Shown here: positions 1 through 64,000 of the stretch, piece after piece
Layout of the letters: each line of letters starts with the position of its first letter
How positions within the stretch are numbered: the stretch's first letter is position 1
Origin: Sphingosinicella sp. LHD-64
Lineage (GTDB): Bacteria > Pseudomonadota > Alphaproteobacteria > Sphingomonadales > Sphingomonadaceae
NCBI RefSeq assembly: GCF_031157375.1
Contig: NZ_JAVIFV010000001.1
Span: forward strand, 806,001 to 870,000
DNA length: 64,000 nt
Reading direction: 5' to 3'
The notes under the pieces: model-generated
Database searches by the model: none
Told to the model about the DNA's origin: nothing
The model's input: only the letters and a program-made list of their open reading frames with translations
Position numbers and translations under genes: made by a program

Positions 1-134
1 CTGGGCGTGAGCGCCGAATCCGCGGCCTCGTAGCAGAGCCTGGCGCTGCTGCTGCCGATCACCTGGACGCTCGCGGCGGCGGGAACGGAAATGACCGCAA
101 GCAAGGCGGCCGCAAGGAGCTTTCGAGCAGTCAC
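1..134 (-). CDS. exported protein, N-terminus only (cut by window edge)
   Basis: Only about the first 44 codons are present. A GTG start at 134 follows a GGGGGAG ribosome binding site. The peptide begins with a basic-hydrophobic signal sequence rich in Ala and Leu, with a probable cleavage site after an AAA motif near residue 21, followed by a mature start containing SSARLCYEA. That start resembles small exported tetratricopeptide-type proteins of sphingomonads, but the repeats themselves would lie outside the window. Start and secretion signal are directly visible; the family assignment is a guess. Confidence 0.55.
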   Translation of the reverse strand, partial: MTARKLLAAALLAVISVPAAASVQVIGSSSARLCYEAADSALTP

Positions 135-161
135 GATCGACTCCCCCAATTGTCAGCCCAC

Positions 162-183
162 GCGCCGGTTATAGCACCGGCGC
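162..183 (-). terminator. possible terminator hairpin after the cupin-like gene
   Basis: A perfect 7-bp stem (GCGCCGG/CCGGCGC) with an 8-nt loop lies about 40 nt downstream of the stop of the minus-strand gene ending at 224. There is no T-tract, so intrinsic termination is uncertain. Confidence 0.3.
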
Positions 184-223
184 CCCATTCGTACCATCAT
201 ATGAACCGCGATCTTCGAGGAGG

Positions 224-1162
224 TCAGGCGGCCGGCTGATACGCGCCTTCGATCCAGCCGCGCCCCGCTTCGAGCCGGCCGACTTCGCGCTGCGCCATGC
301 CGGCGACCAGCAGGCTGCCGCTGTCCGCCGCGTCTTCGAACAGAGCGATCCGCGCGTCGAGCGTCGCTGCCGCCCCGGCACGGGCGTGCAGCGCGCACCA
401 GCGCACCCGGTCGCTCGGATGGCTGCGCGCGAACTCGGCCAGCAGATCCGTCCCTTCCTCGCCGCCATAATGTGCAGCGAGCGCCAGCATCGGCTCGAGT
501 GACGTACGCGTCATGATCCGCTCGATCGTGCCGTCCCGGACATTGAAGCCGTACTGGTCGCGGAAGATCGCGGCGTGCGCGGTCTCGAGAATGTTGATCG
601 AGACCGACATCTCGTCGGCCGGAAGCTGGTCGTGCACGTCGCGATGGGCGCGGTAGAGCATCACCTTGCCGGGATCGAGCTTTGACCGCTCGATGAACCT
701 CAGGTCCACCTTCTCGCCCGGAATGCCGACGACTTTCTCATAATCATATTCGTAATAGTCGCTCCAATAGCCCGGCCCCAGATAGCCGACGGTCAGGAAC
801 GAGAAATTGTGGTCGTGCGGCTTGTGGTAGAAAAAGGGGTCGGTGCCGCTGTGGCGGACCATGCTGTCGTTGAGTGCCGGCCAGAAATTGGCGCGGATGA
901 CGAAGCGTTGCGCGCTCGCATGGAGCAGCACCACCTGGGCGGTATAGTGATTGTCGCGGACCTGGCCGAGGCAGCGCTGCTTCAGTTCGGCGATCATGAG
1001 GTCGGCGAGGAAGCGGCGGTTGTTGGCGAGCTTCTTCAGCTCATGCCCCCAGGCGCAGAACCCGTCCTCGTCCCGGGGATCGAAAGGGCCCGTCTCGAGC
1101 CGCTCGACCAGCTCGCCGAGCTCGCAGCTCTCCTCCGTCGGGCAATCGATCACGCGCGGCAC
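224..1162 (-). CDS. cupin-like beta-domain plus helical-repeat protein, putative peptide-modifying enzyme
   Basis: 312 residues, GTG start at 1162 behind a strong AGGAGGG site. It overlaps the end of the upstream gene by 13 nt, so translation is probably coupled. The middle has a beta-rich segment with clustered histidines: HKPHDHNF near residue 113, then YRAHRDVHDQL near residue 170. This suggests a metal-binding double-stranded beta-helix, as in cupins or Fe(II)/2-oxoglutarate enzymes. The C-terminal ~110 residues are Ala/Leu-rich helices resembling HEAT repeats. Architecture parallels the upstream 332-residue protein, so the two may be distant paralogues acting as a pair on the 44-residue peptide. 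I do not recognise a named family; enzyme activity is inferred only from the His cluster and context. Confidence 0.6.
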   Translation of the reverse strand: MPRVIDCPTEESCELGELVERLETGPFDPRDEDGFCAWGHELKKLANNRRFLADLMIAELKQRCLGQVRDNHYTAQVVLLHASAQRFVIRANFWPALNDSMVRHSGTDPFFYHKPHDHNFSFLTVGYLGPGYWSDYYEYDYEKVVGIPGEKVDLRFIERSKLDPGKVMLYRAHRDVHDQLPADEMSVSINILETAHAAIFRDQYGFNVRDGTIERIMTRTSLEPMLALAAHYGGEEGTDLLAEFARSHPSDRVRWCALHARAGAAATLDARIALFEDAADSGSLLVAGMAQREVGRLEAGRGWIEGAYQPAA

Positions 1163-2148
1163 AGCAGACCCTCCTGATCGGCGGTCGCCTCCGGAAAGAA
1201 CAGGTCGAGCGTCTGGCCGGCCGCCGCGCGGACCTCCGGGTGCGGATCGCGTGCCGCCAGTCGCCGGAGCGCGGGAAGCGCGGCGTTGGCATCCATCGCG
1301 AGCATCTCGCGCATGATGTGCCAGCGGGTGTAGAACTGGGGCATTGCGCCCAGCAGCTCCTCGAAGAGCGGGAACGCATCCTGACGCTCCATCGTGCGCA
1401 GCAGCGACACCATGAGCTGGATGCGCGAGCTCGCCTCGTCGGTGCTGCTCGTCCCGATGAGCGCGAGCGTCCGGCTGTCATATTCGGCGGCGAGCGGCGC
1501 GGCGCCGGTGCGCACCAGCGCCTGGAAATAGACCATGTCGCTGGTGGCGTGCTCGATGACGAAGCTCTGGCGGCGGCCGTCGATCACGATCTCCTCGCCA
1601 TCCTCGATCCGCCGGCGGCCGACGAGGCGGGCCGTGCCGGCCTCGGACGCGACGAAATTCTCGCCGATCCGTGGCGCCTCCCAGAAGGAGAGCGTGGCGC
1701 CGCCCGCCTTCACGTAGCGAAACAGGGTGACGAGGCCCGAAAAGCCGATCGACGTCGCCCCGCGCGGGCCGGCCTTCTTGGCGGCGAGCATCTCGACGCC
1801 GGTCACGCCCATTGCAAGCGACAGATCGTCATTGTGGAACAGGAGGAGACCGGTGTGGATCTCGCTCGTCGCCGGCTGGAAGGGCGGACGAAAGAAGCCG
1901 TCGGCGCGGCTGGAGGCGATGAGGTCGCGCACCAGCGCCGAAAGATCGTCGCCGCGATCCAGGAAGCGGCGGGCGGCCGCGAGCACCGCCTCGGGCGTGC
2001 GCGCCGGCAATGCGGCGAGCGCGCGATCGATGTCGGTCATCAGCGGATGCCCGCTCCATCGGCGGGCGCAGGCCTCGACACGCCGGTGCGATTCATCCTG
2101 CGCCGAACGATCGGCCAGCCAGCCGCGCAACGCCGGGCCGGGGATCAT
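1150..2148 (-). CDS. beta-domain plus HEAT-like repeat protein, partner of the cupin-like protein
   Basis: 332 residues. The ATG at 2148 is preceded by AAGGGACGAGG. An internal ATG at about 2040 is also possible but has no good ribosome site. The reading frame stays open far upstream, but that extension would run through the peptide gene and hairpin and is rejected. Residues about 95-235 look beta-rich with few metal ligands (SEIHTG, FVIEHA). The C-terminal third has helical pairs, with a clear HEAT-like unit near DPHPEVRAAAGQTL. It lacks the dense His cluster of the downstream protein, so it may be a regulatory or peptide-binding partner rather than the catalyst. It is encoded after the small peptide gene and an intervening hairpin. 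Function unknown. Confidence 0.6.
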   Translation of the reverse strand: MIPGPALRGWLADRSAQDESHRRVEACARRWSGHPLMTDIDRALAALPARTPEAVLAAARRFLDRGDDLSALVRDLIASSRADGFFRPPFQPATSEIHTGLLLFHNDDLSLAMGVTGVEMLAAKKAGPRGATSIGFSGLVTLFRYVKAGGATLSFWEAPRIGENFVASEAGTARLVGRRRIEDGEEIVIDGRRQSFVIEHATSDMVYFQALVRTGAAPLAAEYDSRTLALIGTSSTDEASSRIQLMVSLLRTMERQDAFPLFEELLGAMPQFYTRWHIMREMLAMDANAALPALRRLAARDPHPEVRAAAGQTLDLFFPEATADQEGLLCRA

Positions 2149-2175
2149 CGCCTCGTCCCTTTTCTGCGGAAAAGC

Positions 2176-2205
2176 GGGCGGAAGCGCGGGGTGTCGCTTC
2201 CGCCC
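2176..2205 (-). terminator. attenuator or terminator hairpin between peptide gene and enzyme genes
   Basis: A perfect 11-bp stem (GGGCGGAAGCG with CGCTTCCGCCC) and 8-nt loop begins 14 nt after the stop of the 44-residue peptide gene. On the minus strand it is followed by GCTTTTCC, a weak T-tract. Partial termination here would give more precursor transcript than enzyme transcript, a common arrangement in peptide natural-product operons. Confidence 0.6.
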
Positions 2206-2219
2206 AAATAGCCCCGCGC

Positions 2220-2354
2220 TCAGAGCGCGATGAACAGGGAAATGGCGATGCCCAGGCAGATCGGACCGCCGACCTCCTGCTGCTTCACCGAACCGTGGAT
2301 CGCGACGCTGGTCTTCAGCTCCGGGATCGCGGCGAGGTCGATCTTCCTTTTCAT
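2220..2354 (-). CDS. 44-residue peptide, candidate RiPP-like precursor
   Basis: ATG at 2354 lies 7 nt after GAGGGG, a good ribosome site. The peptide has a charged N-terminal half (MKRKIDLAAIPELKTS), a QQEVGG junction at residues 25-30, and a hydrophobic tail containing one Cys (PICLGIAISLFIAL). The double glycine at 29-30 resembles a leader-peptidase site. A leader/core layout with a short hydrophobic core, followed by an attenuator hairpin and two putative modification proteins, is the evidence for a ribosomally made, modified peptide. It could alternatively be a small membrane protein, since the tail could form one short transmembrane segment. The core does not fit the lasso pattern: there is no Asp or Glu at ring-closing positions. 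Confidence 0.6.
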   Translation of the reverse strand: MKRKIDLAAIPELKTSVAIHGSVKQQEVGGPICLGIAISLFIAL

Positions 2355-2655
2355 GACAATCCCCTCTGGAGAGCGTCGATACAGACGAAGGGGGGAGAGA
2401 GGCGAACGTCGACAGCTCGGCCAAGAAACTGCCGGCGGCTTGCTCCAGCATCCGGCGCCAATAAAGCAAAGGCGCCCTCAAGCTGGTCCGACCGGGACGG
2501 CGTTCGCCCCTTCCCGATGCCTTAGTCCCGGCCCGCGCGAAAACATGTCGCATGGTTACCGATTTTTTTACCATGGCCCGATGCACCGGAAGACGGGCTT
2601 GCCATTGCGGCGTCCGCCAGTCGAAATAACCGTCTCACGCAGGAGAATGTGGAAA
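2355..2655. promoter_or_regulatory. divergent intergenic region with a possible operator
   Basis: About 300 bp separate the minus-strand peptide gene from the plus-strand phosphotransferase gene, so promoters for both should lie here. The clearest structure is an inverted repeat at 2551-2575, CATGGT-N13-ACCATG, around an unusual run of seven T in otherwise GC-rich DNA. This could be a repressor operator for the phosphotransferase gene. No convincing -35/-10 pair was identified. No additional gene was recognised. Confidence 0.35.
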
Positions 2656-3726
2656 ATGGACCGCAGCACCCAGAACAGCGGCACCGGCGACGTGAGGGCC
2701 GCCCACCAGTTCGATGTCGCCGGCCTTGAGGCCTGGATGGCGGATCACGTGGACGGCTTCGCCGGGCCGCTTCGGGTCGAGCAATTCAAGGGCGGCCAGT
2801 CCAACCCGACCTACAAGCTGGTGACGCCGGCGCGCAGCTATGTCCTTCGCCGCAAGCCGCCCGGCAAGCTGTTGCCCGGCGCCCATGCGGTGGACCGGGA
2901 ATATCGCGTCATCACCGCGCTCGGCGCGCAGGGTTTTCCGGTCGCCAAGACCTACGGCCTTTGCCTCGACGAGACGGTGATCGGCACCATTTTCTACGTC
3001 ATGGAAATGGTCGAGGGGCGGATCTACTGGGAACCGGACTTCCCCGAGGTCGCGGCCGCCGACCGCCCGCTCTACTTCGACGCGATGAACGCGACGCTGG
3101 CCGCGCTCCACAGCATCGACCCGGAAACGGCGGGCCTCGACGACTATGGCAAGCCGGGCAATTATTTCGCGCGGCAGATCGCGCGCTGGTCGAAGCAATA
3201 TGTCGAGGATGCCGACGCCGGACGGGTCGCCGCGATGGACCGGCTGGTCGAGTGGCTGCCCGCCAACGTGCCGCCGGACGAGCCGCAGCCGCGTGTGATC
3301 CACGGCGACTTCCGTTGCGACAACATGATCTTCCATCCGACCGAGCCCCGCGTGATCGCCGTCCTCGACTGGGAGCTGTCGACCCTCGGCCACCCCCTCG
3401 CCGACTTCAGCTATCACCTGATGATGTACCGGATGCCCTACGGTGTGAGTTCCGGCCTCGTCGGCCTCGACCTTGCCGCGCTGAATATCCCGGGCGAGGC
3501 GGACTATGTCGCGGCCTATTGCCGGCGTACCGGCCGCGACGGCATTCCGCACCTCGATTTCTACGTCGCGTTCAACCTGTTCCGGCTGGCCGGCATCGTC
3601 CATGGCATCAAGGGCCGGGTGGCGCGGGGCACCGCGTCTTCCGCCCACGCTGCCAGCATGGCCGCCGGGCTGGAGCCGCTCGCCGACCTCGCCTGGGCGC
3701 AGGCGAAGAAGGCTGGCGCACGCTAA
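2656..3726 (+). CDS. phosphotransferase family protein (aminoglycoside-phosphotransferase/ACAD10-like kinase fold)
   Basis: 356 residues. The ATG at 2656 is chosen because AGGAG ends 10 nt upstream; an ATG at 2647 is too close to it. The protein has a GGQSNPTY glycine-rich N-lobe segment near residue 40, the catalytic HGDFRCDN motif at residues 216-223 and the metal-binding LDWE at 237-240. These are the hallmarks of the APH kinase superfamily. The GGxSNPTYK signature matches the kinase-like domain of ACAD10/11, which phosphorylates 4-hydroxyacyl groups during fatty-acid catabolism. No acyl-CoA dehydrogenase gene is adjacent, so the substrate is uncertain. Cytoplasmic. Confidence 0.85.
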   Translation: MDRSTQNSGTGDVRAAHQFDVAGLEAWMADHVDGFAGPLRVEQFKGGQSNPTYKLVTPARSYVLRRKPPGKLLPGAHAVDREYRVITALGAQGFPVAKTYGLCLDETVIGTIFYVMEMVEGRIYWEPDFPEVAAADRPLYFDAMNATLAALHSIDPETAGLDDYGKPGNYFARQIARWSKQYVEDADAGRVAAMDRLVEWLPANVPPDEPQPRVIHGDFRCDNMIFHPTEPRVIAVLDWELSTLGHPLADFSYHLMMYRMPYGVSSGLVGLDLAALNIPGEADYVAAYCRRTGRDGIPHLDFYVAFNLFRLAGIVHGIKGRVARGTASSAHAASMAAGLEPLADLAWAQAKKAGAR

Positions 3727-3765
3727 CCGGATTGCCTAGTCTTGCGGCAGGCGGAGGGGGAGCTC

Positions 3766-5781
3766 GTGCCGGAAACGGGAAACGGCAGCGGCTGGACGGA
3801 GAGGCTCAGACGCAACCTGCGGCAGATCGGAGCCGTGCGCCTGCTGCTCACATTGCTGTTCCTCGTCGCCGGTATTTATCTGGCCCGCTTCGGCTGGGAG
3901 GTGCCGCTCGCCAGCGACGCCGAGCGCGCGCTGTACGACCTGCGCTTCGACCGCGAGGCGGAGCGGGTGCTGCAGCAGGACGACCGCATCGTTCTCGTCA
4001 CCTACAATGACGACACGCTCGCCGAACTCGGCAAGCGCTCGCCACTCGATCGGGCGATGCTCGCGCAGGCGCTCACGGCGATCGACGGCATGGGCCCGCG
4101 CGCGATCGGCATCGACATCCTGATCGACCAGGCCCAGCCCGAGGACGACGAACTGATCGTGGCGATGCGCAACATGCGGACGCCGACGTTCCTCGCCTTC
4201 GCCTCGGCGCGGCACAATCCCGACCAGATCCTCCCCTGGCAGGAGGAATTCCTGACCGATTTCCTGCGACAGGTCTCGTCCGGCCCGGTGCGACCCGCGA
4301 GCATAAGGCTCGAAACCGATCTCGCCGACGGCGTGATCCGCCGCTGGCCGGGCCAGCCCGACGGCCTGCCGCCGCTGCTCGCCCGGGCGATGGCACCGGG
4401 TCATCCGGCGTTCGGCCAGTATCGCGGCGCCATCGATTTCCGCGTGCCGGGTACGGCCGAGAGCGACGAGGTGCCGGTCTTCACCAACCTCCCGATCCAG
4501 TTCGTCGCCCAGTTCCCGGACGGCGTGCGCGACATGATCGCCGGGCGCTACGTGCTGATCGGCGGCGACATCCAGGACCTCGACAATTACGAGACGCCGA
4601 TGACCCGCGTCACCGGCAACTGGACCAAGGGTCTGGAGGTCCACGCCCAGATCCTCGCCCAGATGCTCGACGGGCGGATGCCGGCGCCGATCCGCCCCTG
4701 GGCCTTGTGGCTCGCCGCGATCGGCGTGGTCGCGGCCGGCGCGCTGACCAGCCTGATCGAGGCGCGCGGCTGGAAGCTCGCGCTGGCGCTGGCGGCGCAG
4801 ATCGCTTTCTTCGGCTATTTCCCTTTCTACCTCCAGCAGAGCGGCATCGACACGCTCACCCTCCCGGCCTTCGGCTGGGGCGCGGGCTGGCTGCTCGCCT
4901 TCATCGGCGTCGGCACCGCGGCGCGGGCGGTCGGCTCCGAGCAGCGCCGCTTCGCCCAGTCGGCGCTCGGCAAATACCTCCCTGCCGACGTTGCCGCGCA
5001 GATCATGCGCGATCCCAGCCGCCTCGCGCTCACCGGCGAGAAGAAGCATATCTACACCTTGTTCACCGATCTTGAGGGCTTCACCAAGCTCTCCCACGCG
5101 ATCACGCCGGAACAGCTCTCCAGCCTGCTCAACACCTATCTCGACCGGATGAGCGACGTGGTGCTGAAGCATGGCGGCACGATCGACAAGTTCGTCGGCG
5201 ATGCCGTCGTCGCCTTCTGGGGGGCACCGATCGCCCGGCCCGACGATGCCGACCGCGCCGTCCGCGCCGCGATCGAGATGTACGAGGAGGGCAATCTCTT
5301 CTCGGAAGAAGGCGGCGAGGACCTGCCGCCGATCGGCATCACCCGGGTCGGCCTCCATTATGGCGAGGCGGTGGTCGGCAATTTCGGCGGCGAGGGGCGC
5401 ATCCAGTACACGGCGCTCGGTGACGGCATGAACACCGCGGCGCGACTCGAATCGGCCAACAAGGCGCTCAAAACCACCGCTCTGATCAGCTCGGAAGCCC
5501 GAAATCAGGCCTCCATCGACGTCTTCCGGCCGATGGGCCGGATCGTGCTCAGCGGCCGCGCGACGCCGGTCGAGGTCTGGGAACCCGTTCCAAAGATGGA
5601 AGAAAATCTTCGCGCTCGGCTCGTCGCGCTCTGGCAACGGTTCGACGGCGGCGACACAGAGGCGCTCGTTCAGCTTTCTGCAATCGCAGATGAACATAAC
5701 CAGGATGCAGCACTACTCGAATTCATCTATAGGATCCGGGAAGCGGGTCCGGGAGGGCACTATGTTTTGGGGTCAAAATAA
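3766..5781 (+). CDS. CHASE2-domain class III adenylate/guanylate cyclase
   Basis: 671 residues from a GTG at 3766 preceded by GGAGGGGGAG; an upstream in-frame TTG at 3742 lacks this site. Residues 24-40 form a membrane segment, followed by a periplasmic CHASE2 sensory domain to about residue 305. Hydrophobic helices at about 311-390 follow, then a cytoplasmic cyclase domain from about 425. The catalytic domain is intact: FTDLEGFTKLS (433) supplies metal-binding Asp, IDKFVGDAVVAFWG (473) the base-recognition Lys and second Asp, and YTALGDGMNTAARLES the purine and transition-state residues. It should make cAMP or cGMP in response to an extracytoplasmic signal. It overlaps the next gene by 20 nt, so the exported protein downstream may take part in sensing. 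Confidence 0.92.
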   Translation: MPETGNGSGWTERLRRNLRQIGAVRLLLTLLFLVAGIYLARFGWEVPLASDAERALYDLRFDREAERVLQQDDRIVLVTYNDDTLAELGKRSPLDRAMLAQALTAIDGMGPRAIGIDILIDQAQPEDDELIVAMRNMRTPTFLAFASARHNPDQILPWQEEFLTDFLRQVSSGPVRPASIRLETDLADGVIRRWPGQPDGLPPLLARAMAPGHPAFGQYRGAIDFRVPGTAESDEVPVFTNLPIQFVAQFPDGVRDMIAGRYVLIGGDIQDLDNYETPMTRVTGNWTKGLEVHAQILAQMLDGRMPAPIRPWALWLAAIGVVAAGALTSLIEARGWKLALALAAQIAFFGYFPFYLQQSGIDTLTLPAFGWGAGWLLAFIGVGTAARAVGSEQRRFAQSALGKYLPADVAAQIMRDPSRLALTGEKKHIYTLFTDLEGFTKLSHAITPEQLSSLLNTYLDRMSDVVLKHGGTIDKFVGDAVVAFWGAPIARPDDADRAVRAAIEMYEEGNLFSEEGGEDLPPIGITRVGLHYGEAVVGNFGGEGRIQYTALGDGMNTAARLESANKALKTTALISSEARNQASIDVFRPMGRIVLSGRATPVEVWEPVPKMEENLRARLVALWQRFDGGDTEALVQLSAIADEHNQDAALLEFIYRIREAGPGGHYVLGSK

Positions 5782-6472
5782 GGTCCGGTTGAGCCGTCTT
5801 GCGCTCACTGCTCTGTTCGTCGCCGGCGCCGCTTCGGCCAGCGCCAACGTCCTGGTCGTCCGCTCGTCGGGCCCATCCGCGGGGAATTACCCGGCCGGCC
5901 GCTCGCTGCCCGACAATGCGCGGATCGCCCTGCGCAGCGGCGACACGCTGGTCGTGCTCGACGCGCGCGGCACCCGCACCTTCCGCGGGCCGGGCAACTT
6001 CACCCCGGCGAGCGCGGCCCAGGCCGGCCAGCGCACCACAAATGCGGGAGGCCGCGTCGCCCGCATCGGGGCGGTACGCAGCGCCGGCATCGTGCCGGCA
6101 TCGCCGAGCACGATCTGGCAGGTCGACGTGTCGCAGAGCGGCACGGTCTGCCTGGCCAATCCCGGAGACGTGACGCTCTGGCGTGCCGAACCGAGCCGCG
6201 CGGCCCGCCTGTCGATCTCCGGCCCGGGCGGCGCCTCGCGCACCGTCCAGTGGGCGGCGGGCAGCCCCACCGTGGCCTGGCCGCGCGACCTGCCGATCAC
6301 CGCCGGCACGCCCTATCAGCTGCGCCAGTCCGACGCCGCGGCGCCGACCAGCATCACCTTCCGGCAACTGAATTCGGCGCCGGGCGACATGCAGGGCGTC
6401 GCGCAGGCGCTGATCGCCAACGGCTGTCAGGAGCAGCTCGACCTCCTGGTCGACAGCGCGCCGGCGCAATAG
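5762..6472 (+). CDS. exported FecR-like hypothetical protein coupled to the cyclase
   Basis: 236 residues. The ATG at 5762 follows GGGAGGG and lies inside the end of the cyclase gene. A signal peptide with cleavage around ASA-NV (residue 28) precedes a beta-rich mature protein. The segment RIALRSGDTLVVLDARGTR resembles FecR-type beta domains, which often accompany CHASE2 proteins. Later regions are low in charge and contain two cysteines (TVCL and NGCQ) that could form a disulfide. A periplasmic ligand or accessory for the CHASE2 sensor is a reasonable inference from the 20-nt overlap; no enzymatic motif is visible. Confidence 0.6.
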   Translation: MFWGQNKVRLSRLALTALFVAGAASASANVLVVRSSGPSAGNYPAGRSLPDNARIALRSGDTLVVLDARGTRTFRGPGNFTPASAAQAGQRTTNAGGRVARIGAVRSAGIVPASPSTIWQVDVSQSGTVCLANPGDVTLWRAEPSRAARLSISGPGGASRTVQWAAGSPTVAWPRDLPITAGTPYQLRQSDAAAPTSITFRQLNSAPGDMQGVAQALIANGCQEQLDLLVDSAPAQ

Positions 6473-6500
6473 GCGGCACCTGATCGTTCTTCAATCGCAA

Positions 6501-6583
6501 CCCTGAACTCGTTTCAGGGTCCACGAACACGGAGCGCCCCAGTTCGCGCAAGCCGTGTTCATGGATCCCGGATCAAGTCCGGG
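6501..6583. repeat. nested inverted repeats, REP-like
   Basis: The spacer between convergent genes holds two small hairpins (CCCTGAA/TTCAGGG at 6501-6519 and CCCGGA/TCCGGG at 6567-6583). They are nested with a longer 12-nt inverted pair, CCACGAACACGG (6521-6532) and CCGTGTTCATGG (6553-6564), with one mismatch. The sequence type (GATCCCGGATCAAGTCCGGG) is a common intergenic repeat of alphaproteobacteria. It may serve as a bidirectional terminator. Confidence 0.6.
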
Positions 6584-6682
6584 ACAACGTAGGGGGAACG
6601 CCGACGAAATTACTTCCCTACCGGGACACCGCGCTTCCCCTCAGGAACGCATTGGCGCCCGGCACGCGCTTCGGCGCGTTGG

Positions 6683-7372
6683 TCAGCAATTGCTTCCCAC
6701 GCGCCCCTCGCGCGCCGCAGCCAGCCGGCATTGGTAGAGCGGGTTGGCGTGCAGACGCTCCAGGAAAACGTCGGCGAGGCGGAAGCCCGCAATAAGATCA
6801 GTCGGATAGTGGACCCCGCCGATCACCCGGAGTTGCGCGGATCGGCTGGCCGCCGCGCGTAGGGAGTTGGCGCGTTCAGGGAAGAGATCGGCGAGCACGT
6901 CCGCCCACACCCGGGTCGCGGCGGCGCGGCCACTGGGCCAGCTGTTGGTGCCATGCCCTTCGATCGACAGCGACGGGCGCACGCGCGGATCGCGCTGGTG
7001 CGGACGGGCGCGCTGAGGGCCCCGCGCCTTGATGACATCCACGGTACGGGTCATGTCCGCGCGCACCGCCTCAAACAGGGCGAAGGCGGCCGGCTGGCGC
7101 GCGGGATCATAGCCCGGCCCGAGGGCACGCCGGGCCCAATCGAGCGGCGGCATGTCGCCGTCGAGCGCGGCTTCCCGGGCGAGCTCCGGGGTGCGCAGCG
7201 CTTCAACGATGAACACCGCCTCAAGGTCGGCGGTGCCGGCAAGGCTGTTATCGGCGGGCGGCGCGGACGCGAGCGCAACGAGCCCGTCCCGCTCCGCATC
7301 AATGAAAGTCTGGGCCGCTGCGGGCTGGGCGACCGACATCGAAACCGCAAGCGCGACGAGGAGGGTTCGCAT
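6683..7372 (-). CDS. PAP2-family (class A acid phosphatase-like) exported protein
   Basis: 229 residues from the ATG at 7372, 8 nt after AGGGG; an ATG at 7378 is too close to it. A signal peptide ends near QPAAAQ. The phosphatase signature is recognisable as KARGPQRARP, then SWPSGRAAA near residue 142, then SRSAQLRVIGGVHYPTD. In the family the middle motif is PSGH; here the His is replaced by Arg, which may impair or alter catalysis, while the other two motifs are intact. It begins 11 nt after the TonB receptor stop, so the two are probably one operon and it may act on material taken up by the receptor. Periplasmic. Confidence 0.8.
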   Translation of the reverse strand: MRTLLVALAVSMSVAQPAAAQTFIDAERDGLVALASAPPADNSLAGTADLEAVFIVEALRTPELAREAALDGDMPPLDWARRALGPGYDPARQPAAFALFEAVRADMTRTVDVIKARGPQRARPHQRDPRVRPSLSIEGHGTNSWPSGRAAATRVWADVLADLFPERANSLRAAASRSAQLRVIGGVHYPTDLIAGFRLADVFLERLHANPLYQCRLAAAREGRVGSNC

Positions 7373-7383
7373 CGGCATGTCCC

Positions 7384-9486
7384 CTAGAAGCGGAAGCCGA
7401 CCGACGTCTCGAAGCGGCGCGGCGAGCCGAAGTAGAGATTGTTCTGGCCGAAGGTCTGCGTCGCCCATTCGACATAGCGTTCGTCGAGCAGGTTGACGGC
7501 ACGGCCGATCAGCCGCACCCGCGGCGACACGCGCCATTCCACGAAGGCGTCGACCGTCGTGTAGCCGGGGAGGAACAAGGTATTGGCATTGCTGCTCGGG
7601 CGGCTGGAGACATGTTGGAGGAACGCCCCGATCGAGACAGGCTCGATCGGGCGGATCTCCGCTTCCGCGTTCATCACCCATTCCGGCACGTTGGCCGGGC
7701 GCACGCCGTCGCGGAAGGCGCCGAAATCGTTGAACTCGCGGAACTCGGCGTCGACATAGGCCAGGTTGGCGCCCAGCGAGACGATGCGACCGCGATACCG
7801 GCCCGACAGCTCGAAGCCCTTGGCGCGCTGCTCGCCGACCTGTGGCGGCAGGTTGGGGTCGGCCGGATTGACGCTGGGAAGCCGGTCCTTGTTGAGGATG
7901 TAGCCGGCTGCGGTCAGCTCGAAACCGCCGGCCTCCAACTTGTAGCCGATCTCGTAGCCCGTGGATTTGGAGAGCCGGAAGTCGGCCTGGGCGAGCGGCA
8001 GGAGCAGCAGCGATTCGACCGGCTCGGCGCCACTGGTGACGGTGGCATAGAGCGACGAGTGCGGCGTCGGCTGAAAGACGAGCGCGGTGCGCCAGTCGAT
8101 CGGATTGTAGCGCACGTCGAACGGCGCGACGGCGGGGATCGCCTCGGGCCGCGCGATCGTGCCGTCGATCCAGGTGACCCGCACCCCGCCGATGAAGGAC
8201 AGCCGCCCGAGCGCCAGCCGCTGCTCCAGCGAGACGCCGGTCTGCGCGATGTCGGCCTCGCGCTGGCGCAGGCGCGGCCCCTGGAGGAACGGCGCCGGCT
8301 GCGGCGCGTCGACGTCGAAGCGCGGACGCGGTACGCCAGTCGACGGCGCACCGTCGCGGCGGGGGCTGGAGAAATCGGTGTCGCTATGATCGAAGCTCAG
8401 CACCGTGCGGCTCTCGACGCGGCCGAGATCGGCGGTGAGTTTGAGGTCATGGCGCGTGCCCCAAAGGCCGTGGTCGTAGGCCAAGGTCTCGACGTTGCGC
8501 GCCTCGATCTGCTCGGGCGTACCGGGAACGTAGGAGAAAGCATAGAAAACGCGCCAGTCGCGGTCCGCTTCGTAGAAATAGGCCTGGCCGCGATAGTCCA
8601 GGACATCGCTGAACGTATGGGTGACGAGGGCGCGCAGCCACAGCACGTCGTCGGCCATCCGGTTGTCCGGCGACTGGTTGTAGTTCCTCCGGAAGACGCG
8701 CGCGTCGATCCGCCCCGCGATCACCGGACTGCCGAAATAGGGGTCGTCGGTGCGGGTGGTCAGATAGTCGGCTTCGACGAGAAAGCCGGTTTCCGGCCCG
8801 ATCTGGCCGCCGAGCGAAGCGACGACATGGCCCGTCTCGGTGTCGGTGCTTTCGATAAAGGAGCCGTAATCCTGATAGCTGCCCGACAGGCTGACGCCGA
8901 TCGTCTCCGTGATCCCGCCGGCCAGCGCCAGGCCGGCATGGAGCCGGTCCTGCTCGCCGATCTCGGCCAGCCCCTCGACCTGGAGCGGACCCAGGCGCGG
9001 CTTGCGGCGGACATAGTTGACCGCGCCTGCCGTCGCGCCCTCGCCGTAAACGAGCGAGGCGGGCCCGCGCAACACCTCGATCCGCTCGAAGTTGAACGGA
9101 TCGTAGGGTCGGGCGCTGATCGTCGCGGACTGGACGCGCAGGCCGTCGTAGAGCGTAACCAGCGCGTTCTCGGTGAAGCCGCGCGACGCGAACACGCCGG
9201 GCGCACCGGCCCGGGTCGTGAAGGTGAGGCCGGTCACGCCACGCGTGGCCTCGGCGAGGGTCCTCGCGCCGCGCCGCGCCTGGTCGGCGAGGTCGACCAC
9301 GTCCAGCGAGGCGGGGGTTTCGAGCGCGGTGAGGCCCAGGCCCGAGGCGACGGGCGCCGGCGCGTCCAGCCGCTCTGGGTCGATTCCCGCTGCGGTGACG
9401 ACGATCTCGTCGAGATAGCGATCCTGTGCCGCCGCCGCAGTCGAAACGGCAAACAGGCCGCTTGCCAGAATAGGCGCTTCGAGCAA
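7384..9486 (-). CDS. TonB-dependent siderophore-type receptor
   Basis: 700 residues with a TTG start at 9486 behind GGGGGAG. A signal sequence ending around AAAAQ is followed by a TonB-box-like stretch (LDEIVVTA), a plug domain with GVFASRGFTENALVTLYDG and ERIEVLRGPASLVYGEGA, and a 22-strand-type barrel ending in Phe (SVGFRF). These features match ferric-siderophore receptors. The ligand cannot be deduced; no biosynthesis or ABC importer genes are adjacent. A PAP2 phosphatase gene follows in the same direction. An AT-rich tract upstream may hold its promoter and an iron- or metal-responsive operator. Confidence 0.92.
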   Translation of the reverse strand: MLEAPILASGLFAVSTAAAAQDRYLDEIVVTAAGIDPERLDAPAPVASGLGLTALETPASLDVVDLADQARRGARTLAEATRGVTGLTFTTRAGAPGVFASRGFTENALVTLYDGLRVQSATISARPYDPFNFERIEVLRGPASLVYGEGATAGAVNYVRRKPRLGPLQVEGLAEIGEQDRLHAGLALAGGITETIGVSLSGSYQDYGSFIESTDTETGHVVASLGGQIGPETGFLVEADYLTTRTDDPYFGSPVIAGRIDARVFRRNYNQSPDNRMADDVLWLRALVTHTFSDVLDYRGQAYFYEADRDWRVFYAFSYVPGTPEQIEARNVETLAYDHGLWGTRHDLKLTADLGRVESRTVLSFDHSDTDFSSPRRDGAPSTGVPRPRFDVDAPQPAPFLQGPRLRQREADIAQTGVSLEQRLALGRLSFIGGVRVTWIDGTIARPEAIPAVAPFDVRYNPIDWRTALVFQPTPHSSLYATVTSGAEPVESLLLLPLAQADFRLSKSTGYEIGYKLEAGGFELTAAGYILNKDRLPSVNPADPNLPPQVGEQRAKGFELSGRYRGRIVSLGANLAYVDAEFREFNDFGAFRDGVRPANVPEWVMNAEAEIRPIEPVSIGAFLQHVSSRPSSNANTLFLPGYTTVDAFVEWRVSPRVRLIGRAVNLLDERYVEWATQTFGQNNLYFGSPRRFETSVGFRF

Positions 9487-9510
9487 TCGGCTTCTCCCCC
9501 GGAGACGCAG

Positions 9511-9538
9511 TAGATTGAGATGATATATTGATACATTT
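9511..9538 (-). promoter_or_regulatory. AT-rich promoter/operator candidate for the TonB receptor gene
   Basis: Twenty-five bases upstream of the TTG start lies a sharply AT-rich tract including TGATATATTGATACAT, in a region otherwise near 65% GC. It could contain a -10 element and a metal-regulator site; no exact Fur or Zur match was identified. Confidence 0.35.
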
Positions 9539-9618
9539 GCGACAGCGCAAGTCGATCCGACATGACCGTCGCCGAGTAGCCCCGAATGCTGAAAGACGGG
9601 ATCGCGCCCGCTCTCCCG

Positions 9619-11769
9619 CTACTCCCCCGTCGGGAATCCGCGCTTCCTGAGCAGCGCATTCACGTCCGGGTCCCGGCCGCGGAAGGCGCGATAGGCTTCG
9701 GCGCGATCGGTCTCGTTGCCGGTCGACAGCAGTGTCTCGGCGAAGCGGCGCGCCGTCGCCGGATCCCAGACATTGCCGGCCTCCCCGAACGCCGCCCAGG
9801 TGTCGGCGTCCATCGTCTCCGACCAGAGGTAGGAATAATAGCCGGCCGAATAGGCGTCCGACGAGAAGAGATGGCCGAACTGCGGCAGACGGTGGCGCAT
9901 CACGATCTCGCGCGGCATGCCGATCGCCGCGAGCGTCTCGCGCTCGAACGCATCGGGATCGACCTCGCCGTCCGGCCGCACGTGCAACGCCATGTCGACC
10001 AGCGCGGACGACAGATATTCCACCGTCTCGAAACCCTGGTTGAACTGGCGGGCGGCGACGATCCGGTCGACCAGTGCCTGCGGCATCACCTCGCCGGTCT
10101 GGTAGTGGCGGGCGAAGCGGCTGAGGATCTCCGGGGTCAGCAGCCAGTTCTCGTGCACCTGGCTCGGATATTCGACGAAGTCCTGCGGCGTGCGCGCGAG
10201 ATTGGGATAGCGCGTGTTCGACAGGAAGAAGTGGATGGCGTGGCCAAACTCGTGGAACAGGGTGGTCGCGTCGTCGACGCTGATCAGCACCGGCTCGCCC
10301 GCGCCCGGCTTGGTGAAATTGTTGTTGTTCGAGCCGAGCACGAGCCGGTCGCCGAGCAGGCCCGAGCGGCTGCGATAGGTCGTCGCCCAGGCGCCCGAGC
10401 GCTTGCCGGTGCGCGCGAACATGTCGCCGTAGAAGATACCGACGTCATTGCCCTCCCGGTCGGTGACCCGCCAGGTGCGGATGTCGGGATGCCAGACCGG
10501 CACCTGGCCCGTATTCTCCTGAAACTGGAAGCCGTAGAGCTGGTCGGCCATGTAGAACATGCCCTCGATCATCCGGTCGAGCTGGAAATAGGGCTTAATC
10601 TCGTCCTGGGAGAGATTGTACCGCTGCTGGCGGACCTTCTCCATGTAATAGCGATAGTCCCAGGGCTCGATCGTGATGTCTTGGCCCGCGGCCCGCGCGA
10701 TCGCCTGCTGCTCGGCAACCTCCTCGCGCACCCGCGCAACCGCGGCCGGCCAGACCCGCATCATCAGCTCCTGCCCGCGCTCGGGCGTGCCGGCCATCGT
10801 GTCCTGCATCCGCCAGTGGGCGTGGCTGGGAAATCCGAGGAGGCGGGCGCGCTGGGCGCGGACGCGGACGATCTGGCGGATCGTCTCGTTGGTGTCGTTG
10901 GCATTGCCGTTGTCGCCGCGGTTGACGAAGGCCCGCCAGACGCGCTCGCGCAAGGACCGGTTGTCGGCGAAGGTCAGCACCGGATCGACCGCCGAGCGCG
11001 TGTTGACGATCGCGAACTGGCCGGCCGGCAGATTGCGCTCGCGTGCCGCCGCAGCGGCGGCATTGCGCACGTCGGCAGGAACGCCCGCCATATCCGTCTC
11101 GCCCGCAGTGACAAAGGTCTGCTCGTCGGCGAGCAGCTTCTCGCTGAACTGGGCGAACAGGCGCGCCAGCTCCTGATTGTAGGCGGAGAGCTGCTGCTTC
11201 TGCTCGGGGTTCAGATTCGCGCCGCGGCGGGTGAACTGCTCATAATAGCGGGTCACCACCCGCTGCTGCTGGGCATCGAGGCCGGACCGCTCGCGCGCCT
11301 CGTAGACCGCGCGCACCCGCTGGAAGAGCTCGGGATTGAGGATGATCGCATCCGAGGCGGCCGCGAGCCGCGGCCCCCATTCGCGCTGCGCCGCTTGGTA
11401 TTCGGGGTTGGACATGTTGCTGCTCATCACGCCGAACACCGCGCCGACCCGGCCGAGCCGCCGCCCGGCCCGCTCCATCGCCTCGATCGTGTTGGCGAAG
11501 GTCGGCGCCTCGCGGCTGGCGGTGATCGCCGCGACCTCGCGCCGCTGCTCGTCGATCGCGAACTGGAAGGCTTCGGGGAACAGCTCTGGCCGTACCCGAT
11601 CGAACGGCGGCACGCCGTCCGACGGCCCGGTCCAGTCGGCGAGCAGGACATTGCCCGGCACCGGCGCCGTCGTGCTGGCCGGCGCGCCGCCGCCCGTCGT
11701 CCCTTGCGCAAACACCGCACTCGCGCCAACCGCCATCAGGGCCGCGCTCGCCAGAAGAACTGCCTTCAC
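9619..11769 (-). CDS. dcp: exported M3-family peptidyl-dipeptidase (Dcp-like)
   Basis: 716 residues. An N-terminal signal peptide (cleavage near SAVFAQ) precedes a typical M3 thimet-type metallopeptidase. The zinc motif HEFGH is at residues 506-510, with the third ligand Glu in the following FVEYPSQVHENW segment about 26 residues later. Length matches bacterial Dcp (about 680-720). It should remove C-terminal dipeptides from peptides in the periplasm, helping peptide use as nutrient. Its start is divergent from the Popeye-like gene. Family assignment is secure; Dcp versus oligopeptidase A is judged from the secretion signal and length. Confidence 0.93.
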   Translation of the reverse strand: MKAVLLASAALMAVGASAVFAQGTTGGGAPASTTAPVPGNVLLADWTGPSDGVPPFDRVRPELFPEAFQFAIDEQRREVAAITASREAPTFANTIEAMERAGRRLGRVGAVFGVMSSNMSNPEYQAAQREWGPRLAAASDAIILNPELFQRVRAVYEARERSGLDAQQQRVVTRYYEQFTRRGANLNPEQKQQLSAYNQELARLFAQFSEKLLADEQTFVTAGETDMAGVPADVRNAAAAAARERNLPAGQFAIVNTRSAVDPVLTFADNRSLRERVWRAFVNRGDNGNANDTNETIRQIVRVRAQRARLLGFPSHAHWRMQDTMAGTPERGQELMMRVWPAAVARVREEVAEQQAIARAAGQDITIEPWDYRYYMEKVRQQRYNLSQDEIKPYFQLDRMIEGMFYMADQLYGFQFQENTGQVPVWHPDIRTWRVTDREGNDVGIFYGDMFARTGKRSGAWATTYRSRSGLLGDRLVLGSNNNNFTKPGAGEPVLISVDDATTLFHEFGHAIHFFLSNTRYPNLARTPQDFVEYPSQVHENWLLTPEILSRFARHYQTGEVMPQALVDRIVAARQFNQGFETVEYLSSALVDMALHVRPDGEVDPDAFERETLAAIGMPREIVMRHRLPQFGHLFSSDAYSAGYYSYLWSETMDADTWAAFGEAGNVWDPATARRFAETLLSTGNETDRAEAYRAFRGRDPDVNALLRKRGFPTGE

Positions 11770-11936
11770 TCTATCTCTCCATCGTCGATTGACGCCGGCG
11801 GACCCGATGCGGCGCCGGCCTTGAGAATGCTGTCATAGTGGGGCAACACGCGACGCGATGCAACGCCCGGCTGCCCCTCTTTTCGCGCCGGCCGGATTGG
11901 CGCATAGAGCGGCGGAAAAGGAGGCCGGGGAGCCGG

Positions 11937-12623
11937 ATGCTGTCGCCTGAATCGCTTCTGCTCCACGCCAGCCTGGCGCTGATCGTGCTGGCCGTGCTGG
12001 CCCAACGGCCGTTCACCCTGCGCCTGTTGATCGCGCTGGCAGCCGCGGCCGGCTTGCTACGCGCGCTGCTGTGGACCCACGACACGATCACGGCCGCTTG
12101 GATGGGGATCCTGTTGGCCGTGGCGCTCTTCCTCCTGCTGCGCAATGCGCTCGCCGGGCGGAACATCCGCTTTTCCGCCGAGGAGAAGGCGCTGCTCGAC
12201 AGCCTGGTCGAGGGCCTGTCGAACAGCCAGGCCCGCCATTTGATGGATCAGGGCCTGTGGCTCTCCGGCAAGGAAGGCGACGTGCTGACCCGCGAAGGCG
12301 AGCCGGTCGAGCGGCTCTACTATCTCGCCGAGGGCGAGGCGCTGGTGACGAGCGGCGGCCGTCGCGTCGGCATGTGCCGCGCGGGCGACCTGGTCGGGGA
12401 GCTTTCGGTGCTGTCCGGCGAGGCGGCCAGCGCGACGGTGACGCTGAGCGGCCCGGCCCGCTTCTGGTGCGCACCCGCCGACGATCTGAGGCCCTATGTC
12501 GAGGCGAACGAGGACATCCGCCGCGCCGTCGAGCACGCCTTCGCGACGGCGCTCAAGGCGAAGCTCAGGGCGAGCAACCGGACGATCATAGAGGCGAGCG
12601 GAGCGCAGACTACAGAAAGCTGA
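11937..12623 (+). CDS. Popeye-like membrane protein with cyclic-nucleotide-binding fold
   Basis: 228 residues from an ATG at 11937 preceded by GGGGAG; longer in-frame versions lack a ribosome site. Three hydrophobic segments fill residues about 7-65, followed by a cytoplasmic domain matching the cyclic-nucleotide-binding beta-roll (GDVLTREGEPVERLYYLAEG, then the phosphate-binding segment GELSVLSGEAASATV). This order of three membrane helices plus a cNMP domain is that of Popeye proteins. The Arg that normally binds the cyclic phosphate (PRxATV) is missing here (AASATV), so ligand binding may be non-canonical or absent. A nucleotide cyclase lies 6 kb upstream, but a functional link is speculative. 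Confidence 0.75.
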   Translation: MLSPESLLLHASLALIVLAVLAQRPFTLRLLIALAAAAGLLRALLWTHDTITAAWMGILLAVALFLLLRNALAGRNIRFSAEEKALLDSLVEGLSNSQARHLMDQGLWLSGKEGDVLTREGEPVERLYYLAEGEALVTSGGRRVGMCRAGDLVGELSVLSGEAASATVTLSGPARFWCAPADDLRPYVEANEDIRRAVEHAFATALKAKLRASNRTIIEASGAQTTES

Positions 12624-12627
12624 CGAG

Positions 12628-13041
12628 CTATTTAGAAGGCGGCGTCAGCCAGTCTTCCGCGCGTAGCCCTTCGACGCGAGAAAACTCGCCCAGATTGCCG
12701 GTTACGACCGTCAAGCCTCGGCTTCTCGCATGGCCTGCTATCAGCAAGTCGTAGGAGCCGATCGGTTGTCCAACGCGCGCCAGTTCCGCCCGTATCTGGG
12801 CGGCATGGTCCGCGGCCTCGGCATCGAATGGGAGCACCTGCAATCGGCCGGCGAATTGCTCAACTTCGGCGCGATGGTGCTGCGGTCGTGCCGATCGTTC
12901 GGCGCCGTAGAGCAGCTCCATGAGAATGATGCTGGAAATGCACAAACTGTCGGCCTCAGCGCTGAAGCGCGGTCGCAAACCGGCTGGCCGATCGCGGAGC
13001 AACCGAATGCACAGATTCGTATCCAGCATGAAACGCAGCAT
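12628..13041 (-). CDS. vapC: VapC-type PIN-domain ribonuclease toxin
   Basis: 137 residues. The PIN fold is recognisable from LDTNLCIRLLR with the first catalytic Asp at residue 7, an ELLYGAE segment with the second acidic residue, and IGSYDLLIAGHA followed by VVTGNLGEFSRV. Such toxins cleave tRNA or rRNA when the antitoxin is lost. Its ATG overlaps the stop of the upstream antitoxin gene by one base (TGATG), a typical coupled toxin-antitoxin arrangement. Its end lies 4 nt from the convergent Popeye-like gene. Confidence 0.92.
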   Translation of the reverse strand: MLRFMLDTNLCIRLLRDRPAGLRPRFSAEADSLCISSIILMELLYGAERSARPQHHRAEVEQFAGRLQVLPFDAEAADHAAQIRAELARVGQPIGSYDLLIAGHARSRGLTVVTGNLGEFSRVEGLRAEDWLTPPSK

Positions 13042-13262
13042 CAGAGCGGCGCGCGCTCCTGAGCTTCCGGCTGATCGCGCTCCGGCAGGTCGATGCCGGG
13101 CGCATCGAAGAAATCATCCCATGTGCTGTTGGCAGGCACAATGATCCGTCGTTTGCCCTGACGCAGCACAACGACTTCCGTCACCTCCGGCGGAAAGGCG
13201 ACATCCTTCGGCAGGCGCACCGCCTGAGAGCGGTTCGAGCGGAAAAGCCTCGTACGCGTCAT
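13041..13262 (-). CDS. vapB: VapB-type AbrB/SpoVT antitoxin
   Basis: 73 residues. The N-terminal half is a swapped-hairpin AbrB DNA-binding domain (RLFRSNRSQAVRLPKDVAF, then VVVLRQGKRRIIVP). The C-terminal tail is acidic and should wrap the VapC toxin. It is encoded first and overlaps vapC by one base. VapB dimers normally repress their own operon, and the short spacer up to 13315 would hold the promoter. Confidence 0.92.
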   Translation of the reverse strand: MTRTRLFRSNRSQAVRLPKDVAFPPEVTEVVVLRQGKRRIIVPANSTWDDFFDAPGIDLPERDQPEAQERAPL

Positions 13263-13315
13263 AGGCGCAACCTAGTCCTGGCGCCGGGATATGTCAATGG
13301 GATATACCAAACGAC

Positions 13316-14749
13316 TTAGGTCCGCCGGATCACCAGATTACGGATTTCCGTCATGTCCTCCATCGCGAAGCGCACGCCTTCGCGGCCGAGACCGCTGTCC
13401 TTCACCCCACCATAGGGCATGTTGTCGACGCGGTAGCTTGGCACGTCGTTGATCACGACGCCGCCGACGTCGAGCCGATCCCAGGCGTCGAACATCTGGA
13501 AGAGATCGCGGGTGAAGATGCCGGCCTGAAGGCCGAACTTGCTGTCGTTGACGATGTCGAGCGCCTCGTCGAACGATGAGAATTTGATCAGGAACGCGAC
13601 CGGGCCGAACGCCTCCTCGACATTGATCTTGGTCGCCGGATCGACATTCTCCAGCAGGGTCGCCTCGAGCATCGCGCCCTCGCGCTTGCCGCCGCACAGC
13701 AGGGTGGCGCCCTTCCCCACCGCCTCCTGAATCCACGAATCGAGGCGCTTCGCCTCGCCTTCCGAGATCATCGGGCCGATGAAGACGTTGCGGTCCTTGG
13801 GGTCGCCGGCGACGAGCGTCTTCGTCTTGGCGACCAGCATGTCGCGGAACCGGTCGTAGACGTCGGCGTGGATGAGGATGCGCTGGACGCCGATGCAGGA
13901 CTGGCCGGACTGGTAGAAGGCGCCGAAGATCGTCCGCTCCAGCGCATCGGCGAGGTCGGCGTCCCTGTCGATGATGACCGCGGCGTTGCCGCCCAGTTCC
14001 AGCACGACCTTCTTCTTGCCCGCCTTGGCCTTGAGGTCCCAGCCCACCCCCGGCGAGCCGGTGAAGGAGAGCAGTTTCAGCCGCTCATCCTCGGTAAACA
14101 GGTCCGCGCCCTCGCGGTGCGCCGGGAGGATCGAGAAGGCGCCCTTGGGCAGGTCGGTCTCGGCCAGCACCTCGCCCATGATGAGAGCGCCCAGCGGCGT
14201 CCGGCTCGCCGGCTTCATCACGAACGGGCAGCCGACCGCGATCGCCGGGGCGATCTTGTGGGCGGCGAGATTGAGCGGGAAGTTGAACGGCGAGATCAGC
14301 GAACAGGGTCCGATCGGCACCCGCTTCCAGATGCCCTGATAGCCTTTCGCCCGCGGGCTGATGTCGAGCGGCTGGACCTCGCCCGTCATCCGCACCGATT
14401 CCTCGGCGGCGATGCGGAAGGTGTCGATGAGGCGGGTCACCTCCCCTTCCGAATCCTTGATCGGCTTGCCGGCCTCGACGCAGAGCGCATAGGCGAGCTC
14501 GTCGAACCGCTTCTTGAAGCGGTCGACGCAATGCTGGAGCACCGCCTGGCGCTCATAGCTTGCCATCCGCGCCATCGGCTCGGCCGCCTCGACCGCGCCC
14601 TGGATGCCCGCGTCGATCGTCTTCGCGTCCGCTTGCGCGCAGCGGAACGCGACCTCGCCGGTGAACTTGTCGGTCACCTCCAGGTCTGTGTTCGGCTGCT
14701 CCGCCTTGTTGTTGAGGTAGAGCGGGTAGACGTCCTTGAGCTTCACCAT
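13316..14749 (-). CDS. NAD(P)+-dependent aldehyde dehydrogenase
   Basis: 477 residues from an ATG at 14749 (weak GGAAAGAAG site). It has the full ALDH superfamily signature: the catalytic Glu251 in VLELGG and nucleophile Cys285 in QSGQSCIGVQR, with the Rossmann segment FTGSPGVGWDLKA before them. It oxidises an aldehyde to the acid. The sequence style (MVKLKDVYPLYLNNKAE...) resembles phosphonoacetaldehyde/lactaldehyde/glyceraldehyde-type enzymes, so the exact substrate is open. It lies about 100 bp downstream of the ThDP enzyme gene in the same direction, separated by a palindromic repeat, and the pair may belong to one carbonyl-metabolism pathway. Confidence 0.9.
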   Translation of the reverse strand: MVKLKDVYPLYLNNKAEQPNTDLEVTDKFTGEVAFRCAQADAKTIDAGIQGAVEAAEPMARMASYERQAVLQHCVDRFKKRFDELAYALCVEAGKPIKDSEGEVTRLIDTFRIAAEESVRMTGEVQPLDISPRAKGYQGIWKRVPIGPCSLISPFNFPLNLAAHKIAPAIAVGCPFVMKPASRTPLGALIMGEVLAETDLPKGAFSILPAHREGADLFTEDERLKLLSFTGSPGVGWDLKAKAGKKKVVLELGGNAAVIIDRDADLADALERTIFGAFYQSGQSCIGVQRILIHADVYDRFRDMLVAKTKTLVAGDPKDRNVFIGPMISEGEAKRLDSWIQEAVGKGATLLCGGKREGAMLEATLLENVDPATKINVEEAFGPVAFLIKFSSFDEALDIVNDSKFGLQAGIFTRDLFQMFDAWDRLDVGGVVINDVPSYRVDNMPYGGVKDSGLGREGVRFAMEDMTEIRNLVIRRT

Positions 14750-14764
14750 GGCTTCTTTCCGACC

Positions 14765-14844
14765 GTCACTCCAGCGAAGGCTGGGGTCTCGTGGAGACGG
14801 GCTGTACATTCTGGTCCCGGGATCCCGGCCTTCGCCGGGATGAC
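14765..14844. repeat. palindromic intergenic repeat, family A
   Basis: Two related arms, GTCACTCCAGCGAAGGCTGG and CCCGGCCTTCGCCGGGATGAC, face each other in the gap between the ThDP enzyme and aldehyde dehydrogenase genes. The same family occurs at 41349-41417 (inside glyS) and 43376-43460. It could attenuate or stabilise the mRNA between the two genes. Confidence 0.8.
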
Positions 14845-14849
14845 GAGCC

Positions 14850-16496
14850 CTACAATTTCGCGCTCAGTTCCCTGATCTCGTTGTTGAGGATGCGGTCATT
14901 GTCCGAATAGTCCACCGGGCAATCGATCAGGTGGACGCCGGGGGTGTCCAGCGTGTGCTTCAAGAGCCCGGGCAGCTGCTCGGCGCTCTCCACGCGATGG
15001 CCGAACGCGCCGTAGCTTTCGGCATATTTCACGAAGTCGGGATTGCCGAACTCCAGTCCCCAGTCCTCGAAGCCCATGTTCGCCTGCTTCCAGCGGATCA
15101 TGCCGTAAGAGCTGTCGTTCAGGATCAGCACGGTGATGTTGAGCTTCAGGCGGACCGCCGTCTCCATCTCCTGGCTGTTCATCATGAAGCCGCCGTCGCC
15201 ACAGATCGCCATCACCTTGCGGTCGGGATAAACCATCGCCGAGGCCATCGCGCTCGGCAGGCCCGCGCCCATCGTCGCCAGCGCATTGTCGAGCAGCACC
15301 GTGTTCGGCTGGCGCGCCGCATAGTTGCGGGCGAACCAGATCTTGTAGACGCCGTTGTCGAGGCAGATGATGCCGTCCGACGGCATCGCCTCGCGCACCT
15401 GCTTGACGAGGCAGGCCGGGAAGAGCGGAAAGCGCATGTCGTCGCACATCGCGGCGGTGTGCTCGACCTCGGCCTTGCGGGCCTTCAGCATCTTGTCGAA
15501 ATTCCACCGGCCTGAGGGGACGATGTCCTCCTTCATCTGCCAGATCGCGTTGGCGATGTCGCCGATCACCTCGATCTGCGGGAAATAGACCGGATCGACC
15601 TCGGCCGAACGGGTCGAGATGTGGATCACCTCGGTGCCGCCGTTCCTCATGAAGAAGGGCGGCTTCTCGATCACGTCGTGCCCGATGTTGACGATGAGGT
15701 CCGACGCCTCGATCGCCTTGTGGACGAAGTCGCCGGATGACAGTGCCGCGCAGCCGAGGAAGAGCGGGTGATGCTCGTCGATCACGCCCTTGCCGAGCTG
15801 GGTGGTGAGGAAGGGGATGCCGGTCTTCTCGATGAACTGGAGCAGCATCCGGCCGGTCATCTTGCGGTTCGCGCCCGCGCCGATCACCAGCACCGGCGCC
15901 TTGGCATCCTCCAGCCGCTTCACCGCCGCGCGCACCGCCTTGGGCTCGGCCGAGGGGCGCCGGGCGAGGCTCGGCTTGATCGGCGTGGAATCGGTCTTCT
16001 CGTCGGCGACGTCCTCGGGAAATTCGAGATGCGTCGCGCCCGGCTTCTCCTCCTCGGCGAGGCGGAAGGCCTCGCGGACGCGGCTCGGGATATTGTCGGC
16101 CGAGGCGAGCTGATGGGTATATTTGGTGATCGGGCCCATCATCGCGACGACGTCGAGAATCTGGAACCGGCCCTGCTTCGATTTCTTGATCGGCTTCTGG
16201 CCGGTCACCATCAGGATCGGCATGCCGCCGAGCTGCGCATAGGCCGCCGCCGTCACGAAGTTGGTCGCGCCGGGCCCGAGCGTCGCCATGCACACGCCGG
16301 TTTTCCCCGTGTGACGGCCATAGGTCGCGGCCATGAAGCCGGCGCCCTGCTCGTGGCGGGTGAGGATGAGCTTGATCTGCCTGGATCGCGAGAGCGAATC
16401 CAGCATGTCCAGATTCTCCTCGCCGGGCACGCCGAAGATATATTCGACGCCCTCCTCTTCTAGGCACTGGATGAACAGGTCCGAGGCTTTGGTCAT
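14850..16496 (-). CDS. ThDP-dependent acetolactate synthase large-subunit-like enzyme
   Basis: 548 residues; the ATG at 16496 lies 9 nt after GGAG, and longer frames lack a site. It has the three-domain ThDP fold: an N-terminal pyrimidine domain with catalytic Glu in TRHEQGAGFMA near residue 49, a central domain, and a C-terminal diphosphate domain with GDGGFMMNSQEMETA...ILN near residue 430. It would condense pyruvate or a related 2-oxo acid. There is no ilvH regulatory subunit next to it and it is paired with an aldehyde dehydrogenase, so a catabolic acetolactate synthase or glyoxylate-carboligase-like role is as likely as valine/isoleucine synthesis. Confidence 0.85.
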   Translation of the reverse strand: MTKASDLFIQCLEEEGVEYIFGVPGEENLDMLDSLSRSRQIKLILTRHEQGAGFMAATYGRHTGKTGVCMATLGPGATNFVTAAAYAQLGGMPILMVTGQKPIKKSKQGRFQILDVVAMMGPITKYTHQLASADNIPSRVREAFRLAEEEKPGATHLEFPEDVADEKTDSTPIKPSLARRPSAEPKAVRAAVKRLEDAKAPVLVIGAGANRKMTGRMLLQFIEKTGIPFLTTQLGKGVIDEHHPLFLGCAALSSGDFVHKAIEASDLIVNIGHDVIEKPPFFMRNGGTEVIHISTRSAEVDPVYFPQIEVIGDIANAIWQMKEDIVPSGRWNFDKMLKARKAEVEHTAAMCDDMRFPLFPACLVKQVREAMPSDGIICLDNGVYKIWFARNYAARQPNTVLLDNALATMGAGLPSAMASAMVYPDRKVMAICGDGGFMMNSQEMETAVRLKLNITVLILNDSSYGMIRWKQANMGFEDWGLEFGNPDFVKYAESYGAFGHRVESAEQLPGLLKHTLDTPGVHLIDCPVDYSDNDRILNNEIRELSAKL

Positions 16497-16759
16497 TTTC
16501 GCCGGCTCCGATTGCTTTTCTTGCGCGGATGATGCCGGCACGTGACCGGGCCGTGACGCCCGGCTGCGTGCCCCCCATGAAACTTTAGCTCTACCGGGGA
16601 TTGTTTCGACTGTCACCAACGGCTTCGCCGCCGCCGCTTCGACCGCCTTTCAGGCACGTCATGCCCGCTTTGCGGTTGCATGGAGGCGTTGTTTCGGTCC
16701 ATAACCTCGCCTAGGCATCTTTGACCGTCCGCGCTGTACAGGGGCGGCATGGAGGGCAA

Positions 16760-18139
16760 ATGGGGGGCAGGCGGAATTTGGCCGTCGGGTTGGGCGCTGC
16801 GGGCATCCTCGCGGCGCTTCTTCTTGTTCTGTTTCATCCGCAGGGCGCCGAGGCGACCCTGCAGGACCAGACGAGCGGCGCGACCTTCGTCGGCGTCGCC
16901 ACCTGCGGCGGCTCGACCTGTCATGGCCGCAGCGAGGCCGACGGCCCGGTCGTCCGCCAGGACGAGATCATGCTCTGGCAGGATCCGTCGAGCGCTGCGG
17001 GGGCCCACAGCCGCGCTTATGCGGTGCTCCAGGATCCGCGCAGCCAGGTGATCGCCCAGCGGCTCGGCATCGGCGAGGCGACCAGCGCGCCGATGTGCCT
17101 CGGCTGTCACGCGACGCCCGCCGGCCAGCGCGGCACCCGCTTCCAGCTCTCCGACGGCGTCGGCTGCGAATCGTGCCATGGTGCCGCCTCGGGCTGGCTC
17201 TCCAGCCACTATGCGGTCGGCGGCACCCATGCGAACAACGTGGCGCGCGGCCTGATCCCGCTTGAGAACCCGCGGGTGCGCGCCGGCGTCTGCCTCGACT
17301 GCCATTTCGGCAGCGCCGACGAGGGCCAGTTCGTCACCCACCGGATCATGGCCGCCGGCCATCCGCGCATCTCGTTCGAGCTCGACCTGTTCACGACGCT
17401 GCAGGCGCACCATCAGGAAGACGACGACTACCGGACACGCAAGGGCCGCGCCGATGCGGTGCGCACCTGGGCGGTCGGCCAGGCGATGGCGCTGGAGCGC
17501 TCGCTCTCGCTGTTCGCCAGCCAGCGCCGCGGCATGGAGGGGATGTTCCCCGAATTCTACTTCTTCGACTGCCACTCCTGCCACCGGCAGATTTCGGACG
17601 ACGTGAACTACCGCCCGACCGCGGTCGCCAATCCGGGCCGCCCGATCCCGTCGGGCATGCCGCCCTACAATGACGAGAACATGATCATGCTGGCGGCGGC
17701 GGCGCGGGTGATGGCGCCGGGCCTCGCCCAGCAGTTCGAGCGCGACAGCCGCGCCTTCCACCAGGCGATCGCGCGCGAGCGCAGCTCCGCGGTGGTCGCC
17801 GCCGGGCGCCTGCGCCAGACTGCGCAGGCGATGGTCGAGGCCTTCACCTCCGCCAACGTCACCCGCCAGACCACCTTCGCGATCATCGATTCGATCACCA
17901 GCGACGCGATCAATCCGCGCTTCACCGATTATGCGGGCAGCGTGCAGGCGGTGATGGCGACCGACACCCTGCTCTCCTCCCTGGTCAACCAGGGCGAGGT
18001 GTCCGAGGCGACCGCCAACACCATTCGCGCCGACATCAACGGGGCCTATCGCGCGGTGCGCGACCCCAATGCCTACAGTCCGGGGGATTTCCGTGCCAGC
18101 CTTGGCCGCGCCGCGGCGGCCATCCGGAGACTCAGGTGA
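16760..18139 (+). CDS. pentaheme c-type cytochrome (cytochrome c554-like), first gene of electron-transfer operon
   Basis: 459 residues from an ATG at 16760 preceded by GGAGGG. An N-terminal hydrophobic segment (LAVGLGAAGILAALLLVLF) acts as signal peptide or anchor. Haem sites are an unusual CX4CH (CGGSTCH, Cys49) and four CXXCH at Cys113, 136, 178 and 271. His residues such as those in GAHSRAY and AGHPRISFE may be distal ligands. The C-terminal ~170 residues are helical and haem-free. The order resembles cytochrome c554/multihaem domains. It overlaps the next gene by 4 nt and heads a four-gene operon, so it probably passes electrons in the periplasm to the outer-membrane components. Confidence 0.88.
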   Translation: MGGRRNLAVGLGAAGILAALLLVLFHPQGAEATLQDQTSGATFVGVATCGGSTCHGRSEADGPVVRQDEIMLWQDPSSAAGAHSRAYAVLQDPRSQVIAQRLGIGEATSAPMCLGCHATPAGQRGTRFQLSDGVGCESCHGAASGWLSSHYAVGGTHANNVARGLIPLENPRVRAGVCLDCHFGSADEGQFVTHRIMAAGHPRISFELDLFTTLQAHHQEDDDYRTRKGRADAVRTWAVGQAMALERSLSLFASQRRGMEGMFPEFYFFDCHSCHRQISDDVNYRPTAVANPGRPIPSGMPPYNDENMIMLAAAARVMAPGLAQQFERDSRAFHQAIARERSSAVVAAGRLRQTAQAMVEAFTSANVTRQTTFAIIDSITSDAINPRFTDYAGSVQAVMATDTLLSSLVNQGEVSEATANTIRADINGAYRAVRDPNAYSPGDFRASLGRAAAAIRRLR

Positions 18140-20103
18140 AGCGTAGCGTATCCAGTATCGCCATTGCCGCTCTTATCGTCGGCTCCTGCGGGGGCGGTGG
18201 AGGTGGTGATTCGAACACCCCCCAGCCGCCCGCGCCGCCGCCGCCACCGCCGGCCGCGTCCTTCCAGACGCCGGCGCTCGAGCGGCTGACCGTTGCGGAC
18301 ATCCAGAGGATCATCGCCCAGGGCGTCGCTGAAGCGCAGGCGCAGGGTCAGCCCTCCGGCTTCGTCGTGATCGACCGCGTCGGCAACGTGCTCGCCGTGT
18401 TCGCGATGAACGGCGCCAACCTGACGCTGCGCACGCCGCAGGCGCCGAACGGCCAGAACGACGCGCTCCAGGGCCTCAACCTGCCGGCGCCGGCGGCGCT
18501 GGCCGGCGGCATCTCCAAGGCGCTGACCTCCTCCTATTTCTCCTCGGTCGGCGCGGCCTTCTCGACCCGCACCGCCAACGACATCGTCCAGGAGACGCTG
18601 CCGCCGTCGGGCGCCACCGGCGGGCTCGAGAGCGGCCCGCTGTTCAGCGTCCAGTTCAGCCAGCTGCCCTGCTCCGATGTCTCGTCGCGCTTCCCGAACC
18701 GGGCCGGCACCCATCGCGGGCCACTGGGCGCGGGCGCCGATCCGGGCTCCTTCCCGCTCTACAAGAACGGCGCGGTGGTCGGCGCGGTCGCGGTGGTCGG
18801 CGACGGTGTCTACGGTTTCGACCGGGAATATCGCGACAACGATCGCAGCATCGAGGAGACGATCGCGCTCGCCGCGACGACCGGCTTCGAGCCGAGGCCC
18901 GAGATCCGCGCCAACCGGATCACGGTCGACGGCTTCCTGCTGCGCTATTCCGACGCGACCCCTGCCGATTTCCGGAGCAATCCGGCGAGCGCGCCCGCCT
19001 TTGCCACCATCAACGGCACGGCCGGCAACCTCGTCTCGGTGCCCGGCTATTACGACGCGGCGGCCGGCGTCGTGCAGGGCACGATCTACGGCACCGAGGA
19101 ATCGGGCGTGCGCCCGGCGGCGGCCGGCGAATATGGCGTCCCGGAAGTCTGGGTGGTCAGCGACGGCGCCGGCAACAACCGCTTCCCCGTCCGCCCGGGC
19201 ACCGACGGCGCCGGCGCGCTCAGCGCCGCCGAGGTGCGGACCATGCTCGAGGAAGCCTTTCAGGTGCAGCGCGCCGCCCGTGCGCAGCTGCGCATTGAGG
19301 CGCCGGGCGAGCCCGAGGCGCGCGCCCAGAACACGATCGTGGTCGTCGACACCAATGGCGAGATCCTCGGCCTGGTGCGCGGTCCCGACGCGCTGCCGGA
19401 CGCGATCGACGCGGTGCCGCAGAAGGCGCGCACCACCGTCTTCTTCTCGAGCCCGAGCGCGGCCGCCTACCTGCAGGCGCATCCCGATCCCGAGGTGCGG
19501 GCCTATGTCGCTGCGGTCCGCACCTTCCTCGGCGATCCCAATGCACTGACCGGCGGCACCGCCTTCGCGCTGCGCTCGATCGGCAACCTCGCCCGCCCCT
19601 ACTTCCCGGACGGCGAGCTCGCCACCCCGCCCGGGCCGCTGTCGGTGCCGATCGACCGGTTCAACATCTTCTCGACCGGCCTCCAGTCGCAGCTGATCGA
19701 AGACGACATCATCCAGCACATTCGCTTCATCCTTGGGCTCAACCCGGCTGACGTGCCACAGACCTGCTCGGATGCGCCAACGATCCGGCCCGGCTTCAAC
19801 CGCTTCAACAACGGCCTCACTCTCTTCGCGGGCGGCGTGCCGATCTACCGCAACGGCACGCTCGTCGGCGCGATCGCCGCATCGGGCGACGGCAACGACC
19901 AGAGCGACATGATCGCCTTCCTCGGCCTCCACAATGCCGGCCTGAAACTGGGCGGTGCGATCGGCAACGCGCCGACCAGCATCCGCGCCGATCGCATATT
20001 CGTGCCGGCTGGCAACGGCGGCACCTCGAACCTGCGCTATGTCCGCTGCCCATTCGCGCCGTTCGTCGGCTCGAACGAACAGAATGTGTGCCAGGGCAAA
20101 TGA
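18136..20103 (+). CDS. lipoprotein with two GlcG/HbpS-like haem-binding units
   Basis: 655 residues with a GTG start overlapping the upstream stop (GTGA). A lipobox (IVGSC) puts the N-terminal Cys at about residue 17, followed by a Gly run and a Pro-rich linker. Two similar units follow: TVADIQRIIAQGVAEAQAQG...FVVIDRVGNVLAVF with later FPLYKNGAVVGAVAVVGDG, and LSAAEVRTMLEEAF...TIVVVDTNGEILGLV with VPIYRNGTLVGAIAASGDG. This pattern is that of GlcG/HbpS (PF03928) proteins, some of which bind haem. It should be anchored to a membrane. Within the operon it could deliver or sense haem, or act as a structural part of the conduit; that role is inferred. Confidence 0.75.
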   Translation: MKRSVSSIAIAALIVGSCGGGGGGDSNTPQPPAPPPPPPAASFQTPALERLTVADIQRIIAQGVAEAQAQGQPSGFVVIDRVGNVLAVFAMNGANLTLRTPQAPNGQNDALQGLNLPAPAALAGGISKALTSSYFSSVGAAFSTRTANDIVQETLPPSGATGGLESGPLFSVQFSQLPCSDVSSRFPNRAGTHRGPLGAGADPGSFPLYKNGAVVGAVAVVGDGVYGFDREYRDNDRSIEETIALAATTGFEPRPEIRANRITVDGFLLRYSDATPADFRSNPASAPAFATINGTAGNLVSVPGYYDAAAGVVQGTIYGTEESGVRPAAAGEYGVPEVWVVSDGAGNNRFPVRPGTDGAGALSAAEVRTMLEEAFQVQRAARAQLRIEAPGEPEARAQNTIVVVDTNGEILGLVRGPDALPDAIDAVPQKARTTVFFSSPSAAAYLQAHPDPEVRAYVAAVRTFLGDPNALTGGTAFALRSIGNLARPYFPDGELATPPGPLSVPIDRFNIFSTGLQSQLIEDDIIQHIRFILGLNPADVPQTCSDAPTIRPGFNRFNNGLTLFAGGVPIYRNGTLVGAIAASGDGNDQSDMIAFLGLHNAGLKLGGAIGNAPTSIRADRIFVPAGNGGTSNLRYVRCPFAPFVGSNEQNVCQGK

Positions 20104-22160
20104 CGCTCGCCACCGCCTTCCTCTCTTTGATGACGACGGCGGGACCGGCGGCGCTCGCGGCCGAGCCGGCGGCGCAGCCGTTGGCTGCGCCGAGCGCGGC
20201 CAGCACCCTCACCATGGCCTGGCTGGCGGGCGTCCTGCAGGACGTCCCGCCGGAGGGCGAGACCCAAGCCGCTGCGCCGGCCCAAGTCGAGCCGGCCGCG
20301 CCGCCGCAGGTCAACGAGCGCGGCGAACCGCCGGCGACGCCGGTCGAGCAGGAGCTGATCGACGGCCGCCGCCGCCCCGACATCCAGCGGCCGCTGCCGG
20401 GCGAGATCGAACAGTTCAATCCCGGCGCGATCCGCTCGCCGCCGCCCCAGGCCTTCCCGACGGACCATCTTCCGGTCCCGGACCGCTGGCGCCTGATCCA
20501 GTCGCTCGGCCTGGTGCGCGAGCGCTGGTGGGACCCCTACAACCAGAACACCTACAAAGGCGACCGCCCGATCTGCATCCCGAGTGACGAGGAGCAGGAG
20601 CGCCGGCGCCAGCTGCGCGAGGAGGCCGCCGCCCGCGGCGAGCCCGCGCCCTATGGCAGCGCACCCTGCCGCACCCCGCGCCTTCTCGGCCTCACCGGCC
20701 CCGACTGGTTCTTCGTCGGCAGCGCCGTCTCCGACACCGTCATCGAGCCGCGCACCTTCCCGCTGCCGGGCGGCGAGCAGAACACCGACCGGCCGGGCGG
20801 CAACGACGTGTTCGGCCGCAACAACAGCCTCGTCGCGGTCCAGACCTTCATCTTCAGCGCCGCGCTGATCAAGGGCTCGACCGCCTACAAGCCGCCCGAC
20901 GTCGAATGGCGCATCACCCTGGCCGCGCAGGCGAACTATGTCGACGTGCCCGACCGGCGCATCCTCGACGTGCGTCCGTCGGTCAGCTCCAACCGCTTCG
21001 ATTATGCGCTGGGCGTCCAGGAGGCGTTCCTCGACTATCACGTCATCAACACCTCCTATCGCTATGATTTCTGGTCGATCCGCGTCGGCATCCAGCCGTT
21101 CCAGCTCGATTTCCGTGGCTTCCTGTTCCAGGACAGTAACCTGGGCTTCCGCCTGTTCGGCAATCGTGACAACAACCGCTGGCAGTTCAACCTGGCGGCG
21201 ATCTGGCGGCTGGAGAAGGATACCAATTCCGGCCTCAACAACCTGTTCCAGACGCCGCGGCAGGACTGGATTCTGCACGGCAACGTCTACCGCCAGGATT
21301 TTCCGGTGGTGGGCCTCACCAGCGAGCTCAGCGTCACCTGGAACATCAACCGCGAGCGCGACAGCATCGAGGTCGACGACAACGGCTTCCCGGTCCGTCC
21401 CGCGCTGATCGGCAACCTCCAGCCGCGCGACTATGACGCCTGGTATTTCGGCTATGGCGTCGACGGCCGCATCGGCCGATTGAACCTCACCGCCTTTGGC
21501 TACGCGCTGTTCGGATCGGACCGGAACAGCAACTTCACCGGCGAGGAGGCGCGGCTCGAATCCTTCTTCGCCGCGGCCGAACCGTCCTACGATTTCAACT
21601 GGATCCGCGTCCGCGGCGCGGCGCTGTTTGCCAGCGGCGACGACAATCCGTTCGACAATGTGCAGCGCGGCTTCGATGCGATCTTCGAGAATCCGATCTT
21701 CGCCGGCGCCGATACCAGCTATTGGATCCGCCAGTCGATCCCGCTGATCGGCGGCGCCCGCGCGGTGAATCTCTCTGGGCGCAACGGCATCCTCAACGAT
21801 CTGAGGTCGTCGAAGGAGCAGGGCCAGTCGAACTTCGTCAATCCGGGCACGATGCTGCTCGGCGTCGGCGCCGATTTCGACATCACGCCGGCGGTGCGCC
21901 TGTCGGTCAACGCCAACCATCTCTGGTTCCACCGGACCGGCGTGCTCGAAGTGCTGCGCCAGCAGCAGAACATCAACCGCGACATCGGGTGGGACCTATC
22001 CGCCGCAGTGATTTGGCGCCCGACCTTCATCCAGAACGTCGTGTTCCGGCTCTCCGGCGCGATCCTGCAGCCCGGCGAGGGCTTCCGCGACCTGTTCGAG
22101 AATGCCCGGCGCGACGAGCGCTATTATTCTGTCCTGTTCAATGCGATCCTGACGTACTGA
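20100..22160 (+). CDS. large outer-membrane beta-barrel, probable porin partner of the multihaem cytochromes
   Basis: 686 residues; the ATG at 20100 overlaps the previous stop by 4 nt. A signal peptide (to about ALAA) and a Pro/Ala-rich periplasmic stretch of ~120 residues precede alternating hydrophobic strands with many aromatic residues (SYRYDFWSIRVGIQPFQLDF, WQFNLAAIWRLEK, FNWIRVRGAALFAS). The chain ends in Tyr (NAILTY), typical of outer-membrane barrels. Two Cys (ICIP and APCR) lie in the region before the barrel. Length is close to MtrB-type porins (~700). It may sheath a cytochrome across the outer membrane; similarity to MtrB is by position and size, not by a recognised motif. Confidence 0.75.
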   Translation: MTLATAFLSLMTTAGPAALAAEPAAQPLAAPSAASTLTMAWLAGVLQDVPPEGETQAAAPAQVEPAAPPQVNERGEPPATPVEQELIDGRRRPDIQRPLPGEIEQFNPGAIRSPPPQAFPTDHLPVPDRWRLIQSLGLVRERWWDPYNQNTYKGDRPICIPSDEEQERRRQLREEAAARGEPAPYGSAPCRTPRLLGLTGPDWFFVGSAVSDTVIEPRTFPLPGGEQNTDRPGGNDVFGRNNSLVAVQTFIFSAALIKGSTAYKPPDVEWRITLAAQANYVDVPDRRILDVRPSVSSNRFDYALGVQEAFLDYHVINTSYRYDFWSIRVGIQPFQLDFRGFLFQDSNLGFRLFGNRDNNRWQFNLAAIWRLEKDTNSGLNNLFQTPRQDWILHGNVYRQDFPVVGLTSELSVTWNINRERDSIEVDDNGFPVRPALIGNLQPRDYDAWYFGYGVDGRIGRLNLTAFGYALFGSDRNSNFTGEEARLESFFAAAEPSYDFNWIRVRGAALFASGDDNPFDNVQRGFDAIFENPIFAGADTSYWIRQSIPLIGGARAVNLSGRNGILNDLRSSKEQGQSNFVNPGTMLLGVGADFDITPAVRLSVNANHLWFHRTGVLEVLRQQQNINRDIGWDLSAAVIWRPTFIQNVVFRLSGAILQPGEGFRDLFENARRDERYYSVLFNAILTY

Positions 22161-22173
22161 GGTGATGGGGGTG

Positions 22174-25100
22174 ATGCGCGTCAGCCAGATTGCGAAGACC
22201 GCGTTCATCGGGGCTGCGCTCGCGGCCTCCGCCTTCATGGGCGCGACCCAGCTCGGTGCCGCCGCCAAGGAAAAGCCGGTGGTGCGCGACTACAGCCTGG
22301 TGCGCGCCGCGCCGGCGCCACGCACGCAGGACTGGAACGAGGCCGAGACGAAGAGCGCCGGCTGCCAGTCCTGCCACACTTCCAGCGACGCCCACACCAT
22401 GCACCGCTCGCCGGCGGTGATCCTGGGCTGCACCGACTGCCACGGCGGCAACCCGCAGGTCGTCGCGCCCGCCGGCTCGACCCCGGAATCGGCGAGCGAC
22501 CCGGCCTACGTCGCCGCACGCGACGCGGCCCACGTCCTGCCGCGCTATCCGGAAACCTGGCACTGGCCCTCCTCGGCCAATCCCAGCCGGACCTACACTT
22601 TGCTCAACGTCGAGGCGCCCGAATATGTGCGCTTCGTCAACCCGTCCGACTATCGCGCCGTGCGCGATTCCTGTGGCGCCTGTCATATGGAGATCATCGA
22701 GGCGGCCGAGCGGTCGCTGATGTCCACCGGCGCGATGCTGTGGGGCGGCGCCTCCTACAACAACGGCATCGTGCCGTTCAAAAACTACCTGCTGGGCGAG
22801 GCCTATACCCGCGACGGCCTGCCGGCGCTGATCCAGTCGCCGGTGGGCGGCCAGATCACCGAGGAGCAGCGCGCCCGCGGCGTCATCGCGTCGATGTATC
22901 CGCTGCCGACATGGCACGTCGTGCCACCGGGCGACGTCTTCCGCGTGTTCGAGCGGGGCGGCCGCAACATCAACACCCAGTTCGCCGAAGTGGGCCTTCC
23001 CAACCCGACCGGCATCATCCAGCGCCTCGAGGAGCCGGGGCGTCCGGACATCCGCCAGTCGAACCGCGGCGCCGGCACCGGCCTTCGCGTCTCGATCCCG
23101 GTCCTCAACGTCCACAAGACCCGCCTCAACGACCCGTTCATGTGGTTCATGGGCACCAACGACCAGCCGGGCGACTATCGCCATTCCGGCTGCGCGGGCT
23201 GCCACGTCGTCTATGCCAACGACCGCGAGCCCAGGCACAGCCTGACCTATGCGCAATATGGCCGTGACGGCCAGACCGCGACCGTCGACCCCGTCATCGC
23301 CCGCCTCACCCCGCGCGGCGAGCATGGCGAAGGCGAGGCGGCGCACAGCGAGGGGGAGGCCCATAGCGAGGAAGCGGCCGAGGAGCCGGTCGGCGGCGAC
23401 GACACCGCGGACGAGAACCGCCAGACCCGGCCGGGTGCGGAGGCGCCCGCCGACGCCAACCACGCCGCCGTCCGCGAGCGCGGCCATCCGCTGCGCCACG
23501 TCTTCACCCGGGCGATCCCGACCTCGCAGTGCATGAGCTGCCACATGCACCAGCCGAACATCTTCCTGAATTCCTATCTCGGCTACACGATGTGGGACTA
23601 TGAGTCCGACGCCGACCTGATGTGGCCCGGGCCCGAGAACCGCCTGCCGGCACGCAATGCCGGGGAAGAGCGCGCCTTCCGCAACCAGAGCTATCCCACC
23701 GAGGACGTGCGGCACGAGATCCTCGACCGCAACCCGGAGGCCGCGGCCGAGCGTGGCCTGTGGGCCGATCCCGAATTCCTGCGCGAGGTCTATGACCGGG
23801 TGAACCCGCTCGCCCGCCAGACCCAGTTCGCCGACTATCACAGCCACGGCTGGAACTTCCGCGCGATCTTCCGCCGCGATCGCGAGGGCAATCTGGTCGA
23901 CGCCGAGGGCCAGATCATCCCGCCGGACGATCCCGACATCTTCCGCCGCGAAGGCGAGGGCCTGTTCGTGCCCGTGGGCGTCAATCCAGGCCGGTCGGTC
24001 CATATGATGGACATCCACGCCGAGCGCGGCCTGCAATGCGCCGACTGCCACTTCGCCCGCGATGCGCACGGCAACGGCTTCCTCTACGGCGAGGTCGCCA
24101 ATGCGATCGAGATCGGCTGCAAGGACTGCCACGGCACGGTGCGCGACTATGCCAACCTCAGGACCTCCAATCTCGCCGCGCCGCCGGCCGGCACCAATCT
24201 CGAGCTGATCCGCAACGAGGACGGCCGCCGCCGCTTCGAATGGGTCGAGCGCGAGGGCCGCCGCGTCCTCATCCAGCGCTCGATCGTCGATCCGAACCTC
24301 GAATGGGAGGTGAGCCAGGTCCGCGACAGCGCCGACGCCAGCCTGCCGCCCTGCGAGGCGCGCGGCGACCAGGCGACGCCGGGGCCCTGCTTCAACCAGC
24401 TCTCCGCCCGCGCCAAGCTGATGAGCCGCACCGGCGCGGAGACCGGCCGCTTCGTCTTCGGCTCGGGCGTGCCCGACACCGAGCTCGCCCACCCCGACAG
24501 CGAGATGGCCTGCTTCACCTGCCACTTGTCGTGGACCACGAGCTGCGCCGGCTGCCACCTGCCGATCGAGGCGAACAACCGCACCGTCATCCATCATTAT
24601 GACGGCGACGAGACACGCAACTTCGCGACCTACAACCCGCAGGTCGCGCGCGACGAGATGTTCCAGCTGGGCCGCCACCAGACCACCAAGGGCAACATCA
24701 TCGCCCCGATCCGGTCGACCTCGGCGCTGATCCTGTCCTCGACCAACGTCAACCGCGAGCGGATCTACGTCCAGCAGCCGCCGATCGCGGCGTCGGGCTA
24801 TTCGTCCCAGGCGTTCGCGCCGCACTTCCCGCACACCGTGCGCCGGACGGAGACGAAGACCTGTACCGACTGCCACATCAGCGAGAACGAGGACAACAAT
24901 GCGATCATGGCGCAATTGCTGCTCCATGGGACGAACTTCGTGAACTTCGTCGGCATGCACGCCTGGCTCGGCCTCGAGGGCGGGTTCGAGGCGGTGCGCG
25001 TCACCGAATGGGAGGAGCCGCAGGCGGTGCTCGGCTCCTACCTCCACCGCTATGCCTATCCGGACTATTACCGGATGCATGTCGAGCGGAACAACCGCGA

Positions 25101-26424
25101 GCTCATCAACTGGACCCGCGGCCGTGCGTTCGACCGCAACTTCTCGGGCGAGCCGGGCGGCTTCGAGCAGTTCGCCAACATCGTCCAGGGCACGCGCGAT
25201 CCGGTCCGCTGCCTGCAGGCGCGCGGCGAATATATGTTCGTGGCGGAAGGCCGGGGCGGGTTCATGGTCTATGACATCGCCTCGATCGGCAACAAGGGCG
25301 TGTCCGAGCGCATCCTGACCGGGCCGTTCTCGCGCCTCGGTCACAACACCCGGGTCCGCTCAAGCAACGCGACCTGCGTGGCACTGCCGACCAACCAGCC
25401 GATCCGGCCCGACCGCAACGACATGATGGCCGAGACCCAGCGGCCGCAGCCCAACGGCACGACGATCAGCCTGCTCGAGGAGAATCAGGAGCAGCGGATG
25501 CACGAGCTCTACCGCTATGCGGTGGTGACCGACGCCGAGGAGGGCCTGATCCTCGTCAATGTCGACACGATGGCGAACGGCGAGCCACGCGACAATTTCC
25601 TGCGCCGCGCCGAGCTCACCACCGGCGGCACCGCGTGGAACGAGAACGGTGTGCTGACCGGCGCCCGCCACATCACGCTGGCCGGCACCTATGCCTACAT
25701 CATCGCCGATGCCGGCCTCGTCGTCGTCGACCTGAACGAGCCGCTGACGCCGCGCCTCGTCGCGACCCGGCCGCTCAACGACGGCCGTGCCTCGGTGATC
25801 CAGTTCCGCTATCTCTGGGTAACCGACGCCGACGGCCTCAAGCTGTTCGACGTGACCCGCATGGCCGATCCGGTCGCGGTGCCGTCGGCGACGGTGCCGC
25901 TGCAGGACGCCCGCCGCATCTACCTCGCCCGCACCTACGCCTATGTCGCTGCGAAGAGCCAAGGCCTGGCGATCATCAACGTCACCAATCCGCTGCGCCC
26001 GCAGCCGCCGATGTTCGTCACTCTCGACGGGCAGATGAACGACGTCGAGGACGTGGTCGTCGGCTCCACCAACGCCGCGCTCTATGCCTATGTCGCGGAC
26101 GGGCGGAACGGCCTCAAGGTGCTGCAGCTGACCTCGTTCGCCACCTCGAACCAGGTCTACGGCTTCTCGCCCCGGCCGATCCCCGAGCTCATCGCCTGGG
26201 CCCGCACGCCGACGCCGGCGATCGCTCTCTCCAAGGGCCTCGACCGCGACCGCGCCGTCGACGAGACCGGCCACCAGATCGCGGTGTTCGGCCGCCTCGG
26301 CTCGCGCCCGTTCAACCGTCAGGAGATGGAGCGCCTGTTCCTCAACCGGAGCGGCCAGCCCTACCGGGTCAGCGACCGGGGATCGATGAACGACTGGGTC
26401 GGCCCGCGCCTGGCAGCGCGCTGA
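22174..26424 (+). CDS. decaheme c-type cytochrome fused to LVIVD-type beta-propeller
   Basis: 1416 residues from an ATG at 22174 just after GGGGG. An uncleaved or cleavable signal (IAKTAFIGAALAASAFMGA) precedes ten CXXCH haem sites at Cys64, 86, 167, 340, 453, 622, 649, 780, 791 and 897. An acidic, His-rich low-complexity insert lies near residues 385-425. From about residue 1010 the chain switches to repeats such as AYIIADAGLVVVDLNEP and AYVAAKSQGLAIINVTNP, the LVIVD beta-propeller pattern. No lipobox is present. Such a large decaheme protein behind a porin gene suggests extracellular or periplasmic electron transfer, with the propeller perhaps binding a partner or substrate. The domain fusion is unusual. 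Confidence 0.88.
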   Translation: MRVSQIAKTAFIGAALAASAFMGATQLGAAAKEKPVVRDYSLVRAAPAPRTQDWNEAETKSAGCQSCHTSSDAHTMHRSPAVILGCTDCHGGNPQVVAPAGSTPESASDPAYVAARDAAHVLPRYPETWHWPSSANPSRTYTLLNVEAPEYVRFVNPSDYRAVRDSCGACHMEIIEAAERSLMSTGAMLWGGASYNNGIVPFKNYLLGEAYTRDGLPALIQSPVGGQITEEQRARGVIASMYPLPTWHVVPPGDVFRVFERGGRNINTQFAEVGLPNPTGIIQRLEEPGRPDIRQSNRGAGTGLRVSIPVLNVHKTRLNDPFMWFMGTNDQPGDYRHSGCAGCHVVYANDREPRHSLTYAQYGRDGQTATVDPVIARLTPRGEHGEGEAAHSEGEAHSEEAAEEPVGGDDTADENRQTRPGAEAPADANHAAVRERGHPLRHVFTRAIPTSQCMSCHMHQPNIFLNSYLGYTMWDYESDADLMWPGPENRLPARNAGEERAFRNQSYPTEDVRHEILDRNPEAAAERGLWADPEFLREVYDRVNPLARQTQFADYHSHGWNFRAIFRRDREGNLVDAEGQIIPPDDPDIFRREGEGLFVPVGVNPGRSVHMMDIHAERGLQCADCHFARDAHGNGFLYGEVANAIEIGCKDCHGTVRDYANLRTSNLAAPPAGTNLELIRNEDGRRRFEWVEREGRRVLIQRSIVDPNLEWEVSQVRDSADASLPPCEARGDQATPGPCFNQLSARAKLMSRTGAETGRFVFGSGVPDTELAHPDSEMACFTCHLSWTTSCAGCHLPIEANNRTVIHHYDGDETRNFATYNPQVARDEMFQLGRHQTTKGNIIAPIRSTSALILSSTNVNRERIYVQQPPIAASGYSSQAFAPHFPHTVRRTETKTCTDCHISENEDNNAIMAQLLLHGTNFVNFVGMHAWLGLEGGFEAVRVTEWEEPQAVLGSYLHRYAYPDYYRMHVERNNRELINWTRGRAFDRNFSGEPGGFEQFANIVQGTRDPVRCLQARGEYMFVAEGRGGFMVYDIASIGNKGVSERILTGPFSRLGHNTRVRSSNATCVALPTNQPIRPDRNDMMAETQRPQPNGTTISLLEENQEQRMHELYRYAVVTDAEEGLILVNVDTMANGEPRDNFLRRAELTTGGTAWNENGVLTGARHITLAGTYAYIIADAGLVVVDLNEPLTPRLVATRPLNDGRASVIQFRYLWVTDADGLKLFDVTRMADPVAVPSATVPLQDARRIYLARTYAYVAAKSQGLAIINVTNPLRPQPPMFVTLDGQMNDVEDVVVGSTNAALYAYVADGRNGLKVLQLTSFATSNQVYGFSPRPIPELIAWARTPTPAIALSKGLDRDRAVDETGHQIAVFGRLGSRPFNRQEMERLFLNRSGQPYRVSDRGSMNDWVGPRLAAR

Positions 26425-26467
26425 GGCGCCGGCTGGCGTCTGTGTCTGCCTGGTTGAATCACCAATT

Positions 26468-26551
26468 CCGTTCGGGTTGAGCTTGTCGAGGCCCTGCTTT
26501 TCCCTTCTGTCGAAAGAAAAGGCAGCCCTTCGACAGGCTCAGGGCGAACGG
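26468..26551. repeat. long imperfect inverted repeat between convergent genes
   Basis: Arms CCGTTCGGGTTGAGCTTGTC (from 26468) and GACAGGCTCAGGGCGAACGG (to 26551) face each other. The sequence CTTCGACAGGCTCAGGGCGA is a widespread repeat in proteobacterial genomes. It sits between the decaheme and lipoprotein gene ends and may terminate both transcripts. Confidence 0.7.
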
Positions 26552-26595
26552 CGGTAATCCGACTCTAGCGGCGCGGCCGAAACGGCGCCTTTATC

Positions 26596-27240
26596 TCACC
26601 GCGTGGCGTTGTAGCGCAGCTGCTCGGGCGTCAGCTCGAAACCGATGAACAGCTCGAACCTGGCCCGGTCCACCGCCGCGCGCACGGCGGGATCGGAGAG
26701 CGGGTCGATCGCCGCCTGCGGGTCGTTCGGGCGACGCTCGCGGGTGATCTGGCGGCGGATGTCCTCCGGCAGGGTCGCCGCCGAGCGCAGCACCTGGCTC
26801 GTCGCCTGGGCGCTCGTGGAGGCACGGTACTGGCCGTCCTCGAAACGCAGCGACACGCGGCTGACGCGCTTGGCGGTGACGTTGCTGTTGCCCTGCACGA
26901 CGACCGCGAAATAGGGCAGCACGACCTCGCGCGCGCCGCTCGCATTGCTGCGCCGGGCCTGCACGTCGAAGCTGGCGGTGGTGACGATGTTCTCGCCGGT
27001 CTCGTCGCAGGTGCTGCGGACGTTGGTCATGTTGGCGACGACGTCGATCGCGCTCGCGTCGGTGCTGTTCTCGGGATTGAACAGGGTCACGTCGCCGGTC
27101 GGCGCCGGAATCGCGACCGCCGGGCAGGCCGTGTAGCTGGTGAGGATACCCGTCTGGAAGATGTCGCCTTCGCGGGCGCAGCCCATCAGGCCGAGAGTGG
27201 CGAGCACGGCCGCAGCCGCTTTGAGATGATACGGGCGCAA
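26596..27240 (-). CDS. lipoprotein of unknown function
   Basis: 214 residues with a TTG start at 27240 behind GAGAGG. The signal sequence ends in a lipobox (LMGC), so the Cys near residue 21 should be lipidated. The mature part begins with mixed beta segments ([27 protein letters not shown]) and ends with a helical tail ([17 protein letters not shown]). No catalytic motif is visible. It is convergent with the decaheme operon and divergent from ispH, so neither neighbour predicts its role. Confidence 0.75.
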
Positions 27241-27378
27241 GGGACCTCTCGAACTTCAGCTGCTGAATACCCACCTGCCCTAGGGCAGGCGCGGGATCAT
27301 AGGAAGCGGGTTTCGTGCAGGCAAGCGGGTGGTCGGCTCCGGTGGACGCGGCCACCCATTCATCGTAGAGCGCCCGGA

Positions 27379-28329
27379 ATGGTCGACCAGAAGCCGCCCT
27401 TGACCTTGCTGATCGCCGCGCCGCGCGGCTTCTGCGCCGGCGTCGACCGCGCCATCCGCATCGTCGAGCTCGCGCTCGAACGCTACGGCGCGCCGGTCTA
27501 TGTCCGGCACGAGATCGTCCACAACAAATATGTCGTCGAGACGCTCAAGGCGAAGGGCGCGATCTTCGTGCCGGAGCTCGATCAGGTGCCGGACGGCGTC
27601 CCGGTCGTCTTCTCCGCCCATGGCGTCCCCAAGGCGGTGCCGGCCAAGGCCGAGGAACGCGGCCTCAACTATCTCGACGCGACCTGCCCGCTCGTCTCCA
27701 AGGTCCATCGCCAGGCCGAGCGGCTGATCGGCAACGGCCGCCACATCCTCTTCGTCGGCCATGCCGGCCACCCCGAGGTGATCGGCACGTTCGGCCAGGT
27801 GCCGGAAGGGCGGATGACCCTGATCGAAACCGCCGACGACGCCGGGACCGTCGTGCCGGCCGACCCGGAGAACCTCGCCTTCCTGACCCAGACGACGCTG
27901 TCGGTCGACGACACCGCGGAGATCGTCGAGATCCTGCGCCGGCGCTTCCCGTCCATCCTGGTGCCGCGCAGCGAGGACATCTGCTACGCGACCTCGAACC
28001 GGCAGGCCGCGGTGAAGGCGATCGGCCGGCGCTGCGACGCGGTGCTGGTGATCGGCGCGTCGAACAGCTCCAATTCGCTGCGCCTCGTCGAAGTCGCCGA
28101 GCGCGAGGGCGCTCGCGCCCGCCTGGTGGCCCGCGGGAGCGACGTCGATTTCGGCTGGCTCGAAGGCGTGCGCACGCTCGGTATCACCGCCGGCGCCTCG
28201 GCCCCCGAGGTCCTGGTCCGCGAGGTCGTCGACCGCATCGCCGAACGCTACGACGTGCATGAGGAGCCGATGGACGGCGTCGAGGAGCGGATGGTGTTCA
28301 AGCTTCCCGCCGGCCTCCAGGCCGCCTGA
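27379..28329 (+). CDS. ispH: 4-hydroxy-3-methylbut-2-enyl diphosphate reductase
   Basis: 316 residues from the ATG at 27379 (weak upstream site). It makes IPP and DMAPP in the last step of the MEP isoprenoid pathway with an iron-sulfur cluster. The three cluster cysteines are Cys19 (GFCAGVDRA), Cys103 ([10 protein letters not shown]) and Cys202 (ICYATSNRQ). The QTTLSVDDT segment carries the conserved catalytic-pocket residues. Length fits the family. rnhA follows about 20 nt downstream, an arrangement common in sphingomonads. Cytoplasmic. Confidence 0.97.
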
Positions 28330-28349
28330 TCCAGGCAAGCGATCCCGAG

Positions 28350-28799
28350 GTGACCGAGGTCGAGATCTTCACGGACGGCGCCTGCAAGGGCAATCCGGGC
28401 CCTGGCGGCTGGGGCGTCGTCATCCGCGCGGGTGCGCGCGAGAAGGAGCTGTCGGGCGGCGAGCCCTTGACCACCAACAACCGGATGGAGCTGATGGCGG
28501 CGATCCGCGGGCTGGAGGCGCTGACCCGGCCGTGCCGGGTGCAGCTCTATACCGACAGCCTGTACGTGCGCGACGGCATCACCAAATGGATCCACGGCTG
28601 GCGCAGGAACGGCTGGCGGACCGCAGACAGGAAGCCGGTCAAGAATGCCGAGCTCTGGCAGGAGCTGGTCGAGGCGGCGGCGCCGCACCGGATCGAATGG
28701 CATTGGGTGAAGGGCCATGCCGGCCATCCGGAGAACGAACGCGCCGATGCTCTTGCCTGCGCCGCTGCCGAAGCTCAGGCGAAGCGCCCCGCCGCATAA
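28350..28799 (+). CDS. rnhA: ribonuclease HI
   Basis: 149 residues, GTG start at 28350 with CCGAGG close by. Active-site residues are Asp9 ([14 protein letters not shown]), Glu47 (NNRMELMA), Asp69 (YTDSLYV) and the later Asp in ERADALA. It degrades RNA in RNA-DNA hybrids. It starts 20 nt after ispH and overlaps the end of the convergent oxidoreductase gene by 25 nt. Confidence 0.97.
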
Positions 28800-29887
28800 G
28801 GCGCAGGGTCGATCCCGGCGACCATCGGATCCGGGGCGTGGCCGAGCAGCAGGGCAGCGCCGAGCCTGGCGGCCGCCGGCGCGGTCTGGATGCCGAAACC
28901 GCCCTGCCCCACGAACCAGAAGAAGCCGGGCTGGTCCGGATCGAAGCCGTAGACCGGCAGCCGGTCGGGCGCGAAGCTGCGCAGGCCGGCCCAGCTCCGT
29001 TCCACCCGGTCGACCTGCCAGTCGACGACGGTCTCTAGCCGGTCGATCGCGATCGCGACGTCGATCTCCTCCGGCGCGCAATCGCCCGGATCGCAGGGCG
29101 TTTCGTCATGCGGGCTGACCCAGAGCCGTCCTCCCGCCTCCGGCTTGAAATAGAAACGCCCGAGCGCGTCGATCACCAGCGGCAGCCCCGCCGGTGCAGG
29201 AGGATCGGTGCGCAGCTGCACGACCGTCCGGCGATAGGGCCGGATGCCGACCGGCCGCGCCCCAACCGCCCCGGCCAGCTCGTCCGCCCATGCGCCGGCG
29301 GCGTTCACGAGGACCTCTGCTTCGAATATCCCCGCCGTCGTCTCCAGCCGCCAGTGCCTGTCGTGCCGGCCGCGCAGCACGCGGGCCTCCGGGACCAGCA
29401 TCGACCCTCGGGCGCGGGCACGCCTGAGATAGGCCACATGCAGCGCCGCCACGTCGATGTCGGCGCAGGTCGGCTCCGACAGACCATGATCCCAGCCCGG
29501 TTTCAATTCGGGGATGACGGCTTCGATTTCGGCGCGACCCATCCTGCCCAGGGAGACGCCCGCAGCAGCGAACTCCCCGGCCAAGGCGTCGAGCGCGGTC
29601 TTTCCCTCCATGCGCGCGATATGCACGGCGCCGCGCGGCCCCAAGAATGGACGCTCGGAAAAATCGGCTGGCGGATCGGCGAGGAAGGGGCCGGATGCGG
29701 AGGTCAGCGGCTGGACGAACGGTCCACCATAGGTTTCCGACCAGAAGGCCGCGGAGCGCCCGGTGCTGTGATAGCCCGGCTGCGATTCCGCCTCGAGCAA
29801 GAGCACCGACGCCTCGCCGGCAATCTCCGCCGCGAGGCTCGCGCCCGCCATGCCGGCGCCGACAATGGCGACGTCGCAGCGCTTCAT
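28775..29887 (-). CDS. FAD-dependent oxidoreductase of the DAO/GlpD family
   Basis: 370 residues, ATG at 29887. An N-terminal dinucleotide-binding motif ([17 protein letters not shown]) and a C-terminal FAD contact ([12 protein letters not shown]) define a D-amino-acid-oxidase-like flavoprotein. It probably oxidises an amine or hydroxy acid. Length (~370) fits single-domain members such as glycine oxidase or D-amino acid dehydrogenase; the exact substrate is unknown. It overlaps the upstream hydrolase gene by 4 nt (ATGA), so the two are co-translated. Confidence 0.88.
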
Positions 29888-30822
29888 CGCGCACGCCCGG
29901 CCAGGAAGGCGTCGATCCGCTCCAGCGCATCCAGCCGGATCGGATCGCCTTCCCGCAGGATCTCGTGCGCGGCGTCGGGATAGACATGAAGCTCGGCCTG
30001 CGGCAGCAGCGCTGCGGCGCGCCGGATCGCACCGATCGAGACCAGCCGGTCGATCTCGGTCGCGAGGATGAGCACCGGCAGCTCGACCTCGGCGAGCTTC
30101 GCGGGCGTGAACGTCGCGGCGGCCGACCGGAAGGCGGCGCGCAGCCAGCCCCAGCTCGGCACGCCGATGTTGAACGCCGGCTCCTGGCCCCACCACCAGG
30201 TCTCGTCCTCGTAGCGTTCCGGCGAGCTGCCGGTCAGCGCCCGCTGGCGGCGCGGACCATGGGTCGGTGCCCTGGCCAGCCGCCGGTCGCGCCGTCCGAT
30301 GAGGCTCATGAAGCCGGCAATCCAGGGCGAGAGCACGGGCGGGATCGGCTTGCTGTTGACCAGCAGCATCGGCGCGATCAGCACGGCCGCGTCGAGCGCC
30401 GGCCGCTTGTCGACCAGGGTGCGCAGCAGCAGGTGGCCGCCCATCGAATGGCCCACCGCCACATGCGGCCCCGGCGAACCCGCCCGCCAGTCCGCGATCA
30501 GCGCGCCGAAATCCTCGATCAACGGGCCGAAATCGGTGAGATTGCCACCGACGATGTCCCCGCGCGAATGGCCCTGACCGCGCCAGTCGAACGCGGTCAC
30601 GTTCCAGCCGGCCGAATGCCACCAGCCGTAGATCTCCAGATATTTCTCGATGAAGTCCCCGCGCCCACTCGCGAAGATCAGGCTTCCACGGGCCTCGACG
30701 CCAGGCGGCTGCGCCCAATCCATCCGCCGCAGCGGCCAGCCGTCCTGAGCCCGCCACTGGCTGAAAACCGCGTCCGATGGGCGGGTGCGTCGCGGCGCGG
30801 CAAGGTCGTTCATGGCCAACAT
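29884..30822 (-). CDS. alpha/beta hydrolase, monoacylglycerol-lipase/lysophospholipase type
   Basis: 312 residues, ATG at 30822; an ATG at 30813 is also possible and neither has a clear ribosome site. The fold is shown by DWRGQGHSRGD near residue 79, the nucleophile elbow GHSMGGH with Ser126, an acid in LATEIDRLV and the catalytic His in PDAAHEIL. The pattern matches serine aminopeptidase/monoglyceride-lipase hydrolases (Hydrolase_4). It is the first gene of a two-gene unit with the FAD oxidoreductase and is divergent from cpaA. Confidence 0.88.
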   Translation of the reverse strand: MLAMNDLAAPRRTRPSDAVFSQWRAQDGWPLRRMDWAQPPGVEARGSLIFASGRGDFIEKYLEIYGWWHSAGWNVTAFDWRGQGHSRGDIVGGNLTDFGPLIEDFGALIADWRAGSPGPHVAVGHSMGGHLLLRTLVDKRPALDAAVLIAPMLLVNSKPIPPVLSPWIAGFMSLIGRRDRRLARAPTHGPRRQRALTGSSPERYEDETWWWGQEPAFNIGVPSWGWLRAAFRSAAATFTPAKLAEVELPVLILATEIDRLVSIGAIRRAAALLPQAELHVYPDAAHEILREGDPIRLDALERIDAFLAGRAR

Positions 30823-30864
30823 GGTTACGGTTTGGAAAGCATGAGCGTCTAGAGGCTTGCCGCC

Positions 30865-31347
30865 ATGTCAACCATATTGCCATGGGGGCTTCTGGCCCTG
30901 CTCGCCGCGCTTCTGCTCGTCGCGACCTGGACCGATTTGCGCTCCCGCACGATCCCCAATTGGCTCAATCTCGCCATCGCCGTGCTGGCGGTGCCGTTCT
31001 GGTGGGCGAGCAACCTGCCGCTCTGGCCGGACGCGGTGCTGCAGATCGGTGTCGCTCTCCTGATTTTCTCTTTGTTCGCAGGGGTTTTTGCCCTGGGCGC
31101 AATGGGCGGCGGCGACGTGAAGATGATCGGCGCGCTTGCCCTGTGGCTGCCGTGGCAGGCGCTGCTCGTGATGCTGGTCATCATGTCGATCGCCGGCGGA
31201 GTGCTGACGGTGGCGCTGCTGATCCGCCGGAAGCTCGCGCGGAGCGAGACGCCGATCGAGGTGCCGTACGGCGTGGCGATCGCTTTCGGAGGCCTGTGGG
31301 TCATCGCCCCCGTCCTTAGCGAACGGATTCTTTACCAATTTGGATGA
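30865..31347 (+). CDS. cpaA: prepilin peptidase CpaA (A24 family)
   Basis: 160 residues, nearly all hydrophobic helices. The two catalytic aspartates of type IV prepilin peptidases are visible in WTDLRSRTIPNWLN near residue 27 and in GGGDVK. It lacks the N-terminal methylase domain, as is normal for CpaA/TadV. It processes Flp-type pilins in the inner membrane. It heads the Tad/Cpa gene row. Confidence 0.95.
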   Translation: MSTILPWGLLALLAALLLVATWTDLRSRTIPNWLNLAIAVLAVPFWWASNLPLWPDAVLQIGVALLIFSLFAGVFALGAMGGGDVKMIGALALWLPWQALLVMLVIMSIAGGVLTVALLIRRKLARSETPIEVPYGVAIAFGGLWVIAPVLSERILYQFG

Positions 31348-31401
31348 TGAGTGGGCTGAGCTGAAATTCTCTCGAGCCCAGTGGGGGAGGCGACAGACGC
31401 C

Positions 31402-32430
31402 ATGGACGTCAAGAAAATCGCGCTGCTGATCGGCGCGCTCATCATCGCCGGCGTTACCGCCGTGATGGCGAAGAACATGTTCTCCGGCGCCTCGGCACCG
31501 CAGGCGGTGGCCGGCCCGATGACTCCGGCTGCGGAAGGACCGCAGGTGCTCGTCGCGACCCGGGCGCTGCCCGTCGGCACCATCATCGACGCAGAAGCCC
31601 TCCGTTATCAGCCCTGGCCCGAAGGCCTTGTGCAGGACGCTTACTTCATCCGCGGCGGCGAAGGCTCGACCGATCCCTCCAGCCTGATTGGCACCGTCGT
31701 ACGGACCGAGGTCGCGGCTGGCCAGCCGCTCAGCCAGGGCTCGCTCGTCCGCCCGGGCGAACGCGGCTTCCTTGCCGCTGCGCTCGGACCCGGGATGCGC
31801 GCCGTGACCGTCGCGGTCTCCGCGACGAGCGGCGTTGCCGGCTTCGTCTTCCCCGGCGATCGCGTCGATCTGGTGCTTACCCAGGACGTCGCGGGCGGCG
31901 GCGATGGCGCGCCGCTCCGCGTTTCCGAGACGATCATCCGCAACATCCGCGTCCTCGCCGTCGACCAGCGCATCAACGCGCGCGACGAGGAGGGCAATCA
32001 GGTGGCGCAGAGCACGTCGACCGTCACCTTCGAGGCGACCCCCAGGATCACCGAGAAGATCGCGGTGGCGCAGCAGATCGGGCAGCTCTCGCTGTCGCTC
32101 CGCTCGCTCGCGGACAATACCGCCGAGCTGGAGCGCGCGATCGCGTCCGGCGAGGTGCAGGTCCCGGAAAGCGACGATCCGCGCGCCGAGCGGCGGATGC
32201 TGCTCGCGATCGCCAACCGGCCGATCGACACCAATCCGACCTATACCGTCGGTTCCGACGTCTCACGCTTCCAGCGCGGCACCGTTCCGGCACGCCCGCG
32301 CGGCGAAAACAACAATGCCGGACAGGGGGGCACGACCGTCCCGACGGATTCGGAAGGCCGGCCGCTTGGACCGGTTGTCCGTGTTGCGCGCGGCAACAAC
32401 GTGACGGTCGTTCCGGTGGGAGCACGCTAA
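31402..32430 (+). CDS. cpaB: Flp pilus assembly protein CpaB
   Basis: 342 residues from the ATG at 31402. The ribosome-site match GGGGGAGG is about 12 nt upstream, and an in-frame GTG at 31381 is the alternative. An N-terminal membrane anchor (KIALLIGALIIAGVTAV) is followed by a SAF domain (VLVATRALPVGTIIDAEAL) and a periplasmic RcpC-like domain. It supports the secretin in the periplasm. It ends 1 nt before cpaC. Confidence 0.94.
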   Translation: MDVKKIALLIGALIIAGVTAVMAKNMFSGASAPQAVAGPMTPAAEGPQVLVATRALPVGTIIDAEALRYQPWPEGLVQDAYFIRGGEGSTDPSSLIGTVVRTEVAAGQPLSQGSLVRPGERGFLAAALGPGMRAVTVAVSATSGVAGFVFPGDRVDLVLTQDVAGGGDGAPLRVSETIIRNIRVLAVDQRINARDEEGNQVAQSTSTVTFEATPRITEKIAVAQQIGQLSLSLRSLADNTAELERAIASGEVQVPESDDPRAERRMLLAIANRPIDTNPTYTVGSDVSRFQRGTVPARPRGENNNAGQGGTTVPTDSEGRPLGPVVRVARGNNVTVVPVGAR

Positions 32431-32431
32431 G

Positions 32432-33952
32432 ATGTCGAAGTTCAACATGTTCAAGCGCGCGGCGCTCGGCACGGCCCTTGCCGGGGCAATTGCCGCCACG
32501 GCCGTCACGACGGTGCCGGCAGCCGCGCAAGGCCCGACCGCCTATCGTCCGACCCGTGACGTGCTGCTGTCCGTGGGCGAAGGCGAACTGATCTCGCTTC
32601 CGCGCAACGTGGCGAATGTCTGGACCTCGAATGCCGAGGTGGCGGATGTTCAGGTCAACACGCCGCGGCAGATCGGTCTGTTCGGCAAGACCGCCGGCGA
32701 AGCGACGGTAATCGCCACTGCCGCCGACGGCCGTGTGGTCTATGGCGCCCGTGTCCGGGTAAGCCAGAACATAAGCTCGGTCAGCGAGATGCTGCGGGCG
32801 GCGATGCCTGAGTCCGACATCACGGTGACGAATGTCGGGCAACTCGCCGTCCTCAACGGGACGGTCGGATCGCCGGAGGATAGTGCGCAGGCCGAACAGC
32901 TCGTGCGCACCATTCTCAATCCCGGCGTCGATCCGTCCTCGAACGGCCCCTTCCCGATCCTGCCGGTGAATCGTCTCCGGATCGCCACGCCCCAGCAGGT
33001 GATGCTGAAGGTCACGATCGCCGAGGTCAGCCGCTCGCTTGTCCGCAACGTCGGCATGAACTTCCAGCTTTCCAGTGGGGACTTCCTCTTCGCGCGCGGC
33101 CGGGACTTCCTCAACGATGCCGGTCAGGTCGTTGCCGCCTCCGGCAACGGCACGACGGCGGTCGCCAACATCTCCGATCTGTTCGGCCTTAGCGGGGCGG
33201 TGGCTTCCGACCTCCAGGAGAATAACGGTTTGGTGACCATCCTCGCCGAGCCGACGCTGACCTCGCTTTCCGGCGAAACGGCCAGCTTCCTGGCTGGCGG
33301 CGAGTTCCCCATTCCGATCTCCCAGTCGCTCGGCAATGTGACGGTCGAGTATCGTCAATATGGCGTCGGGCTCGCCTTCACACCCTTCGTCCTCGAAAAC
33401 GGCCGCATTTCGATGCGCGTTCGGCCCGAAGTGTCGGAATTGTCGTCCGCAGGCGCCATCGAGTTCAACGGGTTCGAGGTTCCGTCCCTGACCATTCGTC
33501 GGACCGAAACGACGGTGGAGCTCGGCTCCGGCCAGAGCCTCGTGATTGGCGGGCTCATGCGCAACAACGCGAACAACTCCGTCGAGCGTACGCCGTTTCT
33601 CGGTAGCCTCCCGATCATCGGCGCCCTGTTCCGCTCCAACAATTTCCGGCGCGACGAGACCGAGCTCGTCATCGTGGTGACGCCCTATCTCGTCCGGCCG
33701 GTTTCGGCCAATCAGATCGCATTGCCCACGGACGGCTTCCGTACGGCCAATGACGCGCAGCGGCTGCTCGGCGATCAGTCGCACGACGGGCGGACCGGTG
33801 AGCGGCGTCCCATGCCGGTTGCCGCGCCGCCGGCAACGGTTGGTCCGGGCATCGAGCAGGGGGCAAGCGTCCAGCCTGCAGCGCTTGCGCCGGCAGCGGA
33901 GGCACAGCGCCTTGCTTCGGTGCCGGCCGCCCAGCCCGGCTTCGACTTCTGA
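32432..33952 (+). CDS. cpaC: secretin CpaC/RcpA of the Tad pilus
   Basis: 506 residues. A signal peptide (to about AAAQ) precedes the N domain (RDVLLSVGEGELISLPRNV) and the C-terminal secretin core with VEYRQYGVGLAFTPFV, LVIGGLMRN and PFLGSLPIIGALF. It should form the outer-membrane ring through which the pilus emerges. A Pro/Ala-rich tail follows the secretin domain. Its stop overlaps a possible upstream start of cpaD by one base. Confidence 0.96.
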   Translation: MSKFNMFKRAALGTALAGAIAATAVTTVPAAAQGPTAYRPTRDVLLSVGEGELISLPRNVANVWTSNAEVADVQVNTPRQIGLFGKTAGEATVIATAADGRVVYGARVRVSQNISSVSEMLRAAMPESDITVTNVGQLAVLNGTVGSPEDSAQAEQLVRTILNPGVDPSSNGPFPILPVNRLRIATPQQVMLKVTIAEVSRSLVRNVGMNFQLSSGDFLFARGRDFLNDAGQVVAASGNGTTAVANISDLFGLSGAVASDLQENNGLVTILAEPTLTSLSGETASFLAGGEFPIPISQSLGNVTVEYRQYGVGLAFTPFVLENGRISMRVRPEVSELSSAGAIEFNGFEVPSLTIRRTETTVELGSGQSLVIGGLMRNNANNSVERTPFLGSLPIIGALFRSNNFRRDETELVIVVTPYLVRPVSANQIALPTDGFRTANDAQRLLGDQSHDGRTGERRPMPVAAPPATVGPGIEQGASVQPAALAPAAEAQRLASVPAAQPGFDF

Positions 33953-33975
33953 TGGAAATCCGAGCGAGAAAGGAC

Positions 33976-34641
33976 ATGACGATCATGGTCCGCAGCAAAC
34001 ATGCCTTGGCCGCAACCCTGCTCGGGATCGGCGCGACCGGCTGCACCCCGGTGCAGGATCATGTCAGCGCCCTCAACAATCCGACGCTGTATTCCGTCCA
34101 TCAGCCGGTGGTCCAGCGCACTGACTATGTGTTCGACGCGTCGGCGGGCGATGGCGGGTTGTCCTTGCCGGAGCAGGCGAGGCTCGATGCCTGGTTCGCG
34201 TCGATCCACCTGCGATATGGCGACACCGTCACGATCGACGAAGCCGCCGGTTACGAAAGCGTCCGCGCGCGAGACGACATTTCGAATGTTGCGGGCCGTT
34301 ACGGCCTTCTCCTGGGCGACGGCGCCCCGGTCACCGCCGGCGCGGTTCAACCGGGAACCGTGCGTGTGATTGCGAGCCGCGCCTCGGCCAGCGTGTCGGG
34401 GTGCCCGGTCTGGAACAATCTGGATATCGCGCCGGTCAGCACGACCTCGTCCAACTTCGGCTGTGCGACGAACTCGAATCTGGCCGGCATGGTCGCCAAC
34501 CCCGATGATCTCGTCGCCGGTCAGGACGGATCGGTTGCGAGCGGCTCCCGCACGGCGGCACGCGCGATCCGGGTCTATCGCGAGCGCCAGCCGACCGGCA
34601 CCCAAGGTCTCCAGCAAACCTCCACCACGAGAGGGAACTAA
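33976..34641 (+). CDS. cpaD: pilus assembly lipoprotein CpaD
   Basis: 221 residues from the ATG at 33976 behind AGAAAGGAC; an ATG at 33952 overlaps cpaC but has no site. The signal sequence ends in a lipobox (GATGC). Conserved CpaD segments include SGCPVWNNLDIAPVSTTSSN, FGCATNSNLAGMVANPDDLV and a final SGSRTAARAIRVYR. It helps assemble or localise the secretin at the outer membrane. Confidence 0.95.
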   Translation: MTIMVRSKHALAATLLGIGATGCTPVQDHVSALNNPTLYSVHQPVVQRTDYVFDASAGDGGLSLPEQARLDAWFASIHLRYGDTVTIDEAAGYESVRARDDISNVAGRYGLLLGDGAPVTAGAVQPGTVRVIASRASASVSGCPVWNNLDIAPVSTTSSNFGCATNSNLAGMVANPDDLVAGQDGSVASGSRTAARAIRVYRERQPTGTQGLQQTSTTRGN

Positions 34642-34642
34642 G

Positions 34643-35923
34643 ATGAACGCGCCCTCCAGTACCGGCCGTACGGCCTCGCTTCGTGACCCCTTCACCGCCT
34701 TCGTCTGCGACGAGGCGACTGCCGATCTCCTGCGCCCGATCGCCGTGGAGCACGGCTGGTCGCCCGAAAAAGTGAACAAGGGCGGCCTCCGGAATGCGGT
34801 TCAGACCCTTTCCGTGTCGGCGAGCCCGAGCATCCTCTTCGTCGACCTCTCCGAGAGCGGCGATCCGTTGAGCGACATCAACGCGCTTGCCGAGGTTTGT
34901 GAGCCGGGGACGGTCGTGATTGCGGCCGGCCAGGTCAACGACGTGCGCCTCTATCGCGACCTGGTTGCCAGCGGCATCCAGGACTACCTCCTGAAGCCGT
35001 TCAGCCCCGATCAGCTTCGCGACGCCTTCGCGAACGCGCAGCTCACCATTTCCGGGCCGCGGGTGAGCGAAGCGGCCAGCGAGAAGCCGAACGTGATGGC
35101 GGCCGTGATCGGCGTGCGTGGCGGCGTCGGAGCTTCGACGATCGCCTCGTCGCTCGCCTGGTTGATGGGCGACAAGGCAGGCCGCTCGACTGCCCTGCTC
35201 GACCTCGACGTGCATTTCGGGACCGGGGCGCTCGGCCTCGACCTCGAGCCTGGCCGGGGCCTCACGGATGCGATCGAGAATCCGAGCCGCATCGACGGCC
35301 TGTTCATCGAGCGCGCGATGGTGCGAGCGAGCGACAAACTCTGCGTGCTCTCGGCCGAGGCCCCTATCAACCAGGCGATGCTGACCGACGGATCGGCCTT
35401 CTTCCAGCTTCAGGAAGAGATTCGTCACGCATTCGAAGGCACGGTTGTTGATCTGCCGCGCAACATGCTCGTGCAGTTCCCGCACCTGCTCAACGATGTC
35501 CAGGCGGTCGTCGTCGTCGTCGAGTTCACCCTGGCGGCGACCCGCGATGCAATCCGGATTCTGTCCTGGCTCAAGGCCAACGCGCCGCAGGCGAAGGTGA
35601 TCGTCGTCGCCAACAAATCCTTGGCCGCCGGACAGGAAGTGACCCGCAAGGACTTTGAGCATTCGATCGAACGCAAGGTGGATGTCGCACTGCCCTTCGA
35701 TCCGAAGGCTGCGATGCAGGCCGCCAAGCTCGGCCAGCCGCTGGCCAAGTCGGCCAAGGCCGCCAAGCTGTCGCAGCCCTTCAATCAGCTGCTGACGGCG
35801 GCGCTTGAACAGGCTGGCGAAGATAGCACGCAGGCGGGCCCGGCCTCCAGCTCGCTGCTCGGCAAGCTGGGCAACTTCAAGGCGCTTGTCTCGAAGAAGC
35901 CTCGCGAAGCCGAGGCAGCCTGA
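34643..35923 (+). CDS. cpaE: CpaE/TadZ pilus localisation ATPase
   Basis: 426 residues, ATG one nt after the cpaD stop with GAGAGGGA upstream. An N-terminal receiver-like domain (residues ~15-145, ending YLLKPFSPDQL) precedes a MinD/ParA-like domain with the deviant Walker motif VRGGVGASTIASSLAW near residue 155. Caulobacter CpaE has the same deviant loop. It positions the pilus machine at the pole. In most Tad clusters cpaF follows; here tadB comes next. Confidence 0.95.
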   Translation: MNAPSSTGRTASLRDPFTAFVCDEATADLLRPIAVEHGWSPEKVNKGGLRNAVQTLSVSASPSILFVDLSESGDPLSDINALAEVCEPGTVVIAAGQVNDVRLYRDLVASGIQDYLLKPFSPDQLRDAFANAQLTISGPRVSEAASEKPNVMAAVIGVRGGVGASTIASSLAWLMGDKAGRSTALLDLDVHFGTGALGLDLEPGRGLTDAIENPSRIDGLFIERAMVRASDKLCVLSAEAPINQAMLTDGSAFFQLQEEIRHAFEGTVVDLPRNMLVQFPHLLNDVQAVVVVVEFTLAATRDAIRILSWLKANAPQAKVIVVANKSLAAGQEVTRKDFEHSIERKVDVALPFDPKAAMQAAKLGQPLAKSAKAAKLSQPFNQLLTAALEQAGEDSTQAGPASSSLLGKLGNFKALVSKKPREAEAA

Positions 35924-35944
35924 TTCGACGAACACGGAGGCATG

Positions 35945-36919
35945 ATGCCTGGTTTTCAGCTCTTGATCCTGGCGGGCGGGGCGCTGGTCACGCTGCTTCT
36001 GTTCGTGGCCGCCTTTTCCGGCCCATCGACTGCTCGTGCGCAGGCGAAGCGGCTGGAGAGCGTGCGCGAGCGCCACAGCAAGTCGTCCGAAGTTGCCGCG
36101 CAGGCGCAGATGAAGCGCCTCTTCGCGGCACGCCAGAGCAGTGCGGAGAGCCTCGCTCAGCGGTTCATTCCGAATCCAGCCCTCTTGCGCCTCAGGCTGG
36201 AGCAGACCGGCCGGACCTGGACACTCGGCCACTATGCGATGGCCTGCGCGGGCATCGTCTTGCTGGTCGGTGCGCTGCTTCTGCTCAGGGGGATTCCGGC
36301 CCTTCTCGCTCTACCTTTGGCGCTGTTCGCTGGCATCGGCTTGCCGCACTTCGTCGTCGGCATCCTGATCAAGCGGCGCATCAACAAATTCACCGCGCGT
36401 TTCCCGGATGCGATCGAGCTGATGGTACGCGGCTTGCGCTCGGGCCTGCCGATCTCCGAGACGATCGGGGTCGTCGCCCAGGAGCTGGGGGATCCCGTCG
36501 GCACCGAATTCCGCAACGTTTCCGACAAGATGAAGATCGGCCGGACGATGGAGGCCGCGCTGCAGGACGTCGCCGATCGCCTGGGCACGCCCGAGTTCCA
36601 GTTCTTCGTCATTTCGCTGCAGATCCAGCGTGAGACCGGCGGCAATCTCGCCGAAACCCTGTCGAATCTCGCCGACGTGCTGCGCAAGCGCGCCGCGATG
36701 AAACTCAAGATTCGCGCGATGTCTTCGGAATCGAAGGCATCGGCCTACATCATCGGCGCGCTTCCGTTCGTCGTCTTCGGCCTGATCTGGACCATCAACA
36801 GCTCGTACATGCAGGGCTTCTTCATCGATACCCGGCTGATGATCACCGGTGCAGGCGCGGTGGTCTGGATGGGCATCGGCGCCTTCATCATGGCCAAGAT
36901 GATCAACTTCGAGATCTAG
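35945..36919 (+). CDS. tadB: Tad inner-membrane platform protein TadB
   Basis: 324 residues. Two ATGs lie side by side; the one at 35945 has better spacing from GGAGG than that at 35942. It has N-terminal and C-terminal membrane segments around a T2SSF cytoplasmic domain (FPDAIELMVRGLRSGLPISE, then QRETGGNLAETLSNLADVLR). It pairs with TadC as the inner-membrane platform on which the CpaF ATPase acts. Confidence 0.94.
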   Translation: MPGFQLLILAGGALVTLLLFVAAFSGPSTARAQAKRLESVRERHSKSSEVAAQAQMKRLFAARQSSAESLAQRFIPNPALLRLRLEQTGRTWTLGHYAMACAGIVLLVGALLLLRGIPALLALPLALFAGIGLPHFVVGILIKRRINKFTARFPDAIELMVRGLRSGLPISETIGVVAQELGDPVGTEFRNVSDKMKIGRTMEAALQDVADRLGTPEFQFFVISLQIQRETGGNLAETLSNLADVLRKRAAMKLKIRAMSSESKASAYIIGALPFVVFGLIWTINSSYMQGFFIDTRLMITGAGAVVWMGIGAFIMAKMINFEI

Positions 36920-36929
36920 GAAACACGTG

Positions 36930-37922
36930 ATGGCCCCCTCGACCGGACCGACGATCATGGGCATCGACATGGTGATGGTGGCGAGCGCGCTCTCCGCGAT
37001 CGCGACCTTCGCCGTGCTTGTCGCCCTTTACACCGCGACGACGGTTCGCGATCCCATGACCAAGCGCGTGCGCGCCCTCAACGAGCGGCGCGAGCAGCTG
37101 AAGGCCGGCATCGTCGCCTCCACCTCCAAGCGGCGCAAGAACATCACCAACCGCAACGAGATGGCGGACAAGGTCAGGAGCTTCCTTGCCTCGCTGAAAG
37201 TTTTGCAGGACGAGCAGGTCGTCAAAGCGCAGCGCGCGCTCGTTCAGGCCGGCATCCGCTCCAAGGATCTCGCCTTCGTCGTCATTTTCGCGCGTCTCGT
37301 GCTGCCGATCGTCTTCGGCACGGTCGCCGTCGTGGGCGTCTATGTCCTGGACTGGTTTCCCGATTGGAGCGCGCTCAAGAAATACGGCTTGGTCGCCGGC
37401 ACATTGCTGCTTTCCTACAAGGCGCCGGATATCTGGCTCAAGAACAAGATCCAGAAGCGCACCCACGCCATCCGCAAGGGCCTGCCCGATGCGCTCGACC
37501 TGCTGGTGATCTGCGCCGAGGCCGGCCTCACCGTCGACGCCGCCTTCGGCCGGGTCGCGCGCGAGCTCGGCAAGGCCTATCCGGAGCTCGGCGACGAATT
37601 CGCACTGACCTCGATCGAGCTGGGCTTTCTCACAGATCGGCGCCTCGCCTTCGAGAATCTCGCCAACCGCATCGATCTCGATGCCGTACGCGGGGTCGTG
37701 ACGACGATGATCCAGACCGAGAAATACGGAACCCCCCTCGCGTCGGCCCTGCGCGTCCTTTCCGCCGAGTTCCGCAATGAGCGGATGATGCGTGCCGAGG
37801 AGAAGGCGGCCCGTCTGCCGGCGATCATGACTGTGCCGCTGATCCTCTTCATCCTGCCGACGTTGTTCATCGTCATCCTCGGCCCGGCAGCCTGCTCGAT
37901 CAACGACGCGCTGCTCTCCTAA
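36930..37922 (+). CDS. tadC: Tad inner-membrane platform protein TadC
   Basis: 330 residues from the ATG at 36930; an adjacent GTG at 36927 is possible. Membrane helices flank a T2SSF domain with GLPDALDLLVICAEAGLTVD and TEKYGTPLASALRVLS. It completes the TadB-TadC platform and is the last pilus gene in this row. No pilin-like, TadD or TadG gene follows. Confidence 0.94.
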   Translation: MAPSTGPTIMGIDMVMVASALSAIATFAVLVALYTATTVRDPMTKRVRALNERREQLKAGIVASTSKRRKNITNRNEMADKVRSFLASLKVLQDEQVVKAQRALVQAGIRSKDLAFVVIFARLVLPIVFGTVAVVGVYVLDWFPDWSALKKYGLVAGTLLLSYKAPDIWLKNKIQKRTHAIRKGLPDALDLLVICAEAGLTVDAAFGRVARELGKAYPELGDEFALTSIELGFLTDRRLAFENLANRIDLDAVRGVVTTMIQTEKYGTPLASALRVLSAEFRNERMMRAEEKAARLPAIMTVPLILFILPTLFIVILGPAACSINDALLS

Positions 37923-37957
37923 GCCAAGGGAACCATCGCGCGACGCGATCAGTTGAA

Positions 37958-37979
37958 CCTCCGTAACGATCGACGGAGG
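37958..37979 (+). promoter_or_regulatory. hairpin masking a ribosome binding site
   Basis: CCTCCGT (37958-37964) can pair with ACGGAGG (37973-37979) across an 8-nt loop. The 3' arm is the Shine-Dalgarno sequence of the gene starting at 37988, so the structure could limit translation until melted, for example by temperature or coupling. Confidence 0.5.
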
Positions 37980-37987
37980 AGACCGTC

Positions 37988-38326
37988 ATGCTCGCTTTCA
38001 CACCCGACCAGTGGCTGATCCTGCTGCTCGTCTTCCTGCTCGGCCTGTTCCTCGGCATGGCGTTTCTCGCCAGCCCGAAATGGAAGCGGCGCTACCGCGA
38101 GGAGGTGACGCGGCGCGAGGAGGTCGAGGCGGAGAATGCCCAGCTGCGCCGTGACGCGGCGGAAATGGACTCGCTGCGCGGCGCCGCCGCCCGCGATGCC
38201 GACCGGCGCCACTCCGACGAGGTGGCCAAGGAAAGGCGGGTCGGCGAGCGGCGGGTCGCGGACCGTCGTGCTGCGGACGACGGCGTCGTGCGCAGCCGCC
38301 TCAAGGACGACGAGCGCCCGGCCTAG
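37988..38326 (+). CDS. small membrane-anchored coiled-coil protein
   Basis: 112 residues, ATG at 37988 behind GGAGGAG. One membrane segment (WLILLLVFLLGLFLGMAFL) at residues ~9-27 is followed by a strongly charged, probably coiled-coil tail (RYREEVTRREEVEAENAQLR) with Arg/Asp-rich low complexity at the end. No family recognised. It sits 65 nt after tadC and could be in its transcript, but it is not a known pilus component. Its last codons overlap the convergent ppdK stop. Confidence 0.75.
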   Translation: MLAFTPDQWLILLLVFLLGLFLGMAFLASPKWKRRYREEVTRREEVEAENAQLRRDAAEMDSLRGAAARDADRRHSDEVAKERRVGERRVADRRAADDGVVRSRLKDDERPA

Positions 38327-40998
38327 CCCTTGCGCAAGGCCGCCTGCGCCGCCGCCAGCCGAGCGATCGGCACGCGGTAGGGCGAGGCGCTGACATAATC
38401 GAGGCCGGTTGCCTCGCAGAAGGCGATGCTGGCCGGGTCGCCGCCATGCTCCCCGCAGATGCCGAGCTTGATGCCCGCCCGCGTCTTGCGGCCGCGCTCG
38501 GCGGCGATGCCGATCAGTTCGCCGACACCCTCAACGTCGATGCTGACGAACGGATCGCGCCCGAAAATGCCCTTCTCGACATATTGGGTGAGGAAGCGGC
38601 CTGCATCGTCGCGGCTGACGCCCAACGTGGTCTGGGTGAGATCGTTGGTACCGAAGCTGAAGAATTCGGCCTCCTCGGCGATCGCACCGGCCTGGAGCGC
38701 GGCACGCGGCAGTTCGATCATCGTGCCGACGAGATAGTCGACCCGCGCCCCGGCCTCGGCGAACACCGCCTCGGCGGTTTTGTCGATCAGCGCCTTGATG
38801 ATCGCCAGCTCGGCGCGGGTCGCGACGAGCGGTACCATCACCTCGGGGATCGGCGCCTCCCCGGTCTCCTTCACGATCGCGACCGCCGCCTCGAAGATGG
38901 CGCGCGCCTGCATCTCGTAGATTTCGGGATAGGTGATGCCGAGCCGGCAGCCGCGATGGCCGAGCATCGGATTGCTCTCGGAGAGCTCGCCGGCGCGGCG
39001 GCGCAGCGTCTCGACGTCCAGGCCCGACGCCCGGGCGACCTCGGCGAACTCTTCCTCCTCGTGCGGCAGGAATTCGTGCAGCGGCGGATCGAGCAGGCGG
39101 ATGGTGACCGGCAGGCCCGCCATGATCCGGAAGATCTCGGTGAAATCCGCACGCTGTTCGGGGAGCAGCTTCTCGAGCGCCGCACGGCGGCCGGCCTCGC
39201 TATCCGCGAGGATCATCTGGCGGACGTTGGTGATCCGCTCGGGATCGAAGAACATATGCTCGGTGCGGCACAGGCCGATGCCTTCGGCGCCGAACTCGCG
39301 CGCGGTGCGGCAGTCGTTTGGCGTCTCCGCGTTGGTGCGCACCCTCAGGCGCCGCTTGGTGTCGGCCCAGCCCATCAACGTGCCGAAATCGCCGACCAGC
39401 TCGGGCTGCACGGTGGGCACCTCGCCCAGCATCACCTCGCCCGTCGAGCCGTCGATGGTGAGGACGTCGCCCTCCTTCACCTCGCGCCCAGAACTCCCGG
39501 CGCCGACACGCATCAGCTTGGACTTGTAGTCGATCGCGATGCCGGCCGAGCCGCTGACGCAGGGCCGGCCCATGCCGCGCGCGACGACCGCCGCGTGGCT
39601 GGTCATGCCGCCGCGCGCGGTCAGGATGCCCTCGGCGGCGTGCATGCCGTGAATGTCCTCCGGGCTGGTTTCGACCCTGACGAGGATCACCTTCTCGCCA
39701 TTGCCGGCCCATCTCTCGGCCGTGTCGGCATCGAACACCGCGCGCCCGCAGGCGGCGCCGGGCGAGGCAGGCAGGCCCTTGGCGATCACCTCGCGCGGTG
39801 CGTCGGGGTCGAGCGTCGGGTGGAGCAGCTGATCGAGCGCCGCCGGATCGACGCGCAGCACCGCCTCTTCTTCCGAGATCAGCCCCTCGCCGGCCATATC
39901 GACCGCGATCCTGAGCGCCGCCTTGGCGGTGCGCTTGCCGCTGCGGGTCTGGAGCATCCAGAGCTTGCCGCGCTCGACGGTGAACTCGATGTCCTGCATG
40001 TCGCGATAGTGGCGCTCGAGCGTGTCGAACACGCCCGCGAGCTGGCCGTAGACCTCCGGCAACGCCTCCTCCATCGACAGCGGCTTCGCCCCGGCCCGCT
40101 CGCGCGCGGCCAGCGTCAGATATTGCGGCGTGCGGATGCCGGCGACGACGTCCTCGCCCTGCGCGTTGATCAGATATTCGCCGTAGTAAGCGCGCTCGCC
40201 CGTCGAGGGGTCGCGGGTGAAGGCCACCCCTGTCGCTGACGTGTCGCCGAGATTGCCGAACACCATCGCCTGCACGTTGACCGCCGTGCCCCAGTCGCCG
40301 GGGATGTGATGCAACCGGCGATAGGTCTTGGCGCGCTCGGACTGCCAGGAGCCGAACACGGCGCCGACCGCGCCCCAGAGCTGATCGTGCGGGTCGGTCG
40401 GGAAGTCGCGGCCCAGCTCCTCGGCGACGATCTCCTTGTAGCGCGCGACCAGCCGCTGCCAGTCGTCGGCGTCGAGATCGGTGTCGAGATGGACGCCCTT
40501 GTCCTCCTTGGCGATCTCCAGCGCGTCCTCGAACAGGCCATGGTCGACGCCCAGCACGACATCGCCATACATCTGGATGAAGCGGCGATAGCTGTCCCAG
40601 GCGAAGCGCGGATCGCCGGACGCCTTTGCGAGACCCTGCACCGTCTCGTCGTTGAGGCCGAGGTTGAGGACCGTATCCATCATGCCCGGCATCGACACGC
40701 GCGCGCCCGAGCGGACCGAGACGAGCAGGGGATCGGCGGGATCGCCGAAGATCTTGCCGGTGATCCCCTCGATATGGGTGATGCCGTCGGTGATCTCGGC
40801 GCAGACATCGTCCGGAATGCGCTCCCCTTCGGCATAGTAGCGGTCGCACATCTCGGTCGAAATGGTAAAGCCGGGCGGCACCGGCAGGCCGATCGAGGCC
40901 ATCTCGGCCAGATTCGCGCCCTTGCCGCCGAGCAGATTCTTGTCGCCCGCCTTGCCGTCGGAGGCGCCGCCGCCGAAGCGATAGACAAATTGGCTCAT
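38323..40998 (-). CDS. ppdK: pyruvate, phosphate dikinase
   Basis: 891 residues, the usual length. The N-terminal ATP-grasp domain begins FGGGASDGKAGDKNLLGGKG. The swivelling phosphohistidine domain has GGMTSHAAVVARGMGRPC, and the C-terminal PEP/pyruvate domain has GTNDLTQTTLGVSRDD and a GICGEHGGDP segment. It interconverts pyruvate + ATP + Pi and PEP + AMP + PPi, allowing gluconeogenic or PPi-linked metabolism. It lies downstream of glyQS, and a 50-bp element shared with another locus lies just upstream of its start. Confidence 0.97.
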   Translation of the reverse strand: MSQFVYRFGGGASDGKAGDKNLLGGKGANLAEMASIGLPVPPGFTISTEMCDRYYAEGERIPDDVCAEITDGITHIEGITGKIFGDPADPLLVSVRSGARVSMPGMMDTVLNLGLNDETVQGLAKASGDPRFAWDSYRRFIQMYGDVVLGVDHGLFEDALEIAKEDKGVHLDTDLDADDWQRLVARYKEIVAEELGRDFPTDPHDQLWGAVGAVFGSWQSERAKTYRRLHHIPGDWGTAVNVQAMVFGNLGDTSATGVAFTRDPSTGERAYYGEYLINAQGEDVVAGIRTPQYLTLAARERAGAKPLSMEEALPEVYGQLAGVFDTLERHYRDMQDIEFTVERGKLWMLQTRSGKRTAKAALRIAVDMAGEGLISEEEAVLRVDPAALDQLLHPTLDPDAPREVIAKGLPASPGAACGRAVFDADTAERWAGNGEKVILVRVETSPEDIHGMHAAEGILTARGGMTSHAAVVARGMGRPCVSGSAGIAIDYKSKLMRVGAGSSGREVKEGDVLTIDGSTGEVMLGEVPTVQPELVGDFGTLMGWADTKRRLRVRTNAETPNDCRTAREFGAEGIGLCRTEHMFFDPERITNVRQMILADSEAGRRAALEKLLPEQRADFTEIFRIMAGLPVTIRLLDPPLHEFLPHEEEEFAEVARASGLDVETLRRRAGELSESNPMLGHRGCRLGITYPEIYEMQARAIFEAAVAIVKETGEAPIPEVMVPLVATRAELAIIKALIDKTAEAVFAEAGARVDYLVGTMIELPRAALQAGAIAEEAEFFSFGTNDLTQTTLGVSRDDAGRFLTQYVEKGIFGRDPFVSIDVEGVGELIGIAAERGRKTRAGIKLGICGEHGGDPASIAFCEATGLDYVSASPYRVPIARLAAAQAALRKG

Positions 40999-41010
40999 GC
41001 GGCAGACCCT

Positions 41011-41061
41011 TTCGCCGGAAGGTTCATAAGTTTCAGCTTCCCTGGGGCAGAAAAATCAGCC
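41011..41061 (-). repeat. 50-bp conserved element upstream of ppdK, copy 1 of 2
   Basis: Read on the minus strand it carries CCAGGGAAGCTGAAACTTAT then GAACCTTCCGGCGAA and lies 13 nt before the ppdK ATG, reaching into the glyS stop. About 45 of 51 positions match the element at 58426-58475, which also precedes a minus-strand gene. GGAAG and CTTCC could form a small hairpin. Confidence 0.75.
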
Positions 41062-43371
41062 CTCGATCCTGGAAAAATCGGCGACCTGGTGGACCGCGTC
41101 GCGGATGCGCAACAGGAGGTTGAGGCGGGCGGTGCGCTTGGCGGGATCGGGGTCATTCACCGTCACCTTGTCGAAAAAGGCATCCACGGGCGCGCGCAGC
41201 GACGCGAGCGCCGCCATCGCCCCTTCGAAATCCTCCGCCTCCACCGCCGCGGCGGCGCGCGGCTCGGCCGAATCGAGCGCGGCGATCAGGGCAGTTTCCT
41301 CATTTTCGGGCGTGTAGGAAAGCTCTTTGTTCCTGACTTGTTCCGCTTCGTCATTCCGGCGAAGGCCGGAATCCAGACCTTCGTCCGACTGGACCCCGGC
41401 CTGCGCCGGGGTGACGGAGGGGGGCCACCCTTCCTTCTTGAGAATGTTCGCCGCGCGCTTGTAGCCGGCAAGGAGATCGGCGCCCTCAGGGGTTTCCACG
41501 AAGGACTGGAGCGCCTTCACCCGTGCGAGAATGGAGACTAGGTCGACATTTCCTGCTCGTGCGAGAGCAAAGACGGACCCGATAATATCGTGCCGAATGC
41601 CCCTGTCGCGTTGCTGAACAGCCAACCTTTCTATCATGAAATCGAAGACAGATGACATGAACACTGTCTCGTAAGCGGCCTTGGCCACAGCGCGCACGGT
41701 GTCGCCATGAGGCTCCACTTCGACACCGCCAACTCCCTGCTCGCGATAACTATTGCGAGCAAACGCTAGGACATCACGGAGTAAGACTCTCGAATTGCTT
41801 TCTAGAATGAGAGCAATCGCACTGACTGCGGCACGTCGCAAAGCGAACGGATCCTTCGAACCCGTCGGTTTCTCATCAATGTGAAAAAACCCGACCAGCG
41901 TATCCAGCTTGTCCGCCAAGCTGACCGCCACGGTGACCGGCGCGGTCGGCACCTCATCCCCCTGCCCGACTGGCTTGTAATGGTCGCGGATTGCGTCGGC
42001 GACCTCGTCGGGTTCGCCCTGGGCGCGGGCGAGGTGGCCGCCGATGATGCCCTGCAGTTCAGGGAATTCGCCGACCAGTCCGGTGACGAGATCGGCCTTG
42101 GCGAGGCGGGCGGCGCGTTCGGCGAGGTCGGCCAATTTCTCCCTCTCCCCGACGGGGAGAGGGTTGGGGTGAGGGGGTTCTGAGTCAGCGGGCACTCCCG
42201 AAGGCCGTACCCCCTCACCCTGCCCTCTCCCCCCGGGGGAGAGGGTTCTGCCGACGATCCCCTCTTCCACCAGCCAACGGGCCAGCTTGGCAACACGCTC
42301 GACCTTGTCGGCAACAGTCCCGAGCTTCTCGTGGAACACGATCTGCGAGAGTTTCTTCCACTGCTCCGCCAGCGGCACCTCGACGTCCTGCTCCCAGAAG
42401 AAGCGGGCATCGGAGAGGCGCGCGGCGAGCACCTTGCGGTTGCCCTCGATGATGCCCGCACCGCCGTCCGAGGCATCGATATTGGCGACGCAGAGGAAGT
42501 TGGGCGCCAGCGCGCCGTCGGCGCCGGTCAGGACGAAATATTTCTGGTTGGTGCGCAAGGTGAGCTGGATCACCTCGCGCGGCACCTCCAGGAAGGCCGG
42601 ATCGAACGCGCCGGGCAGCGGCACCGGCCATTCGGTGAGGCCGGCATTCTCGGCGAGCAGGCCGTCATCCTCGATGAGGGTCAGGCCGGCGTCGGCCGCC
42701 GCCTTGTGCGCGCCGTCCGCGATGATCCGGCGGCGCTCGGCCGGATCGACGATCACATGACAGGCGCGCAGCTTCTCGACATAGTCGTGCGCGCCGCCCA
42801 GCGTGATGCAGCCGGGATGGTGGAAGCGATGCCCGACCGTCGCAGCGCCCGACTTGATACCGGCGATCTCGAACGCGACGATGTCCTCGCCGAGCAGGGC
42901 GACAATGCCCTGCAGCGGGCGCACCCAGCGCAGGCTTTCGGTAGAGGCCGAGTCGACGCCCCAGCGCATCGACTTGGGCCAGGGGAACGCGCGGACGATG
43001 GCGGGGATCGCCTCGGCGAGCACCGACGCGGTGGCACGGCCCGGCTTCTCGATCACCGCGAAGTAGGCGCCGTCGCGCTCGGTAAGCTGCTCCTGCGTCA
43101 GGCCGGTCTTGCGCAGGAAACCCTCCAGCGCCTGCGGCGGCGCGGAGGTGCGCGGGCCCTTCAGCTCCTCCGACACTGCTTCGGTTTCGGCGGGCAGGCT
43201 GCGCGCGATCAGCGCGAGCCGACGCGGCGTCGCATAGGTCTCGATCGCCTCGGCCTTCAGGCCGGCGGCCGCCAGGTGCTCCTCGAACAGGCGGGCAAGA
43301 TCCGCCTGCGCCTTCGCCTGCATCCGGGCGGGGATTTCCTCCGACAGGAGCTCGAGCAGGAAATCAGCCAC
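41056..43371 (-). CDS. glyS: glycyl-tRNA synthetase beta subunit with two in-frame repeat insertions
   Basis: 771 residues, GTG start at 43371 (MADFLLELLSEEIPARMQ). It forms the alpha2beta2 enzyme with GlyQ and charges tRNA-Gly. E. coli GlyS has 689 residues. The extra length lies in two palindromic repeats translated without frameshift: residues about 375-411 (GGRGQGEGVRPSG...HPNPLPVGEREKL) and about 652-675 (VTPAQAGVQSDEG...GLRRNDE). The flanking sequence, including RHDIIGSVFALARAGNVDLV, is normal for the family, so the gene is probably functional. Codons at about 41560-41860 are markedly AT-richer (near 50% GC) than the rest. Confidence 0.95.
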   Translation of the reverse strand: MADFLLELLSEEIPARMQAKAQADLARLFEEHLAAAGLKAEAIETYATPRRLALIARSLPAETEAVSEELKGPRTSAPPQALEGFLRKTGLTQEQLTERDGAYFAVIEKPGRATASVLAEAIPAIVRAFPWPKSMRWGVDSASTESLRWVRPLQGIVALLGEDIVAFEIAGIKSGAATVGHRFHHPGCITLGGAHDYVEKLRACHVIVDPAERRRIIADGAHKAAADAGLTLIEDDGLLAENAGLTEWPVPLPGAFDPAFLEVPREVIQLTLRTNQKYFVLTGADGALAPNFLCVANIDASDGGAGIIEGNRKVLAARLSDARFFWEQDVEVPLAEQWKKLSQIVFHEKLGTVADKVERVAKLARWLVEEGIVGRTLSPGGRGQGEGVRPSGVPADSEPPHPNPLPVGEREKLADLAERAARLAKADLVTGLVGEFPELQGIIGGHLARAQGEPDEVADAIRDHYKPVGQGDEVPTAPVTVAVSLADKLDTLVGFFHIDEKPTGSKDPFALRRAAVSAIALILESNSRVLLRDVLAFARNSYREQGVGGVEVEPHGDTVRAVAKAAYETVFMSSVFDFMIERLAVQQRDRGIRHDIIGSVFALARAGNVDLVSILARVKALQSFVETPEGADLLAGYKRAANILKKEGWPPSVTPAQAGVQSDEGLDSGLRRNDEAEQVRNKELSYTPENEETALIAALDSAEPRAAAAVEAEDFEGAMAALASLRAPVDAFFDKVTVNDPDPAKRTARLNLLLRIRDAVHQVADFSRIEG
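41349..41417. repeat. family A palindromic repeat inside glyS
   Basis: Arms CGTCATTCCGGCGAAGGCCG and CCGGCCTGCGCCGGGGTGAC face each other. This is the same family as at 14765 and 43376, but here it lies within the glyS frame and is read through. Confidence 0.85.
42140..42247. repeat. family B palindromic repeat inside glyS
   Basis: Arms of the type CCCTCTCCCCGACGGGGAGA plus GGGTTGGGGTGAGGGGG, and the inverted CCCCTCACCCTGCCCTCTCC plus GGGGGAGAGGG. The same family occurs at 45396-45508. It is 108 bp long, divisible by 3, so it preserves the glyS frame. Confidence 0.85.
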
Positions 43372-43375
43372 GTCT

Positions 43376-43460
43376 CGTCATTCCAGCGAAAGCTGGAATC
43401 CCCCTTTTTTTCACCACCGCCGCAAAGGCAGTGAGATTCCAGCTTTCGCTGGAATGACGG
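43376..43460. repeat. family A palindromic repeat between glyQ and glyS
   Basis: Two 26-nt arms beginning CGTCATTCCAGCGAAAGCTG and ending CAGCTTTCGCTGGAATGACG are perfect inverses and enclose a short T-rich centre. It ends 4 nt before the glyS start codon and could affect glyS translation. Confidence 0.85.
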
Positions 43461-43462
43461 GG

Positions 43463-43490
43463 TGGAGCGGGTGAAGGGAATCGAACCCCC
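43463..43490 (-). pseudogene. 3' end of a tRNA-Gly gene (fragment)
   Basis: Directly after the glyQ stop, the minus strand reads GGGTTCGATTCCCTTC then ACCCGCTCCA. This is the T-arm, 3' acceptor strand, discriminator and CCA of a bacterial tRNA-Gly. The D and anticodon arms are absent, and the 5' T-stem bases read GG where a real gene would have AA. Such 26-28 nt tails are typical attachment-site remnants. No integrase is nearby. Confidence 0.75.
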
Positions 43491-43491
43491 A

Positions 43492-44361
43492 TCACGCGAC
43501 CCACCCTTCATGCTCCATCCACGCCTGGCAGCTGCCCTTCGCGAGGTCGCGGACGCGGCCGATATAGGCCTGGCGCTCGGCGACGGAGATCACGCCGCGG
43601 GCGTTCAGCAGGTTGAAGACGTGGCTCGCCTTGATCGCCTGCTCATAGGCCGGGATCGGCAGCTTCTTCTCGAGGCACGATTCGCACTCGGCGGCGGCCT
43701 TGCGGAACGCGTCGAACAGCCGCTCCGTGTCCGCCACCTCGAAATTCCAGGCGGACATCTGCTTCTCGTTCTCCAGGAACACGTCGCCATAGGTGACGCC
43801 GTTCCCGTTGAAATCGAGATCGAACACATTGTCCTTGTTCTGGATGTACATGGCGAGCCGCTCGAGCCCGTAGGTGAGTTCGCCCGCCACCGGCTTGCAG
43901 TCGAAGCCGCCCATCTGCTGGAAATAGGTGAACTGGGTCACCTCCATGCCGTCGCACCAGACCTCCCAGCCGAGGCCCCAGGCGCCGAGCGTCGGGCTCT
44001 CCCAATCGTCCTCGACGAAGCGGATGTCATGCTTCGTGAAATCGATGCCGATCGCGGCGAGGCTGCCCAGATAGAGGTCCTGCAGGTCCGGCGGACTCGG
44101 CTTCAGCACCACCTGATACTGGTAATAATGCTGGAGCCGGTTCGGATTCTCGCCGTAACGGCCGTCGGTCGGACGGCGGCAGGGCTGGACGAAGGCGGCG
44201 TTCCACGGATCGGGGCCGAGCGCGCGCAACGTGGTCGCGGGGTGGAAGGTGCCCGCCCCCATCTCCATGTCATAGGGCTGGAGGATGACGCAGCCCCGTT
44301 CGCTCCAATAGTCATGGAGCGTCAATATGAGCTTCTGGAAAGAGAGCGGAGCTGAGCCCAA
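43492..44361 (-). CDS. glyQ: glycyl-tRNA synthetase alpha subunit
   Basis: 289 residues from a TTG at 44361 with AAGGCG upstream. An earlier in-frame TTG at 44415 would add 18 residues not seen in the family, whose members start at about [15 protein letters not shown]. Signature segments include [35 protein letters not shown] and [11 protein letters not shown]. It holds the class II active site and pairs with GlyS. It is divergent from the TraB-type gene. Confidence 0.96.
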
Positions 44362-44448
44362 GGATTCGCCTTCGCACCTGCAACAAACGTGGCGACGCTT
44401 TGGCGCATGGGGCAAGACGGGTCAAGGAAGCGGAGTCGGGGAGTGAGC

Positions 44449-45378
44449 GTGTCGCGATTTCGAACCTGGATGATGAGGCTGGCCGGCATCGTCACGGCGG
44501 CCTGCCTGTCGATCGCGCCCGCTGCCGCGCAGCCGGCCCCCGCGGCCCCGTCGCCGGCAGCCGAAGCGCCGGCGGCACCCCGGCCCGCGCTGTGGCTGCT
44601 GGCCGATGAGGACACGAAGATCTACCTTTTCGGCACGATCCATATCCTGCCGCCGGACCTGAACTGGCGCTCGGCCGCGCTCAACCGTGCCGTGGACGAG
44701 GCCGACGAGCTCGTGCTCGAGGTGGACGACGAGGAGATGGACAATTTCGACGCCGGCGTGCTGGAGGGGACAATGCTCGGCAAGAGCGTGCCGGTCACCG
44801 CACGCGTCTCGCCCGACCGGCGGGATCGGCTGGCCGAGATGATCGCGGCAAGCGGCGTGCCGAGCGAGACGCTCGACGGCCTGCAGACCTGGGCGGTGGC
44901 GATGTCGCTCTCGGTCGCCCAGCTCGCCGACGGCTACGGCGCCGACATGCAGGCGCTGACCGGGGTCGAGGAGGCGCTGACCGAGGATTTCCGGGCGCGC
45001 GGCCGGCCGATCTCCGGGGTCGAGACCGCGGCGCAGCAGATCGGCTTCTTCAGCACCCTGCCGCTCTCCGTCCAGCGCGAGATGCTGGAGCAGACGGTCG
45101 ACGCCTGGGCCGAAGGCACCGGCGATTTCGATCCGGGCGATGCGGACTGGCTGCGCGGCGATCTCGACGCGATGGTGGCGGAGCTGGAGGAGATGCCGCC
45201 CGAGCTGTTCGACGCCCTGCTCACCCGGCGCAACACAAGCTGGACCGGCTGGCTGATCGACCGGCTGGAGCGCCCCGGCACGGTGCTGTTCGCGGTCGGC
45301 GCCGGCCACCTCGCCGGCCGCGTCTCTGTGCAGTCGATGCTGGCGGCGCGGGGCTATCGGGTGAGCCGGGTCGACTAG
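44449..45378 (+). CDS. TraB/GumN family exported protein
   Basis: 309 residues from a GTG at 44449 preceded by GGGGAG; a GTG at 44443 is an alternative. The signal peptide ends near PAAAQP, followed by a Pro/Ala linker. Family motifs are LWLLADEDTKIYLFGTIHIL near the N-terminus and VGAGHLAGRVSVQSML at the C-terminus, both with the conserved His that suggest metal-dependent hydrolase (Tiki-like) activity. Its function in bacteria is unresolved. Periplasmic. Confidence 0.9.
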   Translation: MSRFRTWMMRLAGIVTAACLSIAPAAAQPAPAAPSPAAEAPAAPRPALWLLADEDTKIYLFGTIHILPPDLNWRSAALNRAVDEADELVLEVDDEEMDNFDAGVLEGTMLGKSVPVTARVSPDRRDRLAEMIAASGVPSETLDGLQTWAVAMSLSVAQLADGYGADMQALTGVEEALTEDFRARGRPISGVETAAQQIGFFSTLPLSVQREMLEQTVDAWAEGTGDFDPGDADWLRGDLDAMVAELEEMPPELFDALLTRRNTSWTGWLIDRLERPGTVLFAVGAGHLAGRVSVQSMLAARGYRVSRVD

Positions 45379-45395
45379 GACGGATCGACATTCAG

Positions 45396-45508
45396 TTTTG
45401 TACCCTCTCCCTTGAGGGAGAGGGCAGGGTGAGGGTGTCGGGCATTTGGGACTATTCTCGGAGGCAGAACCCCCTCACCCCAACCCTCTCCCCGCTGGGG
45501 AGAGGGAG
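45396..45508. repeat. family B palindromic repeat
   Basis: Arms TACCCTCTCCCTTGAGGGAG plus AGGGCAGGGTGAGGG and the inverse CCCCTCACCCCAACCCTCTC plus CCCGCTGGGGAGAGGG enclose about 36 nt. It is related to the copy inside glyS and is probably a terminator after the TraB-type gene. Confidence 0.85.
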
Positions 45509-45584
45509 TTTCATGCTGAATGTCGATTGGTCGTAGCGGCCCTTGGCTCTGCTCAGCCAACTCGGCCGATCGAAGGAGGTGCAT

Positions 45585-46067
45585 GTGGTCCAGCTGAGCG
45601 CGGGCATCCTCCTGTGGCGCCGTCGCCCGAACGGGATCGAGGTGCTGCTCGCCCATTTCGGCGGGCCGTTCTGGGCCGGGCGCGACGCCGGAGCATGGGC
45701 GATTCCCAAGGGCCTCGTCGATCCGGACGAAAGCGCGGAAGCAGCGGCCCGCCGCGAATTCGCGGAGGAGACCGGAACCCGGATCGAAGGCGCACTGCAT
45801 CCGCTCGGCTGCATCCGGCAGACAGGCGGCAAACGGGTCGAGACCTTTGCGGCGGAAGGCGATCTCGATCCGGCGACGATCGTCAGCAACCGGGTGACGA
45901 TGGAATGGCCGCCGCGCAGCGGGAACATGATCTCCTTTCCCGAAATCGACCGTGCGGCCTGGTTCACACTGGCCGAGGCGCGCGCCAGGATCCTGCCGAG
46001 CCAGTCGGCGATTCTCGACCTGTTCGAAACAGCATGGGCGAGGGATCAGCCGAGCGGCGACTGTTGA
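45585..46067 (+). CDS. Nudix hydrolase
   Basis: 160 residues from a GTG at 45585, 5 nt after AAGGAGG; an upstream in-frame TTG has no site. The Nudix box is complete: GLVDPDESAEAAARREFAEE followed by TG. The start AGILLWRRRPNGIEVLLAHF is typical of predicted NTP pyrophosphohydrolases of about 150 residues. It cleaves a nucleoside diphosphate linked to some moiety; the substrate is unknown. It overlaps the convergent SnoaL-like gene by 22 nt. Confidence 0.93.
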   Translation: MVQLSAGILLWRRRPNGIEVLLAHFGGPFWAGRDAGAWAIPKGLVDPDESAEAAARREFAEETGTRIEGALHPLGCIRQTGGKRVETFAAEGDLDPATIVSNRVTMEWPPRSGNMISFPEIDRAAWFTLAEARARILPSQSAILDLFETAWARDQPSGDC

Positions 46068-46390
46068 TGCTGGACGAGCCTCCAGCCGCTTTCGTCCCGT
46101 ACGTAGCAGGAGGTGCAGACGCAGCGATACGGATCGCCGTCGGCGCGCAGGGCGGCGGCGCGGTAGCCGAGCACGACCACCTCGTCGTTCGGGCGGCCGG
46201 CGTGCCGGTCCGAAAACTCGACCGACGCCCAGCGCGGCGCGTCCTTCAGGCTTTCGCGGACCGCGTCCGCTGCCATCACGCCCATTTGCGGAAAGGCCAT
46301 CAGCGCCCGATCGTCGAGCAGCGCCGCGTAGACGGCAGCGCCTTCCAGCCAGAACCGCCGTTCGAGCGCGAACATGTCATCCCGTTCCAT
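46046..46390 (-). CDS. SnoaL/NTF2-like protein (DUF4440 type)
   Basis: 114 residues, ATG at 46390 (an ATG at 46375 is also possible). The pattern LERRFWLEGAAVYAALLDDR followed by beta strands (VVVLGYRAAALRADG, CVCTSCYVRDESGWRLVQHQ) is that of small cone-fold proteins of the NTF2-like superfamily. Some are enzymes and many bind small ligands. It begins 16 nt after the NRDE gene and may be co-transcribed with it. Confidence 0.75.
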   Translation of the reverse strand: MERDDMFALERRFWLEGAAVYAALLDDRALMAFPQMGVMAADAVRESLKDAPRWASVEFSDRHAGRPNDEVVVLGYRAAALRADGDPYRCVCTSCYVRDESGWRLVQHQQSPLG

Positions 46391-46406
46391 GCGCCGCGAA
46401 CGCGCG

Positions 46407-47186
46407 TCAGGCGTCCCGGGTTTCCTGCCATGCCGGCCAGCGAAAGCCGAGATGCGTCTCGCCCGCGATCCCGGCCGCCGGGGTGTACCGCCGCTCGACG
46501 ATGACGCCGCGGCCCTGGTCGTCGATGGCGACGACCGTGCTGCAGCGGGTGCCGTAGGCCGGATTGCGAATGAAGATCGGCGACAAGGGCGGCTCGAGCC
46601 ACACGTCCGACGGTGCCGCCTCGCGGAGGCCGACGTCCGGCAGTACGTCCCGGCGCAGGTCGTCGAGCAAGGCGTCCGGGCCGGCCTCCCGGCCGAGCCA
46701 GTCGAGCAGGAGGGCCTTGAGCTGGAGCGTCTTGGGCCAGGGCTCGTCGAGCCCGCCGTTCGACAGGCCGTACAATCCCGGCGCCAGCAGGATATTTGTC
46801 GGCTCGGGCCGGTTGGAGAGGAACCGGGCCTCGTCCGCATTCGCGAAGATCAGGTTGAACGGGTTGAAATCGCCGGGTTCGGCCTGGACCGGATCGGCAT
46901 AGCGCCCTTCGCCGGCAAGCACGTCGGCCACCAGCATGCCGCGCGAGGTACGGCCGGGCTCGGGCGCGTCATAGCCCCGCAAGTTGGTCACCACTGCGAA
47001 CCGCCCCTGCCCCGAGACGCCGAGCCAGGTCCCGCCCGACTGCAGGTCCCTCCCCGCCAGCACGTGATCGGGCCGGTTCCAGCGCGCCAGCGCCGCCGCC
47101 GGCCGCGCGTGCAGCTCGTCGCGATTGCCCGCAACCACGAGACGCCAGCGCGGATGCGCTCGCCATGCGAAGGCCAGGACGCACAT
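46407..47186 (-). CDS. NRDE (TANGO2-like) family protein
   Basis: 259 residues, ATG at 47186. The family signature is clear: MCVLAFAW start, VVAGNRDELHARPAAAL, GTWLGVSGQGRFAVVTNLR and LSNGGLDEPWPKT. TANGO2-like proteins are linked to haem or lipid handling in eukaryotes; the bacterial role is not established. No signal peptide, so cytoplasmic. The ribosome site is weak. Confidence 0.92.
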   Translation of the reverse strand: MCVLAFAWRAHPRWRLVVAGNRDELHARPAAALARWNRPDHVLAGRDLQSGGTWLGVSGQGRFAVVTNLRGYDAPEPGRTSRGMLVADVLAGEGRYADPVQAEPGDFNPFNLIFANADEARFLSNRPEPTNILLAPGLYGLSNGGLDEPWPKTLQLKALLLDWLGREAGPDALLDDLRRDVLPDVGLREAAPSDVWLEPPLSPIFIRNPAYGTRCSTVVAIDDQGRGVIVERRYTPAAGIAGETHLGFRWPAWQETRDA

Positions 47187-47210
47187 CCCACTGCTATTGC
47201 CGATTGTACG

Positions 47211-47310
47211 GCGCGGCGAAAGGAGAACAAGGATGCCGCGTGGTACTATCCCGATCCCAAGCCGGCCGCGGCCGAGATCGCGGGCCGGATCGCATTCTGG
47301 AAGGCATGGA
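47211..47310 (+). pseudogene. C-terminal remnant of a DUF427 gene
   Basis: The frame encodes RRKENKDAAWYYPDPKPAAA then EIAGRIAFWKAW, which matches the end of DUF427 proteins (usual form DAAWYYPDPK...IAGRIAFWKGV). There is no start codon or upstream part of the domain; the NRDE gene occupies that position. The match ends where the family normally ends with a short tail. Probably a relic of a deletion. Confidence 0.6.
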
Positions 47311-47436
47311 GGCCGGCTAGGCGGCAAGCAACGCGCGTCCTGATCTGTTGCGATCGGGGTGCAAGGCCCTCATAGTCCCGCTGGGCTCGGCCGATCAGCG
47401 CGTGGACAGCGGCGCGCTTTTGCGGAGGGCCTTGGC

Positions 47437-48576
47437 ATGACCAGACGGCTTGCGGTGCGAATCCTGCTCGGAGCGATGTTCCTGTTCGCGCTTGCCGGTG
47501 GCGGCTGGCTGCTTTCCTTGCCGCCGACGCCCGCGGCGAAGGCCGCGCCGCCGATCGCGCGAGAGGAGGCGGAAGCCACGATCGCCGCCCTGCGGCCGCC
47601 GAAGCGCCGGCGTCCGCTCATCGCGATCGTCGGCATCAACGATGCCACCGAAACCACCGATTATCTGATGCCCTATGGCATCCTGCGCCGCGCCGACGTC
47701 GCCGACGTGGTTGCGCTCAGCACCGCGCCGGGGCCGATGACCCTGTTTCCGGCGCTGAAGGTCCAGCCGCAGGCCACCACCGCCCAGTTCGACGCGCACC
47801 ATCCGGACGGGGCGGACTATGTCATCGTGCCGGCGATGAGCCGGGATGACGATCCCGCCGCGCTGCAGTGGATCCGGCAGCAGGCGGCGCGGGGCGCGAT
47901 CATCGTCGGCGTCTGCGCCGGCGCCAAGGTCGTCGCCGCGGCCGGCCTGCTCGACGGGCGGCAAGCGACGACGCACTGGTACTATCTGGACGGCATGCTC
48001 AAACGACATCCCGGGATCCGCTACCTGCCCGACCGGCGGCTGGTGGTCGACCGCGGCGTCGCGACCACGACCGGGATTACCGCGTCGATGCCGATGATGC
48101 TGACGCTGATCGAGGCGATCGCGGGGCGGCAGCGGGCCGAAGCCGTGGCCCGCGACCTCAGCCTCGCGCAATGGGACGCCCGCCACGACAGCAGCGCCTT
48201 TCGGTTCACGCGGCCGTTCGCGATGACCGCGATCGGCAACAGGATGGCCTTCTGGAATCGCGAGCGGCTCGGCCTGGCACTGACGCCCGGCATCGACGAA
48301 GTGTCCCTCGCGCTCGTCGCCGATGCCTGGTCGCGGACCTACCGGTCGCGCGCGCTGACCTTCGCCTCCGGGCCGCAGACGAGCCGGAGCGGCCTGCGCA
48401 TCCTTCCTGACGAGGTCGCGACGTCCTGGCCTGCGGGGCAGCTTCCGGCCATCGGCAACGAACCGCCGGCGCAGGCGCTGAACCGGACGCTCGGCGAGAT
48501 CGCGACACGCTACGGCCGGCGCAGCGCCGATTTCGTCGCGATGCAGCTCGAATATCCGCGCACGCCGGCGGGCTGA
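47437..48576 (+). CDS. membrane-anchored DJ-1/PfpI-family protein
   Basis: 379 residues from an ATG at 47437, 8 nt after GGAGGG. One N-terminal hydrophobic segment (ILLGAMFLFALAGGGWLL) is followed by a DJ-1/PfpI domain with the nucleophile elbow VGVCAGAKVV, Cys160. This resembles the sensory half of GlxA/FtrA-like regulators, but no AraC helix-turn-helix follows; the C-terminal ~150 residues are of unknown fold. It may be an exported amidase or glyoxalase-like protein. It is convergent with queA. Confidence 0.8.
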   Translation: MTRRLAVRILLGAMFLFALAGGGWLLSLPPTPAAKAAPPIAREEAEATIAALRPPKRRRPLIAIVGINDATETTDYLMPYGILRRADVADVVALSTAPGPMTLFPALKVQPQATTAQFDAHHPDGADYVIVPAMSRDDDPAALQWIRQQAARGAIIVGVCAGAKVVAAAGLLDGRQATTHWYYLDGMLKRHPGIRYLPDRRLVVDRGVATTTGITASMPMMLTLIEAIAGRQRAEAVARDLSLAQWDARHDSSAFRFTRPFAMTAIGNRMAFWNRERLGLALTPGIDEVSLALVADAWSRTYRSRALTFASGPQTSRSGLRILPDEVATSWPAGQLPAIGNEPPAQALNRTLGEIATRYGRRSADFVAMQLEYPRTPAG

Positions 48577-48598
48577 TCGGCCGTCGCGCATTCGATCA

Positions 48599-49630
48599 TC
48601 ATCGCTCCGGCAGCAAAAGGCTGGCATCCCCATAGGAATAGAATCGATACCCCGCCTCGATCGCATGGGTATAGGCCGCCTGCATGACATCGAGCCCCAT
48701 CAGCGCGGAGACCAGCATGAACAGGGTCGAGCGCGGCAGGTGGAAGTTGGTGACGAGGCCGTCGATGGCGCGGAAGCGATAGCCCGGCGTGATGAAGATC
48801 GCGGTGTCGCCCTCGAATGGCTGAATATATCCGGCTTCATCCGCGGCGCTTTCGAGAAGACGCAGCGACGTCGTGCCGACGGCAATGACACGCCCGCCCG
48901 CGGCCCGCACGGCGTTCAGCCGGGTCGCGGTCGCAGCGTCGATCCGCCCCCATTCGGCATGCATCACATGGGCTTCGGTGTCGTCCGCCTTCACCGGCAG
49001 GAATGTGCCGGCGCCGACGTGGAGCGTCAGGGTCTCGTGACCGATTCCGGCCGCCGCGAGCGCAGCCATCAGGCGCGGCGTGAAATGGAGCGCCGCGGTC
49101 GGCGCCGCGACCGCGCCTTCCCGGCTCGCGAACATCGTCTGATAGTCCTCGGCATCGCGGGCGTCGGCGGGGCGCTTGCCGGCGATATAGGGTGGCAGCG
49201 GCATCCGCCCGGCCCGCTCGAGCAGCAGCTCGACCGGCTCCTCCCCTTCGAAGGACAGCAGGAACGAGCCGTCCGCTCCGCGATCGGTGGCCAGCGCCGA
49301 GACGCCCTGGCCGAAATCGATCCGATCGCCGTCGCGCAGGCGCTTCGCATTGCGCACGAAGGCGCGCCAGGCACGCGGCCCTTCGCGCTTGTGCAGCGTC
49401 GCGCCGATTTTCGCATCGCCGCGCGCACCCTCGAGCTGGGCCGGGATGACACGGGTGTCGTTGAACACCAGGACGTCGCCCGCGCGCAGCAATCCCGGCA
49501 GATCGGTCACGACGTGATCGGCGAACACGCCGCCTTCGACCTTCAGCAGCCGCGCGCTGTCCCGCGGGGCGGCCGGCCTCAGGGCGATGCGGTCGGACGG
49601 AAGATCGAAGTCGAAGAGCTCGACCCGCAC
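48599..49630 (-). CDS. queA: S-adenosylmethionine:tRNA ribosyltransferase-isomerase
   Basis: 343 residues, GTG at 49630 one nt after the cyclophilin stop. Motifs include [44 protein letters not shown] and [18 protein letters not shown]. It makes epoxyqueuosine in tRNA wobble position 34. Its usual neighbour tgt is not in the window. It is the last gene of the coaD-cyclophilin-queA group. Confidence 0.97.
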
Positions 49631-49631
49631 G

Positions 49632-50465
49632 TTATTGCGGCGTTGTGGGCGCGGGCTGCGGCGGGTTGTCGGTCGTGCCGGGCGGGGTCGTTCCTGGCTG
49701 CGGAACCAGCAACACCGGCGTGCCCGGCGCCGCGGCCTGGGGTGCCGCAGCGGCCGCCGCGCGCTGCACCGCCGCCAGCCGCTCGCCTTCGGCGCGCAGC
49801 TGCTCGGCGCTCATCGGCGGGACGTTTTCCGACCCCAGGGAGGCGCGCACGATCCGGGTCGGATTGAGCGGCGGCTCGCCCCGCTCGATCCCCTCGACGA
49901 AGTTCATGCCGCTCACCACCCGGCCGACGACCGTATATTGGCGGTCCATCGACAGCCGCGGCGCGAACATGATGTAGAACTGGCTGTTGGCGCTGTTCAT
50001 GTCCTCGGCCCGCGCCAGCGCGACGGCGCCGCGCACGTGCGGCAGGCCGTTGATCTCGGCGGTGAGATCGGGGAGCTGCGAGCCGCCGGTGCCGCTCCCG
50101 GTCGGATCGCCGCTCTGGGCCATGAAGCCCTGGATGACCCGGTGGAAGACGACGCCGTTGTAGAAGCCCTGCCGGGTCAGCGCCTTGAGCCGTTCGACCG
50201 ACTGGGGGGCGGCGTCGGGCCGGAACTGGATCGACACGCGTCCGCCATTGGAGAGGTCGAGATTCCAGGTGTTCTCGGCGGTCAGCGCCGGCGGGGCGAC
50301 CTGGACGGGCGCCGTGGCGGGAGTCGTGGTGCCCATCTCGTCGGCCAGATTCTCGACGTCGACATTCGGCTCGGGCTGCTTCGGCTGCTGGCGGGGCTGC
50401 TGCGCGGCGAGCGCGCCCGCAACGAGGAGGCCGGAAAGGCCGGCGACGATCGATAACACACGCAT
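49632..50465 (-). CDS. exported cyclophilin-type peptidyl-prolyl isomerase
   Basis: 277 residues, ATG at 50465 behind GAGG. A signal peptide (to ALAAQ) and Pro/Gln linker precede a cyclophilin core with [20 protein letters not shown], the catalytic Arg in FHRV, and [14 protein letters not shown] long Ala/Pro-rich C-terminal tail follows (residues ~220-277). It assists folding of exported proteins. It sits between coaD and queA as in other sphingomonads. Confidence 0.94.
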
Positions 50466-50541
50466 GACAGTACCTCGAATCCCGATCAGGCCCCCGTTTG
50501 GATGTTTACTAGGGCGTGCACCGACGCGCCTCAAGCGCGGA

Positions 50542-51045
50542 TCAGCTGCCCTTGCGCCCGATCTGGTTCACCCGGTCGCGCACCTGCACCGCGACCGCCG
50601 GCGTGACGAAGCGGCCGATCTCGCCGCCATAGAGGGCGATTTCCTTGACCAGCTTCGACGCGATCGGCTGCAGCGAGACGTCTGCCATCAGGAAGACCGT
50701 CTCGATGTCCGGATTGAGCTGTTGGTTCATCCCCGCCATTTGATACTCGTACTCGAAGTCGGCGACGGCCCTCAGGCCCCGCACGATCATCGATGCGCCT
50801 TCACGCACGGCGAAATCCATCAGCAGGGAATCGAACGAGACCACGCCGATCTTGCCGTCGGCGACGCCCGCCGTCTCGCGCTTCACCATGTCGAGCCGCT
50901 CCCCGACGGTGAACATCGGCGATTTGGACGGGTTGGTGGTGACGCCGACCACCAGCCGGTCGACCAGATGGGCGGCACGACGGATGATGTCCATATGGCC
51001 AAGCGTGATCGGATCGAAGGTTCCCGGATAGACCGCTGTCTTCAT
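50542..51045 (-). CDS. coaD: phosphopantetheine adenylyltransferase
   Basis: 167 residues, ATG at 51045 directly after GGGGGGAGGAG. The TxGH motif is in YPGTFDPITLGHMD and the ATP-binding end in PIASKLVKEIALYGG. It makes dephospho-CoA in coenzyme A synthesis. It follows ispA by 22 nt. Confidence 0.97.
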   Translation of the reverse strand: MKTAVYPGTFDPITLGHMDIIRRAAHLVDRLVVGVTTNPSKSPMFTVGERLDMVKRETAGVADGKIGVVSFDSLLMDFAVREGASMIVRGLRAVADFEYEYQMAGMNQQLNPDIETVFLMADVSLQPIASKLVKEIALYGGEIGRFVTPAVAVQVRDRVNQIGRKGS

Positions 51046-51067
51046 CTCCTCCCCCCTGTTCCCGGGT

Positions 51068-51979
51068 TCAGTGGTCGCGCTCGACGGCGAAGCGCGCCAC
51101 GGCCCGCAGCAGCTCCGCCTCGTCGCCGAAGCCGCGCAGATGATCGATCGCCTGCTCGACCAGCGCCTGCGCCTGCTGCCGCGCGCGTTCGGGCCCGAGC
51201 AGGGAGAGGAAGGTCTCCTTGCCGGCGCCGGCATCCTTGCCGACCCGCTTGCCGGTCTTTTCCTCGCTGCCTTCGTGATCGAGCAGATCGTCGGCGATCT
51301 GGAAAGCGAGGCCGATGTCGCGGGCATAGCCGCGCAGTCCCGTCCGCCCCTCGGCCGGCACCTTGCCCATGATCGCCGCCGCCTCCAGGCACCAGCCGAT
51401 CAGCGCGCCGGTCTTGAGCTGTTGGAGCCGGGTGACGGAGGCGAGGTCGAGCGTCATCTCGCCGGCGACCAGGTCCATCATCTGCCCGCCTGCCATGCCG
51501 GCCGGACCCGCGGCGCGGGCCAGCTCCAGCGCCAGCTCGACGCGCACGAACGGATCCTCGTGCGTCGCCTCGTCGGCAAGGATCTCGAACGCAAGCGCGT
51601 GCAGCGAATCGCCGGCCAGGATCGCCGTGCATTCGTCATAGGCGCGATGCAGCGTCGGCTTGCCGCGCCTCAGGTCGTCGTCGTCCATGCAGGGCAGATC
51701 GTCGTGGATCAGCGAATAGACATGGATGCATTCGACCGCGAGGCCGGCGCGGACGGCGCGGGCGCGATCGACCTTGAACAGGCTGCAGCCGGCGACCACG
51801 AGCAGGGGGCGCATCCGCTTGCCGCCGCCGATCGCCGAATAGCGCATCGCCTCGTAGAGCCGGGCGCGCGGGTCGGCCGGCACGGGCAGGAGGGCGTCGA
51901 AGGCGCGATCGATCTCGCCGCCGATCTCCGCGAGCGCCGATTGCAGCGTCGGCGTCGGGCTGGTCACCGCCGGGATCAT
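51068..51979 (-). CDS. ispA: farnesyl diphosphate synthase-type polyprenyl synthetase
   Basis: 303 residues; the ATG overlaps the xseB stop (ATGA). The first Asp-rich motif is [14 protein letters not shown] at residue 93 and the second is DDLLD. Length and the xseB partner fit IspA, which builds FPP from IPP and DMAPP made by IspH. GGPP synthase activity cannot be excluded from sequence alone. Confidence 0.93.
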
Positions 51980-52224
51980 TCGCCGCCGAACGGAGCGGTA
52001 CCGGACGGCGCGCCGTCCGGGCCGAACTGGATCTGCTCGATCCGCGCCTGCGCCACCTGAAGACGGGCCTCGCACTGCTTCTTCAGGCGGTCGCCTTCAT
52101 TGTAGAGCTCGATCGCCTCGTCGAGCGGCGCCTCGCCGCTTTCGAGCTTGCGCACGATTTCCTCGAGCCGCTTCAGCGCCGCTTCGAATGAGAGTTCGGA
52201 AACGTCCGGTCCCGGGTCCGTCAT
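51976..52224 (-). CDS. xseB: exodeoxyribonuclease VII small subunit
   Basis: 82 residues. The helical core [20 protein letters not shown] then [16 protein letters not shown] is the family signature. It binds XseA, whose gene is not in the window. It overlaps ispA by 4 nt. Confidence 0.95.
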
Positions 52225-52256
52225 GTGCGCAGCATTGGGCGCGGCGCGTGCCGGGG

Positions 52257-52652
52257 TCAAGCGGAGGCCGGCGGCCAAGTGAACGGGTGGCCCTGCAACC
52301 CCTTGTCTCGCGTCAGCAGCAGCAGTTGCTCGACGGCGCACTGGGAAAGCAGGAGCCGGTCGAAAGGATCCTTTGTTTCGGGAAGTGGATGCAGATCATG
52401 CAGCGCATGCGATGCGAGGATCGGGATCACATCGACACCGCCCTCGGCCAGAACATCGGGGATTTCCTCCGTCGCCATCGGGAGCGGCAACTTGCCGAGC
52501 TGAACCTTTATTTTGATCTCCCACAAGCTCGCGACGCTGACGAAGTATTTGTGAGTTGAGTCTGTCAGTGCCTCGCGAACCGATCGCGGCAGAACCTTGA
52601 TCTTCCCGTCGATCACAGGGATCAGCACGTTCGTATCGAGGAGAATTCTCAC
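52257..52652 (-). CDS. vapC: PIN-domain ribonuclease toxin of a Phd-VapC pair
   Basis: 131 residues, GTG at 52652. The PIN fold is shown by [44 protein letters not shown] and LLTRDKGL, giving the acidic active-site cluster. It starts 3 nt after the antitoxin gene. It belongs to a different PIN subgroup from the toxin at 12.6 kb. Confidence 0.92.
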
Positions 52653-52655
52653 CGA

Positions 52656-52919
52656 TTACGGCAACGGCCTGAGCAGGAAATCTTCGGGGAACGGATCATC
52701 GAAGTCCGGCGACGGATCGCCGAAAACTCGATCGATCCCTCTCGCCCTCTTCCAGCGACTCATGGCCTCGAAGTCGATCCCGCCCTTTTTGCGGACATGT
52801 GGCACGACATCGGCGACGGGCTCTCCACGCCGCGTGATCACAACGTGCTCACCATTCTCCACTTCCCGAAGGAGAGCCGGCAGGCGATCCTTGGCCTCCT
52901 TGATCGACACATGCTTCAT
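52656..52919 (-). CDS. Phd/YefM-type antitoxin
   Basis: 87 residues. The N-terminal Phd fold is visible in VSIKEAKDRLPALLREVENG then EHVVITRRGEPVADVVP. The acidic C-terminus (DPSPDFDDPFPEDFLL) should neutralise the toxin. It is encoded first and should repress the pair. The pair sits between the metallo-hydrolase gene and xseB, as if inserted into an older gene row. Confidence 0.92.
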   Translation of the reverse strand: MKHVSIKEAKDRLPALLREVENGEHVVITRRGEPVADVVPHVRKKGGIDFEAMSRWKRARGIDRVFGDPSPDFDDPFPEDFLLRPLP

Positions 52920-52956
52920 GGCTTGCAATGTAGCCACTGGTGGCCAAGACGGCAAC

Positions 52957-54045
52957 TCATGCTTGTCGGTACCAGTAAACCCCGTCCCGGACCTTACGCA
53001 CCGCCCGGCCTTCGATCTCCAGATGCCTGAGATGCGCCATCGCCTCGCCGGTCGCGAGACCGAGATGATCGCCCACCGCCCGCGCGAAGAGCACGCCGAA
53101 ACAGTCCACGGCGCGGCGCGGTTCGGCGAGGTGCGCGTGAAGGGCGTCGAGCCGCCCGTGATGACCCTGGGCGAGGGCGTCGAGCCGCACGTGGAGGCCG
53201 GTGAACGGCTCGCCATGGGCGGGAAGGACGAGCAGGTCGTCCGGCAGCGCCTTCAGCTTCTCGATCGAGGCGAGCCACTCGCCGAGCGGATCCGCTTCGG
53301 GCTCCGACAGGTTGACCGACACGTTGGAGGTGATCCGCGGCAGCACCTGGTCGCCGGCGATCATCAGCTTGCCGTCGAAGTCGACGAGGCAGGCATGTTC
53401 GGGCGAATGGCCCGAGCCGACGACGACCTGCCAGCCGCGCGCGCCGATGCGGACGGTATCGCCGTCCTGTAGGCGGACATGGCTGACGGGCACCGGGCTG
53501 ACGACGGACGCGAACTGCCCCCAGCCTTTCGCCGCCGCCGCCGAGATCTGTTCCTCGGTCCAGCCGGCCGCACGCCAGGCGGCAAAGGCTTCGGCCGGCG
53601 GTGCCTCGCGCACATCGGTGGTCAGCATGCGCGCGAACAGCCATTCGCCGCGCGACATCCAGAGCCGCACTCCGAACCGATCGGTCAGCCACCCGGCAAG
53701 GCCGATATGGTCCGGGTGGAAATGGGTGACGATGACCCGCATGACCGTATTGCCGGCGAGCGGGCCGGCAAACAGCGCGTCCCAGGCGTCACGCGACGGC
53801 GGAATGTTGAGCCCGGTATCGACGAGCGCAATCCCGCCCTCGTCCCCGAGCACCCAGACGTTGATATGGTTGAGCGCCCCAGGCACCGGCAACCGGCTCC
53901 AGCTGATGCCCGGGGCGATCTCGCGCAGGGTGCCAGGCTCCGGACCGGACCGGCCGAAGGGATAGGTCAGCCCGCGATGGCTGTGCGGGACATCGGCCAG
54001 CGACGCGTCGGGCGCCGGCGCGTCAGCTGCGGAACGGGTCGACAA
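52957..54045 (-). CDS. metallo-beta-lactamase-fold hydrolase
   Basis: 362 residues if it starts at the TTG at 54045, the only plausible start before the conserved domain; it lies 23 nt inside the trcR end. The metal motif is THFHPDHIGLAG near residue 110, with later ligands in GHSPEHAC and the Asp of IAGDQVL. A C-terminal winged-helix-like tail follows (GEAMAHLRHLEIEGRA). It resembles LACTB2-like hydrolases of thioesters or RNA ends. Cytoplasmic; probably co-translated with trcR. Confidence 0.88.
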   Translation of the reverse strand: MSTRSAADAPAPDASLADVPHSHRGLTYPFGRSGPEPGTLREIAPGISWSRLPVPGALNHINVWVLGDEGGIALVDTGLNIPPSRDAWDALFAGPLAGNTVMRVIVTHFHPDHIGLAGWLTDRFGVRLWMSRGEWLFARMLTTDVREAPPAEAFAAWRAAGWTEEQISAAAAKGWGQFASVVSPVPVSHVRLQDGDTVRIGARGWQVVVGSGHSPEHACLVDFDGKLMIAGDQVLPRITSNVSVNLSEPEADPLGEWLASIEKLKALPDDLLVLPAHGEPFTGLHVRLDALAQGHHGRLDALHAHLAEPRRAVDCFGVLFARAVGDHLGLATGEAMAHLRHLEIEGRAVRKVRDGVYWYRQA

Positions 54046-54703
54046 AGCCCTGGTCGGATTCGGCGCCCTCCGCGGCATGCGCTGCCTCGGCCTCACGGAC
54101 CGCTGCCTCGCGCTCGGCGCGCAGTTCCTCGATCAGCGCCTCGCGGTCGCGGACCATGCCGGCATCGTTCTGCACCGCCTCGATGCCCGCCGCCTTTGCC
54201 GCCTTCGCCACCGCCGCGTCGAGCTCGCGCTGCGAGGTGAGGCCGAGCGTCACCGGATCCTTGGGCTGGATGTTGGCGATGTTCCAGTGGCTACGCTCGC
54301 GGATCGCCTGGATGGTCGAGCGGGTGGTGCCGATGAGCTTGCCGATCTGGCCGTCCGAAAGCTCCGGATGGTTGCGGATCAGCCAGGCGACGCCGTCCGG
54401 CTTGTCCTGCCGCTTGGAGACCGGCGTGTAGCGCGGCCCCTTGGTGCGCACCGCCTGGTCGGGCTCGCGGTGCATCTGGAGCTTGTAGGCGGGATCGGCC
54501 TGTCCCTTCTCGATCTCGTCCATGGTGAGCTCGCCCGAGCGGAGCGGATCACGGCCGGTGAGCTTGGTTGCGGCGGTATCGTCCGCGATCGCCTGGACCT
54601 CGAGAATGTGCAGACCGCAGAACTCGGCGATCTGCTGGAAGGTGAGCGCGGTGCTGTCGACGAGCCAGCTGGCCGTCGCGTGGGGCATGAGCGGCTGGGC
54701 CAT
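54023..54703 (-). CDS. trcR: DUF1013 cell-cycle transcriptional regulator TrcR
   Basis: 226 residues, ATG at 54703 behind GGAGGATTTC. The conserved DUF1013 start MAQPLMPHATASWLVDSTAL and the helix-turn-helix-like LSDGQIGKLIGTTRSTIQAI are present, followed by RSHWNIANIQPKDPVTLGL. A charged helical tail ends the protein. TrcR binds RNA polymerase and influences ctrA-dependent cell-cycle genes in alphaproteobacteria. It is divergent from cysNC. Confidence 0.93.
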   Translation of the reverse strand: MAQPLMPHATASWLVDSTALTFQQIAEFCGLHILEVQAIADDTAATKLTGRDPLRSGELTMDEIEKGQADPAYKLQMHREPDQAVRTKGPRYTPVSKRQDKPDGVAWLIRNHPELSDGQIGKLIGTTRSTIQAIRERSHWNIANIQPKDPVTLGLTSQRELDAAVAKAAKAAGIEAVQNDAGMVRDREALIEELRAEREAAVREAEAAHAAEGAESDQGFVDPFRS

Positions 54704-54834
54704 GAAATCCTCCGGAAACAATAAGGGCCGCCCCTTCCCGGAGCGGCCGACGCATGGCGGCGATGTAAGCCGGAGCGGGAGGCGACGCAAGCCAAAGCGT
54801 TTGAAAAGCGTCGGTCCGCCAGTAACGTGCGGCG

Positions 54835-56631
54835 ATGAAATCCATGCTGCGCTTCATGACCTCCGGCTCGGTCGACGACGGCAAATCGACCCTGATCGGC
54901 CGATTGCTGCGCGACAGCGGCGCGCTGCCGGAAGACCGGATCGGCGACGTCACCGATCTGGCGCTGATCGCCGACGGGCTGGAGGCCGAGCGCGAGCAAG
55001 GGATCACGATAGATGTCGCTCATCTTTCCTTCGCCACATCGAGGCGGCGGTTCCTCCTCGCCGATGCACCGGGGCACGAACAATATACACGCAACATGGC
55101 GACCGGCGCCTCGAACGCCGATGCCGCGATCGTGCTGGTGGATGCGTTCAAGGGACTGCTGCCTCAAACCCGGCGGCATGCCTATATCGCCCGCCTGCTC
55201 GGCATCCGGACCTTCTGCCTCGCGGTCAACAAGATGGATCTGGTCGGCTTCGATCGCGACCGGTTCGAGGCGATCGCGGCAGAGCTTGCGGCCTTCCTGG
55301 CGCGGATTGGCGGCGGGGCGCTGACGGCAATCCCGGTCTCTGCGTTGCACGGGGACAATGTGGTCGAACGGTCGACGGATACGCCCTGGCACGAAGGTCC
55401 GACGCTTCTCGACTATCTCGAGACGGTCGAGGTCGCACCTCAGGGATCGCACATTCGGTTTCGAATGCCGGTGCAGCATGTCATCCGCGACGGATCGTTC
55501 AGAGCCTATGCCGGAACAATCGCAGCGGGACAGGTGAAGCCGGGCGACGACGTGGCAATCCTGCCATCCAATAGACACGCCAGGATTGAACGGATCGTTG
55601 CGATGGGTGGCGATCTCGAGGTGGCGGAGGCGCCCCAGTCGGTGGCGCTGACCTTCACCGATCCGATCGACTGCTCGCGCGGCGACATGATCGCCGATCC
55701 CGAGCATCCGCCGCATATCGCCGACCAGTTCGAAGCGACATTGATCTGGATGGGCGATGCGCCGTTGCTGCCGGGCCGGCAATACCTGCTCAAGATCGGG
55801 ACCCAGACCGTACCGGCGACGGTCCAGAAGCCCAAGCACAAAATAAGTGTCGATACGCTGGAGCAGCTCGCGACGAAGACATTGGAGCTGAACGAGATCG
55901 GCACTGCGAATGTCTGGACCGCCCGGCCGATCGTCTTCGAATCTTATGAGGCCAATCGGCCGCTCGGCGGCTTCATCCTGATCGATCGTCTCAGCGGCAA
56001 CACGGTGGCCGCCGGCCTGATCCATTTCGCGCTCTATCGCGCCGAGAATGTCCATGCCCAGGCGCTGACGGTGACGGCCGAGCGACGGGCAGCGCTGATG
56101 GGCCAGGCGCCGAAGCTGCTCTGGTTCACCGGCTTGTCCGGCGCCGGCAAATCGACCATCGCCAATCTGGTCGAGACGAAGCTGCACGCGCTCGGGCGAC
56201 ACACCTTCCTGATGGACGGCGACAATGTCCGCCTGGGGCTCAATCGCGATCTCGGCTTCACCGCCGCCGACCGGGTCGAAAACATCCGCCGCGCCGGCGA
56301 GGCGGCCAGGCTGATGACCGATGCGGGCCTCATCGTCCTCGCCGCCTTCATCAGTCCGTTCCGCGCCGAACGCGACATGGTCCGTGCGATGATGGGCGGC
56401 GGCCGGTTCGTCGAAATCTTCATCGATACGCCGCTGGAGGAAGCCGAGCGGCGCGACGCCAAGGGCCTCTACGCCCGTGCCCGAGCCGGCGAAATCGCGA
56501 ACTTCACCGGCATCGCCTCACCCTACGAACCGCCGGAGAGGCCCGAAATCCGGATCGACACATTGGCGACGAGCGCCGGGACGGCGGCCGACCTGATCGT
56601 CCGCTACCTGGAGGATCGCGACGCCGGATAG
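54835..56631 (+). CDS. cysNC: bifunctional sulfate adenylyltransferase subunit 1 / APS kinase
   Basis: 598 residues. The N-terminal GTPase has GSVDDGKST at residues 10-18, DAPGHEQY at 77 and VNKMD. The C-terminal APS kinase begins about residue 425 with [11 protein letters not shown] (Walker A, 431) and has [10 protein letters not shown]. CysN needs CysD to make APS, and CysC then makes PAPS for sulfate assimilation or sulfation. cysD is normally just upstream; here the upstream gene is the divergent trcR, so cysD must lie elsewhere or be absent. Confidence 0.95.
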
Positions 56632-56697
56632 GCAGGTTCGGCGGTTGCGTCCCTTCGGGCGGCGCTCTATGCCTTCGGGCGTGAGGGGGAATTCGAC

Positions 56698-57195
56698 ATG
56701 TTTTTGACGGCCTTAGCGCTGGCGACGGCGATGCCGCCGCGGCCGATGATGGCGGAGGTCTCGCGCGATCCGATCACCGATCAGGTCCGCGCGCGCGCCG
56801 TGCTCAACGACAATCGCAACCAGCTGATCGTGGCCTGCGATCCGACCCGGTATCGCGGCATGCGGGTGATGCTGCGCTTCCCGAGCTGGTTCGACCGCGG
56901 CAATATCTTCAGCGGCGTCAGGCCCTTCACCTACCGGTTCGATGCCAATCCGCCGCGCCGCTTCAACTGGCATATCCAGGACGACACCGCCACGCTCACC
57001 GGCCGCCGCAAGGTGGAGTCGTTCGTCCAGTGGCTGAGCTCTTCGGAGCGGCTCGTTATCCGTGCCCGCGATGTCGAGGAGCGGCCTGTCGACCTCAGCT
57101 TCCGCATTGCCGGCGCGGCGCCCGCCCTCGCCCAGGTCCGCGAGGCCTGCACCCAGCCGAGACGGCGGCGTGGCTTCTGGTGGCCGTTCTCCTAG
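56698..57195 (+). CDS. hypothetical protein, possibly exported
   Basis: 165 residues, ATG at 56698 with AGGGGGA upstream. A short N-terminal hydrophobic stretch (FLTALALATAMPP) may be a signal sequence. The body is beta-rich with conserved-looking LNDNRNQLIVACDPTRYRG and YRFDANPPRRFNWHIQDDTA segments, and it ends in a basic, Trp-containing tail (RRRRGFWWPFS). I do not recognise the family. It ends 9 nt from the convergent aminotransferase stop. Confidence 0.65.
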   Translation: MFLTALALATAMPPRPMMAEVSRDPITDQVRARAVLNDNRNQLIVACDPTRYRGMRVMLRFPSWFDRGNIFSGVRPFTYRFDANPPRRFNWHIQDDTATLTGRRKVESFVQWLSSSERLVIRARDVEERPVDLSFRIAGAAPALAQVREACTQPRRRRGFWWPFS

Positions 57196-57204
57196 GGAAC
57201 CCGG

Positions 57205-58377
57205 CTAGCCGGCCAGGAACTTCTTCACGCCGCGTGCCGCCTGTCGGATGCGCTGCTCGTTCTCGACGAGGGCGATGCGAACATAGCCTTCCCCTTCCTC
57301 GCCGAAGCCGGAACCGGGCGCGACCGCAACGCCGGCTTTCGAGAGCAGCTGCTTGGAGAATTCGAGCGAGCCGTGCCTGCGCCACGCCTCCGGGATCGGC
57401 ACCCAGGCGAACATGCTGGCCTCGGGCGGCGGCACGTCCCAGCCGGCCCGGCCGAAACATTCGACGAGGCAGTCGCGCCGGCTCTTGTAGAGCTTGCGGT
57501 TGGCCTCGACGATGTCCTGCGGCCCGTTGAGCGCGGCGGCGGCCGCCGCCTGGATCGGCGTGAACGCGCCATAGTCGAGATAGGATTTCACCCGGCCGAG
57601 CGCGCCGATCAGCGCCGGATTGCCGACCGCGAAGCCGATCCGCCAGCCGGCCATCGAATAGGTCTTGGACATCGAGGTGAACTCGACCGCCACCTCCTTC
57701 GCGCCCGGCACCTGGAGGATCGAGGGCGTCGGCACGTCGCCATAGTAGATTTCGGCATAAGCAAGGTCGGAGATGACCCAGAGGCCATGCGCCTTCGCGA
57801 AATCGACGACCTGCCGGTAGAAATCGATGTCCGCGACATAGGCTGTCGGGTTGGACGGATAGCCGATCACCAGCACTTTCGGCGTCGGCACGGTGTAGCG
57901 CACCGCCCGTTCCAGCTGGGTGAAGAAATCCGGCCCCGGCGCGGCGGGGATCGAGCGGATCGCGGCGCCCGCGATGATGAAGCCGAACTGGTGGATCGGA
58001 TAGGAGGGATTGGGCGCGAGCACGACGTCACCCGGCGCGGTGATCGCCTGGGCGAGATTGGCGAGGCCCTCCTTCGACCCCAGCGTCACGATCACCTCAC
58101 TGTCGGGGTCGAGATCCACGCCGAAACGGCGCTGGTAATAGGCGGCTTGCGCGCGGCGGAGGCCGGCAATGCCCCTGGAGGCCGAATAGCCGTGGGCGCG
58201 TGGATTGCGGGCGACCTCGGCCAGCTTCTCGACGACATGCGCGGGCGGCGCGCCGTCCGGATTGCCCATGCCGAGATCGATGATGTCCTCGCCCCGCGCC
58301 CGCGCCGCCGCCTTCATCGCATTGACTTCGGCGAAGACATAGGGCGGCAGGCGGCGGATGCGGTAGAAATCGGTCAT
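57205..58377 (-). CDS. class I/II PLP aminotransferase (AlaC/LL-DAP-like)
   Basis: 390 residues, ATG at 58377. The start FYRIRRLPPYVFAEVNAMKA is typical of AlaC-type enzymes. The PLP Lys is in SMSKTYSMAGWRIGF and the cofactor Asp/Tyr in WVISDLAYAEIYYG. It probably transfers amino groups between alanine or methionine and 2-oxo acids; LL-diaminopimelate aminotransferase is a related option. The 50-bp element shared with ppdK lies about 50 nt upstream. Confidence 0.9.
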   Translation of the reverse strand: MTDFYRIRRLPPYVFAEVNAMKAAARARGEDIIDLGMGNPDGAPPAHVVEKLAEVARNPRAHGYSASRGIAGLRRAQAAYYQRRFGVDLDPDSEVIVTLGSKEGLANLAQAITAPGDVVLAPNPSYPIHQFGFIIAGAAIRSIPAAPGPDFFTQLERAVRYTVPTPKVLVIGYPSNPTAYVADIDFYRQVVDFAKAHGLWVISDLAYAEIYYGDVPTPSILQVPGAKEVAVEFTSMSKTYSMAGWRIGFAVGNPALIGALGRVKSYLDYGAFTPIQAAAAAALNGPQDIVEANRKLYKSRRDCLVECFGRAGWDVPPPEASMFAWVPIPEAWRRHGSLEFSKQLLSKAGVAVAPGSGFGEEGEGYVRIALVENEQRIRQAARGVKKFLAG

Positions 58378-58425
58378 GGCGTCACCGCCTCTGGCCAGCG
58401 TGCGGTCCAGGCGCAAGCCGAAAAG

Positions 58426-58475
58426 TTCGGCGGAAGTTTCATAAGGTTCAGCTTCCCTGGGCGAAAAATCCGGCC
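58426..58475 (-). repeat. 50-bp conserved element upstream of aminotransferase gene, copy 2 of 2
   Basis: On the minus strand it reads CCCAGGGAAGCTGAACCTTA then TGAAACTTCCGCCGAA. It matches the element at 41011-41061 at about 45 of 51 positions. The remaining part of the 307-bp gap (58476-58684) shows only a short GCGGG/CCCGC inverted pair and no gene; it must contain the GNAT promoter. Confidence 0.75.
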
Positions 58476-58684
58476 TCCCGCGGGTGGATGAAAGCTCGGG
58501 ATGAGCCGTGACTTCGGTGCAAGACAGGTTGCGGGCGTCATCCCGCCAAGGTGACAGGCGAAATCCTATTTGTATCCAACAATCCTCCCCGCCCCGATAT
58601 CGCGGCGCTCATCCCCATCAAACTTTCCACACCTGCGCATTCCGCTAAAGCGCCGCACCATGCGGACACGCGCCGGAGACGATC

Positions 58685-59170
58685 ATGAGCTTCAGAATCC
58701 TGCCTTATGACGAGACGTATCGAGCAGAGGTCCTCGCCCTGTCCCTGCGATCCTGGGCACCGGTGTTCGCGCAGCTGGAGCCGGCCGTGCCGCCCTACGT
58801 CTACCACACCTTCTATCCGGACGGATGGGGGGCACGGCAGACCGCCGACATCGGGCGGTTCCTCGATGCCGAAGGTCGGTGCGTGTGGGTGGCATGCGAC
58901 GACAGGGCAGTGCTCGGCTGGGTCGGCGTTCGCCTGCATCCCGAAGATCATATGGGCGAAGTCTATATCCTTGCCGTCGATCCGGACCGGCAACGGCAGG
59001 GGCTCGCACGGGCGCTGCTCGAACGGGCTCTCGACCACATGCGGGACGCCGGGATGAGGATCGCGATGGTCGAAACGGGCGACGATCCCGGCCATGCCCC
59101 GTCGCGCGCGGCCTATGAGCGGAGCGGCTTCGAACGATGGCCGGTCGCCCGCTATTTCCGGGAGCTCTAG
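58685..59170 (+). CDS. GNAT-family N-acetyltransferase
   Basis: 161 residues. The acetyl-CoA loop is in EVYILAVDPDRQRQGLARAL (RQGLA in place of RGxGxG/A), with preceding strand WVACDDRAVLGWVGVRL and terminal YERSGFERWPVARYF. It acetylates an unidentified amine. No neighbour suggests a substrate. It is convergent with the membrane protein gene. Confidence 0.9.
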   Translation: MSFRILPYDETYRAEVLALSLRSWAPVFAQLEPAVPPYVYHTFYPDGWGARQTADIGRFLDAEGRCVWVACDDRAVLGWVGVRLHPEDHMGEVYILAVDPDRQRQGLARALLERALDHMRDAGMRIAMVETGDDPGHAPSRAAYERSGFERWPVARYFREL

Positions 59171-59194
59171 CACACCCGGCTGGCCGTGACATCG

Positions 59195-59791
59195 TCAACC
59201 CGAGCGCCGGAGCGCGAGCCTCCCCTGCCGCCGACCGACCGGGTGCGCGGACGACCAGGACGCCAGCGCCAGCAGGGCCGCGCCGAGCAGCTCCAGCGGC
59301 TCCTCAATCAGCCGCGTGCGCGGTCGTTCCAGCAGGTCACAGGCCAGTGCGATGGCCAGCGCGGCCGAAGCGAGGGCGACGAGCGCGCGGCGACGATCGG
59401 TTGCCACCCAATGAACCAGGCCCTGAACGGTGACTCCGGCCCGGACGACAAGCCGTGCGCCGATGCCACCCGCCAGCGCCGACGCGAAGCCAGCCAAGGC
59501 CAGATACAGCGGCGACATCGAGACCGCGCGCCAGGCGAGCAGCACCAGGTCGTGCGCACCGTCCAGTTCGCCGCCGCCGCGCATCGCGGGCATCGACCAT
59601 CCGAACAGGCGGGCGCCGAAGCTCAGCTCGGACAGGCAGCAAATCGCCGCGAGAACGGCAGCGTAGAAGCGAAGCCAGCCAAGATCGGCCAGGTGTCGCC
59701 ATCGGAGTACAATCGTCAGGGCCGCGATCGCGAACAGGCCCGCCGAGGCCCACTCGATCGGACCGTCCTCGCCGAGTGCGGCCCCGATCAT
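59195..59791 (-). CDS. multi-pass membrane protein of unknown function
   Basis: 198 residues, ATG at 59791 behind AGAGGGG. At least five hydrophobic segments are visible (WASAGLFAIAALTIVLRW, FYAAVLAAICCLSEL, LVLLAWRAVSMSPLYLAL, ALVALASAALAIALACDLL, LELLGAALLALASWSSA). The C-terminus is basic. No family recognised. It is divergent from the lipase-like gene. Confidence 0.7.
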   Translation of the reverse strand: MIGAALGEDGPIEWASAGLFAIAALTIVLRWRHLADLGWLRFYAAVLAAICCLSELSFGARLFGWSMPAMRGGGELDGAHDLVLLAWRAVSMSPLYLALAGFASALAGGIGARLVVRAGVTVQGLVHWVATDRRRALVALASAALAIALACDLLERPRTRLIEEPLELLGAALLALASWSSAHPVGRRQGRLALRRSG

Positions 59792-59960
59792 CGCACCCCT
59801 CTTCTGTTCGGCTTCTCTCGCGCCACCGCTTCTTCCGAGCTTCTGTCCATGCTGCTGATGACTGCCGACGGATGGATCGGGCCTGAACACCTCCGCCGCC
59901 TCCGGCCCTGCGGAAAGTGCGGTCTGTCGCGCCGTCGTCCTTTGCGATAAGGTTGCGCCT

Positions 59961-61109
59961 ATGCGGGGGGCTCTCAAGACCCTGACCATCATGCTGGCCG
60001 CCGTCGCGGCAATGATCGCGCTGCCCGGGGCTGCGCTCGCCCAGCGTGCCGGGACGCTGATCGACGCGCAGTCGGCGCGCGAGGCGCCGGCGGGCATGCG
60101 GGCCTGGAGGATACGCTACTGGACCACGAGCGATCGCGGCCGGCCGATCCAGGTGACCGGCATGGTGATCGCACCGCGCGGACGGCCGGGGCGCGAGCCG
60201 CGACCGGTGATCGCCTGGACCCATGGCGCGCTCGGCGTCGCATCGCGCTGTGCACCGTCGATCGGCGAGCTCAACTTCACGATGATACCGACGCTGAGCG
60301 ACGTGCTTCGGCGGGGCTATACGGTGGTCGCGCCGGATTATCCGGGGCTCGGTTCGGAGGGAATGCACCCGTTCCTGGTCGGGACCAGCACCGCCCATTC
60401 GGTGCTCGACGCGGTGCGCGCCGCGGGCGGCATTCGTGAGGCGGCGGCGTCGCGCCGCTTTGCGCTGTGGGGCGAATCCCAGGGCGGCCATGCGGCGCTG
60501 TGGAGCGGCCAGCTGGCGCGCAGCTATGCGCCGGATCTCGACCTCGTCGGCGTCGCCGCGATCGTGCCGCCGACCGACCTCGCCCGCAATTTCGCGGACG
60601 GCAGCGACCAGAATGCGCGGGCGATGCTGACCGCCTTCACCGCGACGAGCTGGTCGCGGCACTTCGGCGCGCCGCTGACCGCCTTCGGCCGGCGGTCGAC
60701 CCAGAACGTCATTATCCGGCTCGCCGACAACAACTGCATCGAGGTCAGTGGACGGCCGCGGCTCGGCACGATCATCGGCATTGCCGTCGCGCGGCAGGCG
60801 ATCCGGGGCGTCGATCTGGCCCGGACCCAGCCCTGGGGTGCGCTGATGCGGGAGAACAGCGTATCGCCGCGGGCCGTGCCGTCTCCGCTCATGGTCGTCC
60901 AGGGCACCGCCGACACGATCGTCGCGCCGGCGGTGACGCTCGACTTCGTCTGGCGCGCCTGCGCAAGCGGCAAGACAGTGCGCTTCATTTCCGTCCCTGG
61001 AGGCGAGCACGCGACAGTGGCTCGGACCGAGGTCCGCACGACGCTCGACTGGATCGACGCGCGGTTCCGCGGCGAGCGGGCGCCGAACGACTGCCGATCC
61101 TTATCGTGA
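59961..61109 (+). CDS. exported secretory-lipase-like alpha/beta hydrolase
   Basis: 382 residues. A signal peptide ends near ALAQ. The fold has an oxyanion region VIAWTHGALG, the nucleophile elbow LWGESQGGHAAL with Ser173, an Asp in QGTADTIV and the catalytic His in PGGEHATV. This matches the LIP secretory lipase family (PF03583), which includes fungal lipases and bacterial esterases. It probably hydrolyses lipid or ester substrates outside the cytoplasm. Confidence 0.88.
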   Translation: MRGALKTLTIMLAAVAAMIALPGAALAQRAGTLIDAQSAREAPAGMRAWRIRYWTTSDRGRPIQVTGMVIAPRGRPGREPRPVIAWTHGALGVASRCAPSIGELNFTMIPTLSDVLRRGYTVVAPDYPGLGSEGMHPFLVGTSTAHSVLDAVRAAGGIREAAASRRFALWGESQGGHAALWSGQLARSYAPDLDLVGVAAIVPPTDLARNFADGSDQNARAMLTAFTATSWSRHFGAPLTAFGRRSTQNVIIRLADNNCIEVSGRPRLGTIIGIAVARQAIRGVDLARTQPWGALMRENSVSPRAVPSPLMVVQGTADTIVAPAVTLDFVWRACASGKTVRFISVPGGEHATVARTEVRTTLDWIDARFRGERAPNDCRSLS

Positions 61110-61128
61110 TCCCTCCGTGTCGCGGATG

Positions 61129-61155
61129 AAAAAGGGGCGACCCGAAGGCCGCCCC
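61129..61155 (-). terminator. intrinsic terminator of the TonB receptor gene
   Basis: On the minus strand GGGGCGGCC-TTCG-GGTCGCCCC is followed immediately by TTTTTC, 24 nt after the receptor stop. One mismatch in a 9-bp stem with a stable TTCG loop. It separates the receptor from the convergent lipase gene. Confidence 0.85.
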
Positions 61156-61178
61156 TGGAGTTGCAGTCGCGAAGGGAC

Positions 61179-64000
61179 CTAGAAGTCCACCCGTACTCCG
61201 GCCCGGAAGGCACGGCCGAAGATGCCCGTTCCCCCCTGGACGGCATTGTAGAGATGCGCGCCATAGGTGACCGGGTCGATCGGCGGCAGGTCGTCCAGCA
61301 CGTTGAGCACGTTCACGTAGAAGGTGAACTGATCGTTGAGCTGGAACTGGCCGGTGAGATCGAGGGTGACGTAGTCATCGACACGGCAGGGCGTGTAGCC
61401 AGGGGACAGGCCGCAATCGCCCGCCGTGTCGGGACCGGTCTCGTCCTCGGCCGACAGATCATAACCGCCGAACCAGTTGACGATCCCGGTGAGGGTGAAC
61501 TCGTTATATTCCAGCGAGTTCACCCAGCTGCCCCGCCAGCGCGGCGTGCCCGAGCCGGCCGTCAGGGCAAAGTTGCCGAGCGTGCCTTCATAGTCCTGCT
61601 TCGTCCCGTCCGGGAAGGTCGTGCTGAGCTCCAGGATATAGCTCGCCTCCGCATTGGTCCGCCACCTGAGCCCCGGCGCCAGCTCGAAATTCGCATTGGC
61701 AGCGAAGTCGAGGCCTTCCGACTTGATCGTGTTGGCGTTCACCAGCTGCGATTCGACGAAGGCCGGGCGCGGCAACGCATCGGGGAAGTTGGGATCCGGC
61801 GCATCCGGGATCACATTGTAACCGTCCGGGATCGGCTGCCCGGCAAAATAGGCGTCCAGCGCCGGACCGATCGGCGCCGACGTGATCGCCCCCGTCTTGC
61901 GGATGTTGTAGTAGTCGACCGAGAGCGTCACGTTCGGGATCGGCCGGAAGATCGCGCCCAACGTGAAGCTGCGCGACTTTTCCGGCTCCAGATCCGGCGA
62001 GGCCAGCGTCGTCAGGCCGCGCGAGTAATTGGTGATATAGGCCGGGCACCCGTCCGGATTGTCGCTCCGGCAGTCCGGCCCGTATTGCGAAAGGAACGAG
62101 TTCGGCAGGGTCGAGGTCGACACGGTGACGAAGCCGGTGGTCGGCAACGCATTGGCCTCGCCGAACGACGGGATGCGGAAGCCGCGTGAATAGGTGCCGC
62201 GCAGCGTGATCTCCGGAATCGGCCGGAAGATGATGCCGGCCTTCGGCGAGAAGGAGTCCTGTCCGCTCGAGTAACGGTCGTAGCGGCCGGAGACGTTCAC
62301 CTCGACCTGCTCGATGATCGGCGCGTTGACCTCCGCAAAAGCCGAATAGACCGTGCGGTTGCCCGAGGTGCCGAACGCGTTCAGCGTGAAATAGCGCTGT
62401 GTCGGGCCATCCGTGTCGGGGTTGGCGCTGGGCGCGTCCACCGCCTCGTACCGGATTTGCGCACCGAAGCCGAGCTCGAGCGGGCCGCCGGGCAAGTCGG
62501 CCAGCGCAGTGCTGAGATTGACCTGGGCCGCATAGAGATCGGACGAGGCATTGGTGACATTGTCGGGGGAGACGAAATCCAGGATGTCCTGATCGTTGAG
62601 CTCGGGATTCACGAAGTTGAACGTGCCCTGCGCGATCGCGGTCAGCATGTTGGCGATGTAGACATAACCTTGCTGGAGGCGACGCAGGTCGTTGTGCATT
62701 GCCGTCGCTTCGACGCTGTAGTCCCAATTGTCCCACAACGTGCCGGAAATGCCGAACGCCGCGCGATACACGCGACTGCGGGTCTCGTTATACACGGGGT
62801 CCTGGATCGGCCGGCCGAGAATGCGGGCGACCTGGCCCTGCGCCGCGAACGGATTGTTCGGATTGAGAACGCCGTTGGTGGCATCGCAACCAGTATTGGT
62901 GCCGCGCGCGTCGCCGACGCCGTTCGGGCACACGTAGACCGGCAGGGTCAGTGCGAAGGATCCCGGCGCCAGTGCCGCCGACGGACCGGCGGCCGTCGAG
63001 AACGGCCGGAACAGGATGCCTGCATTCGCCTGGCCGCGGAACACCGGCGGCGCGCCGGTGAAGTTCACGGTGCTCTGCTGGAAATTGACCATCAGATAGG
63101 CTTCGGACGAATCGCCGACCTGGACCGTGAACCGGCCAGACCCGCCGAACCGCTCGATGTTCGGCGCCACCACGCCATAGCGATTGGTGATGTCCACCGT
63201 ACAGACCGGGGTGTTGATGGGGGCCACCGCATTGGCGGCGTTCGCGATCTCCTCCGGCGTCAGGTTGTAGCCGGGGCCATATTGGCAGCCGGCCGCCGGA
63301 TTCAGCAGCTCGTACCGGCTGCCGGGGATCGTCGCGTTCGTGCCGGTGTAGGGCCGGACATAGACGTCATATCCGACCAGGAAGCCTTCGAGCTGACCGC
63401 TTTCGGGATCCCGCGAGTTGACGATGTTGTTGGGACCGCATTCGCCCTCGAAGCAGATCGCGGTCTGATCGTCGGTGTTGAACGGATATGGGAGCTCGCG
63501 GTTGTAGACCGCCTCGGAGCGGTAATAGAAGCCGCTCAGATAGGCATTGAACCCCTGGCTCGCGAGATCGCCGATGCCGGCGGTCAAGCTCAGACGGTAA
63601 TTGGCAGCGTCGCCGTCCTGCGAGATGCCCGCCTCGCCGCGGGCCCGCACGCCCTGGAACTCACGCCGGGTGATGATGTTGATCACGCCCGCGATCGCGT
63701 CGGCGCCATAGGTCGACGACGCGCCGTCGCGCAGCACCTCGATCCGCTCGATAATGTCGTCGGGGATGGTGTTGAGGTCGACGAAGTTGCGGGAGCCGTC
63801 GTCCGCCAGCGGATAGTAAGCGGCGCGCTGGCCGTCGAACAGGACCAGCGTGGAGTTGGTCGAGAGGCCACGCAGGGACGCGGCGGACGCGCCGGCGGCG
63901 AAGGCGCCGTTGGCGGTGAAGGAATTGGTGAGCGCCGGACCGTTGTTGGACGTGAGCTGCTGGATCGCGTCCTGGACCGTGTTGATGCCGCGCCGGTCGA
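61179..64000 (-). CDS. TonB-dependent receptor, 5' end outside the window
   Basis: About 940 residues are visible, from within the plug domain to the stop. The plug shows [11 protein letters not shown], then [20 protein letters not shown] and [20 protein letters not shown], the pattern of large sphingomonad/xanthomonad receptors for plant-derived or other complex substrates rather than classic siderophores. The barrel contains [20 protein letters not shown] and ends [10 protein letters not shown] with terminal Phe. The start codon and signal peptide lie beyond 64000. A terminator follows its stop. Confidence 0.94.

What the first reader, a model, noticed from the sequence alone, without database searches (positions are those of the whole stretch)
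224..2354. Candidate RiPP-like locus: 44-residue peptide, attenuator hairpin and two beta-domain/HEAT-like proteins
Seen: a small gene with a good ribosome site encodes a charged N-terminal half, a QQEVGG junction and a hydrophobic 14-residue tail. A perfect 11-bp hairpin follows. Then come two genes overlapping by 13 nt, whose products each combine a beta-rich domain with C-terminal helical repeats; one has an HKPHDHNF...HRDVHDQL cluster able to bind metal. Known: RiPP operons often place a partial terminator after the precursor gene, and GG is a common leader cleavage site. Inference: the two proteins modify or mature the peptide. None of them matches a modification-enzyme family I know.
Basis: partly seen in the sequence, partly recalled or inferred. 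Interest (0 to 1): 0.85.

Follow-up and report, generated by a model that had tools for sequence, protein, structure and literature searches.

The report
Undescribed peptide-modifying operon of sphingomonads
A tiny peptide gene travels with two sister proteins built on a metal-enzyme-like fold, and together they look like an undescribed kit with which many environmental bacteria may make a chemically altered peptide.

Summary
On the minus strand lie a 44-aa peptide gene (2354-2220), H (2148-1150) and C (1162-224; 13-nt overlap). The genome has a second complete copy. Among 249 genomes of the window's family, C occurs in 88 and the peptide in 82, shared in 81; 81 of 84 peptide hits lie within 2.5 kb upstream of C on the same strand. 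H directly precedes C in 40 of 40 and 80 of 80 loci of two samples. A peptide profile hits 116 of 125 regions upstream of H and no antisense, distant or shuffled control. AlphaFold gives both proteins one architecture: helices, cupin, HEAT-like repeats. C keeps three histidines in 39 of 39 and 66 of 66 aligned rows and resembles thiol dioxygenases, but lacks their substrate arginine and triad His/Tyr. H has no conserved histidine site. Some operons carry two or three precursors and lie beside ABC exporters. I read it as an undescribed RiPP-type system: C the likely metal oxygenase, H its catalytically dead partner. GG junction and hairpin are not family traits. Modification and chemistry are unproven.

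The parts
2220..2354 (-). Precursor-like peptide, 44 aa (stop included in coordinates). Leader part with KIDLAAIPELKTSVAIHGS, then VKQQEVGG, then hydrophobic tail PICLGIAISLFIAL
   Evidence: ORF and ribosome site; one of only two hits below E 0.1 of the peptide profile in the whole genome, E 2e-17; family-wide co-occurrence
2176..2205 (-). Perfect 11-bp hairpin, loop 8, then GCTTTTCC: possible partial terminator between peptide and H; not a family trait
   Evidence: stems followed by T-rich bases also in L074, L076 and Alteromonas L113, none reported by the same scan in the close relatives L035 and L077
1150..2148 (-). H: N-terminal helices (to about 82), cupin-like beta domain (about 90-235), HEAT repeats (about 238-317); no histidine site conserved in the cupin part; invariant R242, R275, W276
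   Evidence: searches (pLDDT 95, pTM 0.88; 66 rows), Pfam HEAT_2 E 9e-7
224..1162 (-). C: N-terminal helices, cupin (about 77-216), HEAT-like helices (222-305); invariant R90, H116-D117-H118, R171, D175-x-H177-x-Q179, S186-x-S188, then N190 (65 of 66)
   Evidence: (pLDDT 95, pTM 0.88); Foldseek best hit a thiol dioxygenase, E 4e-8, TM-score 0.40 by query and 0.59 by target length
1150..1162 (-). 13-nt overlap of the H and C genes, suggesting translational coupling
   Evidence: the same 13-nt overlap in 19 of 40 sampled loci, other small overlaps or gaps in the rest

Best explanation
A RiPP-type (ribosomally made, post-translationally modified peptide) operon of an undescribed class. Step 1 (shown by comparison): a 40-60 aa peptide with a conserved N-terminal motif (phi-D-phi-x-x-phi-P-[ED]-L-x-T-x-V-[GA]-x-x-G-[STA]) and a short hydrophobic, I/V/L/A-rich C-terminal region is encoded directly upstream of H and C. 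Step 2 (inferred): the motif is a leader that docks on H, on C, or on an H-C pair. H keeps the cupin and HEAT fold but lacks the histidine site, so it most likely binds substrate or partner and does not catalyse. Step 3 (inferred from the model and invariant residues): C binds Fe(II) or another metal through H116, H118 and H177 and oxidises the hydrophobic tail with O2. Its pocket differs from small-thiol dioxygenases: the substrate Arg and the His and Tyr of the Ser-His-Tyr triad are replaced. Since 75 of 115 unique peptides have no Cys, the target is unlikely to be a thiol in general; hydroxylation or another oxidation of tail residues is my guess. Step 4 (inferred, partial support): the product is trimmed and exported, by nearby ABC/HlyD or MacAB-type exporters where present, otherwise by proteins encoded elsewhere. 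Confidence: peptide is the substrate of C/H about 0.7; metal-dependent oxidation as the chemistry about 0.45; secretion about 0.6.
For: Complete second copy in the same genome (C 58% and H 46% identical). H directly upstream of C in 40 of 40 loci (taken from 95 hit places) and 80 of 80 (the best 80 of 400 places). Peptide profile: 116 of 125 upstream contexts, 0 of 125 antisense, 0 of 122 distant, 0 of 125 shuffled; a profile from only 6 seeds 78 of 125 against 0, 0, 0. C in 88 and peptide in 82 of 249 genomes, 81 shared, Fisher p 6e-56 (genomes are not phylogenetically independent). Peptide pN/pS 0.33 (leader) and 0.45 (tail) over 208 pairs. Mean pairwise identity leader 0.38, middle 0.16, tail 0.24. 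Several precursors in one operon: two or three by profile in L083, L084, L086, L092 and L103; by eye a third in L086 and L092 and a second in L106; these share the N-terminal motif, and tails differ except that two of the three in L103 are alike. C histidines and neighbours invariant in 66 of 66 and 39 of 39 overlapping rows; five further relatives keep the three histidines, with D/N or D/E changes beside them in some. C versus 18 CDO/MDO proteins, hhalign E 1.6e-4 or 1.5e-3 depending on column choice, with HDH on HDH and DxH on DxH. H-C homology E 6e-7. A recurring ABC family lies co-directional within about 2 kb in L083, L084, L086, L087, L092, L103, L106, L113, L139 (9 of 80; representatives in L086, L113 and L139 confirmed by Pfam); MacAB-like and ABC-like genes also flank the operon in L197 (one gene annotated as such, the rest by position and size).
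Against: The recurring ABC family is not near the operon in 71 of 80 named loci, and I saw none beside the window's copy; other exporter kinds and proteases were not searched for. The tail is constrained within subgroups, not hypervariable as in many RiPP cores. No modified product or activity is known. I found no residue common to all tails, so the modified residue cannot be named. No RiPP enzyme or PqqD-type leader-binding family was matched in H or C. The hhalign link between C and thiol dioxygenases was not significant with 6 family members (E 0.18), and Foldseek TM-scores are moderate. In L174 and L198 no upstream peptide with a hydrophobic tail was seen. In L113 and L197 the co-encoded small ORFs share the leader motif poorly.
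Confidence: 0.68

Rival explanations
1. The peptide is not a substrate but a small subunit: its N-terminal motif binds H-C and its hydrophobic tail tethers the complex to the membrane, while C acts on another substrate.
For: Conserved docking-like motif, and a tail whose composition is kept better than its sequence; best 12-residue window has median Kyte-Doolittle 2.46 (minimum 1.05) in 115 peptides; no recurring ABC exporter near the operon in 71 of 80 named loci; purifying selection on the tail.
Against: Only 55 of 115 reach 1.6 over 19 residues, so many tails are short for a membrane span; two or three different peptides in some operons and nearby ABC/HlyD/MacAB genes in some do not fit a simple anchor.
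Confidence: 0.18
2. An unmodified secreted pheromone or bacteriocin, with H-C acting as immunity, sensor or chaperone proteins.
For: Regulators recur nearby: an ECF sigma factor family in 11 and a hydrophobic protein family in 12 of 80 loci upstream, a Trans_reg_C family in 26 of 80 loci (24 of them after C) (representatives checked).
Against: An invariant metal-type site in C is not expected of immunity or chaperone proteins; no PADLOC defence model matched H or C at E 0.1.
Confidence: 0.08
3. Small toxin (peptide) with H-C as detoxifying or antitoxin proteins.
For: Short hydrophobic peptide; some loci decay (G191, G232).
Against: In the two decayed loci the peptide frame stays while C (G232) or H and most of C (G191) is gone, which a toxin would hardly allow if still expressed; the peptide carries a long conserved hydrophilic motif.
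Confidence: 0.03

Closest known systems
RiPP operons in general, in particular those with a catalytic enzyme plus partner protein
   Same: Small gene with leader-like motif directly upstream of two coupled genes; several precursors per operon in some; ABC exporters near some
   Different: No known RiPP enzyme family or PqqD-type domain matched; no protease family was noticed among the recurring neighbours, though none was searched for; tails constrained within subgroups; no product known
Thiol dioxygenases (cysteine and 3-mercaptopropionate dioxygenase, Pfam CDO_I PF05995)
   Same: Cupin fold (Foldseek 4tlf_D E 4e-8, TM 0.40/0.59); H-D-H, D-x-H and a following Ser align
   Different: Added N-terminal and HEAT-like helical parts; no Pfam CDO_I match at E 0.1 in 66 members; substrate Arg position is mostly A or P, triad His and Tyr are N and mostly M or L
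PbsQ / BpmG, cupin- or JmjC-like hydroxylases of biphenomycin-type RiPPs (PMC12257519; five passages seen)
   Same: A cupin-fold protein that hydroxylates a precursor peptide in a RiPP pathway
   Different: There one tailoring step beside MNIO, rSAM and arginase; here C and its sister H are the only proteins found at every sampled locus; no JmjC-type Pfam match in 66 members of C

Membership tests
RiPP system | Genetically encoded small precursor next to conserved proteins | tested here: met
   81 of 84 peptide hits within 2.5 kb upstream of C; 116 of 125 contexts against 0 in three controls
RiPP system | Leader/core contrast | tested here: met
   Identity leader 0.38, middle 0.16, tail 0.24 among 115 unique peptides; co-encoded precursors in L083, L084, L086, L092, L106 share the motif and differ in the tail. 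Weak within close subgroups: pN/pS 0.33 against 0.45; two of three L103 tails are alike
RiPP system | Post-translational modification of the peptide | not testable with these tools
   Needs mass spectrometry
RiPP system | Leader protease and exporter | tested here: inconclusive
   One recurring ABC family near 9 of 80 named loci; proteases near the operon were not searched for; two C39-peptidase proteins elsewhere in the window's genome
GG-leader (C39-processed) peptide | GG before the core | tested here: not met
   28 of 115 unique peptides have GG at residues 19-34; the one full-length ABC exporter scanned (L086) has no C39 domain. The window's own peptide does have GG
Thiol dioxygenase (CDO/MDO) | Cupin fold with three-histidine metal site | tested here: met
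   Fold; H116, H118, H177 invariant. Metal binding itself not tested
Thiol dioxygenase (CDO/MDO) | Substrate Arg in the Y-x-R-N motif and Ser-His-Tyr triad (roles recalled, motifs seen in the aligned family members) | tested here: not met
   Aligned positions are A75 (A 31, P 28 of 66), N190 (65 of 66) and L192 (M 31, L 30 of 66); only S188 is kept
JmjC / 2-oxoglutarate cupin hydroxylase | Sequence match to the family | tested here: not met
   No such Pfam match at E 0.1 in 66 members of C; hydroxylase/demethylase chains (1vrb, 7zcc, NO66) appear in the Foldseek list from rank 17 down, thiol dioxygenases at ranks 1-3
Known RiPP precursor families | NCBIfam or Pfam precursor model | tested here: not met
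   30 peptides scanned: NCBIfam gave four single-member matches at E 1, best 0.0047 (glutamate synthase), one of them daptide Mpa2 at 0.09; Pfam one (GXGXG, 0.03); I take these as chance

The most novel reading that the evidence does not exclude
A new RiPP class: a three-histidine cupin descended from thiol dioxygenases, working as a pair with its own catalytically dead sister, oxidises unactivated aliphatic residues in the hydrophobic tails of precursor peptides without a thiol substrate, and it is present in roughly a third of sphingomonads.
Probability: 0.33. Interest if true: 0.88.

Novelty: new variant of a known kind. Interest (0 to 1): 0.74.

Why it matters
If true, it adds a peptide-maturation route present in about a third of the sampled genomes of the window's family (88 of 249) and scattered in Gammaproteobacteria, on chromosomes and plasmids, that no library or paper reached here describes. 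It would tie a known enzyme fold (thiol dioxygenase cupin) to peptide tailoring and give a simple system of one enzyme, one dead sister and one precursor for studying how a pseudoenzyme directs a modification.

Tried and rejected
GG as cleavage site and attenuator hairpin as class features: rejected. Pfam, NCBIfam and PADLOC for H, C and peptide (PADLOC for H and C only): nothing convincing beyond HEAT repeats. PDB sequence search with the C profile: best E 1.1. Orphan peptides as a case against the unit: of three unlinked hits, G224 is a contig break (H and peptide on C20, C at the end of C5), G162 is one locus split inside H with the parts 40 kb apart, and G232 has kept the peptide and a short remnant of H while no C was found. 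Seven genomes with C and no hit of the A4 peptide profile (G044, G055, G068, G076, G155, G199, G237): G076 has a peptide by the profile (L059, E 8e-7); G155, G199 and G237 have small upstream ORFs with hydrophobic ends by eye (L072, L073, L056); G044, G055 and G068 were not opened. Nine of 125 contexts without a hit: eight have such an ORF by eye, one (L075) is at a contig edge. L174 and L198 showed no upstream peptide with a hydrophobic tail. ABC genes in L076, L077 and L082 are on the other strand and more than 2 kb away, so I did not count them. Papers: ten searches of open-access PMC text. I saw listings with titles and abstract starts only, capped at 20 of 45 and 40 of 42, and found nothing that describes this system. 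Passages were read only in PMC12257519. Subscription journals are not covered.

Limits: the 40 unnamed and 80 named loci overlap in organisms (several are the same strain), so 125 contexts gave 115 unique peptides. In one search I chose 30 seed peptides by eye. The two 249-genome surveys I take to be the same sample, since size and listed handles agree. Among the 80 named loci, L075 has H cut by the contig edge, L098 has H and C in one open frame with the end of H in another (fusion or frameshift) and L149 has C in two frames. Gene maps come from a home-made ORF caller. The hhalign E-values are for single comparisons.

Full report
What is there. The finding lies on the minus strand: peptide 2354-2220 (44 aa), H 2148-1150 (332 aa), C 1162-224 (312 aa), with H and C overlapping by 13 nt. 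The 11-bp stem is at 2176-2205. The window's genome holds a second full copy about 137 kb away: peptide MAKEFETIRFEVEALPELCTQVAVAGAAKQQEVGGAACLGVAAGLAIYIAA, then H and C, with C 58% and H 46% identical. A peptide profile run over the whole genome gives exactly two hits below E 0.1, one at each copy.

Conservation. C was found in 88 of 249 genomes of the same family, in 5 of 385 of a class sample (one of them outside the family) and in 15 of 398 of a phylum sample (two outside the family). A scan of one genome per species found 400 places and kept 80 with names: mostly Sphingomonas, Sphingosinicella, Novosphingobium and the Erythrobacter group, plus Lysobacter, Alteromonas and Tahibacter. H stands directly upstream of C in 40 of 40 loci that I took from the 95 hit places, and in 80 of 80 named loci (one with H cut by the contig edge, one with H and C in one frame, one with C in two frames). 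The exact 13-nt overlap recurs in 19 of the 40. Two plasmids of 72,556 carry C relatives (Alteromonas stellipolaris, Vibrio), and the features under both matches are annotated as hypothetical proteins.

The peptide. Starting from 30 peptides picked by eye, an iterated profile finds a peptide upstream of H in 116 of 125 contexts. With fixed database size the profile finds 116 of 125 upstream, 0 of 125 antisense, 0 of 122 distant and 0 of 125 triplet-shuffled; a profile from only six seeds finds 78 of 125 against 0, 0 and 0. In the 249-genome survey the peptide is in 82 genomes, 81 of which have C; 81 of 84 peptide hits lie 116-1241 nt upstream of C on the same strand. The three exceptions are a contig break, a locus split by 40 kb and a decayed locus. 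The peptide is under purifying selection, pN/pS 0.33 in the leader part and 0.45 in the tail over 208 pairs; the tail is the more changed part in 126 of 208. Across 115 unique peptides mean pairwise identity is 0.38 in the leader columns, 0.16 in the middle and 0.24 in the tail; tails are rich in I, V, L and A; GG occurs at residues 19-34 in 28 and Cys anywhere in 40. Several operons have two or three peptides with one N-terminal motif: L083, L084, L086, L092 and L103 by profile, with a third in L086 and L092 and a second in L106 by eye. Their tails differ, except that two of the three in L103 are alike. In L113 and L197 a second small ORF is present but shares the motif poorly.

The two proteins. 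AlphaFold models at mean pLDDT 95 and pTM 0.88 show N-terminal helices, a beta domain and C-terminal helical repeats in both. Profile comparison shows that H and C are homologous (E 6e-7). Best structural matches of both are thiol dioxygenases, at moderate TM-scores (for C 0.40 by query, 0.59 by target length). In C, R90, H116, D117, H118, R171, D175, H177, Q179, S186 and S188 are invariant in 66 of 66 rows; five further relatives keep the three histidines. Against 18 proteins of the CDO/MDO family, C aligns HDH on HDH and DxH on DxH (E 1.6e-4 or 1.5e-3 by column choice; with six proteins only E 0.18). The family's substrate arginine and the His and Tyr of its Ser-His-Tyr triad (roles recalled) are mostly A/P, N and mostly M/L in C. 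In H the commonest histidine columns hold 35, 21 and 18 of 66 rows and lie in the repeats; columns elsewhere reach at most 14. Its invariant residues are R242, R275 and W276.

Neighbourhood. One recurring ABC family lies co-directional within about 2 kb of the operon in 9 of 80 named loci (L083, L084, L086, L087, L092, L103, L106, L113, L139); ABC, HlyD and ABC-2 domains were confirmed for representatives in L086, L113 and L139. On the Alteromonas plasmid a gene annotated as a macrolide ABC transporter ATP-binding protein stands two genes upstream of H. An ECF sigma family (11 loci; one member confirmed by Pfam) and a hydrophobic protein family (12 loci; no good Pfam match) lie upstream, and a Trans_reg_C family recurs in 26 loci, 24 of them after C. 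In the ORF map of the window's own copy I saw none of these beside the operon; genes that by eye look like an ABC-2 exporter lie about 1.5 kb beyond C on the other strand. Proteases and other exporter kinds were not searched for.

Reading. Tight linkage, purifying selection, several precursors with one leader motif, an invariant metal-type site and ABC exporters in part of the family fit a peptide-maturation operon best. C is the likely metal enzyme and H its dead sister and docking partner. The strongest rival is that the peptide anchors the H-C complex to the membrane. No computation here shows the modification. No described family was convincingly matched in Pfam, NCBIfam or PADLOC, and ten searches of open-access papers (listings only, two of them capped) showed no description of the system.

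Noticed in passing
L083, L084, L086, L092, L106: Tandem duplications of the H-C pair, each with its own precursors; in L083, L084, L086 and L092 a small protein (weak winged-helix/MarR match below cut-off in L086) lies between the copies.
   Followed up: partly
L088, L089 and 24 other named loci: A recurring gene family with a Trans_reg_C domain, after C in 24 of 26 loci, with a weak receiver-domain match in L088, suggests regulation linked to the operon.
   Followed up: partly
L208 and L209 (G162): The operon is split inside H; the two parts lie about 40 kb apart, which suggests an insertion or rearrangement whose content I did not read.
   Followed up: no
L206 (G232) and L211 (G191): Decayed copies: the peptide frame stays readable while C (with most of H), or H and most of C, is gone.
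   Followed up: partly
L198:5189-6745 (Vibrio sp. ED002 plasmid): Shorter H-like and C-like genes; a 59-aa ORF follows C and no clear peptide precedes H; neighbours are a Tn3 transposase and restriction-modification genes.
   Followed up: no
L174 (G917), upstream of H on its minus strand: A 101-aa ORF whose end (from an internal Met: MKTEKSVIADLDVELSAIGG...) begins somewhat like the leader motif but has no hydrophobic tail; possibly another precursor type.
   Followed up: no
L098:6134-7954: H and C lie in one open reading frame with the end of H in another frame: a gene fusion or a frameshift.
   Followed up: no
window 3742-5781, + strand: Large ORF that by eye resembles a sensor-domain plus adenylate/guanylate cyclase protein (recalled resemblance, no search run).
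   Followed up: no
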